64,000 bases of DNA from Conexibacter sp. CPCC 206217. GTDB taxonomy: Bacteria; Actinomycetota; Thermoleophilia; Solirubrobacterales; Solirubrobacteraceae. Each line of letters opens with the position of its first letter. The stretch's first letter is position 1. The translations under genes and the position numbers were made by a program. Below, piece by piece: positions 1 through 64,000 of this stretch. The stretch lies in the NCBI RefSeq assembly GCF_030646165.1, contig NZ_JAUTDO010000001.1, positions 372,001-436,000 on the forward strand. The letters are read 5' to 3'. The notes beneath the pieces are model-generated. The model saw only the letters and a program-made list of their open reading frames with translations. It ran no database searches and had not been told where the DNA came from.

Positions 1-1
1 G

Positions 2-58
2 CAGCACTTTGCCGAGCACGGCGGCGCTGACGACGACGGCGCTAGCAAGCTGCGATAG
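2..58 (+). CDS. Possible 3' end of a gene entering from the left
   Basis: The second forward frame is open from the window edge to a TAG at 56-58. It reads as an 18-residue hydrophilic tail ending in ASKLR, with the codon pattern of real genes here (G or C in third positions). Nothing identifies the protein because only its C-terminus is inside the window. It would converge on the tfoX-like gene after a 30-base gap. The stretch is short enough that the open frame could be chance. Confidence 0.25.
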   Translation, partial: QHFAEHGGADDDGASKLR

Positions 59-88
59 GCCGGCGCCCGCCGCCGGGTCGCCACCACC

Positions 89-445
89 TCACCTATCGCG
101 TGCCGCTCTCCGATCCGGCTTCGCCGGCAGCGTCGCGACGAATCCGAGCGCCCGCTCGACCCAGCCGCGCAGCGCGTCATCGTCCGCGCACCCCGCGGGG
201 GCGACGTAGACGGTTCCTCTCGACGGCCGTCTCTGAAGGTCCATCAGCCGCACGTGGGGATCGGCCAGGGCGGCTCTCGCCTGGGCATCGCCCAGTCGCA
301 CCAGCAGCGTCTCGCCCATCACGCCGCAGACGAGGTTGCCGTGGCGCAGGAACGACAGCCCGCCGAACATCCGCCGCTCAGAGATCCCGTCAACCCCGCT
401 GAACACAGCACGCAGGCGACTCGCCAGCTCCTCGTCGTAAGCCAT
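89..445 (-). CDS. TfoX/Sxy N-terminal domain protein
   Basis: A 118-residue protein that matches the N-terminal domain of the TfoX/Sxy family along most of its length. The typical features are the ERRMFGGLSF motif around residues 23-32, then the NLVCGVMGETLLVRLG strand-turn-strand. The C-terminal domain of gammaproteobacterial TfoX, tied to competence, is absent. Stand-alone N-terminal domains like this are common in Actinobacteria and have no settled role, so a competence function should not be assumed. The start is the ATG at 443-445, which gives the normal length for the domain. No convincing ribosome binding site is visible. Confidence 0.85.
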   Translation of the reverse strand: MAYDEELASRLRAVFSGVDGISERRMFGGLSFLRHGNLVCGVMGETLLVRLGDAQARAALADPHVRLMDLQRRPSRGTVYVAPAGCADDDALRGWVERALGFVATLPAKPDRRAARDR

Positions 446-904
446 CGCCGGCGGAGCCTAGCTCCGAGCGCGGACCCGACCGGACCGCGCCACCGTCGGC
501 AGGCAGACCGGCGAGACCTGGGCACGAGTGGCGAGCGAGCCAGCGCGGCCCGGCCGCCAGCCGGCGCCTCCCGTCCCGGTCCCCCGTGACCGGAGCCGAG
601 CGGCGGACAGCGATGGTGCGAGGGGTCCGGTGACGAGCGAGCATTCGCCGACCCCGCATGCCCAGCGGGCTCCGACGCGACACCAGACTCCCATCCACGA
701 CAACACCTATCAGCACTTCGATCCAGGGAGAAGAGTCGGCGCGCCCGCACGTCGCCGAACCGCCGGCACCGCCAGCGATTGGAGCACGTCGCATCTTGCC
801 GATCAGGTACGAGCGATCGGCAACGTCGCCGGGCTGTCTTTGCAGCCGCTCGATGGTGCCGGCGGAGCGCCTGGCCGGCGGACGTCTCGTCCGGACCGCC
901 CCGA
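446..904. other. Intergenic stretch without a recognisable gene
   Basis: About 460 bases between the tfoX-like gene and the lipoprotein gene. Several frames are open because of the high GC content, but none gives a protein with a plausible composition: all are Arg/Pro/Ala-rich without secondary-structure periodicity. No tRNA, strong hairpin or repeat was found. It may hold the promoter of the tfoX-like gene. Confidence 0.5.
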
Positions 905-1657
905 TCAACGCGCGAGCAATGGCGGCTCAGGTGGGCCGCAGGGCTCATCCCCGAATGTGCCCGCGTAGTTCGGCGTGCCCGTCCCGCGCGTGAAGTAGGC
1001 GCCCTCGATGACCTGGTCCGGGACGTAGTCTCCGTAGCGGGCGCCCTCAAGGCGAGACGACACGGCATCTGTACTCGACACCGTCCAGTCCTCGAAGCGT
1101 GCCGAGGCCAGCAGCGGCAGGACGAGCGTCAGATGCCCGCCGTCCACCGTCACCGCTGCCTCGACCGGTCTGCCTTGGCCGTGCGGGTGGTCGGTCGCCT
1201 CGACCTTGGCCGCTTCGCCGTCGCCCGGCACGTGGATGTACGCGGTGAGCTGCGCGTCGCCGCATCTCGCCTTGGTCGACGCGGTCAGCACGAACGTGCC
1301 GGTCCGGATCGGGCCTTCGGTCTCCACGTCGAGGCGCAGGGTCCGGCCCTTCACGGCCACCCCGGCACTGCGCAGGTCCAGGCCGGGCCGTCCGTTGGTC
1401 ACCATCGAGTCGACCGACGCCTCGTCCCACTCGTCGGCATCCATCCGCTCGACGGCACGCACGTCGAGGACATCGCCGGCGGCGTCCCGCTCCGTCAGCG
1501 CAGGCTGGCGATCACCCTCGCCGCCGCCGCTTCCACAGCCGGCGCCGGTCAGCAGCGCCAGCGCGACGAGGATCGCGAGCGAGACGCGCGCACGGCCGAG
1601 ACGATGCGCGAGGAAGAGGACGATCAACCCAGTCTGGCACGTACGCGCGCCCGCCAT
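905..1657 (-). CDS. Putative secreted lipoprotein, unknown function
   Basis: About 250 residues. After an N-terminal hydrophobic stretch (SLAILVALALLTGAGC) comes a Cys in a lipobox-like setting followed by a Gly-rich spacer, so a membrane-anchored extracellular lipoprotein is likely. The mature part is hydrophilic and looks beta-rich (alternating strands such as GRTLRLDVETEGP and GHLTLVLPLLAS), with a Cys pair that could form a disulfide. I do not recognise the family. The lipobox has Gly at -3, which is unusual. The frame stays open to an ATG at 1690. I chose the internal ATG at 1655-1657, but the true start could lie even closer to the signal sequence. Confidence 0.6.
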   Translation of the reverse strand: MAGARTCQTGLIVLFLAHRLGRARVSLAILVALALLTGAGCGSGGGEGDRQPALTERDAAGDVLDVRAVERMDADEWDEASVDSMVTNGRPGLDLRSAGVAVKGRTLRLDVETEGPIRTGTFVLTASTKARCGDAQLTAYIHVPGDGEAAKVEATDHPHGQGRPVEAAVTVDGGHLTLVLPLLASARFEDWTVSSTDAVSSRLEGARYGDYVPDQVIEGAYFTRGTGTPNYAGTFGDEPCGPPEPPLLAR

Positions 1658-1744
1658 GCCGGCCGCGGCTTGTCTCGCTGCTCCGCGCACGGAGACACGA
1701 TCGGCCCCAGACAGAATCCTTGCGCTAACGACAGGATTCTGTCC

Positions 1745-2020
1745 TTAGGTCGTCAGGTCGAGACCGCGCGCCGCCTTCAGCGACCGGACGATCCGAACGA
1801 TGGACCGAGCGATCTGCTGCGTCTCCTCGGCGAGCCGGTCGCATTGCGCCTCCAACCGCAGCAGGCGGTCGTGCTCGCCAGCGCCGCCGATCAGCCGCAA
1901 CACCGCGCCGCGTATGTGCTCCGCATGAGCGATGCCGAGGCGGTCGGACTCGGCGACGATCTCCATCCAGGTGTCCGCGTCGAAGCGGACGGTCGTGGTG
2001 TGGAGTCTTCCCCGAGCCAT
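1745..2020 (-). CDS. Small ribbon-helix-helix-like DNA-binding protein
   Basis: A 91-residue protein whose N-terminus (HTTTVRFDADTWMEIVAESD) has the shape of a MetJ/Arc ribbon-helix-helix: a short beta strand of alternating residues, then two helices. The rest (residues 45-85) is a predicted coiled coil rich in Leu, Glu, Gln and Arg, resembling the C-terminus of MobC-type or plasmid accessory proteins. Its ATG overlaps the TGA of the upstream XRE gene by four bases, so the two are probably translationally coupled. A role in gene regulation or plasmid/ICE biology is inference. The frame extends to 2368, but the upstream part is out-of-frame shadow of the XRE gene. Confidence 0.65.
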   Translation of the reverse strand: MARGRLHTTTVRFDADTWMEIVAESDRLGIAHAEHIRGAVLRLIGGAGEHDRLLRLEAQCDRLAEETQQIARSIVRIVRSLKAARGLDLTT

Positions 2021-2274
2021 CAGCGCAGCTCCGCGCGCCGACGTTCGTAGAGCCCGAACAGCTCCGACAGCGGCACCGTCAGGCCGTCGGCGAGCTTCAG
2101 CAGGGCCGCGAACGTCGGGTTGATCTCGCCCCGCTCGATCGCGCCGACGTAGTTGCGGTGAAGGCCACCGCTGAGGCCGAGCCGCTCCTGCGAGAGGTCG
2201 AACCGAGCCCGCACCTCGCGAACCGGTCTCCCGAACACCGCATGCTCGACCGAGCGGACGCGGACGGGCGTCAT
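2020..2274 (-). CDS. XRE-family helix-turn-helix regulator
   Basis: An 84-residue Cro/CI-type DNA-binding protein. The HTH runs from about residue 20 to 75: VREVRARFDLSQERLGLSGG is the helix 1-2 pair, and NYVGAIERGEINPTFAALLK is the recognition helix with the classic ERGEINPT turn. It is essentially only the domain, as in antitoxins and small plasmid or phage repressors. It overlaps the gene upstream (2271-2274) and the gene downstream (2020) by four bases each, so it is the middle member of a tight three-gene operon. It probably autoregulates that operon (inference). Confidence 0.85.
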   Translation of the reverse strand: MTPVRVRSVEHAVFGRPVREVRARFDLSQERLGLSGGLHRNYVGAIERGEINPTFAALLKLADGLTVPLSELFGLYERRRAELR

Positions 2275-2713
2275 GACGCCTCCTCCGCGCCGTCTGCCTC
2301 GCGCTCGCGGCGGTAGGCGAGCATCGCCTCCTCCACGTCGTCGCCCACCAGGTCCACGAGCACGTCACCGCAGTTCGCGACGGTCAGCATCGCCTCCCAC
2401 AACGCCTCGCGCCCCTCAGCCGTGCGCGCGACGTGCTCCTCGACATCTTCGCCGCAGCGCTCGTGCACCCGCGCGAGCACGCGCATCAGCGGGATTTGTT
2501 CCATCGTGATCGCGAACTCCTCGGCCGGGTCGTCCTCGCGCCAGCCGAGATCGTCCAGCAGTCGCATGCAGTCCTCATACCGCCGCGCAAGGCAAGCGCC
2601 GTGCCCCACTGGTCGGCGTTCGCCGCGATGTAGATGTCCCCGATCCCGGACAGCTCGGCGAGGACCTGGCCGCGCAGGAGCGCGCGCGCCGTCGGCTTGA
2701 GCGTTACGGGCAT
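2271..2713 (-). pseudogene. Frameshifted gene of unknown function, first in the XRE operon
   Basis: Translation starts at the ATG 2711-2713, behind an AGGAG ribosome binding site. It reads well for about 42 residues (from MPVTLKPTARALLRG to ADQWGTALAL). Sensible protein then continues in the -1 frame as ARRYEDCMRLLDDLGWRE and stays open to 2271. Adding one G near 2592-2596 would join the halves into a single protein of about 148 residues, mostly helical and acidic toward the C-terminus. The family is not recognised. No slippery heptamer is visible at the junction, so programmed frameshifting is unlikely. Either a point mutation has killed the gene or the assembly lost one base. The 3' end still overlaps the XRE gene by four bases. 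Confidence 0.7.
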
Positions 2714-2939
2714 GACGCGCTCCTCGGAGCGGGCGCGTCAAGAGATTCCGCGCGCCTCGTGGCGCGTCGGGAAGAATGGTGTTGCATCGAAGTCCGCCTT
2801 CGGTGCCGGGCCCGGGGGTGTTAGCGCACCGCCGGGCCGCTTTACAGATGTAGAGAGCAGCGCCGGCGAACCTAGGTGGATCTGCATCCAGTGCCAAGGC
2901 ACGATGCCAGCGTGCAGACCTCGGACCAAGCGCGCACAT

Positions 2940-2967
2940 TTGCGATTATTTCGTTTACTGCTAGCGT
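2940..2967 (+). promoter_or_regulatory. Possible promoter of the HTH/PIN pair
   Basis: A locally AT-rich patch with a TTGCGA hexamer at 2940-2945 and a TAGCGT hexamer 16 bases on (2962-2967), about 30 bases upstream of the ATG at 2999. Both hexamers are weak matches to the housekeeping sigma consensus. The main support is the abrupt drop in GC content directly ahead of a gene. Confidence 0.3.
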
Positions 2968-2998
2968 GAGGTTCCACCCGATCTGAAGGATCTGTGCC

Positions 2999-3451
2999 AT
3001 GGCCGCCGTCCCGACACAACAGCGCGTTCTCAGCGCATCTCCTGAAGAGCGGCCCGAGCTGGCCAAGGTCGTCGACCTGCTCGCGCACCTCGACACGGCG
3101 GGGACGCGCATGACCCGACTCGTCGGTCCCGACGGCGAAAGCATCGTCCTGCCCGCTCCGGCCTTTGAGGCATTGAAGGCGGTCGTGACCGGGATGGCAC
3201 AGGGCATGGCGATCACGCTCGTCCCCAGCGGGCACGAGATGACGACCCAGCAAGCCGCCGAGACCCTCCATATCTCCCGCCCCTCGCTGATCAGACTTCT
3301 CGAGGACGGCACCATCCCCTTCCACAAGGTCGGCACCCACCGCCGCATCAATGCGGCGGACCTTCTGAGATACCGAGCTGCCCGCAAGGAGCAGCAGAGT
3401 GCGGCGCTGCGCAGAGTGACCGAGATCTCCGAGGAGATCGGCTACAGCTAG
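2999..3451 (+). CDS. Excisionase-type helix-turn-helix protein, likely antitoxin
   Basis: A 150-residue protein with an N-terminal region of mixed helix/strand (residues 1-75) and a winged-helix excisionase-type domain at about 80-135. In that domain EMTTQQAAETLHISRPSLIRLLEDG is the HTH, and IPFHKVGTHRRINAADLLRY is the wing and third helix, the hallmark of the HTH_17 family. The gene sits 42 bases upstream of a PIN-domain gene on the same strand. In Actinobacteria such pairs behave as type II toxin-antitoxin modules, so the likely job is binding the toxin and repressing its own operon. An AAGGA ribosome binding site precedes the ATG. Confidence 0.85.
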   Translation: MAAVPTQQRVLSASPEERPELAKVVDLLAHLDTAGTRMTRLVGPDGESIVLPAPAFEALKAVVTGMAQGMAITLVPSGHEMTTQQAAETLHISRPSLIRLLEDGTIPFHKVGTHRRINAADLLRYRAARKEQQSAALRRVTEISEEIGYS

Positions 3452-3493
3452 CAACAGCGCACGCCGTCAGCCCCACGCCGTAGCGTCAGGACG

Positions 3494-4075
3494 ATGGCTT
3501 TCAAGGTCGTCCTCGACGCCAACGTCCTCTACCCGTCGTCCCTCCGCGACACCCTGCTCCGGCTCGCCCACCACGAGCTGTACGACCTCGCCCTCAGCGA
3601 ACGGATCCTCGACGAGGCCACCCGCAACCTCGTCGCCGACCAACGCGTCGACCCCGCCCAAGCCGAACGCCTGAGGCGGGCGATCGCGTCCGTTTTCCCG
3701 GAAGCCATGGTCGACCCTGCCGCCATCGCGGCGATCGAGCCGGCGATGACGAACGACCCCGGCGATCGTCACGTCCTCGCGGCTGCCGTCGTCTCGGGCG
3801 CCGAAGGCATCGTGACCTTCAACGCCCGCGACTTCCCCGAGGCCGCCCTCGCTCCCTTCGGCAAGCAGCGGATCAACCCCGACGACTTCCTCTGCACCCT
3901 GCTCGACATCGACCCGCTCACGGTCACCGAATCGCTCATCGAACAGGCCGGCCAGCTCAGACGGCCTCCGCTGACGCCGGCGCAGCTCCTCGACTACCTG
4001 GAGCGCGGCCGCGTCACCGAGTTCGCAGGGCGGGTGCGCGAGTTGCTGATACCGCCGACCGAGCGCGACACCTGA
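3494..4075 (+). CDS. PIN-domain ribonuclease, likely toxin
   Basis: A 193-residue protein with a complete PIN fold. The metal-binding acids are visible: Asp8 in VVLDANVLYPS, the Glu in SERILDEATRN (about residue 42), and the Asp in NDPGDRHVLAAAV (about residue 91), followed by the Asn/Asp of TFNARDFP. PIN proteins of this type cleave RNA in a Mg/Mn-dependent way. About 60 residues follow the PIN core and form an extra helical region (PLTPAQLLDYLERG), longer than in classical VapC. Its partner is the helix-turn-helix gene just upstream. tRNA-Pro follows 150 bases downstream in the opposite orientation. tRNA is a common VapC target, but nothing here shows the target. Confidence 0.85.
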   Translation: MAFKVVLDANVLYPSSLRDTLLRLAHHELYDLALSERILDEATRNLVADQRVDPAQAERLRRAIASVFPEAMVDPAAIAAIEPAMTNDPGDRHVLAAAVVSGAEGIVTFNARDFPEAALAPFGKQRINPDDFLCTLLDIDPLTVTESLIEQAGQLRRPPLTPAQLLDYLERGRVTEFAGRVRELLIPPTERDT

Positions 4076-4226
4076 TCGCCCCGACGCGACCCCACACCAC
4101 CCCACAAACCTGAGGCCACCTCCACGCCCCGCGCGCACCCCAAAACGCACCTCTTGGAACCTTGGTTAGAACCTTGAGGCGCGGAAATCGCCCGCAAACG
4201 CCGGTACTGCAAGGAAAACGACCAGT

Positions 4227-4299
4227 CGGGGCGCCGGGATTCGAACCCGGGACCTCTCGCTCCCAAAGCGAGCGCGCTACCAGGCTGCGCCACGCCCCG
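4227..4299 (-). tRNA. tRNA-Pro (anticodon UGG)
   Basis: Read on the minus strand, a full cloverleaf is present. The acceptor stem pairs CGGGGCG (5', 4293-4299) with CGCCCCG (3', 4227-4233). The D arm contains GCCTGGTAGCGC. The anticodon stem has CUCGC/GCGAG with a UUUGGGA loop, placing UGG at 4263-4265. The T arm carries GGGTTCGAATCCC. Length is 73 nt and no CCA is encoded, so the CCA must be added by the nucleotidyltransferase found at 35533-36957. Confidence 0.97.
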
Positions 4300-4345
4300 C
4301 GACTGCTTCGAGTATACGGGCGCTTTCGGGGGTGGCTACCGTCTT

Positions 4346-4819
4346 GTGAGTATGGGCGTCACGCACAGCTACAGCACGCAGACGCGGTGGAGCGGGTCTA
4401 CCGGAGCGGGGTACGACTCGTACGACCGGGGGCACGACGCTGTGGCCGTGCCGGCGGCGCAGAGTCTTCGGGTGTCTTCGGATGCTGCGTTTCGCGGGGA
4501 TCCTGAGCTGCTGAATCCCGAGCAACTGTTGGTGCTCGCGGCCAGTTCCTGCCAGCTGCTCAGCTTCCTTGCGGTTGCGGCTCGGGCTCGGATCGACGTG
4601 GTCTCGTACGTCGACGATGCTGTTGGGGAGATGCCGGAGGAGCCGCGGCCGGCTCGCGTCACTCGGATCGTGTTGCGGCCTCGGATCACGATTCGCGGGG
4701 AGCTGCCGAGAGGGACTCGGCTGCTGCATCTCGTCGAGGTCGCGCACAGAGAGTGCTTCATCGCGAACTCGCTCACGAGCGAGATCGAGATCCAGCCGAG
4801 CTTTCTGCGGGCGAACTAG
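4346..4819 (+). CDS. OsmC-family peroxiredoxin-like protein
   Basis: A 157-residue OsmC/Ohr superfamily member. The N-terminus (YSTQTRWSGSTGAGYDSYDR) and the block SSDAAFRGDPELLNPEQLL are characteristic of the OsmC subfamily with that RGDP motif. The two redox Cys are present: Cys69 in AASSCQLLSFL and Cys137 in AHRECFIANS. Such proteins reduce organic hydroperoxides in the cytoplasm. The start is taken as GTG at 4346, though an ATG two codons later would serve equally well. It stands alone, ending 81 bases before a convergent gene. A second OsmC protein of a different subfamily is encoded at 8718. Confidence 0.85.
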   Translation: MSMGVTHSYSTQTRWSGSTGAGYDSYDRGHDAVAVPAAQSLRVSSDAAFRGDPELLNPEQLLVLAASSCQLLSFLAVAARARIDVVSYVDDAVGEMPEEPRPARVTRIVLRPRITIRGELPRGTRLLHLVEVAHRECFIANSLTSEIEIQPSFLRAN

Positions 4820-4900
4820 CGACCCGTCACCTGGAGTTGCGCTCGCGGACACGGCGTCTGCGCTGGTCCGCGTGGCCGGCGAGAGCGGCAAGCCGATGCG

Positions 4901-7243
4901 TCAGCACGCAGCGCGCGCTCTCGGCGCAGCACTTGCTGCCGAAACCGCCGATCCGCAGACGGTCAGCGACAGTGGCGCGACCTCCACCCGCGCGCGGCTC
5001 ACGGCACCCAAGCCCGCCACATTCGCCGCCGACGCTCGGGCGGCGTTGGTCACCGTCGCACCATTCACGAACCCGTTGCCGACCCGCGCAGCGACCTCGA
5101 AGCTGCGTGACGCGCCCGGCTTCAGCAGCCCTCTCACGCTCCAGCAGGTGCGCTCACCGGGGACGAGACGACCGCCGACAGACAGCAACCGCACCCCGAC
5201 TCCCGGTACGTCGCAGAGCCGCACGCCGCGCGCCGCCATGCCTCCGACCGATCTCACGACGATCCGGTAGGAGACGACCTGGCCGGGTCGCGCGCGACGG
5301 GTCGAGGCCCGCTTCGTCACGTGCAACCCGGCCGGTCTCTTCACGCGACCGACACCCCGGACAACCACCCTCTGCGTCTCGATCCCCGCCCCGCGAACTG
5401 TTACGACTGGGCGCAGGACTGTGCCGGCTCTGCGCGGCTCGACACGCACTCTCACCGTCGCGCGCTCGCCGGGGTCGAGCGTGCCGATCCGACACGTTGC
5501 GACCGAGCCGCCGCTGGCAGATGCGGCGTCGTCGCCTACGGAGCATCTCTGCCCGCCCACGCTCACCGACAGCACTCTCGCGCCCGGCACGCTCACCGTT
5601 ACGACGACATCGTCGATCGGTCTCCCCGTCACGTTCTCCAGGACCGTTCTCACGACGGCCGGCTCGCCCGCGACCGGCGCCGACGGGGTCACGCTCGTCT
5701 CGATCGAGATCGGCGGCGGCGGTGGCGGCGCCAGCGGCGGCGGGACCACGGGTGGGACGACCACGGGCGCGGGCGCCGGCGCCGGCGCCTGAACCAGCGT
5801 CGAGACCGCATTCGAGGTCCCGTTCACCAGCAGGCCCGCCGTCGCACCGCGGCCCACAGCCGAGGCGCTGTTCACGACAACCGCACCGTCAGCGGCGCCG
5901 CCTGCGATCACGGCCTCGTACGTCACGCTCGCCGTCGCGCCCGGGGCGAGCGTGCCGAGCGGCGCCGGCGAGCCCCAGGCGGAACCGCTCGAGCCCGGCA
6001 CCGTCCCGGCGGGGAGCGCGTCCGTCACGGCAACGTCGTCTGCCTCGTCGTCGCCCTGATTGGTCACCGACACCGTGTAGCGCAGGAGATCCCCGGGTGA
6101 CCCGGCCGCACCGTCGGAGCCGCCACGCGTCACATTCACCACGCTCTTCGCCACCGCCAGTCTCGGCGCCGACAGGTCGGTCGTCAGCGACACCATCTGC
6201 GTCAGGTACTGGTCGAGCGTCGTCGACAGATGCAGCGTCACGCTCGTCGCGCCGTTGGCGATCAGGTTGGTCGTGACGATCCGATCCGCGTCAAACCCGA
6301 GCTGGTTCACGAAGCCGGGCGTTCGCGCTGCGCCGGTGTCGACGCCCTCGGCCGAGATGGAGCTGTTGAAGACGTTGTTGGCCGGGTTCGCTGCATCGCT
6401 CAGCGGCGTGCCGTTCAGCTGCAGTCTGTCGCCTGCGCTGCCGCGGTCGCCTTCGTACGCGACCAGGCCGACGGCCGTTCTGACCGGGCCCGTGCGCGGG
6501 GTCGTGAAGCCGTTCACCGTCAACGACAGCGGCGGGTCGCCCTGCTGGATCGCCGCCAGGCCGTCGAACACGATCAGGTTGCGCAGCGGCTGGCTGTCCG
6601 ATCTGTACGCGACGACCAGCGACCAGCCGGCATAGCGGTCCAATCCCGTCCCGGCCTGCACGTTCGCGACCGAGTACTGACCCGCACCGGCGGCCTGCAC
6701 CGACGAAGTCACATCCGCGAAGCCCGTGTAGGCGCCCGGCACCGCGGTGCTGTCGGCGACCGCGCCCGTCAGCGGCACGTACGCGCCGCCCGGCGAACCA
6801 GGCACCCGCAACAGCACGGACCCTCGCGAAGCCGCCGACACCGCCGCCGCTCCCCCGCCCCCGCCCGACGTCACGCGCCCGCCCCAGTACAGCCCCGCGA
6901 ACAGGACCGACGAGCCTGCCGGCGGCGCGTAGGTCGAGGTGGACGAGTCGAACGTCGCCGGGTCCCCGTCGACGTCGACGTATCTCATCGAGTAGGCGTT
7001 GTTGCTGAGCGCGGCGCCGGTCGCGGTGCCCTGCTGGGCGGCCGCGCAGGTCGCGTCGGCCGCGGGGCACGTCATCAGCGTGTCGCCGGTGACCCAGATC
7101 GCGCCGGTGTCGTTCGCGGAGAAGCGGACGTCGAAGGGCTGCTCGACGACCGCGGACGCGCTCCCGGCGCACATCGAGGCCAGCAGCGCCACGAAGGCCG
7201 CAGCAACCGCGGAGGCCCTCCCGAGCCGAAACCGAAACCGCAC
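4901..7243 (-). CDS. Large secreted DUF11-repeat surface protein
   Basis: A 780-residue exported protein. A classical signal peptide covers residues 1-31 (Arg-rich n-region, then AVAAAFVALLASMCAGSASA). Residues 32-340 form a beta-rich domain of the kind preceding DUF11 repeats in bacterial surface proteins (SVLFAGLYWGGRV). Around 345-465 is a DUF11/conserved-repeat domain (LAVAKSVVNVTRGG; DLLRYTVSVTNQGDDEADDV). After a Pro-rich linker at about 480-515 come a CARDB-like domain and a second DUF11-like domain (about 640-740). There is no LPXTG motif and no obvious C-terminal membrane anchor, so it is either released or held non-covalently. Function is unknown; adhesion or envelope structure is the usual guess. 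Confidence 0.8.
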   Translation of the reverse strand: MRFRFRLGRASAVAAAFVALLASMCAGSASAVVEQPFDVRFSANDTGAIWVTGDTLMTCPAADATCAAAQQGTATGAALSNNAYSMRYVDVDGDPATFDSSTSTYAPPAGSSVLFAGLYWGGRVTSGGGGGAAAVSAASRGSVLLRVPGSPGGAYVPLTGAVADSTAVPGAYTGFADVTSSVQAAGAGQYSVANVQAGTGLDRYAGWSLVVAYRSDSQPLRNLIVFDGLAAIQQGDPPLSLTVNGFTTPRTGPVRTAVGLVAYEGDRGSAGDRLQLNGTPLSDAANPANNVFNSSISAEGVDTGAARTPGFVNQLGFDADRIVTTNLIANGATSVTLHLSTTLDQYLTQMVSLTTDLSAPRLAVAKSVVNVTRGGSDGAAGSPGDLLRYTVSVTNQGDDEADDVAVTDALPAGTVPGSSGSAWGSPAPLGTLAPGATASVTYEAVIAGGAADGAVVVNSASAVGRGATAGLLVNGTSNAVSTLVQAPAPAPAPVVVPPVVPPPLAPPPPPPISIETSVTPSAPVAGEPAVVRTVLENVTGRPIDDVVVTVSVPGARVLSVSVGGQRCSVGDDAASASGGSVATCRIGTLDPGERATVRVRVEPRRAGTVLRPVVTVRGAGIETQRVVVRGVGRVKRPAGLHVTKRASTRRARPGQVVSYRIVVRSVGGMAARGVRLCDVPGVGVRLLSVGGRLVPGERTCWSVRGLLKPGASRSFEVAARVGNGFVNGATVTNAARASAANVAGLGAVSRARVEVAPLSLTVCGSAVSAASAAPRARAAC

Positions 7244-7364
7244 GCACCCCGCCTACTCACTTCAACGCAATGTGCAATCCACCAGCAAGCCGTGTGTACC
7301 CGGAGACGGCACGCGAGCGGGCACCCGCGCACGCCCACGACGCCGGACCATCTAGCCTGCGCCC

Positions 7365-8654
7365 ATGGCCGAGATCCTGCCGCTCACCGCCCTGCACTAC
7401 GACCAAGCCGTCGCCGGTCCGCTCGACGAGCTCGTCGCCCCGCCCTACGACGTGATCGACGACGATCTGCGCGCTGAGCTGACCTCGCGCTCGCCCCACA
7501 ACGTCGTCAACATCGACCTGCCACAGACCGACGGCCCAGAGGATCCCTACGCCCACGCCGCGCAGCTGCTGCAGCAGTGGCGCGACGAGGGCGCCGTCGT
7601 CCAGGACGACACACCCGCGATCTGGCCGCTCACGCAGGACTACACCGGCCCCGACGGCCGCCGCCAGACCCGCTCCGGCTTCCTCTGCAGAGTCCGCGTC
7701 GAGGACTACGGCGCCGGTCGCATCCGCCCGCACGAGCGCACGCACCCCGGCCCCAAGCAGGATCGCCTCGACCTCACGCGCGCGACCAGATCCAACCTCA
7801 GCCCGATCTTCAGCCTCTTCTCCGACCCCGGCAACGCCGCCTGGGCCGCACTCGCGCCGCACATCGCCGCCACGGCGACCGAGCCGTTCGCAACCACGAG
7901 AGACCCCGACGGCACCGTCAACCGCCTCTGGCGCGTCACCGACCCGCAAGCGCTCGAAGCGGTCACCGACGTGGTCGCCAAGGCCGAGCTGCTGATCGCC
8001 GACGGCCACCACCGCTACGAGACCGCGCGCGCCTACGCCGAGGAGATCGGCGGCGAGGGGCCGCACCGCTGGGTGCTGATGTGCCTCGTCGCGCTCGAGG
8101 ATCCGGGCCTCACGGTCTTCCCGACGCACCGCCTCATCAGCGGCCTGGAGAGCGAGTCGGGCCGGCAGGACGCGCTCGACCGCACGATCCGCGAGCAGTT
8201 CGACGTGCTGGAACTGCCCGACCGCGGCTCGCTCGTGCCGGAGCCGCGCGCCGGCGACGAGGCCGTCCACATCGGCTACATGGACGCGCTCGGACAGGTC
8301 CCGTACATGCTCTCGCTGAAGGAGAGCTCGAACGTCGACCAACTGCTCGCCGACCACTCCGAGCCCTACCGCCAGCTCGACACGGCGGTGCTGGAGGCCG
8401 TGATCCTGAAGGGCGCGCTCGGCATGACCGACGAGCAGATCGACCACAGAGACGGACTCGACTACGCGCGCGACTTCGAGGCCGCGCTCGACGCGCTCGA
8501 CAGCGAGGAGGTCGACGCCGGCTTCTTCATGGCGCCGACGCCGATCCAGCAGGTGCAGGAGGTCGCGGAGTCGGGCGAGAGCATGCCGCCCAAGTCGACC
8601 TACTTCTTCCCCAAGGTCCCGACGGGGCTGGTCTTCAATCCGCTGTTCGATTAG
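7365..8654 (+). CDS. DUF1015 family protein
   Basis: A 429-residue cytoplasmic protein matching DUF1015 from end to end. The N-terminus has the signature ELVAPPYDVIDDD. The middle has LLIADGHHRYETARAY and the conserved GPHRWVLMCLVALEDPGL. The C-terminus is the typical MPPKSTYFFPKVPTGLVFNP. The family is widespread in bacteria and archaea and has no proven enzymatic activity. It has been linked to serine metabolism only through occasional gene neighbourhood, and that context is missing here. The ATG at 7365 gives a family-typical length. It is followed after 63 bases by an OsmC gene on the same strand. Confidence 0.92.
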   Translation: MAEILPLTALHYDQAVAGPLDELVAPPYDVIDDDLRAELTSRSPHNVVNIDLPQTDGPEDPYAHAAQLLQQWRDEGAVVQDDTPAIWPLTQDYTGPDGRRQTRSGFLCRVRVEDYGAGRIRPHERTHPGPKQDRLDLTRATRSNLSPIFSLFSDPGNAAWAALAPHIAATATEPFATTRDPDGTVNRLWRVTDPQALEAVTDVVAKAELLIADGHHRYETARAYAEEIGGEGPHRWVLMCLVALEDPGLTVFPTHRLISGLESESGRQDALDRTIREQFDVLELPDRGSLVPEPRAGDEAVHIGYMDALGQVPYMLSLKESSNVDQLLADHSEPYRQLDTAVLEAVILKGALGMTDEQIDHRDGLDYARDFEAALDALDSEEVDAGFFMAPTPIQQVQEVAESGESMPPKSTYFFPKVPTGLVFNPLFD

Positions 8655-8717
8655 AACCGAACGCCCCGCTACGATGGGCGCCTCGACAGGGGAAACCGAC
8701 GAACGAAGGACGAGGCA

Positions 8718-9113
8718 TTGAAGGCGATCGCGCGACGGACCGGGACCTTCACGCACGAGATCGACGTCCGTGGTCATCAGGTGATCGCGGACGAGCCCGC
8801 GGAGCATGGCGGCGCCGACGACGGACCCAGTGCGCAGGAGCTGCTCGCGGCCAGCCTCGCCTCGTGTACCGCGACGACGATCGAGATGTACGCCCGGCGC
8901 AAGAACTGGGACATCGGCAAGATCGTCGTGGAGGCCGAATACACGCCGGCGGAGCGCGGCGCGCCGACCCGTTTCAGACTGACGCTGCGGCTGCCCGCAA
9001 ACCTGACGGAGGAGCAGTTGGAACGCCTCTCCGTGATCGCCGCGAAGTGCCCCGTGCACCGCACGCTCGACGGCGAGGTCATGTTCGACGAGCGCATCGA
9101 GCTCGTCCGCTGA
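8718..9113 (+). CDS. OsmC-family protein, YhfA-like
   Basis: A 131-residue OsmC superfamily protein. Cys50 in LAASLASCTATTIEMYARRK and Cys111 in VIAAKCPVHRTL are the two conserved cysteines, and the spacing and the CPVHRTL block fit the YhfA-type branch, not Ohr. It is expected to act on peroxides or other small electrophiles in the cytoplasm. The start is a TTG at 8718-8720 with an AAGGA ribosome binding site 9 bases upstream, and no better ATG or GTG precedes the conserved region. It lies between DUF1015 and a Nudix gene on the same strand, with short gaps, and may be co-transcribed. Confidence 0.87.
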   Translation: MKAIARRTGTFTHEIDVRGHQVIADEPAEHGGADDGPSAQELLAASLASCTATTIEMYARRKNWDIGKIVVEAEYTPAERGAPTRFRLTLRLPANLTEEQLERLSVIAAKCPVHRTLDGEVMFDERIELVR

Positions 9114-9147
9114 GCCGCACCTCTCGCCCGTCTATCCTCGATCGCGG

Positions 9148-9735
9148 ATGACGACGGCGATCGCAGACGAGCTGCGCTGGCGCCTCGGTGGCGGCGAGGC
9201 GCTCGCCGACGTGGACCTCTCGCACGAGACCGAGGCCGCCGTGCTCGTCCCCCTGTTCGTGCAGGACGACGAGCTGCACGCCGTCTTCACGAAGCGCCGC
9301 GAGGACATGCGACGGCACCCGGGCGAGATCTCGTTCCCCGGCGGCCGTCGCGACCACCAGCACGAGCCGCTGCACGCCACCGCCCTGCGCGAGGCCGAGG
9401 AGGAGGTCGGGCTGGCGCCGGCCACCGTCGAGCTGGTCGGCACGCTCGCGCCGGTCCGCACGTTCGTGACCGGCTACGTGATCTTCCCGCACGTCGGCCT
9501 GATCCCGCCGCCGGCCGCCGACTGGGTCGTCAGCGAGAACGAGGTCGCGCAGGTGATGGAGCTGCCGCTGCGCGCGCTCGTCGCGGGCTTCGATCAGCGC
9601 AAGATCACCAGACGCGGCTTCACGTTCGAGACCGAGTCCTACGTCGTCGGCGACCACTTCATCTGGGGCGCCACCGCGCGCATCCTCGGCGACCTGCTGG
9701 AGCGGATAGAGCCGCTCGTCGGCGGGGACGTCTAA
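9148..9735 (+). CDS. Nudix hydrolase, CoA pyrophosphatase type
   Basis: A 195-residue protein with two diagnostic signatures. The UPF0035 motif of coenzyme A pyrophosphatases is at about residues 46-66 (AVFTKRREDMRRHPGEISFP). The Nudix box follows directly (ALREAEEEVGL preceded by HEPLHAT), giving the metal-binding REAEEE. Members split CoA into 3',5'-ADP and phosphopantetheine and are thought to clear oxidised CoA. The C-terminal half has the usual GYVIFPHVGLI strand. The stop overlaps the convergent epimerase-like gene by four bases. The assignment to CoA is from the motif; substrate was not tested. Confidence 0.88.
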   Translation: MTTAIADELRWRLGGGEALADVDLSHETEAAVLVPLFVQDDELHAVFTKRREDMRRHPGEISFPGGRRDHQHEPLHATALREAEEEVGLAPATVELVGTLAPVRTFVTGYVIFPHVGLIPPPAADWVVSENEVAQVMELPLRALVAGFDQRKITRRGFTFETESYVVGDHFIWGATARILGDLLERIEPLVGGDV

Positions 9736-10226
9736 GCAGCCAGAAGCACCTCGACGCGCGCCAGCGCGTCGTCGAGCCACGCGCTGCGACTCCCCTGCGG
9801 CGCGGTCTCCAGGAGCGCGTACGGGATCTCTGAACGACCGCAGGCCTCGCGCACCGTCTGCGCGCCCGCTGCCAGCAGGTCCCCCGGCACGCTTCCCGCC
9901 GCCTCGTACAGCAGCCCCCGCACGGTCGTATCGATGGTCCGTTGGAGAAGCATCCGCAGGCGCGGGCCATGCAGGGCCGCGAGCTGCTGCGGCGATCCGC
10001 TTGCCGAGCCCATCAGCCAGCACAGCAGTGTCACCCCGTCGAGCGCCCCGCTGAGCGTCGCGATCCGATCCGGATCACCGATCCAGACCTCCGCCCCGGT
10101 CGCCTCGATCGCGGAGCGCCGATCCGCACTCCGCGTCGTCCCCCGCACCGCATGCCCCTGCTCCCGCAACGCCCGCGCGAGCGCCTGCCCCCGGCATCCG
10201 CAGCCGACGATCAGCACGCGCGCCAT
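9732..10226 (-). CDS. Short NAD(P)-binding Rossmann protein
   Basis: A 164-residue protein that opens with a dinucleotide-binding beta-alpha-beta (ARVLIVGCGCRGQALARAL; glycine pattern GxGxxG) and continues with GHAVRGTTRSADRRSAIEATGAEV, as in atypical NAD-dependent epimerase/dehydratase proteins. It lacks the YxxxK catalytic pair of the SDR family and is about half the usual length, so it may bind nucleotide without catalysing a redox reaction. The start ATG overlaps the TGA of the small membrane protein upstream by four bases, so the two are probably coupled. Confidence 0.7.
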   Translation of the reverse strand: MARVLIVGCGCRGQALARALREQGHAVRGTTRSADRRSAIEATGAEVWIGDPDRIATLSGALDGVTLLCWLMGSASGSPQQLAALHGPRLRMLLQRTIDTTVRGLLYEAAGSVPGDLLAAGAQTVREACGRSEIPYALLETAPQGSRSAWLDDALARVEVLLAA

Positions 10227-10558
10227 CAGGCTCTTCTCTGCGCCGCCTGGGCCTGCGCCTGCGCACGCTGAGCGGCCCGCGCCCGCCGATCCGCCTCCAG
10301 CGCCGCCTCCGTCTCCTCCTGCACGAGCCCGTCGACCGTCAGCTCCTGCTCGCCGCGCGCGCGGCGGCGGGCGTTGGCGGCCTCGAGCATCTGCTCGAGG
10401 TCCTCCGCGTCGCGGGCGGATTCGCGCTCGGAGTGCTCGCGCGGGGTTCTCCAGCCGACCTGCGCGGCGCCCGACCCGGGGTACCACAGCCCGAGCGCGA
10501 CGAGCACGACGACGATCGCCGCGACGAGGCCGAACATGATCGCCGCAAAGAGGTCCAT
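10226..10558 (-). CDS. Small membrane protein with charged cytoplasmic tail
   Basis: A 110-residue protein with one N-terminal transmembrane helix (about residues 4-25, IMFGLVAAIVVVLVALGLWY) and a long, highly charged, Ala/Arg/Glu-rich tail that should form an extended helix (EEETEAALEADRRARAAQRAQ). I do not recognise a family. The gene is the first of a two-gene unit and its stop overlaps the Rossmann protein start. The tail composition is low-complexity, so apparent matches to coiled-coil proteins would be uninformative. Confidence 0.7.
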   Translation of the reverse strand: MDLFAAIMFGLVAAIVVVLVALGLWYPGSGAAQVGWRTPREHSERESARDAEDLEQMLEAANARRRARGEQELTVDGLVQEETEAALEADRRARAAQRAQAQAQAAQRRA

Positions 10559-10893
10559 CGACGGGCGAGTCTACCGGTGCCAGATCTCACCAACTGCGAT
10601 CCGGTGCAGCGCAACTCGCGGCGTGCGAAAGGGTTTCAGCAGATGTCCGTGGCGTCGCGGGATCCCACCCGAAAGCGAGGGTGCCTTCCCCGGCGTCGTC
10701 GCGCCCGCGAACCCCCGCCACGACATGCCATGCCCACCGGCTCCCGACCACAACCGCCCCCCGTGGTCGGGAGTCGCTGGTCGCGCATGCCGGCCGCTGG
10801 AATACGCAACAAGCTCGGAGCAATCCGTTGCCGGTAGCGTTCCGCCGCCATGGGCCCCGGACACGACACTCGAATGCGCCGCGCGCAGACCGC
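10559..10893. other. Divergent intergenic region with an 11-bp stem hairpin
   Basis: 335 bases between the divergent genes at 10558 and 10894 with no credible reading frame. It contains a perfect 11-bp inverted repeat: CTCCCGACCAC at 10741-10751 and GTGGTCGGGAG at 10763-10773, separated by 11 C-rich bases. Because the flanking genes point away from each other it is not an ordinary terminator. It is more likely part of a leader RNA of the PHP gene or an operator-like element (inference). Confidence 0.55.
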
Positions 10894-11943
10894 ATGATCG
10901 ACCTCACCTGCGTCGTGCACGTGCACTCGCGGCACTCCGACGGCAGCGGAACGGTCGAGGAGATCGCCGCCGCGGCCGCCGCCGCGGCCGCCGACGTCGT
11001 GCTGCTGACCGATCACGACACGCTCGCCGCCCGCTACCACGGCGAGGAGCGCTGGCACGGCTCCGTGCTCGTCTGCGTCGGCGAGGAGGTCACCAAGCGC
11101 CCGGGTCACCACTACCTCGCGTTCGGGATCGACGAACCGATCGACCACAGCACCCGCACCCCGCAGGAGGTCGTCGACGCCGTCGCGCGGCAGGGCGGCC
11201 TCGGCTTCACCGCGCACCCCTTCTCGACCGGCGTCAGGCCGTTCCCGTTCATCCCCACGACCGCCTGGGACGACCCGTTCCCGCCCGGCGCGACCGGCGT
11301 CGAGTTGTGGTCGCTACTGACCGACACCGTCGAGCGCATCCGGCACCGCCACGACCCGCTGCGACTGCTGCTGTCGCCGCGCGCGTCGAAGCTGCTCGAC
11401 GCCCCGCGCCCCGAGGCGCTCGCCGCCTGGGACCGCGCGACCGCGACCCGCCGCGTCGTGGCGATCGGCGGGCTCGACGCGCACCAGATGGGCCTGCGGC
11501 TCGGCGGCCGCGTGCCGTTGCGGCTGATGAGCTACCGCCGTTCGTTCGAACTGCTGCGCACGCACGTGCTGCTGGAGCGCCCGCCCAGCGGCGACGCCGC
11601 CGCCGACCGCGCCGCCGTCTACGAGGCGCTGCGCGAGGGCCGCTGCTACCTCGCCCGCGACGTGATCGCCCCCGCCGGCGGCTTCCGTTTCTGGGCCGAC
11701 GGCCCGGAGCACGTCGAGATGGGCAGCGAGGCGCAGGCGGGCGGCTTCACGCTGCACGTGCGGCTGCCGCGCAAGGCGAGCGTGCGGCTGCTGCGCGACG
11801 GGGTCGAGGTGGCGCACACGGTCAGAGGCTCCAGCCTCGACGCGGCGTCGGGCGGGCCGGGCGTCTACCGCGTCGAGGCGACGCTGCCCGAGCACGGCCG
11901 CCAGCGCAGTTGGATCGTCTCGAACCCGATCTACCTGCGCTGA
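10894..11943 (+). CDS. PHP-domain phosphoesterase
   Basis: A 349-residue protein with a polymerase-and-histidinol-phosphatase (PHP) domain. Metal-binding motifs are seen in order: HVHSRHSDG at residues 9-17, LLTDHDT at about 45, GEEVT with a nearby HH (GHHYLAFGID) and FTAHPF around 105, and GGLDAHQ near 195. The last 80 residues form a beta domain (FTLHVRLPRKASVRLLRDGV) often seen at the end of PHP proteins linked to secreted or sugar-related functions. The substrate is unknown. I place the start at the ATG 10894-10896, just ahead of the first metal motif; the frame is open further upstream but its composition there is not protein-like. Confidence 0.85.
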   Translation: MIDLTCVVHVHSRHSDGSGTVEEIAAAAAAAAADVVLLTDHDTLAARYHGEERWHGSVLVCVGEEVTKRPGHHYLAFGIDEPIDHSTRTPQEVVDAVARQGGLGFTAHPFSTGVRPFPFIPTTAWDDPFPPGATGVELWSLLTDTVERIRHRHDPLRLLLSPRASKLLDAPRPEALAAWDRATATRRVVAIGGLDAHQMGLRLGGRVPLRLMSYRRSFELLRTHVLLERPPSGDAAADRAAVYEALREGRCYLARDVIAPAGGFRFWADGPEHVEMGSEAQAGGFTLHVRLPRKASVRLLRDGVEVAHTVRGSSLDAASGGPGVYRVEATLPEHGRQRSWIVSNPIYLR

Positions 11944-12007
11944 GCCGACGCGCCGGCGCCAGGTCGCTCGGCGGCGACCCGCCGCCCGCCCTGCGCAGCG
12001 CCGCCGC

Positions 12008-13228
12008 TCAGTTCCCCTTCGTCCCCGACACCGCTCTGCCCGGTCTGCCGTAGATCCACTGCGAGAGGATCTGGCGCACCGCGGGCGCGGCCGCCTCGGC
12101 ACCGAAGCCGCCGTCCTCGATCACGGCGGCGACGACGATCGGACGCTGCGGGTCCTCGACGTAGGCGACGAACCACGACTGGTCGGGTCGACCGTCCATC
12201 TGGACGGTGCCGGTCTTGCCGTAGACCTGTCTGCCGAAGCCTGCGAAGACGTCGTAGGCGGTGCCGTCTCTCATCGCCGTCGCTCCGAGCAGTCCGTCGC
12301 GGATCGCCTGCAGGCCGAGGATCTCGATCCGCCGCGCCGGTCTCGGCGTGATCCGGTCGGCGATCCGGCCCTTGTCGCCCAGCACCGCCAGGCCGACGTG
12401 CGGCCGCACGACCGTGCCGCCGTTGGCGATCGCCGCGTACGCCGTCGCGAGCTGCAGCGGCGAGGCGGCGAAGTCGCCCTGACCGATCGCCAGCGAGACG
12501 TTGTCGCCGACGGTCCAGTCGTGCTCGGGCAGCGCGATGTGGCAGTTGTCGAGGTGTCTCTCGCGGCGGCACCTCAGCTCCGCCTTCCACAGCTCCGGCC
12601 CGCGACGCGGATCCGGCACGACGCCCTGCTGCTCGTTGGGCAGGTCGATCCCGGTCGGCGCGCCGAAGCCGAACCTGCGCGCCCACGCCTGCAGCTCGCC
12701 GCCGCGCGGATGTCTGACCGGATCGGCGTTGAGACGCTCGCCGAGGTCGTAGAAGTAGGTGTCGACGGAGACCGCCAGCGCCCACACGAGCGAGACCGGA
12801 CCGAAGACGGCGTTGCCGGCGTTTCTGCGCACCTGCGCGCCGCTGCTCCACGCGCCGGTGTCGTTGTAGACGCGCTCGACGGTCGTCGCGCCGGTCGCGA
12901 GCCCGGCAGCGGCCGTGACGACCTTGAAGGTCGAGCCGATCGCGTAGGCGCCCTCGACGGCGCGGTCGAACAGCGGGCTGCCCGCGCGCTCGCCGTAGCG
13001 CTCGTCGTACGTTCTCTGGCTCATCGGGCGGGTGAAGACGTTCGGGTCGAACGACGGCGCGGAGCCGAGCGCGAGGATCTCGCCGTTGCGCGTGTCCATC
13101 GCGACGAACGCGCCCGCGTCGGCGGGGTTGCCGTGCGCCTGCGCGAGCCCGATCCCGTTCTGCAGCGCCCGCTCGCCGACCTGCTGCAGCGCCGCGTCGA
13201 TCGACAGCCGCAGGTCTCTGCCGGGCAC
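12008..13228 (-). CDS. mrdA: Penicillin-binding protein 2, transpeptidase fragment
   Basis: 406 residues that hold the complete transpeptidase domain of a class B penicillin-binding protein of the PBP2 type. The motifs are GSTFKVV with the nucleophile Ser and Lys (SxxK), SVDTYFYDLG (the SxD variant usual in PBP2), and YGKTGTVQ (KTG). The start given is a GTG at 13228, just ahead of PGRDLRLSIDAALQ, which in intact proteins follows directly on the dimerisation region. The open frame continues upstream to a piece (SDGAQRIEVDAQGR) normally found before that point, so this is the 3' part of a longer gene. Without the N-terminal membrane anchor it would not be placed at the cell surface. Confidence 0.85.
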   Translation of the reverse strand: MPGRDLRLSIDAALQQVGERALQNGIGLAQAHGNPADAGAFVAMDTRNGEILALGSAPSFDPNVFTRPMSQRTYDERYGERAGSPLFDRAVEGAYAIGSTFKVVTAAAGLATGATTVERVYNDTGAWSSGAQVRRNAGNAVFGPVSLVWALAVSVDTYFYDLGERLNADPVRHPRGGELQAWARRFGFGAPTGIDLPNEQQGVVPDPRRGPELWKAELRCRRERHLDNCHIALPEHDWTVGDNVSLAIGQGDFAASPLQLATAYAAIANGGTVVRPHVGLAVLGDKGRIADRITPRPARRIEILGLQAIRDGLLGATAMRDGTAYDVFAGFGRQVYGKTGTVQMDGRPDQSWFVAYVEDPQRPIVVAAVIEDGGFGAEAAAPAVRQILSQWIYGRPGRAVSGTKGN

Positions 13229-13301
13229 GGGCAGCAGGGGCGCGAGTTGTCTTCTGGCCGCCCGCCCCTGTGCGTCGACCTCGATCCGCTGGGCGCCGTC
13301 G

Positions 13302-13793
13302 CTAGACCGCGCGCGACGCTGCCGGCTGCACGACGACGTCCGCGTACGGCAGCGCGGCGACGTGCTGCTCGACGGTGCAGACGACCGGCATCAGTTGCTT
13401 GACGATCGTTCTGTCGCCGTCGGCGAAGTCGCACTCCTCGGGCGCCGTCGGCTCACCCAGCACGCGGCTGAGTCTGCGCAGGACCGCCTCACGCGCCGCC
13501 GCGTCCTCGGGCAGTTGCGGCGGTGAGACGACGATCGCGACCGCGCTCTCGTTGTCGACCAGGACCGTGTCGTTGCGATCCAGCAGCTTGCCGCGCGGCG
13601 CCGTCACGCTGACCGAGCGGACGCGGTTGCCGGACGCCTGCGCGAGGTACTGCTCGCCGGTGAGCACCTGCAGGAACCACAGGCGCAAGAAGATCACCGC
13701 GAAGATCGCGAGCGCGATCCCGCCGAGGATCGCGACGCGCACCGCGAGCTGCGGCGAGGATGGGGAACGGCGCTCCGCCGGCGGCTCGAACAT
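13302..13793 (-). CDS. mrdA: Penicillin-binding protein 2, N-terminal fragment
   Basis: 163 residues forming the beginning of a PBP2. It has a short cytoplasmic tail, one transmembrane anchor (about 17-43, VRVAILGGIALAIFAVIFLR), the LTGEQYLAQASGNRVRSVSV block, and the start of the pedestal with APRGKLLDRNDTVLVDN. It stops at a TAG (13302-13304) after DVVVQPAASRAV. In intact PBP2 that segment continues for some 70-80 residues before the part found in the next frame. The two halves are therefore parts of one gene joined by an apparent internal deletion that also shifted the frame. No rodA or mre gene lies next to it in the window. Confidence 0.85.
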   Translation of the reverse strand: MFEPPAERRSPSSPQLAVRVAILGGIALAIFAVIFLRLWFLQVLTGEQYLAQASGNRVRSVSVTAPRGKLLDRNDTVLVDNESAVAIVVSPPQLPEDAAAREAVLRRLSRVLGEPTAPEECDFADGDRTIVKQLMPVVCTVEQHVAALPYADVVVQPAASRAV

Positions 13794-13862
13794 GGTCGAG
13801 CCGCGACATTACTGCGAGCGGCTACGCGCCGCGTCGGATGGACGCGGCGCGGCTCTGCCGGC

Positions 13863-14840
13863 TCAGGCTTCGACCGCCTGATTGACCGGCGCCGGCTCGA
13901 CCACCGGCGGCGTGTCGCGCAGGTACCACTCGGCGTCGAGCGCGGCCTTGCAGCCGGAGCCCGCGGCGGTGATCGCCTGGCGGTAGGTGTGGTCGACGAG
14001 GTCGCCGGCGGCGAAGACGCCCGCGACGTTCGTGCGCGTCGAGAGGCCCTCGGTCTTGACGTAGCCGTTCTCGTCCAGCTCGACGAGGCCGTCGACCAGC
14101 TCCGACTGCGGTTCGTGGCCGATCGCGATGAAGGCGCCCGTGGCGGAGTGCTCGCGCACCTCGCCGCTGTCGGTGTGCTTGAGGATGACCTTCTCCATCA
14201 TCCCCTTCTCGCCCGCGGCGAACTCGTCCACGACGTAGGGCGTCAGCCACTCGATGTTCGGCTGCGCTCTGGCGCGGTCGAGCATGATCGCGGACGCGCG
14301 GAACTCGTCGCGGCGGTTGACGATCACGACTCTGCCGGCGAACTTCGCCAGGAAGATCGCCTCCTCCATCGCGGAGTCGCCGCCGCCGACGATGACGGTC
14401 TCGTGCTCCTTGAAGAAGGCCGCGTCGCAGGTCGCGCAATAGCTGACGCCGCGTCCGCTCAGCTCCAGCTCGCCGGTCGCGCCGAGCTTCTTGTGCTGGG
14501 CGCCCATCGCGAGCACGACGGCCTTCGTGCGGTACGCGTCGTCGCCGATCCAGACGGTGTGGATGCCGCCGTCGTTGAGCTCGACTCTGGTCGCGTCGTC
14601 GGTGATGAAGCGCGTGCCGAAGCGCTCGGCCTGGTCGCGGAACTCCTGCATCATCACGGGCCCCATGACGCCTTCTCTGTAGCCGGGGTAGTTCTCGACC
14701 TCGGTCGTCTGCTGCAGCAGGCCGCCCCAGGCGAAGCCCTCGATCACGAGCGGTCTCAGGTCAGCGCGCGCGGTGTACAGCGCCGCGGTGTAGCCGGCCG
14801 GTCCGCTGCCGACGATGATGACGTTCTCGACGTCTGACAT
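13863..14840 (-). CDS. trxB: Thioredoxin-disulfide reductase
   Basis: 325 residues with the full low-molecular-weight thioredoxin reductase architecture. The FAD-binding GSGPAGYTAALYTAR is at residues 11-25, the redox-active CATC at 135-138, and the NADPH-binding GGGDSAMEEA at 152-161. GVFAAGDLVDHTYRQAITAA is the C-terminal FAD motif. The enzyme passes electrons from NADPH through FAD to thioredoxin in the cytoplasm. The ATG at 14838-14840 gives the usual length; the open frame upstream is shadow of the neighbouring gene. No thioredoxin gene is adjacent. Confidence 0.97.
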   Translation of the reverse strand: MSDVENVIIVGSGPAGYTAALYTARADLRPLVIEGFAWGGLLQQTTEVENYPGYREGVMGPVMMQEFRDQAERFGTRFITDDATRVELNDGGIHTVWIGDDAYRTKAVVLAMGAQHKKLGATGELELSGRGVSYCATCDAAFFKEHETVIVGGGDSAMEEAIFLAKFAGRVVIVNRRDEFRASAIMLDRARAQPNIEWLTPYVVDEFAAGEKGMMEKVILKHTDSGEVREHSATGAFIAIGHEPQSELVDGLVELDENGYVKTEGLSTRTNVAGVFAAGDLVDHTYRQAITAAGSGCKAALDAEWYLRDTPPVVEPAPVNQAVEA

Positions 14841-14896
14841 GAGTGACTCGGCTCTCCGATCGCGTTTCAATACTTCACAAAGGATAGCGTGCCGCG

Positions 14897-16033
14897 CTAG
14901 GCCGCGGCGGCCGGTTCTCGCTGCCACGTCTCGACCCGCTTGCGCAGGCGGAAGTAGGCGATGATGCCCGGTATCGTCGGCAGCCAGAACGCCAGCAGAC
15001 GGTACGCCAGGACGGCCAGGACGGCGAGGCTGCCGCCGACGCCGAACGCGACGAAGGCGCCGATCATGCCGCCGTCGACGCCGCCGATCCCGCCCGGCAG
15101 CGGCAGCAGGTTGCCGAGCATGCCGACGAAGTAGCCCTGCACGACGACGGCCAGCGGCGGCGCGTCGCCGAACGCGCGAAACGACGCGTACAGGACCGCG
15201 ACGTTGAAGATCCACCAGGTCGCGACGCCGAACATCGCGCGGTCCGGGTGCGACGCCTTGTAGAAGGCGAAGCGGATTCCGCCGCGCGCCGACGCCGGCC
15301 CGAGCGCGAAGCGGCGCAGCCACTTCGCCGCGCGCGGCCGCCGCGGCGCCATCCGCTCGACCCGCTCCGGGAAGTCCTCCGGCACGAACGCCAGCGGCAC
15401 CACGATGCAGATCGCGATCACGCCGACGATCGCGGGCAGGACCGTCAGCCCGAACGGCGCCGGGCCCGGGAACAGCCCCGTCCGCAGCCCCAGGCCGCAG
15501 ACGATCATCGCGACGACGTAGACGCCGTACAACAGCATCAGGAAGGCGATCATCCGCTCGGCGACCTCGCGTCGCGGCAGGCCCGCGCGCCGCAGCGCCC
15601 ACGCCGTCAGCGCGACGCCGCCGGCGCCGCCGGCCGCGAACAGGCGTGTGGCGGCGAGGCTCGCCATCGTCATCAGGTAGCTGTCGCGCAGCGTGACTCT
15701 GAAGCCGGGCGGGATGTGGACGCCGTGGAAGAGCGCGACGTAGCTGGCGATCGACAGCAGCTCGAACGCGAGCGCCGCGGCCAGCCAGGCGTGGTCGCCG
15801 TCGGCGACGCGGTTCCACGTCTCCTTCATGCCGCTGATCTCCGGCAGCACGAAGTAGAGGAAGGCGATCACCGCGGCGACGAAGACGGCCGAGGCGATCA
15901 GGCGCCGGCGCGTTATGACGACGCGCGGCATCTCCTCGTGATGATCCTCCTCGTGCTCCTGCCCGGGCGCGACGAGGGGCGCGGTCGCCGGTGCCTCCAC
16001 CTTCGACCGCTGGCGTACCGCCTCGTCGCCCAT
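14897..16033 (-). CDS. Flippase-like membrane protein, LPG synthase TM family
   Basis: A 378-residue integral membrane protein with about eight transmembrane helices and the signature of the lysylphosphatidylglycerol-synthase transmembrane family (UPF0104/AglD-like): GGAGGVALTAWALRRAGLP in the middle and GNLLPLPGGIGGVDGGMIG near residue 310. There is no C-terminal aminoacyl-transferase domain, so it is not MprF. Stand-alone members are thought to move lipid-linked substrates or act in polyprenol-glycan pathways. It is followed by a PAP2-type gene six bases downstream of its start, on the same strand, which fits a shared lipid role. Confidence 0.85.
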   Translation of the reverse strand: MGDEAVRQRSKVEAPATAPLVAPGQEHEEDHHEEMPRVVITRRRLIASAVFVAAVIAFLYFVLPEISGMKETWNRVADGDHAWLAAALAFELLSIASYVALFHGVHIPPGFRVTLRDSYLMTMASLAATRLFAAGGAGGVALTAWALRRAGLPRREVAERMIAFLMLLYGVYVVAMIVCGLGLRTGLFPGPAPFGLTVLPAIVGVIAICIVVPLAFVPEDFPERVERMAPRRPRAAKWLRRFALGPASARGGIRFAFYKASHPDRAMFGVATWWIFNVAVLYASFRAFGDAPPLAVVVQGYFVGMLGNLLPLPGGIGGVDGGMIGAFVAFGVGGSLAVLAVLAYRLLAFWLPTIPGIIAYFRLRKRVETWQREPAAAA

Positions 16034-16038
16034 CCGGG

Positions 16039-17001
16039 TCAGCCCCGCGCCCTGAACTCGAGCTGCTGCACCAGCCGCGAGCCGGCCAGGGCGGCCGGTG
16101 TCAGCGGACCGGAGGCGAACCGCACGGTCTCGGTCAGGGCGAGTCCGGCGAGCAGGTCGACGACGTAGTGCTCGCCGAGGTAGACGAGTGCGAGCCCCAG
16201 CGTCAGCGCGTACGTCCAGCCGATCGCGCCTTCGACCGGACCCACCTCGCGGAGCAGGTGCGCGGCGTTCACGGAAGTCGCGAAATGAAGGGACGGCATG
16301 GCAGCCAGGGGATTGCCTCCCAGCAAACTGTAGAGCGGCCCCCAGCGGTGCTTCCAGAACTGCTCGCCGTACTCGATCATCATCCGCCGCACACGGGTGT
16401 GCGCGTGGTCCTCGAGTCTGCCCTGCTGGTGGGCGTACCAGGGCGGCGCGGTCGGCACCAGCCAGTAGATCAGCGCGCCGAGGTCGAAGACCGCGTACGT
16501 CGTCAGCGCGGCGCGGCCGAATCTCTCGCGTCTACGGATCAGCACATAGGCCGTCGTCGCGTGCGGGACGGCGAACCACAGCCAGTGCGACCAGACGAGC
16601 ACCTTCTCGACGCCGCGCATCTTCCCGGGCGCCGACAGCAGCCGCTGCAGCCGCAGCGTCGGGGGGGTGCCGAGGCCGATCACGCGGTCGACGTTGACGG
16701 GGTAGTCGACGTGCACGCGTCGTTGCAGCGCCTCGGGGTCGTCGTGCGGCATCTCGTACGCCGCGAGGTACGCCCACATCTGCAGCGCGCAGGTCGCGAC
16801 GTCGCGCTTTCGGGAGCGGGGAACGACGACGCAGAGTGCGACAGGGGCGGCCGCGGCCGCCGCCAGGACGGCCGGTTTGGGCAGGCGGACCCGGCGGCGC
16901 ACGATTGGAGCGGCGACGCCGGCAGCCAAGATCGCCCAGGCTGCAGCTCGGAGGGCCTTCGACTTCGGCAAAGCGCCGGGAGTATATGAGGGTGGTCTCA
17001 C
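16039..17001 (-). CDS. PAP2-superfamily membrane phosphatase/transferase
   Basis: About 320 residues with roughly six membrane helices and the PAP2-like catalytic motifs of the inositolphosphotransferase/Aur1 branch: NPLAAMPSLHFATSVNAAHL around residue 230 and YLGEHYVVDLLAGL around 280, supplying the catalytic His residues and Asp. Members transfer or remove phosphate head groups on lipids at the outer face of the membrane. The N-terminus is uncertain. I use the GTG at 16999-17001, which has GAAGGAG just upstream but with too short a spacing; a TTG about 11 codons downstream is an alternative. It diverges from the crotonase gene and precedes the flippase-like gene. Confidence 0.8.
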   Translation of the reverse strand: MRPPSYTPGALPKSKALRAAAWAILAAGVAAPIVRRRVRLPKPAVLAAAAAAPVALCVVVPRSRKRDVATCALQMWAYLAAYEMPHDDPEALQRRVHVDYPVNVDRVIGLGTPPTLRLQRLLSAPGKMRGVEKVLVWSHWLWFAVPHATTAYVLIRRRERFGRAALTTYAVFDLGALIYWLVPTAPPWYAHQQGRLEDHAHTRVRRMMIEYGEQFWKHRWGPLYSLLGGNPLAAMPSLHFATSVNAAHLLREVGPVEGAIGWTYALTLGLALVYLGEHYVVDLLAGLALTETVRFASGPLTPAALAGSRLVQQLEFRARG

Positions 17002-17066
17002 AACTCCTTCACACGTACGCCCGGATCGGCGCCGGTACGCCTCGTTCGAACGTAGGATCCCGGCCC

Positions 17067-17879
17067 ATGAGCGACTACGAGCTGGTGCACGCGTACGACA
17101 CGGTGAACGTCCACCGTGCCGACGCAGTCGCACGCATCGAGCTGAATCGGCCCGACAACCTGAACGCGTGGAACACGCAGCTCGGGTTCGACCTGCTCGA
17201 CGCCGTCGAGCGCGTCGGCGCTGACGACGCCGTCCGCGCCGTGCTGCTCACCGGCGCCGGCCGCGGCTTCTCCTCGGGCGCCGACCTGTCGGCCGGCTTC
17301 GATGCGACGCCAGAGGGCCACCCGGACGTCCAGACCGCGCTCGTCGAGCGCTACCACCCGATCATCGTCGGCCTGCGCGAACTGCCCAAGCCGGTCGTCG
17401 CCGCGGTCCAGGGCCCCGCCGTCGGGATCGGCTGCTCGCTCGCGCTCGCCGCGGACCTCGTGCTGGCCGCCGAGTCGGCCTACTTCCTGCTCGCGTTCGT
17501 CAACATCGGGCTCGTCCCCGACGGCGGCTCCTCCGCCTTCATCCCGGAGCGGATCGGCTTGACCCGAGCGCTCGAGATGGCGCTGCTCGGAGAGCGGCTG
17601 CACGCCCCCAAGGCGCTCGACTGGGGCCTGATCAACGCCGTCCACCCCGACGACGAGCTGACCGCGGCCGCCGACGCGCTCGCCGCGAGGCTCGGCGCCG
17701 GCCCGACGCGCTCCTACGCCGGCAGCAAGCGCCAGCTCAACGCGTGGGCCTACAGCCGCCTCGCGCAGCAGCTCGAACTGGAGGCCGAGATCCAGCAGCA
17801 GCAGGCGGCGAGCAGCGACTTCGCGGAGGGCGCGCTCGCGTTCTTGCAGAAGCGCGCCCCGGAATTCAAGGGTGTCTGA
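17067..17879 (+). CDS. Enoyl-CoA hydratase/isomerase family protein
   Basis: 270 residues of the crotonase fold. The oxyanion-hole segments are AGRGFSSGADLSAGF (about 67-81) and AVQGPAVGIGCSLALAADLV (about 112-131). FVNIGLVPDGGSSAFI follows, where classical hydratases have a catalytic Glu; here that position reads as in PaaG-type isomerases. The enzyme probably acts in fatty-acid or aromatic degradation; the exact reaction cannot be read from the sequence. The ATG at 17067 is chosen because the conserved part begins soon after. Its stop overlaps the GTG of the cytochrome oxidase subunit II gene, an unusual functional mix if they are co-transcribed. Confidence 0.9.
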   Translation: MSDYELVHAYDTVNVHRADAVARIELNRPDNLNAWNTQLGFDLLDAVERVGADDAVRAVLLTGAGRGFSSGADLSAGFDATPEGHPDVQTALVERYHPIIVGLRELPKPVVAAVQGPAVGIGCSLALAADLVLAAESAYFLLAFVNIGLVPDGGSSAFIPERIGLTRALEMALLGERLHAPKALDWGLINAVHPDDELTAAADALAARLGAGPTRSYAGSKRQLNAWAYSRLAQQLELEAEIQQQQAASSDFAEGALAFLQKRAPEFKGV

Positions 17880-18885
17880 GGTGGTCGAGATGCAGGAAAG
17901 TTCCCGTCAGGACGGGCGTTGCGCAGACCCCGGGAACCGGAGTGGGGCACGTGGCGCAGCACTCGACCGCTTCGTGGATAGAATCCGCGCCGCCTTGCGA
18001 CCTGAAACTGCTTCCATTCGCCGCCGCGCTGTCGCGGCCCTGCTGCTCGCGACGATCGGATCGCTCGTCTTCGCCAGCGGCGCGTTCGCCGACTTCCTCA
18101 CCCCTGAGTCGGGTGGCTCGCCGAACGCAGACCAGATCGACTCGCTGTACAAGATCGTCCTCTACATAGCGATCGTCGTCTTCATCGTCGTCGAGGGCGC
18201 GCTCTTCTACTCGATCTGGAGATTCCGCGCCAAGAAGGGCGCGGTCGCCGCACAGATCCACGGCAACACCCGTCTGGAGATCTCCTGGACGGTCGGCGCC
18301 GCGCTGATCCTCGTCGCGCTCGCCGCCGTCACGTTCTCGAAGCTGAGCTCGATCCAGGACCCGCCCAACAGCAGCGCGGACGGCCTGCAGCTCGCCGACG
18401 GCGTGCTGACCGCTTCGGTCGACGTCCCCTCGCCGCCGAACGGCAAGAAGCTGACGATCTGCGTCACCGGGCGCCAGTACATCTGGCGCTACACGTACGG
18501 TGAGGAGTGCCAGAGAAACCCGTTCGGCGTCGCCTACTCCTACGAGGAGATGGTGGTCCCGGCGAACACGACGGTCGTGCTGGACATCCAGGCGACCGAC
18601 GTCATCCACTCCTGGTGGATCCCGAAGCTCGGCGGCAAGTTCGACGCCGTCCCCGGCTACAGAAACTTCACCTGGTTCAAGGCCCCGCGAGCCGGCGAGA
18701 CCTACAGAGGCCAGTGCGCCGAGCTCTGCGGTCGCAACCACGCCGACATGACGGCGCGCGTTCGCGTCGTCACGCCGCAGGAGTACACGGCTTGGCTGCA
18801 GCAGCAGAGAAGAGACATCGCCGCTGCGGACAGAGAGGTCCTGCAGTTGCGCGAGCAGCTCACGCGCGACGGCGACCTCAACTAG
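17872..18885 (+). CDS. ctaC: Cytochrome c oxidase subunit II (A1-type oxidase)
   Basis: 337 residues. A cleavable signal or first helix is at about 53-73 (ending GAFAD), followed by two membrane helices at about 93-116 and 139-158, then the periplasmic cupredoxin domain. All CuA ligands are present: His246 in DVIHSWWIP, then Cys282, Glu284, Cys286, His290 and Met293 in GQCAELCGRNHADM. It takes electrons from cytochrome c and passes them to subunit I. There is no fused cytochrome c, unlike the second copy at 23285. The GTG start overlaps the crotonase stop; later in-frame starts are possible because 50 residues precede the first hydrophobic segment. Confidence 0.95.
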   Translation: MSEVVEMQESSRQDGRCADPGNRSGARGAALDRFVDRIRAALRPETASIRRRAVAALLLATIGSLVFASGAFADFLTPESGGSPNADQIDSLYKIVLYIAIVVFIVVEGALFYSIWRFRAKKGAVAAQIHGNTRLEISWTVGAALILVALAAVTFSKLSSIQDPPNSSADGLQLADGVLTASVDVPSPPNGKKLTICVTGRQYIWRYTYGEECQRNPFGVAYSYEEMVVPANTTVVLDIQATDVIHSWWIPKLGGKFDAVPGYRNFTWFKAPRAGETYRGQCAELCGRNHADMTARVRVVTPQEYTAWLQQQRRDIAAADREVLQLREQLTRDGDLN

Positions 18886-18906
18886 GAAAAAGGAACTCGA
18901 CCGCTC

Positions 18907-20607
18907 ATGGCAACCCCCGACTTCGCGATGCAACCGGTGCCGCAGGTGCTCGCGCACGATGTCGCCAAGCCGCGTACTCGCGCCCGCTGGATCGACTGGC
19001 TGACCACGACCGATCACAAGAAGATCGGGATCCTGTACCTGGTCTTCACGTTCGGCTTTTTCCTCATCGGTGGCCTCGAGGCACTGTTGATCCGCGTCCA
19101 GCTCGCGACGCCGAACAACAACTTCCTCACCCCCGAGCACTACAACGAGCTCTTCACGCTGCACGGCACGACGATGATCTTCCTGTTCGTCGTCCCGGCG
19201 ATGGCGGGCTTCGCGAACTACTTCCTGCCGCTGATGATCGGCGCGCGCGACATGGCGTTCCCGCGCCTCAACGCGCTGTCGTTCTGGCTGCTCGCGTTCG
19301 GCGGCATCGTCTTCTACGCGTCGCTGCTGTGGCAGCCGCCGGAGGCCGGCTGGTTCTCCTACACCCCGCTCTCGAACGAGATGTTCACCCCGAGCGGCGG
19401 CCAGGACGCGTGGATCTTCCTGATCCACATCACCGGCATCTCCTCGCTCGTGGGCGCGGTCAACTTCTACGCCACGATCGTCAACATGCGCGCGCCCGGC
19501 ATGGGCTGGGGCCGTCTGCCGCTGTTCGGCTGGACGATCCTGATCTACGCCCTGCTGCTGATCCTGGCGCTGCCGGTGATCGCCGGCGCGGTCACGATGC
19601 TGCTGACCGATCGACACTTCGGGACGCACTTCTTCGACCCGACCGAGGGCGGCTCACCAGTCCTGTGGCAACACCTCTTCTGGTTCTTCGGCCACCCAGA
19701 GGTGTACATCATGATCCTGCCGGGCTTCGGGATCATCTCCGAGGTCCTGCCGGTCTTCGCCCGCAAGCCGATCTTCGGCTACAAGGCGATCGCGGCCTCG
19801 ACCGCCGTGATCGCCTTCCTGGCGGCGCTCGTGTGGGCCCACCACATGTTCTCGGTGCCGGTCCCGACGGTCGTGCTCGGCTTCTTCATGCTGTCGTCCT
19901 TCCTGATCGCCGTGCCGACGGGCGTCAAGATCTTCAACTGGATCGCGACGCTGTGGCGCGGGTCGATCGTGATGGCCTCGCCGCTGTACTTCGCGGTCGG
20001 CTTCATCGCGATCTTCGTGATCGGCGGCATCACGGGCATCTTCCTCGCCGTCTTCCCCGTCGACTGGCAGCTGACCGACACGTACTTCGTCGTCGCGCAC
20101 TTCCACTACGTGCTGATGGGCGGCGCCGTCTTCACGATCTTCTGCGGGCTCTACTACTGGTACCCGAAGATGACCGGCCGCCTCTGCAGCGAGCCGCTCG
20201 CGAAGGCGTCGTTCTGGCTGATGTTCATCGGCTTCAACCTGACCTTCCTCGTGCAGCACGCCGCGGGCCTGTCGGGCATGCCGCGCCGGATCTACCAGTA
20301 CCCCGGCGACGCGGGCTGGACGCTCTACAACCAGATCTCGACGGTCGGCTCGTTCGTGCTCGGCATCGGCATCCTGCTGTCGTGCGTCAACTTCTTGCGC
20401 AGCTACAAGAACGGCGCGATCGCCGGTCCTGACCCGTGGAAGGGCAACACCCTCGAGTGGTTCACGACCTCGCCCCCGCCGGTCAACAACTTCGACGAGA
20501 TCCCGCGCGTGCGCTCGGTCGAGCCGATGAAGGACATCCGCCGTCAGGTGGAGCGCCAGTCCGGCATCGAGCACGAAAGCGCAACGCAGCCCACCGCGAA
20601 CGCGTAG
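18907..20607 (+). CDS. ctaD: Cytochrome c oxidase subunit I, subtype A1
   Basis: 566 residues, 12 predicted membrane helices. Haem and copper ligands are complete: His86 (FTLHGTTM) and His400 for haem a, His398 for haem a3, and His263, His312 and His313 for CuB, with Tyr267 of HPEVY available for the His-Tyr crosslink. Glu265 in WFFGHPEVY and Asp115 in GARDMAFPR mark the D proton channel, and Lys341 in PTGVKIFNW the K channel. The XGHPEV motif defines subtype A1. It reduces O2 to water and pumps protons. The gene follows subunit II by 21 bases with an AAGGA ribosome binding site. Confidence 0.97.
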   Translation: MATPDFAMQPVPQVLAHDVAKPRTRARWIDWLTTTDHKKIGILYLVFTFGFFLIGGLEALLIRVQLATPNNNFLTPEHYNELFTLHGTTMIFLFVVPAMAGFANYFLPLMIGARDMAFPRLNALSFWLLAFGGIVFYASLLWQPPEAGWFSYTPLSNEMFTPSGGQDAWIFLIHITGISSLVGAVNFYATIVNMRAPGMGWGRLPLFGWTILIYALLLILALPVIAGAVTMLLTDRHFGTHFFDPTEGGSPVLWQHLFWFFGHPEVYIMILPGFGIISEVLPVFARKPIFGYKAIAASTAVIAFLAALVWAHHMFSVPVPTVVLGFFMLSSFLIAVPTGVKIFNWIATLWRGSIVMASPLYFAVGFIAIFVIGGITGIFLAVFPVDWQLTDTYFVVAHFHYVLMGGAVFTIFCGLYYWYPKMTGRLCSEPLAKASFWLMFIGFNLTFLVQHAAGLSGMPRRIYQYPGDAGWTLYNQISTVGSFVLGIGILLSCVNFLRSYKNGAIAGPDPWKGNTLEWFTTSPPPVNNFDEIPRVRSVEPMKDIRRQVERQSGIEHESATQPTANA

Positions 20608-20618
20608 TCTCCCCGCTC

Positions 20619-21533
20619 GTGGAAGCGTCGCGCTTCACCTCCCCCGCCCCCGTCAAGCAGACGCACGCCTCCAGCGGCGTGCGTCAGTTGGTCGCCGACT
20701 ACGTCACGCTGACGAAGCCGCGCGTCCAGCTGCTGCTGCTGCTGACGACCGTGGCGACGATGGAGATCGCGGGCAGCCCCTCGGTCGGACTGATCCTGCT
20801 GACGCTGCTGGGCGGCTACTTGTCGGCCGGCGGCGCAGGCGCGGTCAACCACTGGTACGACCGCGACATCGACGCGCGCATGGCGCGGACGGCCAACCGG
20901 CCGATCCCCTCCGGCCGCGTCAGCCCTCACGCGGCGCTGATCTACGGCTTCAGCCTGCAGATCGCCTCGTTCTTGCTGCTGTCGCTGACGGTCAACGTGC
21001 TGGCGGCGTCATTCGCGCTGCTCGGCTTCCTCGGCTACGTCTTCGTCTACACGTTCTGGCTGAAGCGCACGACGCCGCAGAACATCGTCATCGGCGGCGC
21101 CGCCGGCGCGGTCCCGCCGCTCGTCGGCTGGGTCGCGGTGACGGGCTCGTTCGACCCGGCCGCGCTCTACCTGTTCGCGATCGTCTTCTATTGGACCCCG
21201 CCCCACTTCTGGGCGCTGTCGCTGCGGATGAAGGACGAGTACGCCGCCGTCGGCGTGCCGATGCTGCCGGTCGTGCGCGGCGAGGACGAGACGCGCCGCC
21301 AGATCACGCTCTACAGCTTCCTGCTCGTCGCGGTCACGTTCCTGCCGTTCGCCGGGCGCCTGTTCGACGGCATCTACGCCGTCTGCGCGGCGCTGCTGGG
21401 CGGCTGGTTCCTGTTCCTGGCAGTCAGACTGCAGCGCCACCCGGACCGCGCCTCCGCGCTCAAGCTCTACCTCTTCTCGATGCTCTACCTCGCGCTGCTG
21501 TTCGGCGCGATGGTGGCCGACGTGAAGCTCTGA
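20619..21533 (+). CDS. ctaB: Protohaem IX farnesyltransferase (haem O synthase)
   Basis: 304 residues of the UbiA prenyltransferase superfamily with eight or nine membrane helices. Typical haem O synthase motifs are seen: VTLTKPRVQLLLLLTT at the start, the Asp-rich NHWYDRDIDARMARTANRP (prenyl-diphosphate binding), and YWTPPHFWALSLRMKDEY. It attaches farnesyl to haem B, the first step to the haem A needed by both oxidases nearby. The start is the GTG at 20619, eleven bases after the ctaD stop. No haem A synthase (ctaA) is present in this window, so it must lie elsewhere. Confidence 0.96.
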   Translation: MEASRFTSPAPVKQTHASSGVRQLVADYVTLTKPRVQLLLLLTTVATMEIAGSPSVGLILLTLLGGYLSAGGAGAVNHWYDRDIDARMARTANRPIPSGRVSPHAALIYGFSLQIASFLLLSLTVNVLAASFALLGFLGYVFVYTFWLKRTTPQNIVIGGAAGAVPPLVGWVAVTGSFDPAALYLFAIVFYWTPPHFWALSLRMKDEYAAVGVPMLPVVRGEDETRRQITLYSFLLVAVTFLPFAGRLFDGIYAVCAALLGGWFLFLAVRLQRHPDRASALKLYLFSMLYLALLFGAMVADVKL

Positions 21534-21565
21534 TCCGCAAAAGACCGTAGAATCAAGGACTCACA

Positions 21566-21676
21566 ATGGACCGTCGACTCGCACGCAAGAACATCCGCTC
21601 CGCACTGATCGCCACGGCGGTCTGCGTCTTCATGTTCGGCGCGTCGTTCCTGGCCGCCGCGATCTACATCTCCTAG
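21566..21676 (+). CDS. 36-residue single-pass membrane protein in the cox cluster
   Basis: An ATG at 21566 with an AAGGA ribosome binding site 7 bases upstream opens a 36-residue frame ending at TAG 21674-21676. The protein has a basic N-terminus (MDRRLARKNIR) and one hydrophobic helix (SALIATAVCVFMFGASFLAAAIYI), so the N-terminus should face the cytoplasm. It is tightly packed between ctaB and the next membrane protein gene (4-base gap), which supports it being real. Very small helices of this kind are common as accessory subunits or assembly factors of terminal oxidases; that role is inferred from position only. Confidence 0.7.
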   Translation: MDRRLARKNIRSALIATAVCVFMFGASFLAAAIYIS

Positions 21677-21680
21677 GACC

Positions 21681-21932
21681 ATGAGCCAGACCCAGCCTGA
21701 GCAGACCCCGCCGCCCGTCGGCGAAGAGATCCACCTCCCCGGCCCGAGCCTCCTGCCGATCCTCAACGCGGCGGGCATCACGCTCTCGGTCATTGGCATC
21801 ACGGTCGGCCTGCCGATCCTGATCATCGGCCTCGTGCTGTTCCTCTCGACCACGATCCGCTGGATCATGGACACGCGCAGAGACATCGCCGCACTGCCGC
21901 TCGAGCACTCGCACGGCCCCGCCGACCACTGA
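21681..21932 (+). CDS. Small cox-associated membrane protein
   Basis: 83 residues with a long hydrophobic segment at about 28-60 (AAGITLSVIGITVGLPILII, then GLVLFLSTTIRWI) that could form one long or two short membrane helices, and hydrophilic ends. The C-terminus is His-rich (EHSHGPADH). It follows ctaB and the 36-residue gene on the same strand and is followed by terminator hairpins, so it is the last gene of the first oxidase operon. By position and size it could be a small oxidase subunit (subunit IV-like), but I see no diagnostic motif. Confidence 0.7.
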   Translation: MSQTQPEQTPPPVGEEIHLPGPSLLPILNAAGITLSVIGITVGLPILIIGLVLFLSTTIRWIMDTRRDIAALPLEHSHGPADH

Positions 21933-21959
21933 ACGCGGCCCGCCGCTTCCACAGCTTCC

Positions 21960-22032
21960 GAACGGCGCCCGCGGGCGCCGTTCCTCGTTCTTGGCCCCGG
22001 ACGCACGAGCGGCGCCCCACTGGCGCCGCTCG
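21960..22032 (+). terminator. Tandem terminator hairpins after the A1 oxidase operon
   Basis: Two strong hairpins lie between the converging transcripts of the oxidase operon (+) and the CBS gene (-). The first, 21960-21983, is a 24-nt perfect palindrome (GAACGGCGCC arms) followed by CTCGTTCTTGG. The second, 22006-22032, pairs CGAGCGGCGCC with GGCGCCGCTCG around a five-base loop. A weaker CCGGCT/AGCCGG stem follows around 22046-22062. The arrangement suits bidirectional termination. Confidence 0.75.
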
Positions 22033-22092
22033 GCACATCTCTCTTCCGGCTGCGTGAGCCGGTTGTGTGCTTACGGGCGCCGGCGTGGCGGG

Positions 22093-22515
22093 CTAACGCG
22101 CCGCGGCCCCGCTGCCCGACATCGGGACCGCGCAGACGGCGCCGTCCTCCGTCCAGCAACGCACGACGTCACGCATCGAGAGCACGCCGACGAGGTCACC
22201 GCCCTCAACGACGATCAGGTGACGGAAGCCGCCGCGCACCATCTCGCAGGCCGCCTGCTCGAGCGACCAGTCGGGGCCGGCAAAGACGAGATCGCTGGTG
22301 AGGTGATCCTCGACCAGCTCGGTGTCGGGATCCAACCCGCGGCCGATTGCATGCAACAGGTCGCGCTCCGTCAGGAGCCCAGGTCCTGGTTGGTCGCCGT
22401 CGAGCACGATCGCCGATCCGACCGACCTCTCGTGCATCAGCTGGGCCGCCTCCCGAAGCGTGTGCCCCGGTCCAACGGTCAGCGATGTGGCCGACATGCC
22501 CTCGCGTACCTGCAT
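22093..22515 (-). CDS. Two-CBS-domain protein
   Basis: 140 residues made of a pair of CBS domains. The first is about 8-60 (LTVGPGHTLREAAQLMHERS with VGSAIVLDGD and GLLTERDLL). The second is about 70-125 (DWSLEQAACEMVRGGFRHLI, DLVGVLSMRDVVR). Such stand-alone pairs bind adenine nucleotides and act as sensors, but no effector domain is attached. It lies in reverse orientation between the two cytochrome oxidase operons and diverges from an AraC-type regulator gene, so an energy-sensing role near respiration is tempting but is inference. Confidence 0.88.
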   Translation of the reverse strand: MQVREGMSATSLTVGPGHTLREAAQLMHERSVGSAIVLDGDQPGPGLLTERDLLHAIGRGLDPDTELVEDHLTSDLVFAGPDWSLEQAACEMVRGGFRHLIVVEGGDLVGVLSMRDVVRCWTEDGAVCAVPMSGSGAAAR

Positions 22516-22697
22516 CGCCGTCCTCCGTGGTCGCTTGCAACGATTGCAGCAAGCTTACCCCTTGTGGCGAACGACACACGCCAGTTGGGAGCACAGCCCA
22601 TGCTCGTTATCGTACCCAAAGAGTGTTTGTGCGCCAGATTGTCACAAGAACGCTGTTCGGACCATCCAAAACTGGTCCTCGCTCCGTATCTCTGGGT

Positions 22698-23081
22698 GTG
22701 CCAACGCAACGACCAGGAACAGTCCGCCACCGCACTCAGCTCTTCAACGAGGCCGTGCGGATCGTGGAGGCCGAGTACGCCTCGGACCTGGAGCTCGACG
22801 ATATCGCCCGCCGGGTGGCCTCGTCGCGCCGCCAGCTGCAACGAGCCTACGCCGAGATCGGCGACACGACCTTCCGCGAGCATCTCACCAGAGTCCGCAT
22901 GGAGCGGGCCGCTGAGCTGCTCGCCAACGGGTCGCTGACGGTCCGCGAAGTCGCGCGTCGCGTCGGATACCGACAGCCGGCGCAGTTCGCCAAGACCTTC
23001 CGCCGCCACCTCGGCAGCGTCCCGTCGGCGTACCGCGCACGGGCCCGCGAGGGCTCGTCGCCGGCGCAGCGCGCAGCCTAG
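22698..23081 (+). CDS. Short AraC-type HTH regulator
   Basis: About 127 residues comprising one AraC/XylS DNA-binding domain with two helix-turn-helix units. The first is LELDDIARRVASSRRQLQRA. The second is LTVREVARRVGYRQPAQFAK, followed by TFRRHLGSVPSAYRAR, which is the family signature at its C-terminus. There is no sensor domain. The start is uncertain: GTG at 22698 gives a compact domain protein, while GTG at 22629 or 22623 would add about 25 residues. It sits immediately upstream of the second oxidase operon (200 bases) and divergent from the CBS gene, so it could control either. Confidence 0.75.
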   Translation: MPTQRPGTVRHRTQLFNEAVRIVEAEYASDLELDDIARRVASSRRQLQRAYAEIGDTTFREHLTRVRMERAAELLANGSLTVREVARRVGYRQPAQFAKTFRRHLGSVPSAYRARAREGSSPAQRAA

Positions 23082-23284
23082 CCGCACGCCTTCGCAGCTC
23101 CTTCAGACGCATCCGTCCGAGTCCTCGGCCGGGCGCGTCGTCATGCGCTCGGCGGCATACCCCGAATGCCCGCGGATCGCACTCCGGGCGGTCTTCCTCC
23201 CGACCGGGTTTGCGCACCGTCCCGTCGCTCGCTTAGGATCGCGTCAGGAGAGCAGTTCCATGGCGGCAGTCAGGAGTTTCACGC

Positions 23285-24328
23285 GTGCGTAGACATCCGG
23301 TCGCAGTGATGGTGGTCGTAGGCGCAATCGCGTCCGCGCTCGGCATCGCGATCGCCCTCATCATCGACTGGTTCCCGGCCGACGCCGCCAAGCAGGCGAA
23401 GCCGATCGACACGCTCTACGACGTGTTGATGATCGTCTCCGTCCCGATCTTCGTCGGCGTCGTCTGCGTGATCCTCCTCTCCGTGTGGCAGTTCCGCATG
23501 CGTCCCGGGCAGGAGAGACAGGACGGGCCTCCGATCCACGGCAACACGCGCCTGGAGGTCTTCTGGACCGCGATCCCGGCGATCATGCTCGTGTCGCTCT
23601 GCAGCTACGCCTACACGGTGCTGCGCGACATCGAGGAGAAGGAGCCCAACACGCTCGTCGTCCAGGTCACCGGCCAGCAGTTCGCGTGGAGATACGCCTA
23701 CGCGCTCGACGGCGGCAGAACGCTGGAGACGACGGAGCTGGTGCTGCCGAAGGATCGCCCCATCCTCTTCAAGGTCAGAGCGATCGACGTGATCCACGAC
23801 TTCTGGGTGCCGGCTTTCCGCGTCAAGATAGACGCGGTCCCCGGCATGACGACCGAGGTCCGCGCGACCCCGACGCGGATCGGCAGATTCGAGGTCGTCT
23901 GCGCGGAGCTGTGCGGCCTCGGCCACGCGGTCATGCGCTCGACGGCCAGAGTCGTGACACCAGCCGCGTACACGAGCTGGATCGCCAGAGCCTCAAGACC
24001 CGCGGCGGTCGCAGGCGGCGGTGCGGCGGGCGGCGGCGACGCGAGCGCCGGCGGCGATGCCGCGGCGGCCGGCAGAGAGACCTTCGTCTCCAACTGCGGC
24101 AGCTGCCACACGCTCGCGGACGCGGGCACCAGCGGCACCGTCGGCCCCGACCTCACAAGCGCCCTCAGAGGCCAGTCGGAGGCGGAGATCAGAGAAGACA
24201 TCGTCGATCCCGACGCCAAGATCACCGAGGGCTTCCAACCCGGCGTGATGCCGAGCAACTTCTCGGAGACACTGACAGCAGAGCAGATCGACGGGCTCGT
24301 TACGTACCTCGCGAGCGTGTCGAGATGA
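23285..24328 (+). CDS. ctaC: Cytochrome c oxidase subunit II fused to cytochrome c (caa3 type)
   Basis: 347 residues. Two or three membrane helices (about 6-28, 45-68 and 92-112) are followed by the CuA domain with His171, Cys206, Glu208, Cys210, His214 and Met217 (VVCAELCGLGHAVM). A flexible Gly/Ala linker at about 240-263 leads to a C-terminal class I cytochrome c, with haem attached at Cys271 and Cys274 (CGSCH) and Met322 as the likely sixth ligand (GVMPSNF). This is the caa3 architecture, in which the fused cytochrome feeds CuA directly. It is followed 17 bases later by its subunit I. Confidence 0.96.
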   Translation: MRRHPVAVMVVVGAIASALGIAIALIIDWFPADAAKQAKPIDTLYDVLMIVSVPIFVGVVCVILLSVWQFRMRPGQERQDGPPIHGNTRLEVFWTAIPAIMLVSLCSYAYTVLRDIEEKEPNTLVVQVTGQQFAWRYAYALDGGRTLETTELVLPKDRPILFKVRAIDVIHDFWVPAFRVKIDAVPGMTTEVRATPTRIGRFEVVCAELCGLGHAVMRSTARVVTPAAYTSWIARASRPAAVAGGGAAGGGDASAGGDAAAAGRETFVSNCGSCHTLADAGTSGTVGPDLTSALRGQSEAEIREDIVDPDAKITEGFQPGVMPSNFSETLTAEQIDGLVTYLASVSR

Positions 24329-24345
24329 CGAAGGAGAGCTGCTAG

Positions 24346-26262
24346 ATGACCGTAAAGCTCCGCAACCCAGGGTGGTACCGCGCCGCACTCTTCGTGCTGC
24401 TCGGGATCGCGTTCTCCTGGGTGCTCGTCGGGGTCGTGCGCACGCTCATGCACTACCCGGACGCCTGGGCCGACGGCGAGGCGATCACGACCGTCTCGCT
24501 GATAGCCGTCCCACTCTTCTTCCTCGTCGGCCTCGGCTGCTTCGACTACTGGTTCTACTACGCGTCGGGCCGTCCGACGCGCGCGGAGGACCACTCCTCG
24601 CACGGCGCCACCAGCTGGAAGGACTACTTCCGCGTCAACACCGATCACAAGGTGATCGGGATCCAGTACATCTGCGTCTCGTTCTTCTTCATGTTCCTCG
24701 GCGGCCTGATCGCGATGCTGATGCGCGCGGAGCTGGCCAAGCCGGGCATGCAGTTCGTCGACAGCTCGACCTTCAACGGCCTCTTCTCGGTCCACGCCGC
24801 GCTGCTGATCTTCCTGTTCGTGATCCCGGTCTTCGCCGGCATCGCCAACTACGTCCTGCCGCTGATGATCGGCGCGCCGGACATGGCCTTCCCGCGCCTG
24901 AACGCGCTCTCGTTCTGGATGCTGCCCGCGGCCGGCACGCTGCTGACGGCGAGCTTCTTCGCCCCCGGCGGCGCGTTCGCGTCCGGCTGGACCGCCTATG
25001 CCCCACTGTCGACGGACATGCCGTTGGGGCAGACGTTCTTCACGATCGGCGTCCAGTTCGCCGGCGCGTCGTCGATCGCGACAGCGCTGAACTTCCTCGT
25101 CACGATCATCACGATGCGCGCGCCGGGCATGAGCTTCTTCCGCATGCCGCTGCTGGTGTGGGCGAACTTCTCGACCTCGCTGCTGGTCGTGATCGCGACG
25201 CCGTTCATCGCCGCCTCGCAGTTCTTCGTGCTGCTGGACCGCGCGCTCGGCTTCAACTTCTTCGACGCGTTCGTCGGCTCGAACAAGAACGGGAGCGTGC
25301 TGATGTACCAGCACGTCTTCTGGTTCTACTCCCACCCAGCGGTCTACATCATGATGCTGCCAGGGTTCGGGATCGTCTCCGAGATCCTCTCGGTGAAGGC
25401 CCGCAAACCGATCTTCGGCTATCGCATGATGGCGTTCTCGCTGCTGGCGATCGTCGCGCTCGGCTTCACCGTCTGGGCCCACCACATGTTCGTCTCGGGC
25501 ATGCAGGCGTGGATCCGCGTCCCGATGATGATCACGACCGCGATCATCGCCGTGCCGACCGGGATCAAGATCTTCTCGTGGCTGGCGACGCTGTGGAAAG
25601 GCGTGCTCCACCTCGACACGCCGATGCTGTTCGCACTCGGCTTCCTGACGACGTTCACGCTCGGCGGGATCAGCGGCGTGATGCTGTCGATGATCCCGTT
25701 CGACATCTACGTCTCGGACACGTACTTCATCGTCGCCCACATCCACTACGTGCTGTTCGGCGGCTCGCTCTTCACGATCTTCGCCGGGATCTACTTCTGG
25801 TTCCCGAAGATGACCGGGCGAATGTACGACGAGCGCCTCGGGAAGATCCACTTCTGGTGCACGTTCGTCTTCTTCAACGTCACCTTCGGCCCGATGCACC
25901 TGCTCGGGATCGACGGCATGCCCCGGCGCGTCGCCGACTACGCCGAGCAGTACGCGACGCTGAACCTGTTCGTGTCGATCGCGAGCTTCGCGCTCGGCCT
26001 CTCGATGCTCATCTTCCTCTACAACATGGTCGCGAGCTGGCGCGGCGGCCCCCGCGCCGCGGCGAACCCGTGGCGGTCGCTCACGCTCGAGTGGCAGGTC
26101 TCCTCCCCGCCGCCGATCTTCAACTTCGACGCCGTCCCGACAGTCGTCGGCGGCCCGTACGAGTACGGGGTGCCCGGCGCCGTCCACGGCATCTTCCAAT
26201 CGCCCACAGAGGCGAAGCCGACTCCGGCCGGCTCCGTCGCGACGTCACCGACCAGAGAGTGA
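24346..26262 (+). CDS. ctaD: Cytochrome c oxidase subunit I, subtype A2
   Basis: 638 residues. Two extra N-terminal membrane helices (about 12-32 and 48-72) precede the 12-helix core. Haem a ligand His150, CuB ligands His330, His379 and His380, the crosslinking Tyr334 and the VVAHIHYVLFGG haem ligands are all present. The motif is WFYSHPAVY: the Glu of the D channel is replaced by Ala and a Tyr-Ser pair (328-329) precedes the His. This is the hallmark of A2 oxidases such as the Thermus caa3 enzyme. Asp179 (GAPDMAFPR) and Lys408 (PTGIKIFSW) are kept. It pairs with the caa3-type subunit II upstream. Confidence 0.97.
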   Translation: MTVKLRNPGWYRAALFVLLGIAFSWVLVGVVRTLMHYPDAWADGEAITTVSLIAVPLFFLVGLGCFDYWFYYASGRPTRAEDHSSHGATSWKDYFRVNTDHKVIGIQYICVSFFFMFLGGLIAMLMRAELAKPGMQFVDSSTFNGLFSVHAALLIFLFVIPVFAGIANYVLPLMIGAPDMAFPRLNALSFWMLPAAGTLLTASFFAPGGAFASGWTAYAPLSTDMPLGQTFFTIGVQFAGASSIATALNFLVTIITMRAPGMSFFRMPLLVWANFSTSLLVVIATPFIAASQFFVLLDRALGFNFFDAFVGSNKNGSVLMYQHVFWFYSHPAVYIMMLPGFGIVSEILSVKARKPIFGYRMMAFSLLAIVALGFTVWAHHMFVSGMQAWIRVPMMITTAIIAVPTGIKIFSWLATLWKGVLHLDTPMLFALGFLTTFTLGGISGVMLSMIPFDIYVSDTYFIVAHIHYVLFGGSLFTIFAGIYFWFPKMTGRMYDERLGKIHFWCTFVFFNVTFGPMHLLGIDGMPRRVADYAEQYATLNLFVSIASFALGLSMLIFLYNMVASWRGGPRAAANPWRSLTLEWQVSSPPPIFNFDAVPTVVGGPYEYGVPGAVHGIFQSPTEAKPTPAGSVATSPTRE

Positions 26263-26275
26263 GGTGAGACGCACC

Positions 26276-27136
26276 ATGGCCAGAAGAGTTCTCGTGGTCG
26301 CGAACGAAACCCACGGCGGACGCAGCCTCGTCGACGCGATTCGCGCCCGACATGAGGCAGGCGACGCCGAGTTCGTCGTGATCGCCCCGCAGAACCGCCC
26401 GCAGAACGGCTACGTCATCTACGACGAGGCTGTGCGCGACGCGGCGCAGATGCGCATCAACGAGACGCTCGATGCGATCGGCGAGCACGGCATCAGAGCG
26501 ATCGGGGACGTGATGGACCCCGATCCCTACACCGCGGTCCTCGACGCCGTGCGCGAGTACGGCATCGACGAGGTGATCGTCTCGACGCATCCCGAGACGC
26601 GCTCCGGCTGGCTGCGCCACGACCTGATCGAGCGCGTCGAGAACGCGACCGGTCTGCCGGTGCAGCACATCGTCGTGGACCTCGAGTCCGAGCGCGAGAG
26701 CGATCCCGAGACGCACACGCTGATCGTCGCCAACCAGACGGCGAGAGCCGACGCGCTGTTCGAGGAGCTCAGACGCCGCGCGCAGGCGTCGCCCCACCGC
26801 TTCCTCGTCGTCGTCCCGCAGGACGGCGGACAGGGCCACCACACGTCGCAGGCGAAGCAGCGCCTGCAGGCGCTGCTGGACAGGCTCTCGAGAGAGGGCA
26901 TCCCCGCGATGGGCGGGATCGGCGACCCCGACCCCTACGCCGCCGTCGCGAACGCGCTGCAGTTCCACCGCGTCGACGAGATCGTCATCTCGACGCTGCC
27001 CAAGATGCGCTCGCGCTGGATGCGCAGCGACCTGATCGACCGCGTGCAGCGGATCACCGCCGCGCCGGTCCAGCACATCGAGGTCGACGTCGCAGAGGAC
27101 GCGGTCGTCGCCGAGACGGGAGCGAAGGCCGCCTGA
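26276..27136 (+). CDS. Tandem Usp-like domain protein in the oxidase operon
   Basis: 286 residues built as an internal duplication. Two alpha/beta domains (about 1-135 and 140-280) each start with a LxVANxT strand (RVLVVANETHGG; HTLIVANQTARA) and contain DPDPYTAVLDAVREYGIDEVIVST or DPDPYAAVANALQFHRVDEIVIST, ending with PVQHIxVD. The fold resembles universal stress proteins, but the GxxGSxxx nucleotide loop of ATP-binding Usp is not seen. The ATG at 26276 has GAGGTGAG upstream at good spacing, better than the GTG at 26264. It lies between ctaD and ctaE with the stop overlapping the ctaE start, so it is co-translated with oxidase subunits. Confidence 0.8.
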   Translation: MARRVLVVANETHGGRSLVDAIRARHEAGDAEFVVIAPQNRPQNGYVIYDEAVRDAAQMRINETLDAIGEHGIRAIGDVMDPDPYTAVLDAVREYGIDEVIVSTHPETRSGWLRHDLIERVENATGLPVQHIVVDLESERESDPETHTLIVANQTARADALFEELRRRAQASPHRFLVVVPQDGGQGHHTSQAKQRLQALLDRLSREGIPAMGGIGDPDPYAAVANALQFHRVDEIVISTLPKMRSRWMRSDLIDRVQRITAAPVQHIEVDVAEDAVVAETGAKAA

Positions 27137-27762
27137 TGGAAGCCGCTTCCGCGTCCCCTTCGCTGCACCACGCCGGCGAGGCCGAGCACCACCACGGCCC
27201 GCCGGAGGCGCACCGGAGCTCTCGTGTGGACCCGCAGATGCTCGGGATGATGCTGTTCATCATCTCCGAGATCATGGTCTTCGGGGCCTTCTTCACGGCC
27301 TACTTCTTCATCCGGGTCGTGGACGGGAATCCGTGGCCCGCGGAGGGGACGGAGCTGCCGAAGGCGATCGCCGGCGTCAACACCGCGATCCTCTTGTCGT
27401 CCTCGATCACCCTGCACTGGGCGCTCGAGGCGATCAAGCGCGGCAACCGCGCCGCGTTCAAGGCCGGCATGGCGACGACCTTCCTGCTCGGCGCCACGTT
27501 CCTCTTCATCCAGATCAACGAGTACGTGCACATCGGCTTCGCGCCCTCCAACAGCGCGCAGGCGTCGGTCTTCTACGGCCTGACCGGGTTGCACGGCGCG
27601 CACGTCGCGCTCGGCCTGATGATCCTCCTGTTCGTGACGGTGCGGGCGTTCCGCGGCCACTTCTCGCCGGAGGAGCACCGCGGCGTCGAGGTGCCGGGGA
27701 TCTACTGGCACTTCGTCGACGTGATGTGGGTGATCGTGTACTCCGCCGTCTACCTGTTGTAG
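27136..27762 (+). CDS. ctaE: Cytochrome c oxidase subunit III
   Basis: 208 residues. A His-rich cytoplasmic N-terminus (HHAGEAEHHHGPPEAH) is followed by five membrane helices, the short form of subunit III. Typical motifs are LFIISEIMVFGAFFTAYF and, near the C-terminus, VPGIYWHFVDVMWVIVYSAVYLL. GLTGLHGAHVALGLM is the conserved His-containing helix. Subunit III stabilises subunit I and its proton uptake. Only one ctaE occurs in the window, so it may serve both oxidases or only the A2 enzyme. The ATG overlaps the stop of the Usp-like gene (TGATG). Confidence 0.95.
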   Translation: MEAASASPSLHHAGEAEHHHGPPEAHRSSRVDPQMLGMMLFIISEIMVFGAFFTAYFFIRVVDGNPWPAEGTELPKAIAGVNTAILLSSSITLHWALEAIKRGNRAAFKAGMATTFLLGATFLFIQINEYVHIGFAPSNSAQASVFYGLTGLHGAHVALGLMILLFVTVRAFRGHFSPEEHRGVEVPGIYWHFVDVMWVIVYSAVYLL

Positions 27763-27774
27763 ATCTGACCGTCG

Positions 27775-27885
27775 ATGCTCAATCCGCTTCGCTCCGAGGA
27801 GGAGGCGTTTCGCCTCCTCCTCTACGTCTTCATCGTCGCTGTCGTGATCATCGCGCTCGTGCTGCTGGCACGCGCGCTGCTGTGA
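27775..27885 (+). CDS. 36-residue membrane protein carrying an internal hairpin
   Basis: An ATG at 27775, twelve bases after the ctaE stop, opens a 36-residue frame ending with TGA at 27883-27885. The product has a short acidic N-terminus (MLNPLRSEEEAFR) and one strong membrane helix (LLLYVFIVAVVIIALVLLARALL). It resembles small accessory proteins of terminal oxidases by size and place. It has the same length as the small gene at 21566, but the sequences are not alike. Its 5' part contains a perfect 12-bp inverted repeat (27796-27822). Confidence 0.65.
   Translation: MLNPLRSEEEAFRLLLYVFIVAVVIIALVLLARALL
27796..27822 (+). repeat. Perfect 12-bp inverted repeat within a small coding region
   Basis: GAGGAGGAGGCG (27796-27807) and CGCCTCCTCCTC (27811-27822) are exact reverse complements separated by TTT. 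As RNA this gives a very stable hairpin beginning 21 nt after the start codon of the 36-residue gene. The left arm also contains Shine-Dalgarno-like GGAGG sequences. No T-run follows, so a simple terminator is not supported. Confidence 0.85.
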
Positions 27886-27977
27886 TCGCGAGACGCTGCG
27901 GTCTGGCCGCGCCTCGCGGCCGCCAGCGCGCCACGCGGCTCCTCCGCGACGCGCCGAACCGGGCAGACTGACTGACG

Positions 27978-28802
27978 ATGAGATTCGCGTTCGACCCGGT
28001 CGTCCTGCTGCTGATCGCGCTGGCCTGCTGGCTGTACGTGCGCGCGCTCGGCATCGTGCGCCGGCGCGGCCTGCGCGTCGGTCGCGGCCAGCAGGCCTGC
28101 TGGTGGATCGGGATCGCGTTCGTGACGGTCGCGCTGAACGGCCCGCTCGACGCCTACGACGGCGAGCTGATGAGCGCGCACATGGCCCAGCATCTGCTGC
28201 TGGGCGACATCGCGGCCCCGTTCCTGCTGGCCGGCATGCGCGCGCCGATGCTGCTGTTCTTTCTGCCCCGCCCCGCGCTCGTGCTGCTGGCCAGACGGCG
28301 TTGGCTGCGGACGATCTTCCGCACGCTGCGCCAGCCGCTGGTGGCACTGCCGGTCTACGTGCTGACGATCTACGCCTGGCACGCGAGCGTCCTGTTCGAG
28401 GGCGCGCTCGCGCATCCGCTGCTGCACGCGCTGCAGCACGAGTTCTTCCTCGCCGCCAACCTGCTGCTGTGGTGGCCGGTGCTGGAGCCCCAGCGCCGCC
28501 GCATGCCCGGGCACCTGTGGAAGATCGGCTACATCTTCGCCGCGCGCATGTCGACGATGTTCCTCGGGATGATCTTCGTCTTCACCAGAGGCGTCCTCTA
28601 CGAGGGCGCCTACGGCGACGGCCCCCGCCCGCTCGGCTTCTCACCGCGCTCGGACCAGGGCACCGCCGGCGGCCTGATGATGACGCTCGACATCATCGTC
28701 ATCGTCACGTCGCTGGCGTGGTTCTTCTACCACGCCTCCCAGCAGGAGGACCGCGACCAGGCGGCGGCCGCAAGGGCCGCCTCCCCGGCGGGACCTATCT
28801 GA
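27978..28802 (+). CDS. ctaG: Cytochrome c oxidase assembly factor CtaG
   Basis: 274 residues with about seven membrane helices, matching the caa3-type CtaG family: SAHMAQHLLLGDIAAPFLLAG early, YAWHASVLFEGALAHPLLHA and LQHEFFLAANLLLWWPVLEP in the middle. Conserved His residues in these segments are thought to handle copper for the CuB site. It lies downstream of ctaE and the 36-residue gene, about 90 bases on. Its stop overlaps the convergent cytochrome-cupredoxin gene by eight bases. Confidence 0.92.
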   Translation: MRFAFDPVVLLLIALACWLYVRALGIVRRRGLRVGRGQQACWWIGIAFVTVALNGPLDAYDGELMSAHMAQHLLLGDIAAPFLLAGMRAPMLLFFLPRPALVLLARRRWLRTIFRTLRQPLVALPVYVLTIYAWHASVLFEGALAHPLLHALQHEFFLAANLLLWWPVLEPQRRRMPGHLWKIGYIFAARMSTMFLGMIFVFTRGVLYEGAYGDGPRPLGFSPRSDQGTAGGLMMTLDIIVIVTSLAWFFYHASQQEDRDQAAAARAASPAGPI

Positions 28803-29535
28803 CGGTGAGGGTGCCTTCCATGCCAGCCTCGCGGTGGCCTGGAAGGGTGCAGTAGAAGGTGTATCTGCCCGGTCTGACGTCGACGTCGACTCTCGACACG
28901 CCGCCGCCGGAGACCGTCTCGCCCTTGCCGAGCTCGCTGCCGTCGGCGCTCGCCAGCGCGATGTCGTGCGGGACGGAGGAGGCGTTTCTGGAGTCGATCT
29001 CCAGCGCGCCCGACGTCGCGGTTGCAGTTCTGACCGTGTACGCGAGCTGACCGTCGGGGTTGGCGTCGATCTCGAGCTTGCCGCCCTCGGCTCTGGCGCT
29101 GCCCGCCGACGCGGTTCTGACCGCGCTCGCGAGCGCGCCCTGGTCCTCGCCGCCCTTGCTCGCCGCGTTGGCGACGTAGGCCGCGACGTCGACGGCGGTC
29201 TGGCCCTTGACGATCTTCGCGGGCATTCTCGAGTTCGGATACAGGATCTGCTCGTGCACGACACCCTGGATCGTGTCGCGGCCGAAACCGTCCTCGATCG
29301 ACTGGGCGAAGGCCGCGTCGAGATCTGGCCCGACGTTGCCTCTCGTGCCCGCGCGCGCGAGCGTGTGGCACGCGCCACATCTCGCCACGAACTCCTGCTT
29401 CCCGTGGACGAGATCGGCTCGCGACCCCTTGATGTCATCCCCACCGCAGCCTGCGATTCCGGCGACCAGCGCCGATGCCGCGACCACAGCGACGAATGAC
29501 CCTCGTCTCCGTCGGTTCAGATCCATCATCTCCAT
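28795..29535 (-). CDS. Lipoprotein fusing cytochrome c and a cupredoxin
   Basis: 246 residues with two redox domains. A signal peptide ends in a lipobox (VAGIAGC, Cys30), so the protein is anchored outside the membrane. Residues 40-128 are a class I cytochrome c with CGACH (Cys53, Cys56, His57) and Met104 as likely axial ligand (NSRMPAKI). Residues 150-246 form a plastocyanin/azurin-like cupredoxin: His190 (SVPHDIAL), then Cys229, His234 and Met239 in FYCTLPGHREAGME are a complete type 1 copper site. The protein is thus a two-cofactor electron carrier, probably the donor to one of the neighbouring oxidases. The gene is convergent with ctaG. Confidence 0.9.
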   Translation of the reverse strand: MEMMDLNRRRRGSFVAVVAASALVAGIAGCGGDDIKGSRADLVHGKQEFVARCGACHTLARAGTRGNVGPDLDAAFAQSIEDGFGRDTIQGVVHEQILYPNSRMPAKIVKGQTAVDVAAYVANAASKGGEDQGALASAVRTASAGSARAEGGKLEIDANPDGQLAYTVRTATATSGALEIDSRNASSVPHDIALASADGSELGKGETVSGGGVSRVDVDVRPGRYTFYCTLPGHREAGMEGTLTVR

Positions 29536-29574
29536 GCGCGACTCTATCCCAGGAAGCGGCAGCTTTACCAGTGT

Positions 29575-31179
29575 CTACTGCGTCGAAATCCGTTCGGGGA
29601 ACGGCAACTCGTCGAGTCTTCCCTCCGCGGCGGCGATCACACCACGTGCAACGCCCTCCCATGACCACCGCTCGCGCACAGTAGCGACGAGCGCGGCGCG
29701 CGTCTGCACCCGCAGCTGCTCGTCCGCCTGCAGCCACGTCACGAGCCGATCCGCGATCCCCTGCACCGGGTCGCCGTCGTCGAGCGCGAAGGCGAGCAGC
29801 TCGCGCGCGGCCTCCGGGACCGCGTCCGCAAGCGCTCCGGCGACCTCGGCGAGGCCGGAGTGGTCGGCGCAGATCGGCAGCGTCCCGCACGCCGCCGCCT
29901 CGGCGGCGACCATCCCGAACGCCTCGGGGAACGTGCTCGGGACGACCTGCGCCGCGCATGCCGGCAGCAGGTCGCGCAGCTCGTCGTGCTCCAGGCGACC
30001 TGTCAGCACCACGCGCTCGCGCAGCTCGCAGGCGGCGGCGAGGTAGCGGTCGCGCGCGCCGCCGTCGTCCTGCAGCCCGTCGAGGAACGCGCGCAGCAGC
30101 GTCAACGGCGTGCCGTCCGGCCCGCCCTCTGCCGCGCGGCCCTCGTCGACCAGCTCGTCGACCGTGTCGAGGTCGCCGTCGGCGAGCGCCCCGATCAGCC
30201 GCTCGACGCCGGCGCGGTAGGCGCCGAAGCCGACGACGACCAGCCGCGCGCGCGGCACGCGCGCCAGCACCAGCGGCCACGCCGCCACCAGCAGGTCGAT
30301 CCCCTTCGAGACGATCAGCTTGCCGACGAACGCGACGAGCGGATCGTCGGGGTGCTCCAGCAGCGGCGCCAGCGCGGCGTGCGCGACGCGGTCGTCGGGG
30401 GTGAAGGCCGACGGGGTCTCCGCCAGCATCGCGTCGACCGTCTCGTCCTCGACCCGCCGCTCCAGCGTCTCGACCAGCTCGCGCAGGCCGGCGCGCGCCG
30501 CCAGCGGCTCGCGCGGGCCGAAGCGGCCGACGTCGACCCCTGGCGGGCCCAAGCGCGTGCGCGGCGGCAGATCGGGCTCCAGCAGCGTGTCCCACAGCCG
30601 CTCTGCCGTGTGGCGCGAGCCGACCAGCACCCCGCGCGCGCCCGCAACGCCGCGCCGCGCCGCATCGAGGAAGCGCTCCGGCTGCGGCACGACCGTGTAC
30701 TCCAACGCGCTGCCGTGGATCTTGACCGCGTAGGGCACGCGTCCGAGCGCGCGCGAGAGGATCAGCGGCCCCATCACGAGATGGTTGGCGAGCGCGACGT
30801 CGGGCTCGACCCGCTCGACGACCTCGCGCACCGCCCGCACGTTGGCGGCGACGTACGCCTCGACCTCGTCGTCGCTCAGCTCCCTGTACGTGCGCGCCTC
30901 GATCCCCTCGTAGCGATCAGCGACGTAGAGCGGCAGCACGCCCGCCAGCGCGGGACGGTAGACCGTGCAGCGGACCGGCTCGCGCAACGTCCGCAGCGCC
31001 AGCTCGCCGTCGTCCCAATCGCCCTCGGCGTCGACGAACGGGAACTGCTGCGGCGCGCGCTCCTGGCACAGCAGGTGCACGTCGTGCCCGAGCCGCGAGA
31101 GGGCCGCCGCGAGGTTTGCGTTGTAGACGTTGGAGCCGGTGCCGCCGAGCAAATAACCGTGGAAGATGAGGACGCGCAT
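29575..31179 (-). CDS. Glycosyltransferase, GT4 family (GT-B fold)
   Basis: 534 residues. The N-terminal Rossmann half starts with MRVLIFHGYLLGGTGSNVYN, where the Gly-rich loop binds the acceptor or phosphate. The C-terminal half has FVGKLIVSKGIDLLVAAWPL, the usual start of the donor-binding domain, and PSTFPEAFGMVAAEAAACGT, the E-x7-E motif of retaining GT4 enzymes. An insertion of about 70 residues near 330-400 (ADGDLDTVDELVDEGRAAEG) is longer than usual. Donor and acceptor sugars cannot be read from sequence. No other polysaccharide genes are adjacent. Confidence 0.88.
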   Translation of the reverse strand: MRVLIFHGYLLGGTGSNVYNANLAAALSRLGHDVHLLCQERAPQQFPFVDAEGDWDDGELALRTLREPVRCTVYRPALAGVLPLYVADRYEGIEARTYRELSDDEVEAYVAANVRAVREVVERVEPDVALANHLVMGPLILSRALGRVPYAVKIHGSALEYTVVPQPERFLDAARRGVAGARGVLVGSRHTAERLWDTLLEPDLPPRTRLGPPGVDVGRFGPREPLAARAGLRELVETLERRVEDETVDAMLAETPSAFTPDDRVAHAALAPLLEHPDDPLVAFVGKLIVSKGIDLLVAAWPLVLARVPRARLVVVGFGAYRAGVERLIGALADGDLDTVDELVDEGRAAEGGPDGTPLTLLRAFLDGLQDDGGARDRYLAAACELRERVVLTGRLEHDELRDLLPACAAQVVPSTFPEAFGMVAAEAAACGTLPICADHSGLAEVAGALADAVPEAARELLAFALDDGDPVQGIADRLVTWLQADEQLRVQTRAALVATVRERWSWEGVARGVIAAAEGRLDELPFPERISTQ

Positions 31180-31283
31180 GTGCCCGGCACCCTATTCCCC
31201 GCTGCAGTCGGCAACAGACCGGTTCTCCGACGCCCGGCGGCGGCGGGGCCGCCCGGCCGGACGCGTTGGTAGCATCCCTGCCC

Positions 31284-31553
31284 GTGAGCCTTCATCAGCG
31301 TTATCGCATGCGCACCCCGTCGACTGGTCGTGAGGTCATCCTGCAGGCCGAGCCGGGGCGCACTTACCTCGACCGCGAGACCGGCGAGGAGCTCGAGGTC
31401 GTCGCCCAGCTCCTGCCGCTGGCTCCGTCGCCCTCGGACCTGCCGTGGACGGTCGCGAACCTGCGCATCTGCAACTGGTGCGACCAGATGGCTCCGAAGG
31501 ATTTGAACGACTGCCCCGTCTGCGGCCGCCGCATGGCGCCGCTCGGCCGTTGA
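31284..31553 (+). CDS. Small C-terminal zinc-ribbon protein
   Basis: About 89 residues. The N-terminal part is beta-like (GREVILQAEPGRTYLDRETG), and the C-terminus contains two CxxC knuckles, CNWCDQMAPKDLNDCPVCGRR, a compact zinc ribbon. The family is not recognised; such proteins often bind nucleic acid or other proteins. The start is ambiguous: GTG at 31284 is used, TTG at 31266 and ATG at 31308 are alternatives, and none has a clear ribosome binding site. It diverges from the glycosyltransferase gene and is followed 16 bases later by a lipoprotein gene. Confidence 0.7.
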   Translation: MSLHQRYRMRTPSTGREVILQAEPGRTYLDRETGEELEVVAQLLPLAPSPSDLPWTVANLRICNWCDQMAPKDLNDCPVCGRRMAPLGR

Positions 31554-31569
31554 GGCGACGCTGCTGATC

Positions 31570-32127
31570 GTGCCGCTTCGCGCGCGCAATCTGCTCCGTC
31601 CCACTCTCGCACTCGCCTCCGGCGTGCTGATCGCAGCAGGCCTCGCAGCCTGCGGCGGCAGCGGCGCCGAGAGCGCCTCGACGCTCGACACGCCGCCGTT
31701 GACGGTCGGCACGAGCGCGACGATCCCGACCGGCGCCTCCACGACGCCGGCGACCGTCTCCACGACGTCCACGACCGCGACGACGCCGGGCGGCACCGGC
31801 TCCGCCGACACGGGCAGCGACACGTCGTCGCCGGACACGAGCGTCGACAGCGGCGGCGCGACCGCCGACGACACCACGTCGTCCGACAACGGCGCCGCTG
31901 ACACCGGCGGCGGCACCGGCGACACGGGCGCGACCGACACCGGCGGCGGCGACACGACCGGCGACACCGGGGACACCGGCGGCGACACGGGCGGCACGAC
32001 CGGCGGTGCCGACACCGGCGGCGGCGCAGCGCCCGGCGGCGGCGCGACCGGCGACACCGGCGGCGACTCGGGCACCGGCGGCGCCGGCACCGACGCGTTC
32101 TGCCAGCAGAACCCCGGCGCCTGCTGA
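31570..32127 (+). CDS. Low-complexity lipoprotein (Gly/Thr/Asp repeats)
   Basis: 185 residues. A lipoprotein signal (LALASGVLIAAGLAAC) leads into a mature chain made almost entirely of Thr, Gly, Asp, Ala and Ser, with irregular repeats of the type DTGG and GDTG from residue 75 to 170. The chain ends in a short Cys pair, DAFCQQNPGAC. The composition suggests an extended, disordered stalk at the cell surface, possibly O-glycosylated (many Thr/Ser). The start is GTG at 31570. The underlying DNA is correspondingly repetitive (GACACCGGCGGC units), so its length could vary between strains. Confidence 0.65.
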   Translation: MPLRARNLLRPTLALASGVLIAAGLAACGGSGAESASTLDTPPLTVGTSATIPTGASTTPATVSTTSTTATTPGGTGSADTGSDTSSPDTSVDSGGATADDTTSSDNGAADTGGGTGDTGATDTGGGDTTGDTGDTGGDTGGTTGGADTGGGAAPGGGATGDTGGDSGTGGAGTDAFCQQNPGAC

Positions 32128-32140
32128 GCGACGCGGCGGC

Positions 32141-32455
32141 TCAGTGAGTGCGCTCGCGCTGCGGCCGCTCCACCGGCGCCTTGCGGCGCTCGATCGCACG
32201 CTGCGGCCCCGCTGCGGCGTGATCGCGCAGGCGGGTCGGCCAGGGGGCGGCGTCCGGCAGCGGGAGTCTGAGGCCTGAGCCGCCGGGGTCGGGCGAATCC
32301 GGTCGATCGGGTGGCGGGCCGTCGCCGGGGTCGTCCCAGCCGGACCAGTCGTCGGGCTCGTCCTCGCGGCGGAAGAACCACACCAGCCACACGATCAGCC
32401 CGCCGACGTCGAAGACGCGCATCCCGACGAGGAAGATCCAACCCGCGGTGGTCAC
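32141..32455 (-). CDS. Small membrane protein with Pro/Asp-rich tail
   Basis: 104 residues: one N-terminal membrane helix with an internal charge (AGWIFLVGMRVFDVGGLIVWLVWFFRRE), then a hydrophilic tail rich in Pro, Asp, Gly and Arg that is probably disordered. The helix end WFFRREDEPDDW resembles small actinobacterial membrane proteins of unknown function. The start is GTG (32453-32455). It converges with the low-complexity lipoprotein gene after a 13-base gap and is not clearly linked to other genes. Confidence 0.65.
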   Translation of the reverse strand: MTTAGWIFLVGMRVFDVGGLIVWLVWFFRREDEPDDWSGWDDPGDGPPPDRPDSPDPGGSGLRLPLPDAAPWPTRLRDHAAAGPQRAIERRKAPVERPQRERTH

Positions 32456-32528
32456 GCGCCGATGCTAGCTCCAGCCGGGTCCCGCGACGAGGAGCGCGGT
32501 CGGCGAACCGACCGCGCGTCCCCCACGC

Positions 32529-33302
32529 TCATCTCGTCGTGGTGGTGGTTCTTCTCGTCGTGGTCGTCGTGTCGTCGTCGGTTCTTCTCGTCGTCGAGTC
32601 GGTTCTTCTGGCGGGCTCCTCGGCGACTCTCGGCTTCGGGGTCGAGATCATCGTCGCCGTGTAGGTCAGCTTCGCCGTCTGGTAGAGGCACTTGTACTGC
32701 GCCTCTCTGTCGAGCACCAGTTGGGCGGTCTGCGTCGCGAGGCCCGCGTCGCCGCACGCACCCGCGCCGGAGCGCGAAGCGCGCCAGCCGTTGGTCTTGT
32801 CGAGGTTGACGGCCAGCACCGGCGCCCACGTCGGCACGGTGAGGGCGATGAAGTCGCCCTTTCTGACCTCGAGGCTCGTCTCGAGCGGGAACTGCGCGGT
32901 CGTGCCGAGATAGTCCGTGATGCGGAACGTCTCGCTCTGCGCCGTCGCGGTGAAGAAGCGCTTCGGCTTCTGTCTGGAGTCCTGGCTGAGAACCGTCAGC
33001 TGGACGCGCGGCGTACCGCCGTACGTGCGGTTGAAGAATCTTATCTGCTTGTCCGTCAGCGATCCGAGCTGCACTGTCAACGCGACGATGCGACCGTCCG
33101 CGGGCGCGGTCGTCGGGTAGTTTCTGCCGGCCGTGGCGACCTGCAGTGCAGTCGTCTTGGTGACGACGAAGCAGTCGTCCGGGCAGCTGGTGGTGACCGG
33201 GACGGCGCTCTCGCCGATCTCGTAGATCTTCGCGGAGGCGTTTTGTGCGGCGACACCGAGCGCACACGCGAGCGCGGCGAGGCCGGGGAGTATGCGCTTC
33301 AT
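32529..33302 (-). CDS. Secreted protein with Thr/Arg-rich tail, unknown function
   Basis: 257 residues. A clear signal peptide (MKRILPGLAALACALGVAAQ, cleavage near ASA-K24) is followed by a beta-rich domain of about 200 residues with two Cys pairs (SCPDDCF; GACGDAG with YKCLY). The final 30 residues are a simple Thr/Arg/Asp tail encoded by a degenerate ACG/CGT repeat at 32529-32610. The body (GRIVALTVQLGSLTDKQIRF) looks like a jelly-roll or lectin-like fold, but I cannot place the family. The ATG at 33300-33302 directly precedes the signal peptide; the frame is open further upstream without coding character. Confidence 0.72.
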   Translation of the reverse strand: MKRILPGLAALACALGVAAQNASAKIYEIGESAVPVTTSCPDDCFVVTKTTALQVATAGRNYPTTAPADGRIVALTVQLGSLTDKQIRFFNRTYGGTPRVQLTVLSQDSRQKPKRFFTATAQSETFRITDYLGTTAQFPLETSLEVRKGDFIALTVPTWAPVLAVNLDKTNGWRASRSGAGACGDAGLATQTAQLVLDREAQYKCLYQTAKLTYTATMISTPKPRVAEEPARRTDSTTRRTDDDTTTTTRRTTTTTR

Positions 33303-33369
33303 GTGCTCATTCAACACGAATGAGCGGCCTAAGTATCGCTTGCAGCCCGGCTTGCGCCGTCGAGCCGAC

Positions 33370-33416
33370 CCACCGCGAGCGCCGTCGCGCCCGCCCACGC
33401 GACAGGCTCGCGGTGG
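33370..33416 (-). terminator. Hairpin after the cold-shock gene
   Basis: CCACCGCGAGC (33370-33380) pairs with GCTCGCGGTGG (33406-33416), an 11-bp stem enclosing a shorter GTCGCG/CGCGAC stem. It starts 9 bases past the cold-shock stop codon on that gene's strand. There is no T-tract, as is common for actinobacterial terminators. Confidence 0.65.
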
Positions 33417-33424
33417 ACCCGCGC

Positions 33425-33628
33425 TCAGATTCTCGTGACGTTGACCGCCTTCGGCCCCTTCTCGCCCTGCTCCTCTTCGTAGGACACCTTCGAGCCCTCA
33501 GGAAGTGAGCGATATCCGTCCCCTGCGATACCGGAATAGTGGACGAAGAGGTCGCGACCGCCGTCATCAGGCGTGATGAAGCCGAAGCCCTTGTCGTCGC
33601 TGAACCACTTGACCGTACCCGTTGCCAT
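33425..33628 (-). CDS. Cold-shock protein (CspA family)
   Basis: 67 residues, exactly the size of a single cold-shock domain. RNP1 and RNP2 are present: [10 protein letters not shown] (about 13-22) and DLFVHYSGI (about 26-34), after the canonical [12 protein letters not shown] start. These proteins bind single-stranded RNA and DNA and act as RNA chaperones. The ATG at 33626-33628 has GGGGGA upstream. The 178 bases between this gene and the HIT gene leave room for a long 5' leader, as is usual for csp mRNAs. Confidence 0.96.
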
Positions 33629-33806
33629 TGCGTCCCCCGAGGACTGCATGCCGGACATGCCGGCGGGTTTCCATCGAGCCGGATGCCCGATCTGACGGTG
33701 CAAGTCAACAGCACCAGCAGGGTCGACCGCAAGTGGCATTCGTCATCAGGGGTGGCGACGCGCCAGTCGGACCGGCGCCACGCGCACCCGCGGCGCTGCT
33801 TTCAGG

Positions 33807-34223
33807 TCAACCGATCAGCTGCGCCGCGGCGGTCGCGATCTCGTCTGGATCGCCCTGCGCCGGGACCCACGGCAGCCTCAGCGGATCGTCCGCGTAGCGC
33901 GGGATCACGTGCATGTGGAAGTGGAAGACCGTCTGCCACGCGGCGGAACCGCAGGAGTTGATCAGGTTGACCCCGTCGGCCCCGAGCCGCTCGCTCGCGC
34001 GCGCGGCGATCGACTGCGCGGCGCTCGCGACGGCGTGGAGGTCCTCCGGCGCGATCTCCAGCAGGTCGCGCGAGTGGTTGCGCGGGATCACGAGCGTGTG
34101 GCCGTAGGTCGCGGGGGCGATGTCCATGAACGCGATCGTGCGCTCGTCTCTGCGCACGATCCGCGCCGGCAGCTCTCCGGCGACGATCCTGCAGAAGATG
34201 CAGTCATCCGAGGTGGTGGGCAC
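33807..34223 (-). CDS. HIT-family nucleotide hydrolase/transferase
   Basis: 138 residues of the HIT (histidine triad) fold. The N-terminal Cys pair CIFCRIVAGELPARIV is that of the Hint/HIT branch, and the catalytic triad motif is HFHMHVIPR near the C-terminus. GHTLVIPRNHSRDLLEI is the conserved central block. HIT proteins cleave nucleoside phosphoramidates or Ap4A-like dinucleotides. The start is GTG at 34221-34223, just ahead of the Cys motif, and lies 31 bases from the divergent M28 peptidase gene. Confidence 0.9.
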   Translation of the reverse strand: MPTTSDDCIFCRIVAGELPARIVRRDERTIAFMDIAPATYGHTLVIPRNHSRDLLEIAPEDLHAVASAAQSIAARASERLGADGVNLINSCGSAAWQTVFHFHMHVIPRYADDPLRLPWVPAQGDPDEIATAAAQLIG

Positions 34224-34254
34224 GCGCCGAGCATATCGGTAGCCTGGCAAGCCA

Positions 34255-35478
34255 GTGCCCGACCGCCGCCACCTCCGCGACGCGATCGCCCACCTGGCCG
34301 CGATCGACCGCCCGTCCGCCTCGCCCGGCGAGCGCGAGGCGGCGCAGTGGATCGCCGCGCGGCTGAGCGAGTTCGGCTGCAGTGCGCGCGTCGAGCAGGA
34401 GCGCGCGCACGGCGGCTACTGGTTCCCGCTCGGCGTCCCGGCGGCGCTCGCGGGCGCCGCGGGCCTCGCGGCGCAGCTGCTGCCGGGCCGTCCCAGCCGT
34501 GTCGCGGCCGGCGCCGTCGGCGCCTTCGCGGCCGCCGCGATCTACGACGACGTCAGCGGCGGCAGCCTCTGGTTCCGCCGCCGCTTCCTGCCCAGCCGCC
34601 CGACCTGGAACGTCGTCGCGGAGACCGGCGACGTTGATGCCGAGCGCACGCTCGTGTTCGTCGCCCACCACGACGCGGCCCACTGGGGCGTGCTGTTCCA
34701 CCCCGGCGTGCTGCCGCTGGTGGCCAGATACGCACCCGGACTGCTGGAGCGCAGCGACACCTCGCCGCCGCTGATGGCGCCCGTCTTCGCCGGCCCGGCG
34801 CTGGTCGCGCTCGGTGCGCTGACGGGCAGCCGGCGGCTGCTGGCGGCCGGCACGACGCTCGCACTCGGCTCCGCGGCGACGTTTGCGGAGATCGGCTCGC
34901 GCGACGCCGTCCCGGGCGCGAACGACAACCTCACGGGCGTCGCGACGCTGCTCGGCGTCGCGACGGAGCTGGCGGAGCGGCCGCTGAGCGGGCTGCGCGT
35001 GCTGCTCGTCTCGACCGGCTCGGAGGAGGCCTTCATGGAGGGCATGCACGCGTTCGCCGCCCGCCACTTCCCGTCGCTGCCACAGGAGTCGACCCATGTC
35101 GTCTGCGTCGACACGGTCGGCTCGCCGGAGCTGGCGCTGCTGGAGGGCGAGGGCATGCTGAAGATGCGCGAGTACCCGGAGCCGTTCAAGCAGCTCGTCG
35201 CCGACGCCGCCGCCGACAGCGGCGTCCACCTGCGCCGCGGCCTGCGCTTCCGCAACGCGACCGACGGCCTGATCGCGCTGAAGGCCGGTTACCCGACGGC
35301 GATGATCGGCTCCGTCACGCCGAACAAGGTCCCCTCCAACTACCACTGGCCGACGGACACGGCGGAGAACGTCGACCACGGCACCGTCGACGACGCCGTC
35401 ACCCTCTGCGCCGCCATCGCCCGACGCCTCGCCGCGGCCAACGACGGCCACACGGCCCCGAGCGCGGCGTCGGCGTAG
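34255..35478 (+). CDS. M28-family zinc peptidase with membrane segment
   Basis: 407 residues. The zinc and catalytic residues of M28 aminopeptidases are visible in order: HHDAAH (about 141), GANDNLTG (the bridging Asp, about 221), SEEAFMEG (catalytic and zinc Glu, about 256), CVDTVG (Asp, about 283) and SNYHWPTD (His, about 363). Hydrophobic segments at about 60-78 and 84-102, before the catalytic core, and around 175-205 interrupt it and could anchor the enzyme in the membrane. There is no signal peptide ahead of them. The substrate is unknown. The start is GTG at 34255. A strong hairpin follows the stop. Confidence 0.85.
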   Translation: MPDRRHLRDAIAHLAAIDRPSASPGEREAAQWIAARLSEFGCSARVEQERAHGGYWFPLGVPAALAGAAGLAAQLLPGRPSRVAAGAVGAFAAAAIYDDVSGGSLWFRRRFLPSRPTWNVVAETGDVDAERTLVFVAHHDAAHWGVLFHPGVLPLVARYAPGLLERSDTSPPLMAPVFAGPALVALGALTGSRRLLAAGTTLALGSAATFAEIGSRDAVPGANDNLTGVATLLGVATELAERPLSGLRVLLVSTGSEEAFMEGMHAFAARHFPSLPQESTHVVCVDTVGSPELALLEGEGMLKMREYPEPFKQLVADAAADSGVHLRRGLRFRNATDGLIALKAGYPTAMIGSVTPNKVPSNYHWPTDTAENVDHGTVDDAVTLCAAIARRLAAANDGHTAPSAASA

Positions 35479-35481
35479 CGC

Positions 35482-35530
35482 GAGGACCGACAGTCAGCTG
35501 CTGTAGAGCAGCTGCTGACTGTCGGTCCTC
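35482..35530. terminator. Long bidirectional hairpin between convergent genes
   Basis: A near-perfect inverted repeat of about 20 bp: GAGGACCGACAGT followed by CAGCTGCT, loop GTAG, then AGCAGCTG, a three-base bulge and ACTGTCGGTCCTC. It occupies the 54-base gap between the M28 stop (35478) and the cca stop (35533). Symmetry and position suit termination from both sides. Confidence 0.85.
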
Positions 35531-35532
35531 GG

Positions 35533-36957
35533 TCAGTCGGCCGCGTCGCCGCGCTCGGCCGCCGCTTCGGCCTCGACGACCGCGCGGGCGTGTGCGATCG
35601 CCTGGTCGCGCGTCGTCACCTCGCCGGCGTACTGGGCCGCCTCCAGCTCTGCCAGCAGCATGCCGAGGCGCGGGCCGCGGTCGACCTCGAGCGCGTCGGC
35701 GAGCTGATCGCCGCGGATCAGCGCCTGCGGCCGCTCGCCGGCGTCCCATGCCAGCGCCGGGCCGATCAGCTCGCGCGCCAGCTCGAGGTGCTTCGCAATC
35801 GCCTCGTCCGCCTTGCGCCCGCGCGTCGCGAGCCGATCGGCGACCGACAGCAGCGAGACGTCGACCTCGACCGGTTCGCAGCGCTTCATGTACGCGTGTA
35901 CCTGACGTGGCGACAGCGGCCGCTCGTGCACGAGGAACCCGAGCACGAGGTGGTTGCGCGCGAGCGCCGCGACGTGCGCGCGCAGCTTCTCGCTCGTCTT
36001 CAGCCGCGTCAGGATCGCGCGCGACAGCTGCGCGCCCTGGCGGTCGTGGTCGAAGAACGTCACCCGCCCGCTCTCCATCACGCCGCGTGTCTGCGGCTTG
36101 GCGATGTCGTGCAGCAGCGCGCCGAAGCGCAGCGCGGTGCCGCGCGTCAACTCGTCGGCGAACGGCTGCGCGAGCAGCTCCGCCAACCGCGCCCCGTCCG
36201 CGTCGCCGAAGACCGCGGCCGGATCCCGTTCGAGCGCGACCGCCTCCGCCAGCACCGCGAGCGTGTGGTCATGCACGTCAAGGTGGTGGTAGGCGCTCTG
36301 CTCGACGCCGCGCAGCGCCGCCAGCTCGGGCAGCACGGCCTCGGTCGCGCCCGTCCGCTGCATCAGCGCGAGCCCGGCGAGCGGGTCGGAGGCGGCGATC
36401 ACGCGGCTCAGCTCGGCGAAGACGCGCTCCTGCGCGACGTCCGCCAGCCCGTGCGCCTGCAGCGAGGCGGCGGTGAGCGTGTTCGGATCGACCTCCAGCT
36501 CCAGCTCGCAGGCGAAGCGCGGCAGCCGCATCACGCGCAGCGGATCGCTGACGAACGCCCTCGGCGACGCCATCCGCAGCGTGCGCGCGGCGAGGTCGGC
36601 GCGCCCGCCGGTCGGGTCGACCAGCTCGCCGCCCGCGAGCGGCTCGGCGATCGCGTTGATCGTGAAGTCGCGCTGCAGCAGGTCCTGTTCGATCGTCTCG
36701 CCGATCAGCGGCGAGAGGTCCGCCTGCCAGCCGTCGCGGGCGATCACGCGCCACGCTCCGAAGTCCTCCGACAGCGGGAAGACCGCGGCGCGCACAGTCC
36801 GCGCGAGCGTCCGCGCCGCCGCCTCGACGTCGCCGGCGACCGCCAGGTCGACGTCCTTCGTCGCGCGCCCCAGCAGCTCGTCCCGCACGGCCCCGCCGAC
36901 GATCCAGGCGTCGGTCCCGGCGAGCGCCTCGCGCGCGATCTGGATCGGGTCAGGCAT
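35533..36957 (-). CDS. cca: CCA-adding tRNA nucleotidyltransferase
   Basis: 474 residues of the class II polymerase-beta superfamily. The head domain has WIVGGAVRDELLG (about 18-30) and DVDLAVAGD (the metal Asp pair). EDFGAWRV and QRDFTINAIAEPL are the next conserved motifs, and SDPLRVMRLPRFACEL is the neck. A C-terminal HD-type domain is indicated by HHLDVHDHTLAVL and GALLHDIAKP, which in such enzymes can carry phosphatase activity. The protein completes or repairs tRNA 3' ends, and the tRNA-Pro in this window lacks an encoded CCA. It overlaps alr by eight bases and is last in the long leftward operon. Confidence 0.95.
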   Translation of the reverse strand: MPDPIQIAREALAGTDAWIVGGAVRDELLGRATKDVDLAVAGDVEAAARTLARTVRAAVFPLSEDFGAWRVIARDGWQADLSPLIGETIEQDLLQRDFTINAIAEPLAGGELVDPTGGRADLAARTLRMASPRAFVSDPLRVMRLPRFACELELEVDPNTLTAASLQAHGLADVAQERVFAELSRVIAASDPLAGLALMQRTGATEAVLPELAALRGVEQSAYHHLDVHDHTLAVLAEAVALERDPAAVFGDADGARLAELLAQPFADELTRGTALRFGALLHDIAKPQTRGVMESGRVTFFDHDRQGAQLSRAILTRLKTSEKLRAHVAALARNHLVLGFLVHERPLSPRQVHAYMKRCEPVEVDVSLLSVADRLATRGRKADEAIAKHLELARELIGPALAWDAGERPQALIRGDQLADALEVDRGPRLGMLLAELEAAQYAGEVTTRDQAIAHARAVVEAEAAAERGDAAD

Positions 36958-38110
36958 CGACCCCGTCCCGATGGAACTCCCACACGACGCGTGCGGTCAG
37001 GGCCGTCGTGATCTCGTAGTTGATCGTGTCGATCCGCGCGGCCAGCTCCTCGGCCGCGATCCGCTCGCCGCCGTCAGTGCCGATCAGGATGGCCGGATCG
37101 CCGACCCGCAGCGCGCCCGGGTCGGGGCCGACGTCGATGCAGACGTTGTCCATGCTGACGCGGCCGACGAGCGGGCAGCGGCGGCCGCCCAGCAGCGCGA
37201 CGCCGTTGTTGGAGAAGGCGCGCCGGAAGCCGTCGCCGTAGCCGATCGGCAGCGTCGCGATCCAGGTCGGCTCGGTGGCCGTGAAGCTGGCGCCGTAGCC
37301 GACGGTCTGGCCGGGCGCAAGCGGCTTCAGTGCGGCGACCCACGAGCGCAGCTCGAGTGCCGGCTCCAGCCCGTGCGCGGCCGGGTCTCTCCCCCACGGA
37401 TCGAGCCCGTAGACGGCGATCCCGCAGCGGACCATGTCGAGCCGGCTGGCCGGCAGCGCGATCGCGGCGGCGCTGTTGGCCGCGTGCAGCAGCGCGTCCG
37501 GGGCCAGCTCGCGCAGCCGCTCGCCGAACGCGGTGAAGACGTCCAGCTCGCGCGCGGTCAGCTCGACGTCCTCGTCGGCGCAGGGGAAGTGCGTCATCGC
37601 CCCGGCCAGCGCCAGGCCGGGCGTCGCGGCGACCAGCTCACCGACCCGCAGCAGCGCATCCGCATCGCGCGTGCCGAGCCGGCCCATCCCGACGTCGAGC
37701 TTGAGGTGGACGCGCAGGTCGCGCGAGCCGGCCGTCGCGTCCGCGCCCGGCTCCCGTCGCGCGGCCCGCTGCCCCAGCTGCTCCACGAACTCCTCGCTCC
37801 ACGCGGCGACGTCCGCGTCGGCGTCGAGCGCGACGTCCAGCTCGTCGGCGGTCAGCGCGCCGAGCACCAGCAGCGGGCCTTCGATCCTGCCCGCGCGCAG
37901 CTCAGCCGCCTCGCGCGCGGCCGCGACCGCCAGCCAGCTCGCGCCGCCGGCCTGCGCCGCGCGCGCGGCCTGCAGCGCGCCGTGGCCGTAGCCGTTGGCC
38001 TTCACGACCGCGCACAGCGCCACGCCGGCGCCGATCTGCGACCGCAGCAGCGCACAGTTGCGCTCGATCGCGGCGAGGTTGACGCGGGCGAGTGCGCGCG
38101 AGGTGGTCAC
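36950..38110 (-). CDS. alr: Alanine racemase
   Basis: 386 residues with the PLP-binding Lys37 in VVKANGYGHGA. The second catalytic base, Tyr, is in QTVGYGASFTA near residue 271, followed by TLPIGYGDGFRR and GRVSMDNVCIDVG, both family signatures. It interconverts L- and D-alanine for peptidoglycan and is cytoplasmic. It lies between a CBS protein gene and cca in a packed operon that also supplies UDP-GlcNAc precursors. The ATG overlaps the CBS gene stop by four bases. Confidence 0.97.
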   Translation of the reverse strand: MTTSRALARVNLAAIERNCALLRSQIGAGVALCAVVKANGYGHGALQAARAAQAGGASWLAVAAAREAAELRAGRIEGPLLVLGALTADELDVALDADADVAAWSEEFVEQLGQRAARREPGADATAGSRDLRVHLKLDVGMGRLGTRDADALLRVGELVAATPGLALAGAMTHFPCADEDVELTARELDVFTAFGERLRELAPDALLHAANSAAAIALPASRLDMVRCGIAVYGLDPWGRDPAAHGLEPALELRSWVAALKPLAPGQTVGYGASFTATEPTWIATLPIGYGDGFRRAFSNNGVALLGGRRCPLVGRVSMDNVCIDVGPDPGALRVGDPAILIGTDGGERIAAEELAARIDTINYEITTALTARVVWEFHRDGVDA

Positions 38111-38610
38111 TCCTCGGAGACGAGCGCCTCGAGCACGTCGAGCCGCGTGACGACGCCGACAAGGCGGCCGTGCTCGACGACGGGAAGGCGGTTGTGGCGG
38201 CGTTCCGCGATCAGCTTCGCGGCCTCCTGCACGCTCGTGTCGGCGTCGACCGTGATCGGGTCCTCGGTCATCATGTCCTGCACGGTCGCGGCGATCGCCT
38301 TCTTGAAGCGCTCCTCGAAGCGCTTGACCGGACCGAGGAAGATCTGCGCGCCGAACAGGTCGATGTGCAGCGGCAGCCGCAGATCCTCCTCCTCGTCGAC
38401 CATCACGAGGTCGGCCTCGGTCACGATCCCGACCGGCCGCCCACCGCCGTTGACGACCGGGACGCCCGGCAGCTCATGGCTGCGCAGCACCCTCAGCAGC
38501 GTCTCCACCGAATCGTCCGGCGACACCGTGACGGGGTCCCGCTGCATGATCTCCGCGACCGTCTTCATGGCCGGCAGCCTATCCGACGAGGCCGCCGCGG
38601 TCGTGCTCAC
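38107..38610 (-). CDS. Two-CBS-domain protein in the glm/alr operon
   Basis: 167 residues: a CBS pair (about 20-70, MQRDPVTVSPDDSVETLLRV; and about 108-162, MMTEDPITVDADTSVQEAAK) separated by a roughly 35-residue linker with EEEDLRLPLHIDLFGAQIFL, typical of the CBS family often annotated near IMP dehydrogenase-like folds but here free-standing. It likely binds adenine nucleotides or c-di-AMP-like ligands (inference). The GTG start overlaps the nnr stop as GTGA; an ATG 14 codons later (38566-38568) would remove a non-conserved leader and is a real alternative. Confidence 0.88.
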   Translation of the reverse strand: MSTTAAASSDRLPAMKTVAEIMQRDPVTVSPDDSVETLLRVLRSHELPGVPVVNGGGRPVGIVTEADLVMVDEEEDLRLPLHIDLFGAQIFLGPVKRFEERFKKAIAATVQDMMTEDPITVDADTSVQEAAKLIAERRHNRLPVVEHGRLVGVVTRLDVLEALVSEE

Positions 38611-40166
38611 GCGCCGCCGCGGTCGTGCTCACGGCGGACGGCCGCGAGCGCCGCGATCACGTCGCTGGCGATCGCGCCCTCGATGCCGATCTCGGCGCCG
38701 ACCCGCTGGCCCGCGCGGCGGTGCAACTCGACGCCGGCACAGGCCGCCGTGAAGGGATCGACCCCGCGCGCCAGCAGCGCCCCGATCGTGCCGCTGAGCA
38801 CGTCGCCGGTCCCGGCGGTCGCGAGCGCGGGCGCGTCGCCGCGGCTGATCGCGACGCGCCCCGCGGGCTCGACCACGAGCGTGTCGTCGCCCTTCAGCAC
38901 GACGACCGCGCCGGACTGCTCGGCGGCCTCGCGAGCGTGCGCGAGCCGGCGCGCGCCGACCGCGTCGCCGTCGATCTCCAGCAGCCGCGCCAGCTCGCCG
39001 CCGTGTGGCGTCAGCACGGTCGGATGCTCGCGCGCTGCCAGCAGCTCCAGTCTGCCCGCGTGCGCGTTGAGGCCGTCGGCGTCGAGCAGCAGCGGCAGCG
39101 GCGCGTCGGCGGCGACCGCGCGCGCGAACTCCCGCGTCGCGGGCGCGCGGCCGAGGCCCGGTCCGAGCACGAGCGCGTCGGCGCGCTCCAGACGCGTCAG
39201 CAGCGCCACGAGCGCGTCGGGCTCCAGCGCGCCGTCGGCGTCGGGCAGCGGCACCGACATCACCTCGGGCTGGCGCAGCTCGAAGACGAGGTTGAGCGAC
39301 GCCGGCACCGCGACCGTGACATAGCCGGCACCGGCCCGCGCGGCCGCCGCCGACGCGAGCGACGGCGCGCCCGTGAGCCCGGTCGAGCCGCCGCAGACGA
39401 AGACGTTGCCGCCGCTGAACTTCGTCGCCCCGGCGTCGCGGCGCGGCAGCGCGTCGATCACGGCGGCGTCGATCAGGCCGGCATGGGCGGCGGTCTCGGA
39501 CGGGTGTTCGCCGGGCGGGATCCCGATCGGCACGACCTCCACGCGGCCCGCGTGCTCCTTGCCCGGCGAGATCCACAGGCCGGGCTTGCCGGCGTGGAAC
39601 GTCGCGGTCGCGTCCGCGCGCACGGCCGGGCCGGCGACCTCGCCGGTCGAGGCGTCAACGCCGCTGGGCACGTCGCAGGCGACGACCGCGACGCCCTGCT
39701 CGGCCGCGAACGCGATCGACTCGATCGCGTCGCAGGCGATCCCGTGCGGAACGCCGCTGGCGCCGGTGCCGAGCACCGCGTCGACGATCCCGGTCACCTC
39801 GACGAGCCCGCCGGGGTTGAAGATCCGCGGCGGCGCGCCGCACAACCGCGCGAGCGCCAGCAGCGCGTCACCGCGCAGCTCCGACGGGTCGGGCAGCAGC
39901 TGCACGTCGACCTCGCGCCCGGCCTCGCGCAGCAGCCGCGCGACGACGAGCCCGTCGCCGCCGTTGTTGCCCTTGCCGCAGACGACCGCGATCGTCCCGC
40001 TCGGGACGACCTCCTGCACCAGCTCGAAGAGACCCTGCCCGGCGCGCTCCATCAGCTCGATCCCGGCGATCCCGCGCTGCTGGATCGCCCAGGAGTCGAG
40101 TGCTCGCTGCGCGGCGGCGTCGGGGAGCGGGTCGAGCCAGGGAGGGAGCGGCGTCATCCCACTCAC
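38607..40166 (-). CDS. nnr: Bifunctional NAD(P)HX epimerase/dehydratase
   Basis: 519 residues with two domains that repair hydrated NAD(P)H. The N-terminal YjeF epimerase domain (about 1-215) has VVCGKGNNGGDGLVVARLL and the catalytic Asp context VACDVPSGVDASTG. The C-terminal ADP-dependent dehydratase (about 235-515) has the ribokinase-like nucleotide signatures ADALVLGPGLGR, VLTPHGGELARLL and ALATAGTGDVLSGTIGALLA. It overlaps acpS by four bases (GTGA), so it is probably translated by coupling; an ATG three codons later is an alternative start. Confidence 0.95.
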   Translation of the reverse strand: MSGMTPLPPWLDPLPDAAAQRALDSWAIQQRGIAGIELMERAGQGLFELVQEVVPSGTIAVVCGKGNNGGDGLVVARLLREAGREVDVQLLPDPSELRGDALLALARLCGAPPRIFNPGGLVEVTGIVDAVLGTGASGVPHGIACDAIESIAFAAEQGVAVVACDVPSGVDASTGEVAGPAVRADATATFHAGKPGLWISPGKEHAGRVEVVPIGIPPGEHPSETAAHAGLIDAAVIDALPRRDAGATKFSGGNVFVCGGSTGLTGAPSLASAAAARAGAGYVTVAVPASLNLVFELRQPEVMSVPLPDADGALEPDALVALLTRLERADALVLGPGLGRAPATREFARAVAADAPLPLLLDADGLNAHAGRLELLAAREHPTVLTPHGGELARLLEIDGDAVGARRLAHAREAAEQSGAVVVLKGDDTLVVEPAGRVAISRGDAPALATAGTGDVLSGTIGALLARGVDPFTAACAGVELHRRAGQRVGAEIGIEGAIASDVIAALAAVRREHDRGGA

Positions 40167-40519
40167 ACCACGATCGCGACCGCCGCCGCCTCGCTGCGCG
40201 TGTGCGTCAGCGAGATCTTCACCTCGGTCACCCCCAGCTCGGCCGCGTGCCGGGCGACGTCGCCGTGCAGCACGACGCTCGGCGCGCCGTCGCCGCGCAC
40301 GACCTCGACGTCGGTGAACGCCCAGCCCTTCAGCCCGAGCGCCTTCGCGACCGCCTCCTTCGCGCAGAAGCGGGCCGCGAGGTGCTGCCCCGGCCGCGCG
40401 CGGTCAGCCGCGTACTCGCGCTCGGCGGCGGTGAACAACCGCTCCGCCAGTCGCGGCCGGCGCGCGAGCGCCTGCTCGAGCCGCGCGATCTCCAGCTGGT
40501 CGATGCCGACGCCGTGCAT
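40163..40519 (-). CDS. acpS: Holo-acyl-carrier-protein synthase
   Basis: 118 residues, the normal AcpS size. MHGVGIDQLEIARLEQAL carries the Mg-binding Asp, and ARFCAKEAVAKALGL carries the catalytic Glu-Lys motif (KEAVAKAL). The final VKISLTHTRSEAAAVAIV is the usual terminal strand pair. It transfers 4'-phosphopantetheine from CoA to acyl carrier protein for fatty-acid synthesis. It lies 47 bases after glmS and overlaps nnr. Confidence 0.95.
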   Translation of the reverse strand: MHGVGIDQLEIARLEQALARRPRLAERLFTAAEREYAADRARPGQHLAARFCAKEAVAKALGLKGWAFTDVEVVRGDGAPSVVLHGDVARHAAELGVTEVKISLTHTRSEAAAVAIVV

Positions 40520-40566
40520 GCGGGGATCGTACCCGGCGCGTCAGCGCCGAACCGATCGCCGCGGCG

Positions 40567-42435
40567 TCACTCGACGGTGACCGTCTTCGCGAGGTTGCGC
40601 GGCTGGTCGACGTTCAGTCCGCGCAGACGGGCGACATGGTAGGAGAGCAGCTGCAGCGGCACGACCGCCAGCAGCGGCGCGAGCATCCAGTCGGTCTGCG
40701 GGACCGTCAGGATCTCCTCCGCGTGCGGCTTGATGTCCTCGTTGCCGTCGCTCGCCACCGCGATCACGTGCGCACCGCGGACGCGCACCTCCTGGATGTT
40801 GGAGATGACCTTGTCCAGCACGGGCGAGTCGGTCGCGACGCAGACGACGGGCGTCGCCTCGTCGAGCAGCGCGATCGGACCGTGCTTCATCTCGCCGGCC
40901 GCGTAGGCGTCCGTCGCGATGTAGGAGATCTCCTTCAGCTTCAGCGCGCCCTCGAGCGCGACCGGAAGGCCGATGTGGCGTCCGAGGTAGAGGAAGAACT
41001 CGGCCTTGTAGTGGCGCTCGGCGATCGCCTTGACCTCGTCGTCGCCGGCGTCGAGGATCTCCGCGATGTGATGCGGCAGGTGCTTCAGCTCGCCGACCAG
41101 CTCGGCCAGGCGGGCCGGCTCCAGCGTCCCGCGCAGCTCCGCGAGCCGCAGCGCGAGCAGGTACATCGCGGCGACCTGGCTGACGAACGTCTTCGTCGCG
41201 GCGACGCCGATCTCCAGCCCCGCGCGCGTGAACAGCACGCCGTCGGAGTCGCGCGTCGCCTGCGAGCCCATCACGTTGGTGATCGCCAGGACGGTCGCGC
41301 CCTTCGATCTCGCCAGCCGCATCGCGGCGAGCGTGTCGGCCGTCTCGCCCGACTGCGAGATCCCGACGACGAGGTCGCCGGGGCCGACGACGGGATCGCG
41401 GTAGCGGTACTCGGAGGCGACGTCCATCTCGACCGGGACGCGCGCCCAGCCCTCGATCGCGTAGCGGCCGATCAGACCCGCGTGGTACGAGGTGCCGCAG
41501 GCGACGACGACGATCCGTCTGACGCCGGTCAGGAACTCGTCGCTGATCGTGCCGAGGTCCCCGAGGTCGACGCCGTCGCCGCGCGCCGTGCGATCGGCGA
41601 TCGTCTCGGCGACCGCGTCGGCCTGCTCGTGGATCTCCTTCAGCATGAACGTCTCGAAGCCGCCCTTCTCGGCGGTCTCGGCGTCCCAGTCGATCTCGAT
41701 GATCTCGCGCTCGATCGGCTCGCCGCTCGGCGACATGAAGTCGACGCCGCCCGGGTGCAGGACGACCATCTCGCCGTCCTCGATGAACTGGACGCTGCGC
41801 GTGTGCTCCAGGAACGCGGGGACGGCCGAGGCGAGGAACTGCTCACCCTCGCCGCGCCCGACGACGAGCGGGCACTCGCGCCGCACGCCGACGAGCGTGC
41901 CGGGCTCGTCCGCCGCCATCGCGACGAACGCGAAGTGGCCGACCAGTTCGCCGTACGCCGCCTGCACCGCCGCGGCGAGATCGCCGTCGTAGTGGCGCGC
42001 GATCACGTGCGCGATCACCTCGGCGTCGGTCTCGGAGCTGAAGCTGACGCCCTGCTCGGCGAGCTCGCGCTTCAGCGCCATGTAGTTCTCGACGATGCCG
42101 TTGACGACGATGTGGATCCGCCCGGCCTCGTCCTCGTGCGGGTGCGCGTTCTGCTCGGTGACGCGGCCGTGCGTCGCCCAGCGCGTGTGGCCGATCCCGG
42201 TCGTCGGCTCGGCGACTGCGACGGAGCCGGCCGTCGCCTCGGCCTGGACCGGCTGCGCTGCAACCGCGTCGCGCAGCTTCTGCAGGTTCCCGACCGCGCG
42301 CACCGAATCGACGTGGTCGCCGTCGAGGACCGAGATGCCGGCGCTGTCGTAGCCGCGATATTCGAGCTTCTCGAGGCCTGCGAGCAGCAGGGCCTGGACT
42401 GGACGGGCGCCGACGTATCCGACGATGCCGCACAT
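40567..42435 (-). CDS. glmS: Glutamine-fructose-6-phosphate aminotransferase
   Basis: 622 residues. The glutaminase domain begins MCGIVGYVGARPVQALLLAG, with Cys2 as nucleophile after Met removal. GHTRWATHG and NPH-equivalent INDIVENYM-like (HIVVNGIVENYMALK) segments follow. The C-terminal half has two SIS isomerase domains (CGTSYHAGLIGRYAI and YLGRHIGLPVALEGALKLKE), ending in LAKTVTVE as in all GlmS. It makes glucosamine-6-phosphate for the cell wall. The ATG at 42433-42435 has a GGAGG site 7 bases upstream. No glmS ribozyme was seen in the 162-base leader to glmM. Confidence 0.97.
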   Translation of the reverse strand: MCGIVGYVGARPVQALLLAGLEKLEYRGYDSAGISVLDGDHVDSVRAVGNLQKLRDAVAAQPVQAEATAGSVAVAEPTTGIGHTRWATHGRVTEQNAHPHEDEAGRIHIVVNGIVENYMALKRELAEQGVSFSSETDAEVIAHVIARHYDGDLAAAVQAAYGELVGHFAFVAMAADEPGTLVGVRRECPLVVGRGEGEQFLASAVPAFLEHTRSVQFIEDGEMVVLHPGGVDFMSPSGEPIEREIIEIDWDAETAEKGGFETFMLKEIHEQADAVAETIADRTARGDGVDLGDLGTISDEFLTGVRRIVVVACGTSYHAGLIGRYAIEGWARVPVEMDVASEYRYRDPVVGPGDLVVGISQSGETADTLAAMRLARSKGATVLAITNVMGSQATRDSDGVLFTRAGLEIGVAATKTFVSQVAAMYLLALRLAELRGTLEPARLAELVGELKHLPHHIAEILDAGDDEVKAIAERHYKAEFFLYLGRHIGLPVALEGALKLKEISYIATDAYAAGEMKHGPIALLDEATPVVCVATDSPVLDKVISNIQEVRVRGAHVIAVASDGNEDIKPHAEEILTVPQTDWMLAPLLAVVPLQLLSYHVARLRGLNVDQPRNLAKTVTVE

Positions 42436-42597
42436 GGGGGAACCTCCGTGTGGAACGACGAGGGCCGCGCGATGCGGCTGCACGCGCACTGGTCGAACGC
42501 GTCGCCCGATTCTAGCGGGCGTTCTGACGACTTTCTGGTCTGGCCGGCGGAACGGCTCGCGCGGCACCGGGCGCGGTGCCCGGCTCCCGCCTTCCGT

Positions 42598-43947
42598 TCA
42601 GCCGGCCGGCTGTGCTGCGGCGGCCTCGGCCTGCCCGACGAGCCGACCGCAGACCGCGTCCGCCTCGTCGTCGCTGGGCGCCTCGACCATCACGCGCAAC
42701 AGCGGCTCGGTGCCAGAGGCGCGCACCAGTACCCGACCGCGCCCTTCCAGCAGCTGCGACTCGCGCACGATCGCGGCCTGCATCTGGGCATCCTCGGCGG
42801 CGCGCTCCAGCGCCCGCCGGTCCGGCAGGCGCACGTTGACGAGCCGCTGCGGGAGCTTCTCCATCCCCTGGCGGTCGCTGAGCGCGGAGCCGCCGAGCGC
42901 CTCCAGCGTCAGCAGCGCGCTCGCGATCCCGTCGCCCGAGGGGGCGTAGCCGAGCTCGACGATGTGGCCGGACTGCTCGCCGCCGAACGCCCAGTCACGC
43001 TGGCGCAGCGCCTCCAGCACATAGCGGTCGCCGACGTTGGTCGTGGCGACCTCGATGCCGGCCTCGGCCATCGCGCTGTGGAAGCCGTAGTTGGTCATCA
43101 CCGTCACGGCGACGCCGTTGCCGCGCAGTCTCCCCTGCGCGCGCAGGTGCAGCGCGGAGAGCGCGATCAGCTCGTCGCCGTCGACGACCGTCCCGTTCCC
43201 GTCTACGGCCAGCACACGGTCGCCGTCGCCGTCGAAGGCGAAGCCCGCGTCGTGGCCGCCGGCGCGCATCGCGTCGACGAGCTGGTCGAGGTGCGTGGAG
43301 CCGCAGCCGGCGTTGATGTTGCGGCCGTCGGGCGCGTCGGCGAGCACGTCGATGTGCGCGCCGAGGCGGCGGAAGATCTCCGGCGCCGCCTTGTAGGTGG
43401 CGCCGTGCGCGCAGTCGAGCAGGATCCGTCTGCCGGACAGGTCAAGCCCGCCGAAGCGCGTCTGCAGCTCGCGCAGGTAGTCGTCGAGCGTGCCGTGCAG
43501 CTGGCTGACGCCGCCGATCGCGGCCGGCTGCGCGGGCTGCAGATCGAGCAGCGCCTCGATCTCCTCCTCGACCGCGTCCGACAGCTTGTCGCCGTCGGCG
43601 CCGAAGAACTTGACGCCGTTGTCGGCGAAGGGGTTGTGCGAGGCCGACAGCACGACGCCGAGATCGAAGCCGTAGCGGCCGATCAGGAGCGGCGCGGCCG
43701 GAGTGGGCAGCACCCCGCCGAGCAGCGCGAGCCCGCCCGCGGCGGCGACGCCCGCGGCGACCGCCGCCTCGAGCATCTCACCCGACTCGCGCGTGTCGCG
43801 AATCACGAGCACGCGCGGGCGATTGCCGGCGGCTGATCTGGCGACGCGCGCCGTCGCGGCGCGCGCGAGAGCCAAGGTCAGCTCCGCCGACAGAAACTCG
43901 CCGGCGACGCCGCGGACACCGTCCGTGCCGAACAACCGGCGAGCCAT
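42598..43947 (-). CDS. glmM: Phosphoglucosamine mutase
   Basis: 449 residues of the alpha-phosphohexomutase family. LFGTDGVRGVAGEFL opens the protein. VVLSASHNPFADNGVKFFG carries the phosphorylated Ser103. AFDGDGDRVLAVD is the metal loop and GGEQSGHIVELGYAPSGDG the sugar-binding loop. RASGTEPLLRVMVEA is the phosphate-binding end. It turns glucosamine-6-phosphate into glucosamine-1-phosphate, the step after GlmS, and is encoded just upstream of glmS in the same operon. Confidence 0.97.
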   Translation of the reverse strand: MARRLFGTDGVRGVAGEFLSAELTLALARAATARVARSAAGNRPRVLVIRDTRESGEMLEAAVAAGVAAAGGLALLGGVLPTPAAPLLIGRYGFDLGVVLSASHNPFADNGVKFFGADGDKLSDAVEEEIEALLDLQPAQPAAIGGVSQLHGTLDDYLRELQTRFGGLDLSGRRILLDCAHGATYKAAPEIFRRLGAHIDVLADAPDGRNINAGCGSTHLDQLVDAMRAGGHDAGFAFDGDGDRVLAVDGNGTVVDGDELIALSALHLRAQGRLRGNGVAVTVMTNYGFHSAMAEAGIEVATTNVGDRYVLEALRQRDWAFGGEQSGHIVELGYAPSGDGIASALLTLEALGGSALSDRQGMEKLPQRLVNVRLPDRRALERAAEDAQMQAAIVRESQLLEGRGRVLVRASGTEPLLRVMVEAPSDDEADAVCGRLVGQAEAAAAQPAG

Positions 43948-43957
43948 GAAGCGAAAA

Positions 43958-44746
43958 CTAGCGCTTCGAGAACTGCGGACGCTTACGGGCCTTCTTGAGG
44001 CCGGCCTTCTTGCGCTCCTTGACGCGCGGATCGCGCGTGAGGAAGCCGCGTCTCTTCAGCTCGCCTCGGAGGTTCGGATCGGCCTGCAGCAGCGCTCGCG
44101 AGATGCCGTGACGCAGCGCGCCGGCCTGCGAGGAGACGCCGCCGCCATGCATCTTGGCGACCACATCCATCCGCTCCTCGTACCCGACGGCCTCGAGCGG
44201 CTGACGGATGTTGCGCTGCAGCGTCGCGCGTGGGAAGAAGTCGTTCAGCGGCTTGCCGTTGATCGTGTACTCGCCCGTGCCCGGCTTCAGGATCACGCGC
44301 GCGACGGCCGTCTTGCGCTTGCCGGTCGCGGTGTAGCGCGCGCCGGAAGCGAGCGAGATGGCAGCATCGGCGATCGGCTGCGTCTCGACCTCTTCGGAAT
44401 CCTCGCCGTCGGCGGTCGCGGACGGCTCGCCGTCCTCGTCCTCGCCTTCCTCACGCGGCTCGCCCTCGAGGACGATGTCCGGGATCAGGTCGGCGCCGGG
44501 GATCTCCGGCTTGACGCGCGGGGTCTCCTCGACGGCCTCTTCGTCAGAAGCGTCGTCGGCGCCAGCGGCCGCGGCAGCCTCGGCCTGCGGCTCGGTGGCA
44601 GCGGGCTGCTCGGCAGCCTCGTCGGCAGCGGGCTGCTCGCCCTCGGCGACGGGCTCCGGCGCCTCGTTGGCGGCCTCGACGGGCTCCTCGGGCGTCTCGC
44701 CCGCGGGGTTTCTCTGCTCGTCTTCGGGCTGCTCGACGTCGGACAC
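43958..44746 (-). CDS. rpsI: Ribosomal protein S9 with a long acidic N-terminal extension
   Basis: 262 residues, twice the normal S9 length. Residues about 137-262 are a complete S9: [19 protein letters not shown] at the start, and the basic tail [17 protein letters not shown] that reaches the decoding site. Residues 1-130 are Glu/Ala/Pro/Asp-rich without recognisable domains ([18 protein letters not shown] and similar). The GTG start shares a base with the rplM stop (TAGTG); an internal start nearer the S9 core is not evident, since no good ATG or GTG with a ribosome binding site precedes the core. Extended S9 proteins are known from some Actinobacteria, but this one is unusually long. Confidence 0.9.
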
Positions 44747-45180
44747 TAGGCTTCGATCTCCATCGGTTGCGGCTGCTGAGCCGTGTGCGGGTGCTCCGGA
44801 CCGGCGTACACCTTCAGCTTCGTCAGCTGCTTGCGCGCGAGGCGGTTGCGGGGCAGCATGCCCTTGACCGCGATGCGGATGACCTCTTCCGGGCGACGAT
44901 CGAGCATCTCCTCGAGCGTGCGGGAGCGGAGACCACCCGGGTAGCCGGTGTGCCGGTAGTAGCGCTTGTCGGCCCGCTTGTTGCCCGACACCGAAATCTT
45001 CTCGGCGTTGATCACGACGACGAAGTCGCCAGTGTCGACGTGGGGCGTATACGTGGGCTTGCGCTTGCCGCGCAGGGCATCGGCGATCTGCGTCGCGAGG
45101 CGTCCGAGCGTCTGCCCGTTCGCGTCCACGACGAGCCAATTGCGCTCGCGGTCAGTGGGATTGGCGACGTAAGTTCTCAT
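44746..45180 (-). CDS. rplM: Ribosomal protein L13
   Basis: 144 residues of ribosomal protein L13. The conserved segments are [20 protein letters not shown] near the start, [40 protein letters not shown] and [20 protein letters not shown]. It is a large-subunit protein needed early in assembly. The ATG at 45178-45180 gives the family-typical N-terminus. It heads the leftward operon through cca and is followed by rpsI with overlapping stop and start. Confidence 0.97.
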
Positions 45181-45335
45181 GGCATGAAAGTGGCCGCGCA
45201 CCGTGGCGCGGCGGGGTGAGCACTATAGAGAAAGCGGGATCGAGATGTCGGGAGACCCGCCAGACGACCGCGCGGCGAACGCCGCGTGCCCGACCAGCAT
45301 GTCACACGCTCGCGTGCGTCCGTCGGGACCGTCCG

Positions 45336-45341
45336 TATACT
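45336..45341 (+). promoter_or_regulatory. Candidate -10 box of the riboswitch transcript
   Basis: TATACT, a good match to the housekeeping -10 consensus, sits about 10 bases ahead of the predicted 5' end of the riboswitch. No TTGACA-like -35 is evident at normal spacing. Confidence 0.45.
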
Positions 45342-45351
45342 GGCCGGCGTT

Positions 45352-45505
45352 CATAAGCCTGCCGAGTCCCTCTTGCCGGAGGGAGCGGGGAACCCATCGG
45401 CGGTTGGCGTCCTGACGTCAGCCGCTGGGGCGAATCCGAGCACTGTGCTCGGTAGCGCGGCCCTTTCAGCGCGAGCCCGTCAGCTAACCCCGTAGGCCGT
45501 CCAGG
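45352..45505 (+). ncRNA. Cyclic di-AMP riboswitch (ydaO/yuaA class)
   Basis: The leader of the M23 peptidase gene carries the conserved blocks of the ydaO motif in order: GCGGGGAACCCA at 45385-45396, GGGGCGAATC at 45427-45436, a GGTAG block at 45451-45455, and CCCGTCAGCTAACCCCGTAG from 45476. Variable hairpins lie between them (for instance the arms GGCGTCCTGACGTC and GAGCACTGTGCTC). This class binds c-di-AMP and usually turns expression off. In Actinobacteria it commonly precedes cell-wall hydrolase genes, as here. It ends about 20 bases before the start codon. Confidence 0.93.
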
Positions 45506-45523
45506 AAGGGGCATCGTCCCTCG

Positions 45524-46819
45524 ATGCTGCAGCAGGTGGGGTCCCACGGGCCCTTTTCCGTCGCGAAGACGCTGTCCGCCGCCGCTGCCCTCGCCGGGCT
45601 CGCCGGCTCCGTCGCCGCCCCGGTCGCGCTGGCCCAGTCCAGCGGCGCCGCCGCCCTCAACGCTCCGCAGCCGTCGATCGCCGCGATCGCCTGCAGCAGC
45701 GCCTGCCCCGCCGCCGGCACCGTCGAGCGCGGCGGCACCGTCACGCTCAGCGGCCAGCGGCTCGACGCCGCCAGCACCGTCGTCTTCCTCGGCGGACGCG
45801 GCACGCGCGACGACGCGCGCGTGAGAGTGAGTGCGAGCGACCCCGCGCAGCTCGACGTGAGAGTGCCCGCGACGGCCCGCAGCGGCCAGGTCGTCGTGAC
45901 GACCGCGGCCGGTGTCGCGACGCAGTCCAAGACCGTCTCGATCCGGATCGTCAGAGCGTCCTCGACGACGCCGTCCGCGAAGCTCCTCGTCCCCGTGCTC
46001 GCGCCGGTCGAGGGCGTCGCGCAGCTCGACGCCGGCATCGCCACGCGCAGAGCCGGCAAGGGCGCCTCGGCGGCCGCGATCGCCTTCGTCTCGCACGCGC
46101 CCAGCGCGGTCGCCGTGCGCGTTGACGTCGTCAGCGTCGACGACGGCCTCTCGATCTTCGACGAGACGCGCATCGCCGCCCCCGAGCAGCCGCAGACGCT
46201 GACGTGGGAGGGCAAGGGCTCGCTCGCGGGGGCCGTCGCGCTCGACGGCAGATACGAGGTCCGCATCTCGACCGGCCCCGCGTCCGGTGCGCGGACGGTC
46301 TTCGCCGGCTACGACGGCGCCGCGATGGGCGGTGCCGCGCCGCAGGGCTCCCCCGCTCCCGCCGGTGCCGCGCGGCTCGGCGGCTTCACGTTCGTCGGCG
46401 CCGTCTTCCCCGTCGCCGGTACGCACAACTTCGGCCAGGGCGAGGCGCGCTTCGGGATGGGCCGCGTCGGCCACTCGCACGAGGGCCAGGACGTGCTGAC
46501 CGCCTGCGGCACACCGATCGTCGCCGCGCAGAGCGGCGTCGTGAAGCAGAAGGCATTCCAGTCGGCCGCCGGCAACTACGTCGTGATCGGCTCGACCGCG
46601 TCGGGCGAGGACAACATGTACGCCCACTTCCGCGCGCCGGCCGTCGTCGCCAGAGGCGCGCGCGTGCAGACCGGCCAGGTGATCGGCTATGCCGGCGACA
46701 CCGGCTCCGCGTCCGCCTGCCACCTGCACTTCGAGATCTGGACCGCGCCGGGTTGGTACTCGGGCGGCCGTCCGATCGACCCGCTGCCGACGCTGAAGGC
46801 GTGGGAGAAGCGGGGTTGA
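45524..46819 (+). CDS. M23-family peptidoglycan endopeptidase (LytM type)
   Basis: 431 residues. A signal peptide (about 1-37, AAALAGLAGSVAAPVALA) leads to an IPT/TIG-like beta domain (about 50-145, GGTVTLSGQRLDAASTVVFL), a second beta region to about 285, and a C-terminal LytM domain. Zinc ligands are in GHSHEGQDV (His and Asp, about 325) and CHLHFEIW (HxH, about 397). It should cut peptide crossbridges outside the cell. Control by the c-di-AMP riboswitch links it to osmotic and wall homeostasis. The ATG at 45524 is adopted; a GTG four codons downstream is possible. Confidence 0.92.
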   Translation: MLQQVGSHGPFSVAKTLSAAAALAGLAGSVAAPVALAQSSGAAALNAPQPSIAAIACSSACPAAGTVERGGTVTLSGQRLDAASTVVFLGGRGTRDDARVRVSASDPAQLDVRVPATARSGQVVVTTAAGVATQSKTVSIRIVRASSTTPSAKLLVPVLAPVEGVAQLDAGIATRRAGKGASAAAIAFVSHAPSAVAVRVDVVSVDDGLSIFDETRIAAPEQPQTLTWEGKGSLAGAVALDGRYEVRISTGPASGARTVFAGYDGAAMGGAAPQGSPAPAGAARLGGFTFVGAVFPVAGTHNFGQGEARFGMGRVGHSHEGQDVLTACGTPIVAAQSGVVKQKAFQSAAGNYVVIGSTASGEDNMYAHFRAPAVVARGARVQTGQVIGYAGDTGSASACHLHFEIWTAPGWYSGGRPIDPLPTLKAWEKRG

Positions 46820-46844
46820 GCGGGCGACGGTCTACTCTCAGCGA

Positions 46845-47036
46845 GTGACCGTCTTCGCCGTCTCCTCGAACGTGCTGGGCTACATAGGCCTGGCCGTGGT
46901 CGCGATCGCCGTGATCGTACTGCTCGTCTCGACGTTCCACCCCGAGGGGATGAAGCGCCCGGGCGGCTACCTCGACGGCGAGTCGCCCCAGCCCGAGGAC
47001 GTGCCGCGCGACGAGCGCGGCAAGCCGGTGGACTGA
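46845..47036 (+). CDS. Small single-pass membrane protein
   Basis: 63 residues: a membrane helix at about 8-30 (NVLGYIGLAVVAIAVIVLLV) and a short hydrophilic tail (GMKRPGGYLDGESPQPEDVP). The GTG start (46845) lies 25 bases after the M23 peptidase stop on the same strand, and the gene is followed by two hairpins, so it is probably the last gene of the riboswitch-controlled unit. Family and function are unknown. If co-transcribed it may act with the hydrolase at the envelope. Confidence 0.7.
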   Translation: MTVFAVSSNVLGYIGLAVVAIAVIVLLVSTFHPEGMKRPGGYLDGESPQPEDVPRDERGKPVD

Positions 47037-47047
47037 TCAGCAACTTC

Positions 47048-47112
47048 GGGAGAACGGCCCCCAGGCCGTCCTCCCAGCGGGAATGACGCGCGATCGGCCC
47101 CCAGGCCGATCG
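47048..47112. terminator. Twin hairpins between convergent transcripts
   Basis: Two hairpins share the core CGGCCCCCAGGCCG. The first, 47048-47075, pairs GGGAG and ACGGCC with GGCCGT and CTCCC, with one mismatch and loop CCCA. The second, 47091-47112, pairs CGATCGGCC with GGCCGATCG around the same loop CCCA. They fill the gap between the small membrane protein (+) and guaA (-). Confidence 0.75.
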
Positions 47113-47116
47113 AGGC

Positions 47117-48748
47117 TCATTCCCACTCGATCGTGCCGGGCGGCTTGCTCGTGATGTCGAGCACGACCCGGTTGACCTCGCGGATCTCGTTGATCATGCG
47201 CGAGGCGATCTGCTCCAGCAGGTCGTACGGCAACCGCGCCCAGTCGGCGGTCATCGCGTCGTCGCTGGTGACGGCGCGGATCACGACGACATAGCCGTAG
47301 GTCCGCTCGTCGCCCTGCACGCCGACCGTTCTGACGTCCGGCAGGACGCAGAACGACTGCCACAGCTCACGGTACAGACCGGCTCTGCGGATCTCGTCCT
47401 GCAGGATCGCGTCGGCGTCGCGCAGCGTGTCGAGGCGCTCTCTCGTGGCCTCGCCGCCGACGACGCGGATCGCCAGTCCGGGGCCCGGGAACGGCTGGCG
47501 CCAGACGAGCCGCTCGGGCAGGCCCAGCTCGGCGCCGACCGCGCGCACCTCGTCCTTGAACAGCGCCCGCAGCGGCTCGACCAGCTCGAACTCGAGGTCC
47601 TCCGGCAGGCCGCCGACGTTGTGATGCGACTTGATCGTCGCGGCACCGGTGCCGCCGCCCGACTCGATCACGTCCGAGTAGAGCGTGCCCTGCACGAGGA
47701 ATCTTGCGCCGCCCTCGGCGAGCTTGGCCGACTCCTCCTCGAACACGCGGATGAACTCGGCGCCGATCGCCTTGCGCTTCAGCTCCGGGTCGGTGACACC
47801 CTTCAGGCGCGCGAGGAAGCGCTCCTCGGCGTCAACCGCGACGAGCGGGACTCTGTAGTGGTCGCGGAAGGCGGTGATCACCTGCTCGCCCTCGTTCTTG
47901 CGCATCAGCCCGTGGTCGACGAAGACGCACGTCAGCTGGTCGCCGATCGCGCGGTGCACCAGCAGCGCGGCGACGGAGGAGTCGACGCCGCCCGACAGCG
48001 CGCAGATCACGCGGCCGCTGCCGACCTGCTCGCGGATGCGCGCGAGCTGGTCGTCGATCACGGAGCTGGCGGACCAGCTGCGCGTGCAGCCGCAGATGTC
48101 CTCCAGGAAGCGCGTGATGATGTCCTGGCCGTAGGGCGTGTGGACGACCTCGGGGTGGAACTGGATCCCGTAGATCTGCTTGTCGACCGACTCCAGGGCG
48201 GCGACCGGCGACTCCGACGAGGAGGCGAGCGCGGTGAAGCCCGGCGGCGGCGCGAAGACGGTGTCGCGGTGCGACATCCAGCAGGTCTGCTCCAGCGGCA
48301 GGCCCTCCAGCAGCCGGCCGGATTCGGTCACGGTCAGCTTCGAGCGACCGAACTCGCCGATCTCGGCGCCCTGCACCTCGCCGCCCAGTTCAGTCGTCAG
48401 CAGCTGCATGCCGTAACAGATGCCGAGCACCGGGATGCCGAGCTCCAGCAGCTCCCTCTCCAGTCTCGGCGCGTCCGGCGCGTAGACCGACGCGGGACCG
48501 CCCGAGAGGATCAGACCCTTCGGTCTGCGCCGCGCGACCTCGGCCGCGCCGACGTGGTGCGGCAGCAGCTCGGAGAAGACGCCGCACTCGCGCACGCGTC
48601 GCGCGATCAGCTGGGAGTACTGGCCCCCGTAGTCGAGGACGACGACCTGCTCGGCTTCGACGTTCGGCTCTGCGACCTGTCCCCCGGCCGCGACTGCTGC
48701 AGTCGCGGCCGTCGGGAGGTGGGTCGTGAGCCCGTCAGTCGTTGACAA
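47117..48748 (-). CDS. guaA: GMP synthase (glutamine-hydrolysing)
   Basis: 543 residues. After an unconserved leader of about 33 residues comes the class I glutamine amidotransferase: [28 protein letters not shown] with the nucleophile Cys, and [15 protein letters not shown] with His and Glu. The ATP-pyrophosphatase domain has [20 protein letters not shown], and the C-terminal dimer domain ends [12 protein letters not shown]. It converts XMP to GMP. The TTG start (48746-48748) overlaps the guaB3 stop by 14 bases; given the unconserved leader, a later start cannot be excluded. Confidence 0.95.
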
Positions 48749-49925
48749 GGGCGACGGCCCGGCCGTTGGAGCCCATGCCGACCTGCTGGTCGCGCTGGAG
48801 GCTCTTGCCTTCGGTCTGCAGCGCCGGAGCGACCATCAGCTCGGCGCGGTTGAACTCCGCGATGTCGCGGTAGCCGCAGGTCGCCATCGACGTCCGCAGC
48901 GCGCCCATCAGGTTGAACATGCCGTCGTTCTCGGTCGCGGGACCGTTGATGATCTCCTCGAGCGAACCGGTCTGGTTCGTCTTCACGCGCGTGCCGCGCG
49001 GGAGCGTCGGGTGGAACGTCGCCATGCCCCAGTTGTAGCCGCGGCCGGGCGCCTCGTAGGCCTTCGCGAGCGCGGAGCCGAGCATGACCGCGTCGGCGCC
49101 GCAGGCGATCGCCTTCGAGACGTCGCCGCCGTTCTTCATGCCGCCGTCCGCGATCACGCGGACGTAGTCGCCGGTCTCGAGCATGTGCTGCGAGCGGGCG
49201 GCCGCGACGTCGGCGATCGCCGTCGCCTGCGGGACGCCGATGCCGAGTACGCCGCGCGTGGTGCAGATCGCGCCCGGGCCGACGCCGACGAGCACGCCGG
49301 CCGCGCCGGTGCGCATCAGGTGGAGACCGGTGTGGTAGCTGGCGCAGCCGCCGACGACGACGGGCACCGGCACCTCGCCGATGAACTCCTTCAGGTTGAG
49401 CGGCTCGCTGACCGTCGAGACGTGCTCGGCCGAGACGACCGTGCCCTGGATCACGAGGATGTCGAGGCCGGCCTCGAGCGCGAGCTCGTAGTGCGTGCGC
49501 ACGCGCTGGGGCGTGAGCGATGCGGCGACGACGACGCCCTGGTCCTTGATCTCTCTGATCCGCTGGACGATCAGCTCGGGCTTGACCGGCTCGCGGTAGA
49601 TCTCCTGCATCTCGCGGGTCGCCTCTTCGCGCGGCAGCGCGGCGATCCGCTCCAGCTGCGCGTCGACGTCCTCGTAGCGACAGAAGATGCCCTCGAGGTT
49701 GAGGACGGCAAGACCGCCGAGTCTTCCGATGATGCCGGCCGTCTCCGGGGAGACGACGCCGTCGAGCGCCGAGGCGAGCAGCGGAAGCTCGAACCGGTAC
49801 GGACCGAGCGTCCAGGAGATGTCGACGTCATCGGGGTCGCGGGTGCGTCGCGACGGGACGATGGCGACATCGTCGAACCCGTATGCGCGACGAGCTTTCT
49901 TACCGCGGCCGATCTCTATTTCCAT
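48735..49925 (-). CDS. guaB3: GuaB3-type IMP dehydrogenase-related protein
   Basis: 396 residues of the IMP dehydrogenase family without CBS domains. It starts [20 protein letters not shown], the signature of the actinobacterial GuaB3 group. The catalytic loop Cys is in [17 protein letters not shown], and [20 protein letters not shown] binds phosphate. GuaB3 proteins coexist with a full GuaB in Actinobacteria; whether they oxidise IMP or act on GMP is debated. It is followed by guaA, which supports purine metabolism. The ATG at 49923-49925 is chosen. Confidence 0.93.
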
Positions 49926-49958
49926 GGAAGCACCGTACGGGTCGAGGCGGACGAAACA

Positions 49959-49977
49959 GCCCCGCGCATGGCGGGGC
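49959..49977 (-). terminator. Hairpin between pfkB and guaB3
   Basis: GCCCCGC pairs with GCGGGGC around a five-base loop. On the minus strand it is followed by TGTTTCG, a T-rich run. It lies after the pfkB stop and 34 bases before guaB3, so it could end the lysM-dacA-pfkB transcript or fold in the guaB3 leader. Confidence 0.5.
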
Positions 49978-50094
49978 CAGAGGGGGAGCAATCGTCGTCG
50001 TGGCGGCAACCAGCGACACGTTCCATCGTAGCAACGCGGTTTCAAACCCCGCCCCCGCCTGACGCGCCGGGATCGGGTCCCGCGAAAGCCCTGC

Positions 50095-51057
50095 TCAGCG
50101 CACTTCGGCCGGCAGCGAGACGGGTATCGCCTCGACCTGGCTGAGGAGGCGCTCGACGCTGTGCGGATCGATCACGCCGGCGCCGAAGTGCTGTGTCGAT
50201 TCCGCGCCGCAGGCGACGCCGAAGCGCAGGCACTCCTCGGGCGTCCCGCCGGTGTAGCGCGCGGCGACGTAGCCGGCGAGGAAGGCGTCGCCCGAACCGA
50301 CCGCGGCGCGCGCCTCCTGCTGCTCGACGCGGACGCGGTACAGCTGCGAGCTGCCGTTCTCGGTCGCGACCTTCGCGAAGACGCCGTCGGGCACGGTCAT
50401 GATCGCCTCGCGCGGTCCCTGCTCGACGATCTCGGCGACCGCGAGCATGCGGTCCTCGTCGTCGTTGAACTCGTGGCCGACGAGCTCCTCGGCCTCGATC
50501 ACGTTCGGCGAGACGACGTCGGGCTCGGCGCGCACGGCATGGCGCAGCGGCTCGCCGTCGGTGTCGACGACGGTCGTGACGCCGAGCTTGCGCAGCTCCT
50601 TGATCAGCGAGCCGTAGACGTCGGTCTCGACCGCGCGCGGGAGGCTCCCGGCGAAGACGCAGATGTCGGCGCCCTGCGCGAGGTACAGGAGCTTGTCGCG
50701 AAACAGCTCCATCTCGCGCTCGGAGACGGCCGGTCCGCGCTCGTTGATCTCCGTCTGTATCCCGGTGGTCGGGTCCAGCACGGCGGTGTTCGTGCGCGAC
50801 TCCTCGCCGATCCGGATGAAGTCGGTCAGGACCGACTCGGCGGTCAGCGCCTCGACGATGCGGGTGCCGGTCGCGCCGCCGGCGAAGCCGGTCGCGATCA
50901 CGGGACGGCCCAGGCGCTTGATCGCACGCGCGACGTTGACGCCCTTGCCGCCCGGCATCGTCGTCTGGTCGACCGAGCGGTGGCGCCGGCCAATCCTGAA
51001 GTTGGGCACCTCGAGCGTCTTGTCGATCGCGGTGTTGAGCGTCACGGTGATGATCAT
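50095..51057 (-). CDS. PfkB-family sugar kinase, 1-phosphofructokinase-like
   Basis: 320 residues of the ribokinase/PfkB family. It begins MIITVTLNTAIDKTLEVPNF with the substrate-binding TMPGGKGVNVARAIKRLG, as in 1-phosphofructokinase (FruK) and tagatose-6-phosphate kinase (LacC). The C-terminal AAVGSGDAFLAGYVAARY carries the catalytic Asp and anion hole. Substrate choice between fructose-1-phosphate and related sugars cannot be made by eye, and no fructose PTS gene is nearby. Its ATG overlaps the dacA stop by four bases, an unexpected partner for a sugar kinase. Confidence 0.88.
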   Translation of the reverse strand: MIITVTLNTAIDKTLEVPNFRIGRRHRSVDQTTMPGGKGVNVARAIKRLGRPVIATGFAGGATGTRIVEALTAESVLTDFIRIGEESRTNTAVLDPTTGIQTEINERGPAVSEREMELFRDKLLYLAQGADICVFAGSLPRAVETDVYGSLIKELRKLGVTTVVDTDGEPLRHAVRAEPDVVSPNVIEAEELVGHEFNDDEDRMLAVAEIVEQGPREAIMTVPDGVFAKVATENGSSQLYRVRVEQQEARAAVGSGDAFLAGYVAARYTGGTPEECLRFGVACGAESTQHFGAGVIDPHSVERLLSQVEAIPVSLPAEVR

Positions 51058-52436
51058 GCTGCCTCCATGTCCGCGCGGCGACGACTGCGCCGGGTCCCGT
51101 GGCGCCTGCGCAGGAGCAGCAGCGTTGCCAGCCCCCCGAGAACCACCACGATCGCTATCAGGCTACCCGGTCTTGCAACCGCGTCGGCGGCGCGTGTGAA
51201 CAGGCCCACCTCTGGGACCGCGGTTCTCGTCACGAGCGGAACGGTCGCGACGACTCTGCCGGAGACGCGCACCGTCAGCGAGCCGACGACGGCGTTCTCT
51301 GGCAGCGGGCCCTGCAGCTCTCTCGGCGCTCTGACGGCGACCGAGATCCGCGCGTCGCGTCTGACCAGCTCTCTGACGGTTCTCGTCGCGATCAGCTCGA
51401 TCTCGTCCTCGGAGCGGTACTTCACGGTCGCTCTCGCGTAGACGGCGCGGCTTCTGACCGGCGTCCTGAACGTGTGCGTCGCGAATGCCCATCTGAGCAG
51501 CGCGAGCGCGTCGGCGTCGCGCGTGCCCTCGTTCGGCTCGCCCATCACCGAGGCGACGTAGGTGACGCCGCGGCGTGTGCCGGACGCGACGAGCAGGTAG
51601 CCGGCCGCGTTCGTGTGGCCGGACTTGACGCCGTCGACCCAGGGGAACTCCTGCACGAGCGTGTTGCGATTGACGACGGTGCGCGGGACGGCGCCGCTGG
51701 TCAGCTGCGCCGATCTGAGGTCGACCGTCCGCGCCAGGAAGCGGTTTCTGCGCACCGCGATTCCGAGCCGCGCGAGGTCGGCGGCGGTCGAGTAGTTGCC
51801 GGGCGTGTCGAGCCCGACCGGCGTCTCGAAGTGGGTGTTGGCGAGTCTCAGCGCGCGCGCCTTCGCGTTCATCGCGGCGATGAAGGCGGCGCGCGTGCCG
51901 GAGGCGCAGACGGCGAGCGCCTCGGCGGCGTCGTTGCCGCTCGGCAGCATCAGCCCGCGCAGCAGGTCCTTCACGGTCATCCGCTCGCCGGGGTGCAGCC
52001 CGACCTGCGACTCGCCCGCGGACGGCACGTAGTCCGTCGCGGTGCACACGCGCTGCAACGGCAGCTCGTCCATCGCGACGAGCGCGGTCATCATCTTCGT
52101 CGTGCTCGCGATCAGGCGGCGCTCACCCGCGTCGACGCCGTAGAGCGGCTCGCCGGTGGAGGCCTCGAAGACGGCGCCGGCGGGCGCTGTGAGGTGCGGT
52201 GGAGCGGGCAGCTTCGCCGCGGCTGCGGTCGCCGCGGGGATCAGCGTCAGCAGCAGCGCGACGGCGGCAGCCGATGCGAGCAGGGGTGCGAGCGCGCGCC
52301 GGACGGCGGGCGAGCGCCGGCGCCAGACCGCGAGCGGGCGCCGCGAGCTGCGCCGACGCCGTGCGAGCGCGCGCAAGCTCAGCGCGGACGCGTGCGGTTG
52401 CCCGCGACGCGCCCGACGGTGCGGCGCCGTCGTCAC
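51054..52436 (-). CDS. dacA: D-alanyl-D-alanine carboxypeptidase (DacA/PBP5 type)
   Basis: 460 residues. An Arg-rich cytoplasmic region of about 48 residues precedes the signal/anchor helix (about 50-73). The peptidase domain has Ser111-Thr-Thr-Lys114 (SxxK), LMLPSGNDAAEAL (SxN) and DGVKSGHTNAAGY (KTG-like KSG). A beta domain follows, then a C-terminal membrane helix (LIAIVVVLGGLATLLLL) and a basic tail, giving two anchors. It trims the terminal D-Ala of stem peptides. The ATG overlaps the lysM gene stop and the stop overlaps the pfkB start. Confidence 0.95.
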   Translation of the reverse strand: MTTAPHRRARRGQPHASALSLRALARRRRSSRRPLAVWRRRSPAVRRALAPLLASAAAVALLLTLIPAATAAAAKLPAPPHLTAPAGAVFEASTGEPLYGVDAGERRLIASTTKMMTALVAMDELPLQRVCTATDYVPSAGESQVGLHPGERMTVKDLLRGLMLPSGNDAAEALAVCASGTRAAFIAAMNAKARALRLANTHFETPVGLDTPGNYSTAADLARLGIAVRRNRFLARTVDLRSAQLTSGAVPRTVVNRNTLVQEFPWVDGVKSGHTNAAGYLLVASGTRRGVTYVASVMGEPNEGTRDADALALLRWAFATHTFRTPVRSRAVYARATVKYRSEDEIELIATRTVRELVRRDARISVAVRAPRELQGPLPENAVVGSLTVRVSGRVVATVPLVTRTAVPEVGLFTRAADAVARPGSLIAIVVVLGGLATLLLLRRRHGTRRSRRRADMEAA

Positions 52437-52747
52437 CTCGTGAGTCTCAGCTTCTGACCGACGCTCAGGGTCGAGGCGTCGAGGTCCGGGTTGAGCTGCT
52501 GCAGCGTCTCCAGCGGCACGCCGGTGCGCTCAGCGATCAGCGTCAGGTTGTCGCCGGCCTTGACGACGTAGAACTTCGCCTTCGGCTTTCTTCTGGTCGA
52601 TCTGTGCTTTCTCGTCGTCGTGACCGTCGTGGTCGTGCTCTTGTCGTCGGTCTGCCGCTCGGCGGCTCTGACGACGAGGAAACCAGCGACGATGACGGCG
52701 ATCAACGCGAGGGGTGCGAGAAACCGCACGGGATTCCGGTGACGCAT
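52433..52747 (-). CDS. Membrane-anchored LysM protein
   Basis: 104 residues: short cytoplasmic tail, one membrane helix (about 8-27, FLAPLALIAVIVAGFLVV), a Thr/Lys/Arg-rich linker (KSTTTTVTTTRKHRSTRRKP), and one LysM domain (about 58-104, FYVVKAGDNLTLIAERTG to LSVGQKLRL). LysM binds N-acetylglucosamine in peptidoglycan. Encoded immediately before dacA with a four-base overlap, it could help hold the carboxypeptidase complex at the wall (inference). Confidence 0.9.
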   Translation of the reverse strand: MRHRNPVRFLAPLALIAVIVAGFLVVRAAERQTDDKSTTTTVTTTRKHRSTRRKPKAKFYVVKAGDNLTLIAERTGVPLETLQQLNPDLDASTLSVGQKLRLTR

Positions 52748-53044
52748 CGGCGGCGATCATACCCACGCACTCGGGTGAAGGTGCACGAGCGAGTGCGAAC
52801 GCTCGCTGCTGAACGGCGATGGCCAGAGGGAGCGGCCACTCGGCCGGAGCGCTCGAAGCGCCCCGGCGGAGGCCGCCGAGAACCGGCGCGGCTCACGCCG
52901 CAGTCGACATGTCTCTGCAGCCGAAGCCGCGCCGGGTCCGAATTGCGCCCGCTGCTGTCCACAGACGGAGCGGGCGCCGGAATCGAGTTGGTCTCGACCG
53001 TGGTGGCCCGAGGCCCGGCGACGCCGGACCCCGAGGAAGGGCGA
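52748..53044. other. Intergenic region upstream of lysM
   Basis: 297 bases between the lysM start and the HU stop, both on the minus strand. No frame with coding character was found. It should hold the promoter of the lysM-dacA-pfkB operon and the end of the HU transcript. A short inverted repeat (AGCGAG/CTCGCT) lies near 52790-52808, too weak to call. Confidence 0.4.
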
Positions 53045-53320
53045 TCAGCCCTTGACGGCTCTCTTCAGCCCGGAGCCCGGCGTGAAGCGCGGGACACGGG
53101 ACGCGGCGATCTGAATCTTCTCGCCGGTGCTCGGGTTGCGACCCTCGCGGGCGCCGCGCTCGGCGACATGGAACTTGCCGAAGCCGGAGAACGTCACCTC
53201 GCTACCGCGCTTGAGGGCATCTTCCACCGTCTGGAGGACGGCATCGACAGCGTCTCCGGCGTCCTTCTTGCTCAGTCCGCTGTTGGCGGCAACCTGGTCG
53301 ACGAACTCTGATTTCGTCAC
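53045..53320 (-). CDS. hup: HU-family DNA-binding protein
   Basis: 91 residues, the normal HU length, without the Lys/Ala-rich tail of mycobacterial HU. It starts TKSEFVDQVAANSGLSKKDA and has the signature GFGKFHVAERGAREGRNPST, with the beta-arm that wraps the minor groove, then VPRFTPGSGLKRAV. It compacts and bends DNA. The start is GTG at 53318-53320 with a strong GGAGG site six bases upstream; the open frame beyond it is non-coding. Confidence 0.96.
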   Translation of the reverse strand: MTKSEFVDQVAANSGLSKKDAGDAVDAVLQTVEDALKRGSEVTFSGFGKFHVAERGAREGRNPSTGEKIQIAASRVPRFTPGSGLKRAVKG

Positions 53321-53506
53321 AGTGATCCTCCTTCGAGGTCGTGGGAGGGCCGAAGCTAACAACCCTCGCGGACGGGAACAACGCAAATCGCCCGTCACGG
53401 CGGGAAATCTGACCATCTTGGCCGTTGCGCGCGGCTCCCGTGCTCCGATTTATCGCATAGAGGTGCCTCCCGCCACAGCGGAAGATCGCGCCTCAGTGCG
53501 ACCTCG

Positions 53507-54064
53507 TCAGGGCTTACCCGCGTCGAGCAGGCTCAATCCCGCGAAAATCGCAGTGCGGGCGGCCGATTCCGAGGCCTGGAGCAGCTGGACGGACCTGGAC
53601 GCACCCCAGATCACGACCGCTCCGGCCTCGTTCGAGGTCGCCTCGGCGCGTGCCGAGACGGTCCCACCGGTCGCCTCGACGAGCGCTGCGAGGTCATGTC
53701 GCAGGAGCGGAAGGAGCGCGTGCGGGCCGGCTGCGACTACGAGCGTGAGGGTGTCGGGCGCGGTGGACGACGCGGGCGGCGCGGACGGCGCGGACGCGCT
53801 TGGCGTCGGCGCGACGAGCGCACGGATCACCACCGCGGTGCCCTCCAGCCTCCCGCCGCGCGCGAGCGGCGCCAGCAGCTCGCCCGGGGCGTTCTCTCCC
53901 AGGGCCGCGTCGAGCACGTCGATCAGCTCGCGCGCGGCGGACGCGCACGCGGCGTCTCCGGCCAGCACGCCGCCGTCGCGCGCGAGCGCCAGCGCGGTGC
54001 GCACGTCGGTCGAGAGTTGGAGCAGGTGGCGGAGCGCGAGCTCAGGCGTCAGAATGGCGGGCAT
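53507..54064 (-). CDS. Unknown protein, possibly roadblock/LC7-like
   Basis: 185 residues of alternating helix and strand, very Ala/Leu-rich. LRHLLQLSTDVRTALALARD followed by GGVLAGDAACASAARELIDV is reminiscent of a roadblock/LC7 domain (helix, strand pair, helix), and TLTLVVAAGPHALLPLLRHD of its second strand pair. A low-complexity Pro/Ser/Ala stretch sits between. The match is by pattern only. The ATG at 54062-54064 overlaps, on the opposite strand, the ATG of a small membrane protein gene (CATG), so the two genes start face to back. Confidence 0.55.
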   Translation of the reverse strand: MPAILTPELALRHLLQLSTDVRTALALARDGGVLAGDAACASAARELIDVLDAALGENAPGELLAPLARGGRLEGTAVVIRALVAPTPSASAPSAPPASSTAPDTLTLVVAAGPHALLPLLRHDLAALVEATGGTVSARAEATSNEAGAVVIWGASRSVQLLQASESAARTAIFAGLSLLDAGKP

Positions 54065-54227
54065 GCCAGAGCCCGAGGATACGGGAGTGCCGCTCGAGCG
54101 GATCGCGTGGATCGTCACCGTCGCCGTCTGCTTGATCACCGCCGTCATCACGTTGTTGAGCGGCTACGTCGGCTACGCCGCCGTCGTCTTCGCAATCGCC
54201 TGTTCGGCCGCGATCAACTTGCGCTGA
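54063..54227 (+). CDS. 54-residue membrane protein
   Basis: MPEPEDTGVPLERIAWIVTV followed by a long hydrophobic region (CLITAVITLLSGYVGYAAVVFAIACSAAINL) gives one or two membrane helices in a 54-residue protein. It is probably real because its composition is that of a membrane protein while the surrounding frame is not coding upstream. An in-frame ATG three codons earlier (54054) is an alternative. It diverges from the roadblock-like gene with overlapping start codons, and a tandem repeat follows its stop. Confidence 0.6.
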   Translation: MPEPEDTGVPLERIAWIVTVAVCLITAVITLLSGYVGYAAVVFAIACSAAINLR

Positions 54228-54238
54228 GCCGCGCGCCG

Positions 54239-54348
54239 CGCCGCGCCACGGCCGATCGCCCGCCGCGCCACGGCCCATCGCCCGCCGCGCCGCCGCCGAT
54301 CGCCCGCCGCGCCGCCGCCGAATGTGCGCCGCGCCCCGGCGCGATCAG
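54239..54348. repeat. Five 22-bp tandem repeats
   Basis: Units start at 54239, 54261, 54283, 54305 and 54327, each beginning CGCCGCGCC and typically ending CGATCGCC. Units 1 and 2 differ at one base (ACGGCCG versus ACGGCCC); units 3 and 4 have GCCGCCG there; unit 5 is the most diverged and runs into the rdgB stop codon. The array lies between the 54-residue gene and the convergent rdgB gene. Confidence 0.85.
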
Positions 54349-54998
54349 CCGTCGAGCCAGCTGACCAGCTCCCGCAGCGCGCGGCCGCGGTGGCTGATCG
54401 AGTCCTTCTCGGCGTCGGACAGCTCCGCCATCGTGCGCCCGCCGATGCCGCCGGGCAGCTCGTCGTCGGGCAGGAAGGCGGGGTCGTAGCCGAAGCCGCC
54501 GTCACCGCTGGGCCGCGCCGCGAGCGTGCCGCTGCAATGGCCCTCGAAGACGCGCTGCTCGCCGCTGGCCGGGTCGACGTAGGCGATCGCGCAGACGTAC
54601 TGCAGCGCACTCCCCGCGGGTGCCTCGCGCAGCAGCTTCGCGAGGTTGTCGCCGTCGCTTGCGTCCGGCCCGGCGTATCGCGCGGAGTAGATCCCCGGCC
54701 GGCCGTCGAGCGCGGCCGCCTCGATCCCCGAGTCGTCGGCGATCGCCACACGTCCCGTCGCCTGTGCCGCCGCACGCGCCTTGCCGAGCGCGTTCTCGGC
54801 GAAGCTGGCCCCGTCCTCAGGCGGCAGCGTGACGTCGTCCGGCAGCGGATCGACGACCAGTCGCCCGCCCGTCAGCCGCTCGAACTCGCGCAGCTTGTGC
54901 GCGTTGCGCGTCGACAGCAGCAGGCGCGTGACGCCGTCGCCGTCGGTTCGCGCCGCGCCGCTGACACCGCCGGCGTCCGGCCGATTCCCGGCGGTCAC
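54345..54998 (-). CDS. rdgB: XTP/dITP diphosphatase (Ham1/RdgB family)
   Basis: 217 residues. LLLSTRNAHKLREFERL is the family start, with the Thr-Arg-Asn-x-x-K nucleotide contact. ASFAENALGKARAAAQATG, ADDSGIEAAALDGRPGIYSA and GDGGFGYDPAFLPDDE follow, and ISHRGRALREL ends the conserved part. It removes deaminated purine nucleotides (ITP, XTP) from the pool. The first 22 residues are unconserved. It overlaps murI by four bases, the common murI-rdgB pairing. Confidence 0.95.
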   Translation of the reverse strand: MTAGNRPDAGGVSGAARTDGDGVTRLLLSTRNAHKLREFERLTGGRLVVDPLPDDVTLPPEDGASFAENALGKARAAAQATGRVAIADDSGIEAAALDGRPGIYSARYAGPDASDGDNLAKLLREAPAGSALQYVCAIAYVDPASGEQRVFEGHCSGTLAARPSGDGGFGYDPAFLPDDELPGGIGGRTMAELSDAEKDSISHRGRALRELVSWLDG

Positions 54999-55846
54999 GC
55001 CGCAGCCCTCGCCGGCGTCAGCGCGATCTGCTCGATCACGCCCAGCGGCATCTGCAGGAAGCGCGTGCCGAGCGTGCGGAAGGCGTCGACGTCGCCGGTG
55101 CAGTGGAAGCGGTAATCGCCCTCGCCGTCGCGCTCGTTGAGCAGGCCGCGCGCGCCGAGCGCCCGTTCGACGCTGCGCACGACGCCTTCACCCGAGGTGA
55201 CGAGGTGGACGCCGCGACCGAGCATCCGCTGCAGCATCGGGGCGATCAGCGGGTAGTGCGTGCTGCCGAGGATCACCGTGTCGACCTCCGCGGCGCGCAG
55301 CGGCGCGGTGTAGCGCCGCACCGTCTCGACGACGCGCTCGTCGAACGGAAAGCCGCTCTGGATGATCGGCGCGAGATCCGGGCACGACACGCTCTCGAGC
55401 CTCACGTGCGGATCGCTCGCCGCGATCGCGTGCGCGTAGGCGCCGCTGGAGACCGTCGCCGGGGTCGCCAGCACGCCGATACGACCGCTCGCGGTCGCCT
55501 CCACGGCCAGTTGGGCCGCCGGGGCGATCACGCCGAGCACGTCGACGCCGGTCCCCTTCAGCCGTTCCTCCAGCAGCGGCAGCGCGGCCGCGGTCGCCGA
55601 ACCGCAGGCGACGACGAGCAGCTTCGCGCCGGCGTCGAGCAGGTGATCCGCGATCTCCAGCGAGAAGCGGCGCAACTGCTCCTGCGACTTGTCGCCGTAC
55701 GGGAAGCGGGCGGTGTCGCCGAGGTAGAGGAAGTCCTCGCTCGGCAACGAGACGAGCAGTTCGTGCAGCACGGTGAGGCCGCCGACGCCCGAGTCGAAGA
55801 CGGCGATCGGGCTGTTGCGGACGGCTCGTTCGGTCGTCGCGGGCAT
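54995..55846 (-). CDS. murI: Glutamate racemase with an altered second catalytic Cys
   Basis: 283 residues of the aspartate/glutamate racemase superfamily. NSPIAVFDSGVGGLTVLHEL is the canonical start with the catalytic-site Asp18, and DTARFPYGDKSQEQLRRF follows. The first catalytic Cys is present (Cys81, in VVACGSATAAALP, where most family members read ACNTATA). At the second catalytic position the sequence is ILGSTHYPLIAP, with Ser195 instead of the Cys of GCTHYP. The codon is AGC, one base from TGC. The enzyme normally makes D-glutamate for peptidoglycan. The ATG at 55844-55846 is chosen; upstream frame is not coding. Confidence 0.9.
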   Translation of the reverse strand: MPATTERAVRNSPIAVFDSGVGGLTVLHELLVSLPSEDFLYLGDTARFPYGDKSQEQLRRFSLEIADHLLDAGAKLLVVACGSATAAALPLLEERLKGTGVDVLGVIAPAAQLAVEATASGRIGVLATPATVSSGAYAHAIAASDPHVRLESVSCPDLAPIIQSGFPFDERVVETVRRYTAPLRAAEVDTVILGSTHYPLIAPMLQRMLGRGVHLVTSGEGVVRSVERALGARGLLNERDGEGDYRFHCTGDVDAFRTLGTRFLQMPLGVIEQIALTPARAAA

Positions 55847-55986
55847 CGTCCAATGGTGGCAGAGGGGGTCGCGGGAACGGGGCGACCCGACGGCCGCCCC
55901 CTCGTGCTCGCACCCGTCCGGCGCCCCCGCGAACGCCGGCGCCGCGGCGGAGGTCGCCCCCGCGGCGCCGGCGTCCTCGTGCCAGC

Positions 55987-56232
55987 TCATCTGAGACCGC
56001 CGATCGCATCTCTGATCTTCGTCACGATCGCTCTCGCGATCCCGCCGTCGCCCAGTCTCGCCGTCTTCGTCGCCGCCACGACACCCGCCAGCAGCGCCGC
56101 GACCAGCAGGATCAGCGCGACGTACTCGACCGTCCCCTGCCCCCGCTCGCCGCGCCGCATCAGCGCGACCCGTTCGCTCTGCAGCACCAGCGCGACCCGC
56201 ACGTGCAACAGCCCCATCAGCCGGTAGATCAC
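55987..56232 (-). CDS. Flp-type (type IVb) prepilin-like protein
   Basis: 81 residues. Near residue 26 lies a class III prepilin cleavage motif, RGERG followed by QGTVEYVALILLVAALLAGV: cleavage after Gly leaves Glu at +5 and Tyr at +6, as in Flp pilins, followed by the hydrophobic assembly helix. The mature part is only about 50 residues. The start GTG at 56230-56232 has GGGGAGG five bases upstream; an ATG within the frame (56158-56160) is a shorter alternative without a good site. No tad/cpa assembly genes are in the window, so it is an orphan pilin gene here. Confidence 0.78.
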   Translation of the reverse strand: MIYRLMGLLHVRVALVLQSERVALMRRGERGQGTVEYVALILLVAALLAGVVAATKTARLGDGGIARAIVTKIRDAIGGLR

Positions 56233-56340
56233 CGCGTCCTCCCCGTTCGCTCGACTAGGGCACGGAGTCTCCGGATCGAGTTGCAACGGCTCTAGACGCA
56301 TCTGCGACAAATCACGCACGCCTTTACGCTGCCTCTGCCA

Positions 56341-57348
56341 ATGCGCGCGCTTGTCGTCACAAACATGTATCCGTCCGCGGCTCGGCCGGCACTCGGGCGC
56401 TTCGTCCAGGACCAGGTCGAGGCGCTGCAGCAGATCGACGGGATCGAGGTCGAGCTGTTCGCGTTCCCGCCCGGCCTGCGCTCGTATCCGCGCGCCGCGC
56501 GTGAACTGCGGCGGCGCTACCGGCGCGAGCGCTTCGACGTCGTCCACGCGCACTTCGGCCTGACCGCGTGGCCGGCGCTCGCGCTGCGCGGCGCACCGCA
56601 CGTCGTCACCTTCCACGGCACCGATCTCGCGCATCCGCGCTCCGGCCGGCTCAGCCGCGCTGTCGTGCCGTTGGTGACGCTGGCCGCGACCGTCTCCGCC
56701 TCGCTCGCACAACTGATCCCCGGCGCGGGCACCCGGCGGCGTGTCGCGGTGCTCCCGTGCGGGGTCGCTCTGAACCGCTTCCGGCCGCTGCCGCGCGCAG
56801 AGGCGCGCGAGCGCCTTGGCCTCGACCCCGCCGGGCGCTACCTGCTCTTCCCCGCCGCCCCCGCGCGCCCCGAGAAGCGCTTCGAGGACGCGCGCGCGGT
56901 CGCCGGCGACGCGACGCTGCTGGTGCTCGACGGCGTCGCGCCCGACGAGGTGCCGTTGTGGATCAACGCCGCCAACGCGGTCGTGATCCCGTCCGAGCGG
57001 GAGGGGTTCGGGCTCGCGGTGCTGGAGGCGCTCGCCTGCGACGTGCCGGTCGTCGCGACCCCCGTCGGGATCGCGCCGCTGGTGCTGGAGGGCGTCGCGG
57101 GCGCGCATTGCGGACCGTTCGACGCGACCGCATGGCGCAGCGCGCTGGCACCGCACCTCGCCGTAGCCGATCCGCGGATCGCAGGCCGCGCGCGGGCTGA
57201 GCTGTTCTGCGCCGAGCGGATGGCGCAGCGCGTCGCGGTCGCCTGGCGGACGTTGGCGGAGGAGGCGGCGAGGACGACCGGGGGCCGTGGGTATACTCGC
57301 CGCCTCGGCGCCGCACAGGTAGGGAACGCGGCGCCCACGCGACGATGA
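56341..57348 (+). CDS. Glycosyltransferase, GT4 family
   Basis: 335 residues with a GT-B fold. MRALVVTNMYPSAARPALGR is the N-terminal loop, VVHAHFGLTAWPALALRGAP and VVTFHGTDLAHPRSG are typical acceptor-domain segments, and PSEREGFGLAVLEALACDVP is the E-x7-E donor motif. It is shorter than the glycosyltransferase at 29575 and not its close copy. The stop overlaps the start of the zinc-ribbon protein gene by four bases (ATGA), so the three genes to 59512 form one translationally coupled unit. Confidence 0.88.
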   Translation: MRALVVTNMYPSAARPALGRFVQDQVEALQQIDGIEVELFAFPPGLRSYPRAARELRRRYRRERFDVVHAHFGLTAWPALALRGAPHVVTFHGTDLAHPRSGRLSRAVVPLVTLAATVSASLAQLIPGAGTRRRVAVLPCGVALNRFRPLPRAEARERLGLDPAGRYLLFPAAPARPEKRFEDARAVAGDATLLVLDGVAPDEVPLWINAANAVVIPSEREGFGLAVLEALACDVPVVATPVGIAPLVLEGVAGAHCGPFDATAWRSALAPHLAVADPRIAGRARAELFCAERMAQRVAVAWRTLAEEAARTTGGRGYTRRLGAAQVGNAAPTRR

Positions 57349-58910
57349 GTGGCCTGTTCCAACGCATCGCACGGCGCCGCGCCGGCGACCCCGACGGCGC
57401 CGAGACGCCTGTGCAGCCGAGCGCCGACGCGCCGGCCGCCGAGCCCACCACGGGCGAAGCGCCCGTGTCCGCAGCCGCCGGGTCCGACGCGCCCGCGGCC
57501 GGCGAAACGCCGGCGCCCGCGGCCGACGCCCCCGTGTCCCCAGCCGCCGGGTCCGACGCGTCCGCGCCCGCAGCCGGCGACACGCCGTCGGCCGCGGCCG
57601 ACGCCCCCACCGCTCGTTACATAGGCGCCCCCGCGCCGCCCTCCGACGAGGGTCCGCCCGCGGGGTCCCCGCGCGCAGGCCAGTCGAGCGAAGCCGCCTC
57701 GGCCGACGCACCGGCGCCAACCTCGGACGCCGCCACGGACCCTGCTGACGCGTCCGGTGCGACCACCGCCTTCACCGCGGCCGAGCAGCCGACGGCGCTG
57801 TTCCCGCTCGCCGAGCAACCGACCGAGGCGCATCCGCCGCTGCCGTCCAACGCCGCGGTCAGCGCCGCCACGGCCGGCGCGACGCCGCTGAGCGTCGGGG
57901 CGCCGGCGACAGGCGAGCACCCGGCGTCTGGCGACCAGCCGAGCGCTGCGGGCTCGACCGATCCGGCCAGCGCCGCGCTGGCGACCGGCGACGCGAGCGG
58001 CGGCGCCGGCGATGCAAGAAACGATGCAGCGGGCGCTGTGCCCGCGACCGACACCGGCGCAACCGCTGTCGCCGCCGGCGAACAGCCGCCCGCCGGAACG
58101 GGCGAACAGACGGCGGCCGAGCAGCCCGCGGCGCCCGTCGAGCGCAGACCCGGGTTCCGCGAGCGCGGCCGGATGCGCCGCCGGCTGCGGTATCTGCGCC
58201 GGCTGCGCGAACTGCAGGTGCGCGATCTCGGCGGGCTCGCGTTCGACCTGCGCCGCTTCGAGCGCAAGCGCGACGACCTGATCGCGCAGAAGATCGACCA
58301 GATCCGCGCGTGCGACGACGAACTGAACTCGCTCGAGACCGTGCTCGAGGAGCGTCGCGACGTGCGCGACGTGCGACTGCCCGGCATCGGCGGCACCTGC
58401 CCGCGCTGCTTCTCGCTCTACGGCAGCAGCGACCGCTTCTGCTCGCACTGCGGCGCCGCGCTCGGCGGACTCGCGCAGGGACCGATGCAGGTCGCCGCGG
58501 CTCCCCCGCCGCCACCGGCCCCGCCGGCGCCTCCCGCGCTGTCGCAGCAGCCCGTCGCGGCCGAGCTGGCCGCGGGAGCGCCGCACGTGCAGGCCGCCGC
58601 CGCGCTCTCCTCCCCGTCAGCCGCCGCGCCCGCAGCCGCGCTTCCGCCGGCCGCACCGTCGGCGCAAGCGGCGCCCGGACTGCCGCCGGCCGCGCCGTCC
58701 GAGCAGGCCGCACCAGCGCTCCCGTCGGCGCCGCCCGAGTCGCCCGCGCCCGCCGATCCACCCTCGTTCACCGCGCCGGCCGAGTCGGTCCGGTCGACCG
58801 AGCCGCCCGCGCCCGCCGACCCGCCGACCGCTCCGACGGAACCGCCCGCGCCCGCCGAGCAGCCCGACGCGGACGCGTCCAGACCGACCGAGCCGAACCC
58901 GCCGCAGTGA
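57345..58910 (+). CDS. Ala/Pro-rich protein with central zinc ribbon
   Basis: 521 residues in three parts. Residues 1-265 are disordered, Ala/Pro/Thr-rich, with recurring pieces such as AEQPTALFPLAEQPTEAHPP. Residues 268-375 form the structured core: a basic and then charged helical stretch (MRRRLRYLRRLRELQVRDLG, then ERKRDDLIAQKIDQIRACDD) ending in a zinc ribbon with CPRC and CSHC knuckles (352-369). Residues 376-521 are again Pro/Ala-rich. There is no membrane helix. The function is unknown. It is coupled to the GT4 gene upstream and to another zinc-ribbon gene downstream. Confidence 0.7.
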   Translation: MSGLFQRIARRRAGDPDGAETPVQPSADAPAAEPTTGEAPVSAAAGSDAPAAGETPAPAADAPVSPAAGSDASAPAAGDTPSAAADAPTARYIGAPAPPSDEGPPAGSPRAGQSSEAASADAPAPTSDAATDPADASGATTAFTAAEQPTALFPLAEQPTEAHPPLPSNAAVSAATAGATPLSVGAPATGEHPASGDQPSAAGSTDPASAALATGDASGGAGDARNDAAGAVPATDTGATAVAAGEQPPAGTGEQTAAEQPAAPVERRPGFRERGRMRRRLRYLRRLRELQVRDLGGLAFDLRRFERKRDDLIAQKIDQIRACDDELNSLETVLEERRDVRDVRLPGIGGTCPRCFSLYGSSDRFCSHCGAALGGLAQGPMQVAAAPPPPPAPPAPPALSQQPVAAELAAGAPHVQAAAALSSPSAAAPAAALPPAAPSAQAAPGLPPAAPSEQAAPALPSAPPESPAPADPPSFTAPAESVRSTEPPAPADPPTAPTEPPAPAEQPDADASRPTEPNPPQ

Positions 58911-59512
58911 CCGCCACGCGGCCGTCGCCGACGACGCCCGGGGCGTTCTTGTGCCCGCGTTGCGGCAGCACGATGCGCGACGACCAGGCGTGGTGCATGG
59001 AGTGCGGGCTGGCGGCGCGCACGCGCGTCGATCCACCGCCGAACTGGCGCCTGCCGATCGTCGTCTCGATCGTCGTGCTCGTGCTCGCCGCGGCCGCGAT
59101 CGCCTATGCGCTCGTGGTGCTGCTCGACGAGCAGCAGCCGCCGCCGACCCCGGCGACCGTGACGATTCCCGCTCCGGCCGCCGCACCGGTCACGCCCGTC
59201 GACCCGGCCGCCCCGGTCACCCCGCCGGCGGCGACTCCCGGCGCGGTCACCCCGGGCACCGAGACGACGCCCAGCGCGGTCGTTCCCGGCACCGAGACGA
59301 CGCCTGGCGCCGCCGTGCCCGGCGGCGCGACGACGACGCCGAACTCGGGCGCTGGTGCTGCCACGCCAGGCGCCGACGCTGCCGCTCCCGGAAGCGCGGC
59401 ACCGCCGTCGGCCGCCGCGAGCCCGCCGGACAGCACGGCCGGCGAGCCCGAGGTGAGCGGCGACAGAAGAACGTTGACGCTGCCGGGCGGCGTCAGAGTC
59501 CCGCTGCCTTAG
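58907..59512 (+). CDS. Zinc-ribbon membrane protein with Pro/Thr-rich exterior
   Basis: 201 residues: an N-terminal zinc ribbon (CPRC at 16-19, CMEC at 30-33), a short linker, one membrane helix (about 51-75, IVVSIVVLVLAAAAIAYALV), and an extracellular Pro/Thr/Ala tail ending RRTLTLPGGVRVPLP. The ribbon should face the cytoplasm. Repeats of the TPGTETTP kind occupy about 110-140. GTG start overlapping the upstream stop (GTGA). A ribbon-TM-disordered layout is seen in several actinobacterial membrane proteins of unknown function. Confidence 0.7.
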   Translation: MTATRPSPTTPGAFLCPRCGSTMRDDQAWCMECGLAARTRVDPPPNWRLPIVVSIVVLVLAAAAIAYALVVLLDEQQPPPTPATVTIPAPAAAPVTPVDPAAPVTPPAATPGAVTPGTETTPSAVVPGTETTPGAAVPGGATTTPNSGAGAATPGADAAAPGSAAPPSAAASPPDSTAGEPEVSGDRRTLTLPGGVRVPLP

Positions 59513-59520
59513 AACCTGTT

Positions 59521-60552
59521 TCAGCGGCGCGCGCCCAGCGCCGGCCAGCGCTCCGACAGTCGCTCCAGCGCCGCGTTCGCCTCGGGCGCGAGCGGGAGGT
59601 CGGCGACCGCCGGGGGCGGATCCGCGGCCGTCAGCACGGCGAGCGTCGCGGCGGTCGAGCGGGCCAGCGCGCCGAGCGCGTAGCCGCCCTCCAGCACGCC
59701 GCCGACGGGCACGCCCAACTCGGCGCCGAGCCGGCGCACGGTCCCCGTCATCGCGGCGAAGCCGGCCTCGGTCAGCGCGATCCCCGCGAGCGGGTCCTCG
59801 CGATGGCCGTCGAAGCCGGCGGAGACGAGGATCAGACGCGGCTCGTACGCGCGCGCAAGCGGCGCGACGACGTGCTCGACCAGCGACGCGTACGTGGCGT
59901 CGCCGGTGCCCGCCGCGACCGGCAGGTTGACCGTGTAGCCGGTCCCCGCGCCGCTGCCGACGTCGCTCGCCGGCCCCGTGCCGGGATAGAGCGGCGACTC
60001 GTGGAGCGAGACGAACAGGACCTCGTCGCTGGCGTGGAAGATGTCGTTGGTGCCGTTGCCGTGGTGGACGTCCCAGTCGAGCACGAGCACGCGGCCGGCA
60101 CCGTGCGCGTCGAGCGCCCGCTGCGCCGCGACGGCGACGTTGTTGAAGAGGCAGAAGCCCATCGCGCGCGCCGCCTCGGCGTGATGGCCGGGCGGGCGCA
60201 GCGCGCTGAAGCCGGTCCGCGCCTCCCCGCTCAGCAGCAGGTCGACCAGTCGCGCCGCCCCGCCCGCACCGCGCAGCGCCGCCTCGTACGACGCCTCGAC
60301 GACGACGGTGTCGGCGTCGATCGCGCCGCCGCCGGCCGCGCACAGCTCGTCGATCGCGCGGATGTAGCGGACGGGATGGACCGCTGCGAGCGTCACCTCG
60401 TCCACGAGCGGCGCCTCGTCGCGCCGCATTCCGAAGTAGTCGTGGCGCTCCAGCTCGGCCTCGATCGCGACGATCCGCTCCGCCCGTTCGGGATGCGGAC
60501 CGGTGTCGTGCAGCAGCGACGAGGGGTGCGAGAGGTAGATCGCGGGCGCCAT
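59521..60552 (-). CDS. Histone deacetylase-family (arginase-fold) amidohydrolase
   Basis: 343 residues. All zinc and catalytic motifs are present: LRPPGHHAEAARAMGFCLFN (the tandem His pair), LVLDWDVHHGNGTNDIF (zinc Asp and His), and ILVSAGFDGHREDPLAG (second zinc Asp). The bacterial members deacetylate polyamines or related small molecules, or act in acetoin utilisation; histones are not a target here. The ATG at 60550-60552 begins just before the conserved IYLSHPSSLLHDTG. It diverges from nadB with 25 bases between start codons. Confidence 0.92.
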   Translation of the reverse strand: MAPAIYLSHPSSLLHDTGPHPERAERIVAIEAELERHDYFGMRRDEAPLVDEVTLAAVHPVRYIRAIDELCAAGGGAIDADTVVVEASYEAALRGAGGAARLVDLLLSGEARTGFSALRPPGHHAEAARAMGFCLFNNVAVAAQRALDAHGAGRVLVLDWDVHHGNGTNDIFHASDEVLFVSLHESPLYPGTGPASDVGSGAGTGYTVNLPVAAGTGDATYASLVEHVVAPLARAYEPRLILVSAGFDGHREDPLAGIALTEAGFAAMTGTVRRLGAELGVPVGGVLEGGYALGALARSTAATLAVLTAADPPPAVADLPLAPEANAALERLSERWPALGARR

Positions 60553-60577
60553 GCGAGTACGGTACTGGCCTTCCCGC

Positions 60578-62032
60578 ATGGAACGACCCGTCACGATCGA
60601 GGCCGACCTCGCCGTCGTAGGTGCAGGAGGAGCCGGGCTGTACACGGCCCTCACCGCCGCTGCCGCCGGCGCGCGCGTCGCGCTCGTCTCCGCCACCCCG
60701 CTCGCCGAATCGTCCAGCTACTGGGCCCAGGGCGGCCTCGCCGCCGCGCTCGCGATCGACGACAGCCCAGAACGCCATCTGGAGGACACGCTCACGTCCG
60801 GGCGCGGCACGACGAAGCTCAGCGCCGCGCAGGCGCTGACGAACGAGGCGCCGGACGTGGTCCACGACCTCGAACGACTCGGCGTCCACTTCGACGCCGA
60901 CCGCCGCGGGCGCCTCGCGCTCGGCCTGGAGGGCGGCCACAGCGTGCGCCGGATCGTCCACGCGGGCGGCTCGGCGACCGGCCGGCGCGTCTCGCGGCAG
61001 CTGTCCGCGCTGGCCGCCGCGGACGACCGCATCGAGGTGCTGGAGGAGAGCCGCGCGACCGCGGTGCTGACGCTCGACGGCCGCGCCGCCGGCGTGCGCC
61101 TGCACGACGGGCGGCTCGTCGTCGCGCGCGCCGTCGTGCTCGCGACCGGCGGCGCCGCGGCGATGTGGTCGCGCTCGACCAACCCGGTCGGCGCGACCGG
61201 CAGCGGGATGCTGCTGGCGCAGCGCGCCGGCGCGGCGCTGGCGGACCTCGAGATGGTCCAGTTCCACCCGACCGCGGTCGCCGGCGTCGACGGCGCCGAC
61301 AGCTTCCTCGTGACCGAGGCGGTCCGCGGCGAGGGCGCGCTGCTGCTCGACGCCGACGGCGAGCGTTTCGTCGACGAGCTGCTGCCGCGCGACGCCGTCT
61401 CGCGCGCCGTCGCGCGCAAGATGATCGAGACCGGCGCGCCGTCGGTCGGACTCGACATGCGCGCGATCGACCCCGACCTCTTCCCCAACGTCGTCTCGGT
61501 GCTGCGCAGAGCGGGTCTCGATCCGACGCGGGACCTGATCCCCGTCGCCCCCGCCGCGCACTACATGATGGGCGGGATCGCGACCGATCTGCACGGGCGC
61601 TCGACGCTGCCGGCGCTGTACGCGGTCGGCGAGTGCGCCTGCACCGGCCTGCACGGCGCCAACCGGCTCGCCTCCAACTCGCTCAGCGAATGCTTCGTGT
61701 TCGGCCGTCGCGCGGCGCAGGCCGCGCTCGACGAGCCGGCGCTGACCGGCACGCCGCTGCCGCCGCCCTCCAGCCCGCCGCCGAGGCTGACGGCGGCCAG
61801 CCGCGAGGCGCTGTGGCACGAGGCCGGGATCGAGCGCGACGCCGACGGACTGCGCAAGCTGCTCGACGACGAGCACCCGCTCGTCCGACTGGTCGCCGCG
61901 AGCGCGCTCGCGCGCGAGGAGAGCCGCGGCGCGCACCAGCGACGCGACTTCCCCCGGGTCAACGCGGACCTCGACGGGCACCACACCGTCGTCACGAGCG
62001 ACGCTGCACCGTCGCTCGTGTTCTGGCGCTGA
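60578..62032 (+). CDS. nadB: L-aspartate oxidase
   Basis: 484 residues of the succinate dehydrogenase/fumarate reductase flavoprotein family. ADLAVVGAGGAGLYTALTAA binds FAD and SSSYWAQGGLAAAL is the family signature. MVQFHPTAVAG and TEAVRGEGALLLDADGERFV line the substrate site, and HYMMGGIATDLHGRSTLPAL plus GANRLASNSLSECFVFGRRA close the flavin site. It oxidises aspartate to iminoaspartate, the first step of NAD synthesis; nadA and nadC are not in the window. The ATG at 60578 is preferred over the ATG at 60551, which would overlap the divergent gene. Confidence 0.95.
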   Translation: MERPVTIEADLAVVGAGGAGLYTALTAAAAGARVALVSATPLAESSSYWAQGGLAAALAIDDSPERHLEDTLTSGRGTTKLSAAQALTNEAPDVVHDLERLGVHFDADRRGRLALGLEGGHSVRRIVHAGGSATGRRVSRQLSALAAADDRIEVLEESRATAVLTLDGRAAGVRLHDGRLVVARAVVLATGGAAAMWSRSTNPVGATGSGMLLAQRAGAALADLEMVQFHPTAVAGVDGADSFLVTEAVRGEGALLLDADGERFVDELLPRDAVSRAVARKMIETGAPSVGLDMRAIDPDLFPNVVSVLRRAGLDPTRDLIPVAPAAHYMMGGIATDLHGRSTLPALYAVGECACTGLHGANRLASNSLSECFVFGRRAAQAALDEPALTGTPLPPPSSPPPRLTAASREALWHEAGIERDADGLRKLLDDEHPLVRLVAASALAREESRGAHQRRDFPRVNADLDGHHTVVTSDAAPSLVFWR

Positions 62033-62055
62033 CATTCCCTGTCACAACAGCAGAC

Positions 62056-62069
62056 GAACGTGCACGTTC
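62056..62069. promoter_or_regulatory. 14-bp perfect palindrome, possible operator
   Basis: GAACGTGCACGTTC is a perfect palindrome 153 bases upstream of the small Cys/His gene, within a locally AT-richer stretch (62033-62135). GAAC and GTTC are separated by six bases, not four as in actinobacterial LexA boxes. It lies after nadB and may be an operator for the downstream gene. Confidence 0.4.
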
Positions 62070-62121
62070 ACGGTCTCTTCGCGTACCATCTCTCAAGCGA
62101 ACGCAAACGTTTCGACTTAAC

Positions 62122-62205
62122 ATGGGGTTAATAGATCCATGGCCTGAGCTTCACAAGGCGATGGGATGCTGGGCTTGCAACAAGGAGCACGGCACGGGGA
62201 TCTGA
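62122..62205 (+). CDS. 27-residue Cys-containing micro-ORF
   Basis: ATG at 62122 to TGA at 62203-62205 encodes 27 residues ending GCWACNKEHGTGI, with a CxxC pair. It lies 19 bases upstream of the 147-residue gene, in the AT-richer leader, and its 3' end overlaps the AGAAGGAG that probably serves the next gene. It could be a leader peptide or chance. There is no clear ribosome binding site of its own. Confidence 0.35.
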   Translation: MGLIDPWPELHKAMGCWACNKEHGTGI

Positions 62206-62224
62206 GAAGGAGAGAACCAGCGTC

Positions 62225-62668
62225 ATGTATCGCTTCAGTCGAGCGATCTATCGCGAGCTTGCGAGCGAGATCGTCGAGGGGCCGACCACTGCGGCCACCA
62301 TCAACAACCACGAGCGCGTATTGAAGGCGTGCGAGAGCGCGATCGAGCGGCTTGCCACCGATCGCCACTACTTCGCGCGGCCGGCGCGCACGTTGTTTCA
62401 CGACATCCGCCCGTACTTCCCGATGTCGGCACAGGCACGGATATGCCATGTGATCGACCGCTACATCAGCTGCGCGGACGAGTTCCTCTCGCGCCAGCCG
62501 ATGACGGGCTACGACCTTGCGGGGAACCCCCTTCAATGTAGGGCCACGACCCGCAAGGGAACGGCCTGTCAACGGATGCCGCTGCCGCACAACGGCTACT
62601 GCCCGTCACACCAGCACCTCGCCGAGACCGAGGTCGCCGAGCGCGAGGCTGCGCTCGCGGCCGCGTAG
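62225..62668 (+). CDS. Unknown protein with C-terminal Cys/His metal-binding motif
   Basis: 147 residues. Residues 1-95 look helical and hydrophilic (HERVLKACESAIERLATDRH) without a known family. Residues 103-130 hold a compact Cys/His motif: LQCRATTRKGTACQRMPLPH followed by NGYCPSHQ, that is C-x8-C-x9-C-x2-H, as in the short DUF5763-like zinc motifs found next to DNA-binding or phage-type proteins. GC content of the gene is lower than in its neighbours (for example several ATC/ATT and TTG codons early on), hinting at transfer. An AAGGAG site lies upstream of the ATG but at long spacing. Confidence 0.65.
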   Translation: MYRFSRAIYRELASEIVEGPTTAATINNHERVLKACESAIERLATDRHYFARPARTLFHDIRPYFPMSAQARICHVIDRYISCADEFLSRQPMTGYDLAGNPLQCRATTRKGTACQRMPLPHNGYCPSHQHLAETEVAEREAALAAA

Positions 62669-62727
62669 GTCCCGCAGCGAGCCCCACCCGACAGCACGGC
62701 GCCGCGCCGGATAGCGTGCGCGGCGCG

Positions 62728-64000
62728 ATGCTGCTGGGAGTCGACGTCGGCGGAACCTTTACGGACGCCGTCCTGTTCGGGGACGGTCTGCTGGTCACCG
62801 CCAAGTCGCCGACGACGCCGCAGGACCAGTCGCTCGGCGTGATGGCCGCCGTCGACGCCGTATTGCGGCGCGCGCAGCGCAGCGCCGCCGACGTGAGCAG
62901 CTTCGCGCACGGCATGACCGTCGCGACGAACGCGCTGCTGGAAGGCAGATCCGCCCGCACCGCGCTGATCGCGACAGAGGGTTTCGCCGATCTCGTCGAA
63001 CTCGGCCGCCAGGCACGCGCGGACCTCTACCGCCTCTGCGCCGCCCACCCCGCCCCGCTCGTCGGACGCGACCTGCGCTTCGAGGCGCCGGAGCGGATGA
63101 CGCCCGACGGGCCGCTGCGCGCGCTCTCGGCCGCGGACGCCGCCGCGCTGGCCGAGCGGATCGCCGCCGCCGATCCCGAGGCGGTCGCCGTCGTGCTGCT
63201 GCACGCCTACCGCCATCCCGCGCACGAACTGGCGCTGCGCGACGCGCTGTTGGCGGCGATGCCGGGCGTGCACGTGTCGCTCTCGCACGAGGTCGTCGGC
63301 ACCTTCCGCGAGTACGAGCGCGCGGCGACGACGGAGATCGACGCCGCGCTGTCGCCGCTCGTCGGCCGCTACCTGCGCCGGCTCGCCGAGCGCGCCGCGG
63401 CGGCGGGCCTGCCGGAGCCGGCGATCATGCAGTCCAACGGCGGCCTGATCGACCTCGCGGCGGCCGCAGGGCATGCCTCCTGGACGGTCCTCTCCGGGCC
63501 CGCCGGCGGCGCGGAGGGCGCGGCGTTCGCTGCCGCGGCGGCCGACGTCGAGCGGGCGCTCTGCTTCGACATGGGCGGAACCTCGTGCGACGTCTGCGTC
63601 GTGGACGACGGCGCGGTCGCAGAGGCTGGCGCGGGCGCGATCGCCGGGCGCCCGATCGCGCTGCCGACGCTGGACGTGCACACGGTCGGCGCCGGCGGCG
63701 GCTCGATCGCGTGGCGCGACGCGGGCGGTGCGCTGCGCGTCGGGCCGCGCTCGGCGGGCGCCGTGCCCGGACCCGCCTGCTACGGCCGCGGCGGCGTCGA
63801 GCCGACCGTGACGGACGCCAACCTGCTGCTCGGCTACCTGCCGCCCGACGCGCCGCTGGCCGGCGACGTCGCGCTCGACCTCGACGCGGCGCGACGCGCG
63901 GTCGGCGGCCTCGCCGACGCGCTCGGACTCGACCCGCTCGCGTGCGCGGAGGGGATCGTGCGGGTCGCGAACGCCGAGATGACGCGCGCGCTGCGGGTCG
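62728..64000 (+). CDS. Hydantoinase A/5-oxoprolinase family protein (5' part)
   Basis: At least 424 residues, running off the right end. MLLGVDVGGTFTDAVLFGDG is the ASKHA-type ATP-binding start. GMTVATNALLEGRSARTALI and EGFADLVELGRQARADLYRL are diagnostic of HyuA, and LSHEVVGTFREYERAATTEI follows. CFDMGGTSCDVCVVDDG is the second nucleotide motif. VHTVGAGGGSIAWRDAGGAL and GPRSAGAVPGPACYGRGG complete the core seen. The enzyme is the ATP-dependent A subunit of N-methylhydantoinase or 5-oxoprolinase type. A HyuB gene is expected next, outside the window. The ATG at 62728 lacks a clear ribosome binding site. Confidence 0.92.
   Translation, partial: MLLGVDVGGTFTDAVLFGDGLLVTAKSPTTPQDQSLGVMAAVDAVLRRAQRSAADVSSFAHGMTVATNALLEGRSARTALIATEGFADLVELGRQARADLYRLCAAHPAPLVGRDLRFEAPERMTPDGPLRALSAADAAALAERIAAADPEAVAVVLLHAYRHPAHELALRDALLAAMPGVHVSLSHEVVGTFREYERAATTEIDAALSPLVGRYLRRLAERAAAAGLPEPAIMQSNGGLIDLAAAAGHASWTVLSGPAGGAEGAAFAAAAADVERALCFDMGGTSCDVCVVDDGAVAEAGAGAIAGRPIALPTLDVHTVGAGGGSIAWRDAGGALRVGPRSAGAVPGPACYGRGGVEPTVTDANLLLGYLPPDAPLAGDVALDLDAARRAVGGLADALGLDPLACAEGIVRVANAEMTRALRV

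What the first reader, a model, noticed from the sequence alone, without database searches (positions are those of the whole stretch)
12008..13793. PBP2 gene split by an apparent in-gene deletion with frameshift
The N-terminal fragment ends at a TAG after QPAASRAV. Directly after it, in another frame, the sequence resumes at SDGAQRIEVDAQGR, which in intact PBP2 lies some 70-80 residues further on. So roughly 210-240 bp of the pedestal/dimerisation region are missing and the frame is broken. The catalytic domain (STFK, SVD, KTG) is intact. If real, the elongation PBP here is either dispensable, replaced by another copy, or expressed as two chains, with the transpeptidase lacking its anchor.
Basis: partly seen in the sequence, partly recalled or inferred. 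Interest (0 to 1): 0.7.

Follow-up and report, generated by a model that had tools for sequence, protein, structure and literature searches.

The report
Broken spare copy of PBP2 gene
A soil actinobacterium (Conexibacter) carries a second, decayed copy of a cell-wall gene (PBP2) that lost 221 bases and its reading frame, while the working copy sits intact in its normal operon elsewhere in the same genome, so this is an ordinary pseudogene.

Summary
In detail: window 12008-13793 (minus strand) holds a PBP2-type gene in two frames. Against the genome's other PBP2 and three genus orthologues, the alignment has one clean 221-bp gap. The gap removes 74 residues of the dimerisation/pedestal domain, shifts the frame and creates a TAG exactly at the junction. 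STFK, SVD and KTG motifs survive. The downstream piece has no start codon before GTG 13228, and so neither membrane anchor nor signal peptide.

The broken gene is not the cell's elongation PBP. An intact mreB-mreC-mreD-PBP2-rodA operon lies on another contig (C7:6963-12787), with a PBP2 about 64% identical. The broken gene is an extra copy, between the trxB 3' hairpin and a convergent PHP/CehA-type gene. In three congeners trxB and that gene are direct neighbours and no PBP2 lies there. All 80 PBP2 loci fetched from other genomes are in one frame. In the 64 kb, comparison with the closest complete genome shows no other gene confirmed as split.

Best explanation: an inactivated accessory paralogue (pseudogene). 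Assembly error is a minor rival (no reads available); a functional two-chain PBP is unlikely. Low interest.

The parts
13302..13793 (-). 5' fragment of PBP2 (mrdA-like) paralogue: TM anchor plus first third of PBP_dimer domain, 163 aa, stop TAG 13302-13304 created at the junction
   Evidence: PF03717 profile positions 2-61 of 180, E 7e-8; 63% identical to the C7 copy over 163 aa
13300..13305 (-). junction of the 221-bp deletion (GTCT|AGCGAC read on the minus strand)
   Evidence: DNA alignment with C7, G003, G004, G005; longest direct repeats at the equivalent sites in the four intact copies are only 6-7 bp
12008..13303 (-). 3' fragment: linker and intact transpeptidase domain with STFK, SVD, KTG; first start codon GTG 13228; no TM segment or signal peptide
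   Evidence: PF00905 E 6e-52; 64% identical to the C7 copy
13819..13860 (-). strong stem-loop after the trxB stop, a shared 3' hairpin; sits between trxB and the PBP2 paralogue
   Evidence: MFE -34.5 kcal/mol, z -3.9; matching hairpin between trxB and the PHP gene in G005
13863..14837 (-). trxB (thioredoxin-disulfide reductase), upstream neighbour
   Evidence: TIGR01292, 356.5 bits against cut-off 343.45
10888..11943 (+). PHP/CehA-McbA-type metallohydrolase, convergent downstream neighbour
   Evidence: NF038032, 100.8 bits against cut-off 80

Best explanation
The locus is an inactivated extra copy (pseudogene) of the elongation transpeptidase PBP2 in a Conexibacter genome. A full-length PBP2 gene came to lie between the trxB 3' hairpin and the convergent PHP gene, by duplication within the genus or transfer from a relative (inferred). 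It then lost 221 bp of the dimerisation-domain coding sequence in one frame-breaking deletion (shown by alignment). Translation from ATG 13793 stops at once at a TAG formed by the junction. The remaining catalytic frame has no early start and no membrane anchor, so no working enzyme is expected (inferred). Elongation is served by the intact mreBCD-PBP2-rodA operon on contig C7 (presence shown, function inferred).
For: Single clean 221-bp gap against four intact orthologues, not a multiple of 3. Intact mreBCD-PBP2-rodA on C7; its PBP2 scores 507 bits against the TIGR03423 cut-off of 455, the two window pieces 303 and 71. The window locus is absent at the trxB/PHP junction in G003, G004 and G005. 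The tree places the window copy inside the genus clade (100/100) but outside the starred C7+G005 pair, with an end branch of 0.42 against 0.12-0.17 for C7, G003 and G005. The window copy changes 3 of 63 family-invariant positions, the highest fraction of the 29 rows. All 80 PBP2 loci from other genomes are in one frame. No upstream start, TM or signal for the catalytic piece.
Against: Apart from the deletion the gene is open over about 1.8 kb with codon-like GC3 of 0.93 in both fragments, and all catalytic motifs remain, so decay is recent or some constraint remains. The faster evolution is modest: Tajima chi2 2.0-4.1 against C7, G005 and G003, and not significant against G004, whose branch is equally long. 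No close strain is held to show the deletion independently.
Confidence: 0.87

Rival explanations
1. Sequencing or assembly artefact: the organism has an intact second PBP2 here and the assembly dropped 221 bp.
For: The assembly is in 28 contigs with 6.56% estimated contamination; a sister copy about 75% identical in DNA exists; no reads are available; everything else in the gene is open.
Against: Collapse needs a repeat, but the equivalent sites in four intact copies share at most 6-7 bp; the gap is far larger than usual indel errors; across the window no other gene was confirmed as split against the closest complete genome; the missing segment was not found elsewhere in the assembly.
Confidence: 0.07
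2. A functional split or truncated PBP: two chains made from the two ORFs, or a +1 frameshift at GTC-TAG-C giving one PBP2 with a shortened pedestal.
For: Both fragments keep codon-like composition; active-site motifs are intact; 'TAG C' following a codon loosely resembles the E. coli prfB +1 site (own knowledge).
Against: The catalytic chain has no anchor or signal peptide and no start before GTG 13228; the deleted stretch includes the conserved HLFGTVGQ...VGKSGLE core of the dimer domain; no other locus among 80 shows the arrangement; the single genome gives no evidence that the split is conserved. The MreC-contacting, RodA-activating part of PBP2 is the pedestal (PMC6207328).
Confidence: 0.03
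3. The split gene is the cell's only elongation PBP2, so PBP2 is dispensable here.
For: None beyond the split itself.
Against: Intact mreB-mreC-mreD-PBP2-rodA operon on contig C7.
Confidence: 0.02

Closest known systems
PBP2/MrdA of the mreBCD-rodA operon (TIGR03423; PF03717 + PF00905)
   Same: Both pieces align end to end with it, about 63-64% identical to the genome's own intact copy; catalytic motifs retained
   Different: Not in the mre operon; 74 pedestal residues and the reading frame lost
Bacterial interrupted coding sequences / pseudogenes (as surveyed for the M. tuberculosis complex in PMC2277376; abstract only read)
   Same: Coding sequence interrupted by a frame-breaking lesion; here in a redundant copy while the operon copy stays intact
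   Different: Nothing notable
PBP2 copies outside the mre operon in Solirubrobacterales (e.g. L157 Solirubrobacter phytolaccae, L145)
   Same: PBP2-like copy with no mre or rodA neighbour in the fetched stretch
   Different: Those read in one frame

Membership tests
PBP2 / MrdA (TIGR03423) | Transpeptidase domain with SxxK, SxN/SxD, KTG motifs | tested here: met
   PF00905 E 6e-52; STFK, SVD, KTG present
PBP2 / MrdA (TIGR03423) | Complete PBP_dimer/pedestal domain fused to TM anchor in one frame | tested here: not met
   Only profile positions 2-61 of 180 remain, in a different frame
PBP2 / MrdA (TIGR03423) | Score above the family cut-off (455 bits) | tested here: not met
   302.7 and 71.4 bits for the two pieces; 507.5 for the C7 copy
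PBP2 / MrdA (TIGR03423) | Location in mreBCD-rodA operon | tested here: not met
   Neighbours are trxB and a PHP gene; the C7 copy meets it
Pseudogene of a redundant paralogue | Frame-disrupting lesion relative to intact homologues | tested here: met
   221-bp deletion and TAG
Pseudogene of a redundant paralogue | Functional copy present elsewhere in the genome | tested here: met
   Intact copy C7:9579-11594
Pseudogene of a redundant paralogue | No functional product made | not testable with these tools
   Needs RNA, protein or knockout data
Pseudogene of a redundant paralogue | Relaxed constraint | tested here: inconclusive
   3/63 invariant positions changed, slightly faster rate, but codon-like composition kept

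The most novel reading that the evidence does not exclude
The two ORFs, or a +1 frameshift product, make a working PBP2 variant with a minimal pedestal that crosslinks peptidoglycan independently of MreC control.
Probability: 0.02. Interest if true: 0.6.

Novelty: already known. Interest (0 to 1): 0.1.

Why it matters
It matters little. It shows that the apparent loss of an elongation PBP is only decay of a spare copy, and it records an accessory PBP2 that came to lie beside trxB in one Conexibacter lineage. It also warns annotators not to infer loss of the Rod system from this locus.

Tried and rejected
PBP2 absent or dispensable: rejected, since an intact operon is on C7. Assembly collapse through a repeat: no repeat longer than 7 bp at the equivalent sites in intact copies. 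General frameshift-rich assembly: multi-frame matches across the window against G003 were followed up at 29.6-31.7 kb, where the glycosyltransferase ORF is whole; the others (near 17-19 kb and 42.6-44.4 kb) look like antisense or stop-to-stop extension artefacts and were judged by inspection only. A hairpin-stimulated frameshift at the junction: folding of 13225-13330 is no better than shuffles, z +1.1. First single-protein scan of genome contigs found nothing; the alignment scan found 111 relatives, of which 80 were kept. Literature: no paper on a Conexibacter PBP2 was found. dN/dS is saturated and composition-biased at this divergence, so it was used only as a rough guide. Structure prediction was not run because it would not separate the rivals.

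Full report
Observation. On the minus strand, ATG 13793 opens a 163-aa frame ending QPAASRAV-TAG at 13302. From the junction a second frame reads SDGAQRIEVDAQGR... to the stop at 12008 and holds the STFK, SVD and KTG motifs. Pfam finds only positions 2-61 of 180 of PBP_dimer in the first piece and a full transpeptidase domain in the second.

What is missing. Aligned with the genome's second copy and with three congeneric orthologues, the window sequence has one 221-bp gap, GTCT|AGCGACGGC. Homology runs up to both edges. The gap corresponds to 74 residues of the intact protein (YSYLAER...YLRG), which includes the conserved HLFGTVGQ and VGKSGLE region. By the phmmer alignment this is roughly residues 144-217 of the solved MrdA chain 7kis_A (counted by hand). 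Because 221 is not a multiple of three, the frame shifts and the junction itself forms the TAG. PBP2's pedestal is the part contacted by MreC and implicated in activating RodA (PMC6207328).

Is it the cell's PBP2? No. The genome has eight transpeptidase-domain genes. One, on contig C7, is an intact 671-aa PBP2 in the order mreB-mreC-mreD-PBP2-rodA (ORFs; families). It is 63-64% identical to the window copy and 76-78% identical to the G003 and G005 orthologues. A tree puts the window copy in the genus clade with full support, but outside the starred C7+G005 pair and on a longer branch. It is therefore not a very recent duplicate of C7. It could be an older duplicate lost elsewhere or a transfer from an unsampled relative; the data do not decide.

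Where it sits. In G003, G004 and G005 the flanking genes are in the same order, but trxB and the convergent PHP gene are nearly adjacent, with no PBP2 match between them. In the window, about 1.9 kb lies between them and the only gene recognised there is the PBP2 paralogue. The hairpin after trxB has a close counterpart between the two genes in G005, so the paralogue lies beyond the shared 3' hairpin.

Is the break real? No reads are available. The deletion edges correspond to sites that share at most 6-7 bp in intact copies, too short to make an assembler collapse the region. Comparing the window with the closest complete genome confirmed no other split gene, though that screen was not exhaustive. 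The missing segment was not found elsewhere in the assembly. A real deletion is therefore much more likely than an error.

Could it still work? The catalytic frame has no ATG, GTG or TTG between the junction and GTG 13228, so any product would lack anchor and signal peptide and stay in the cytoplasm (inference). A frameshift fusion would lack the core of the pedestal. The window copy deviates at 3 of 63 invariant columns, the highest fraction of the 29 sequences, against 0-1 for the seven other genus sequences, but codon-like composition remains. This fits a gene that worked after duplication and broke recently. All 80 PBP2 loci fetched from public genomes are in a single frame, nearly all beside mre or rodA genes.

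Organism.

Verdict. A pseudogenised accessory PBP2 paralogue. The sequence observation is right; its biological implication is ordinary.

Noticed in passing
L157 (Solirubrobacter phytolaccae), L145; G025:C1:4258209 and 5112782: Further PBP2-like copies, in one frame: two with no mre or rodA neighbour in the fetched stretch, and one genome with two strong PBP2 matches. Accessory PBP2 paralogues seem to recur in Solirubrobacterales.
   Followed up: partly
window 13819-13860: GC-rich hairpin GCGCCGCGTC-N5-GACGCGGCGC just after trxB, with a near-identical hairpin between trxB and the PHP gene in G005 (absent from the corresponding short gap in G003): likely a shared terminator of convergent genes.
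   Followed up: partly
G000 (whole genome): Estimated contamination of 6.56% for the window's assembly, although the two PBP2 copies on its contigs both group with the genus.
   Followed up: no
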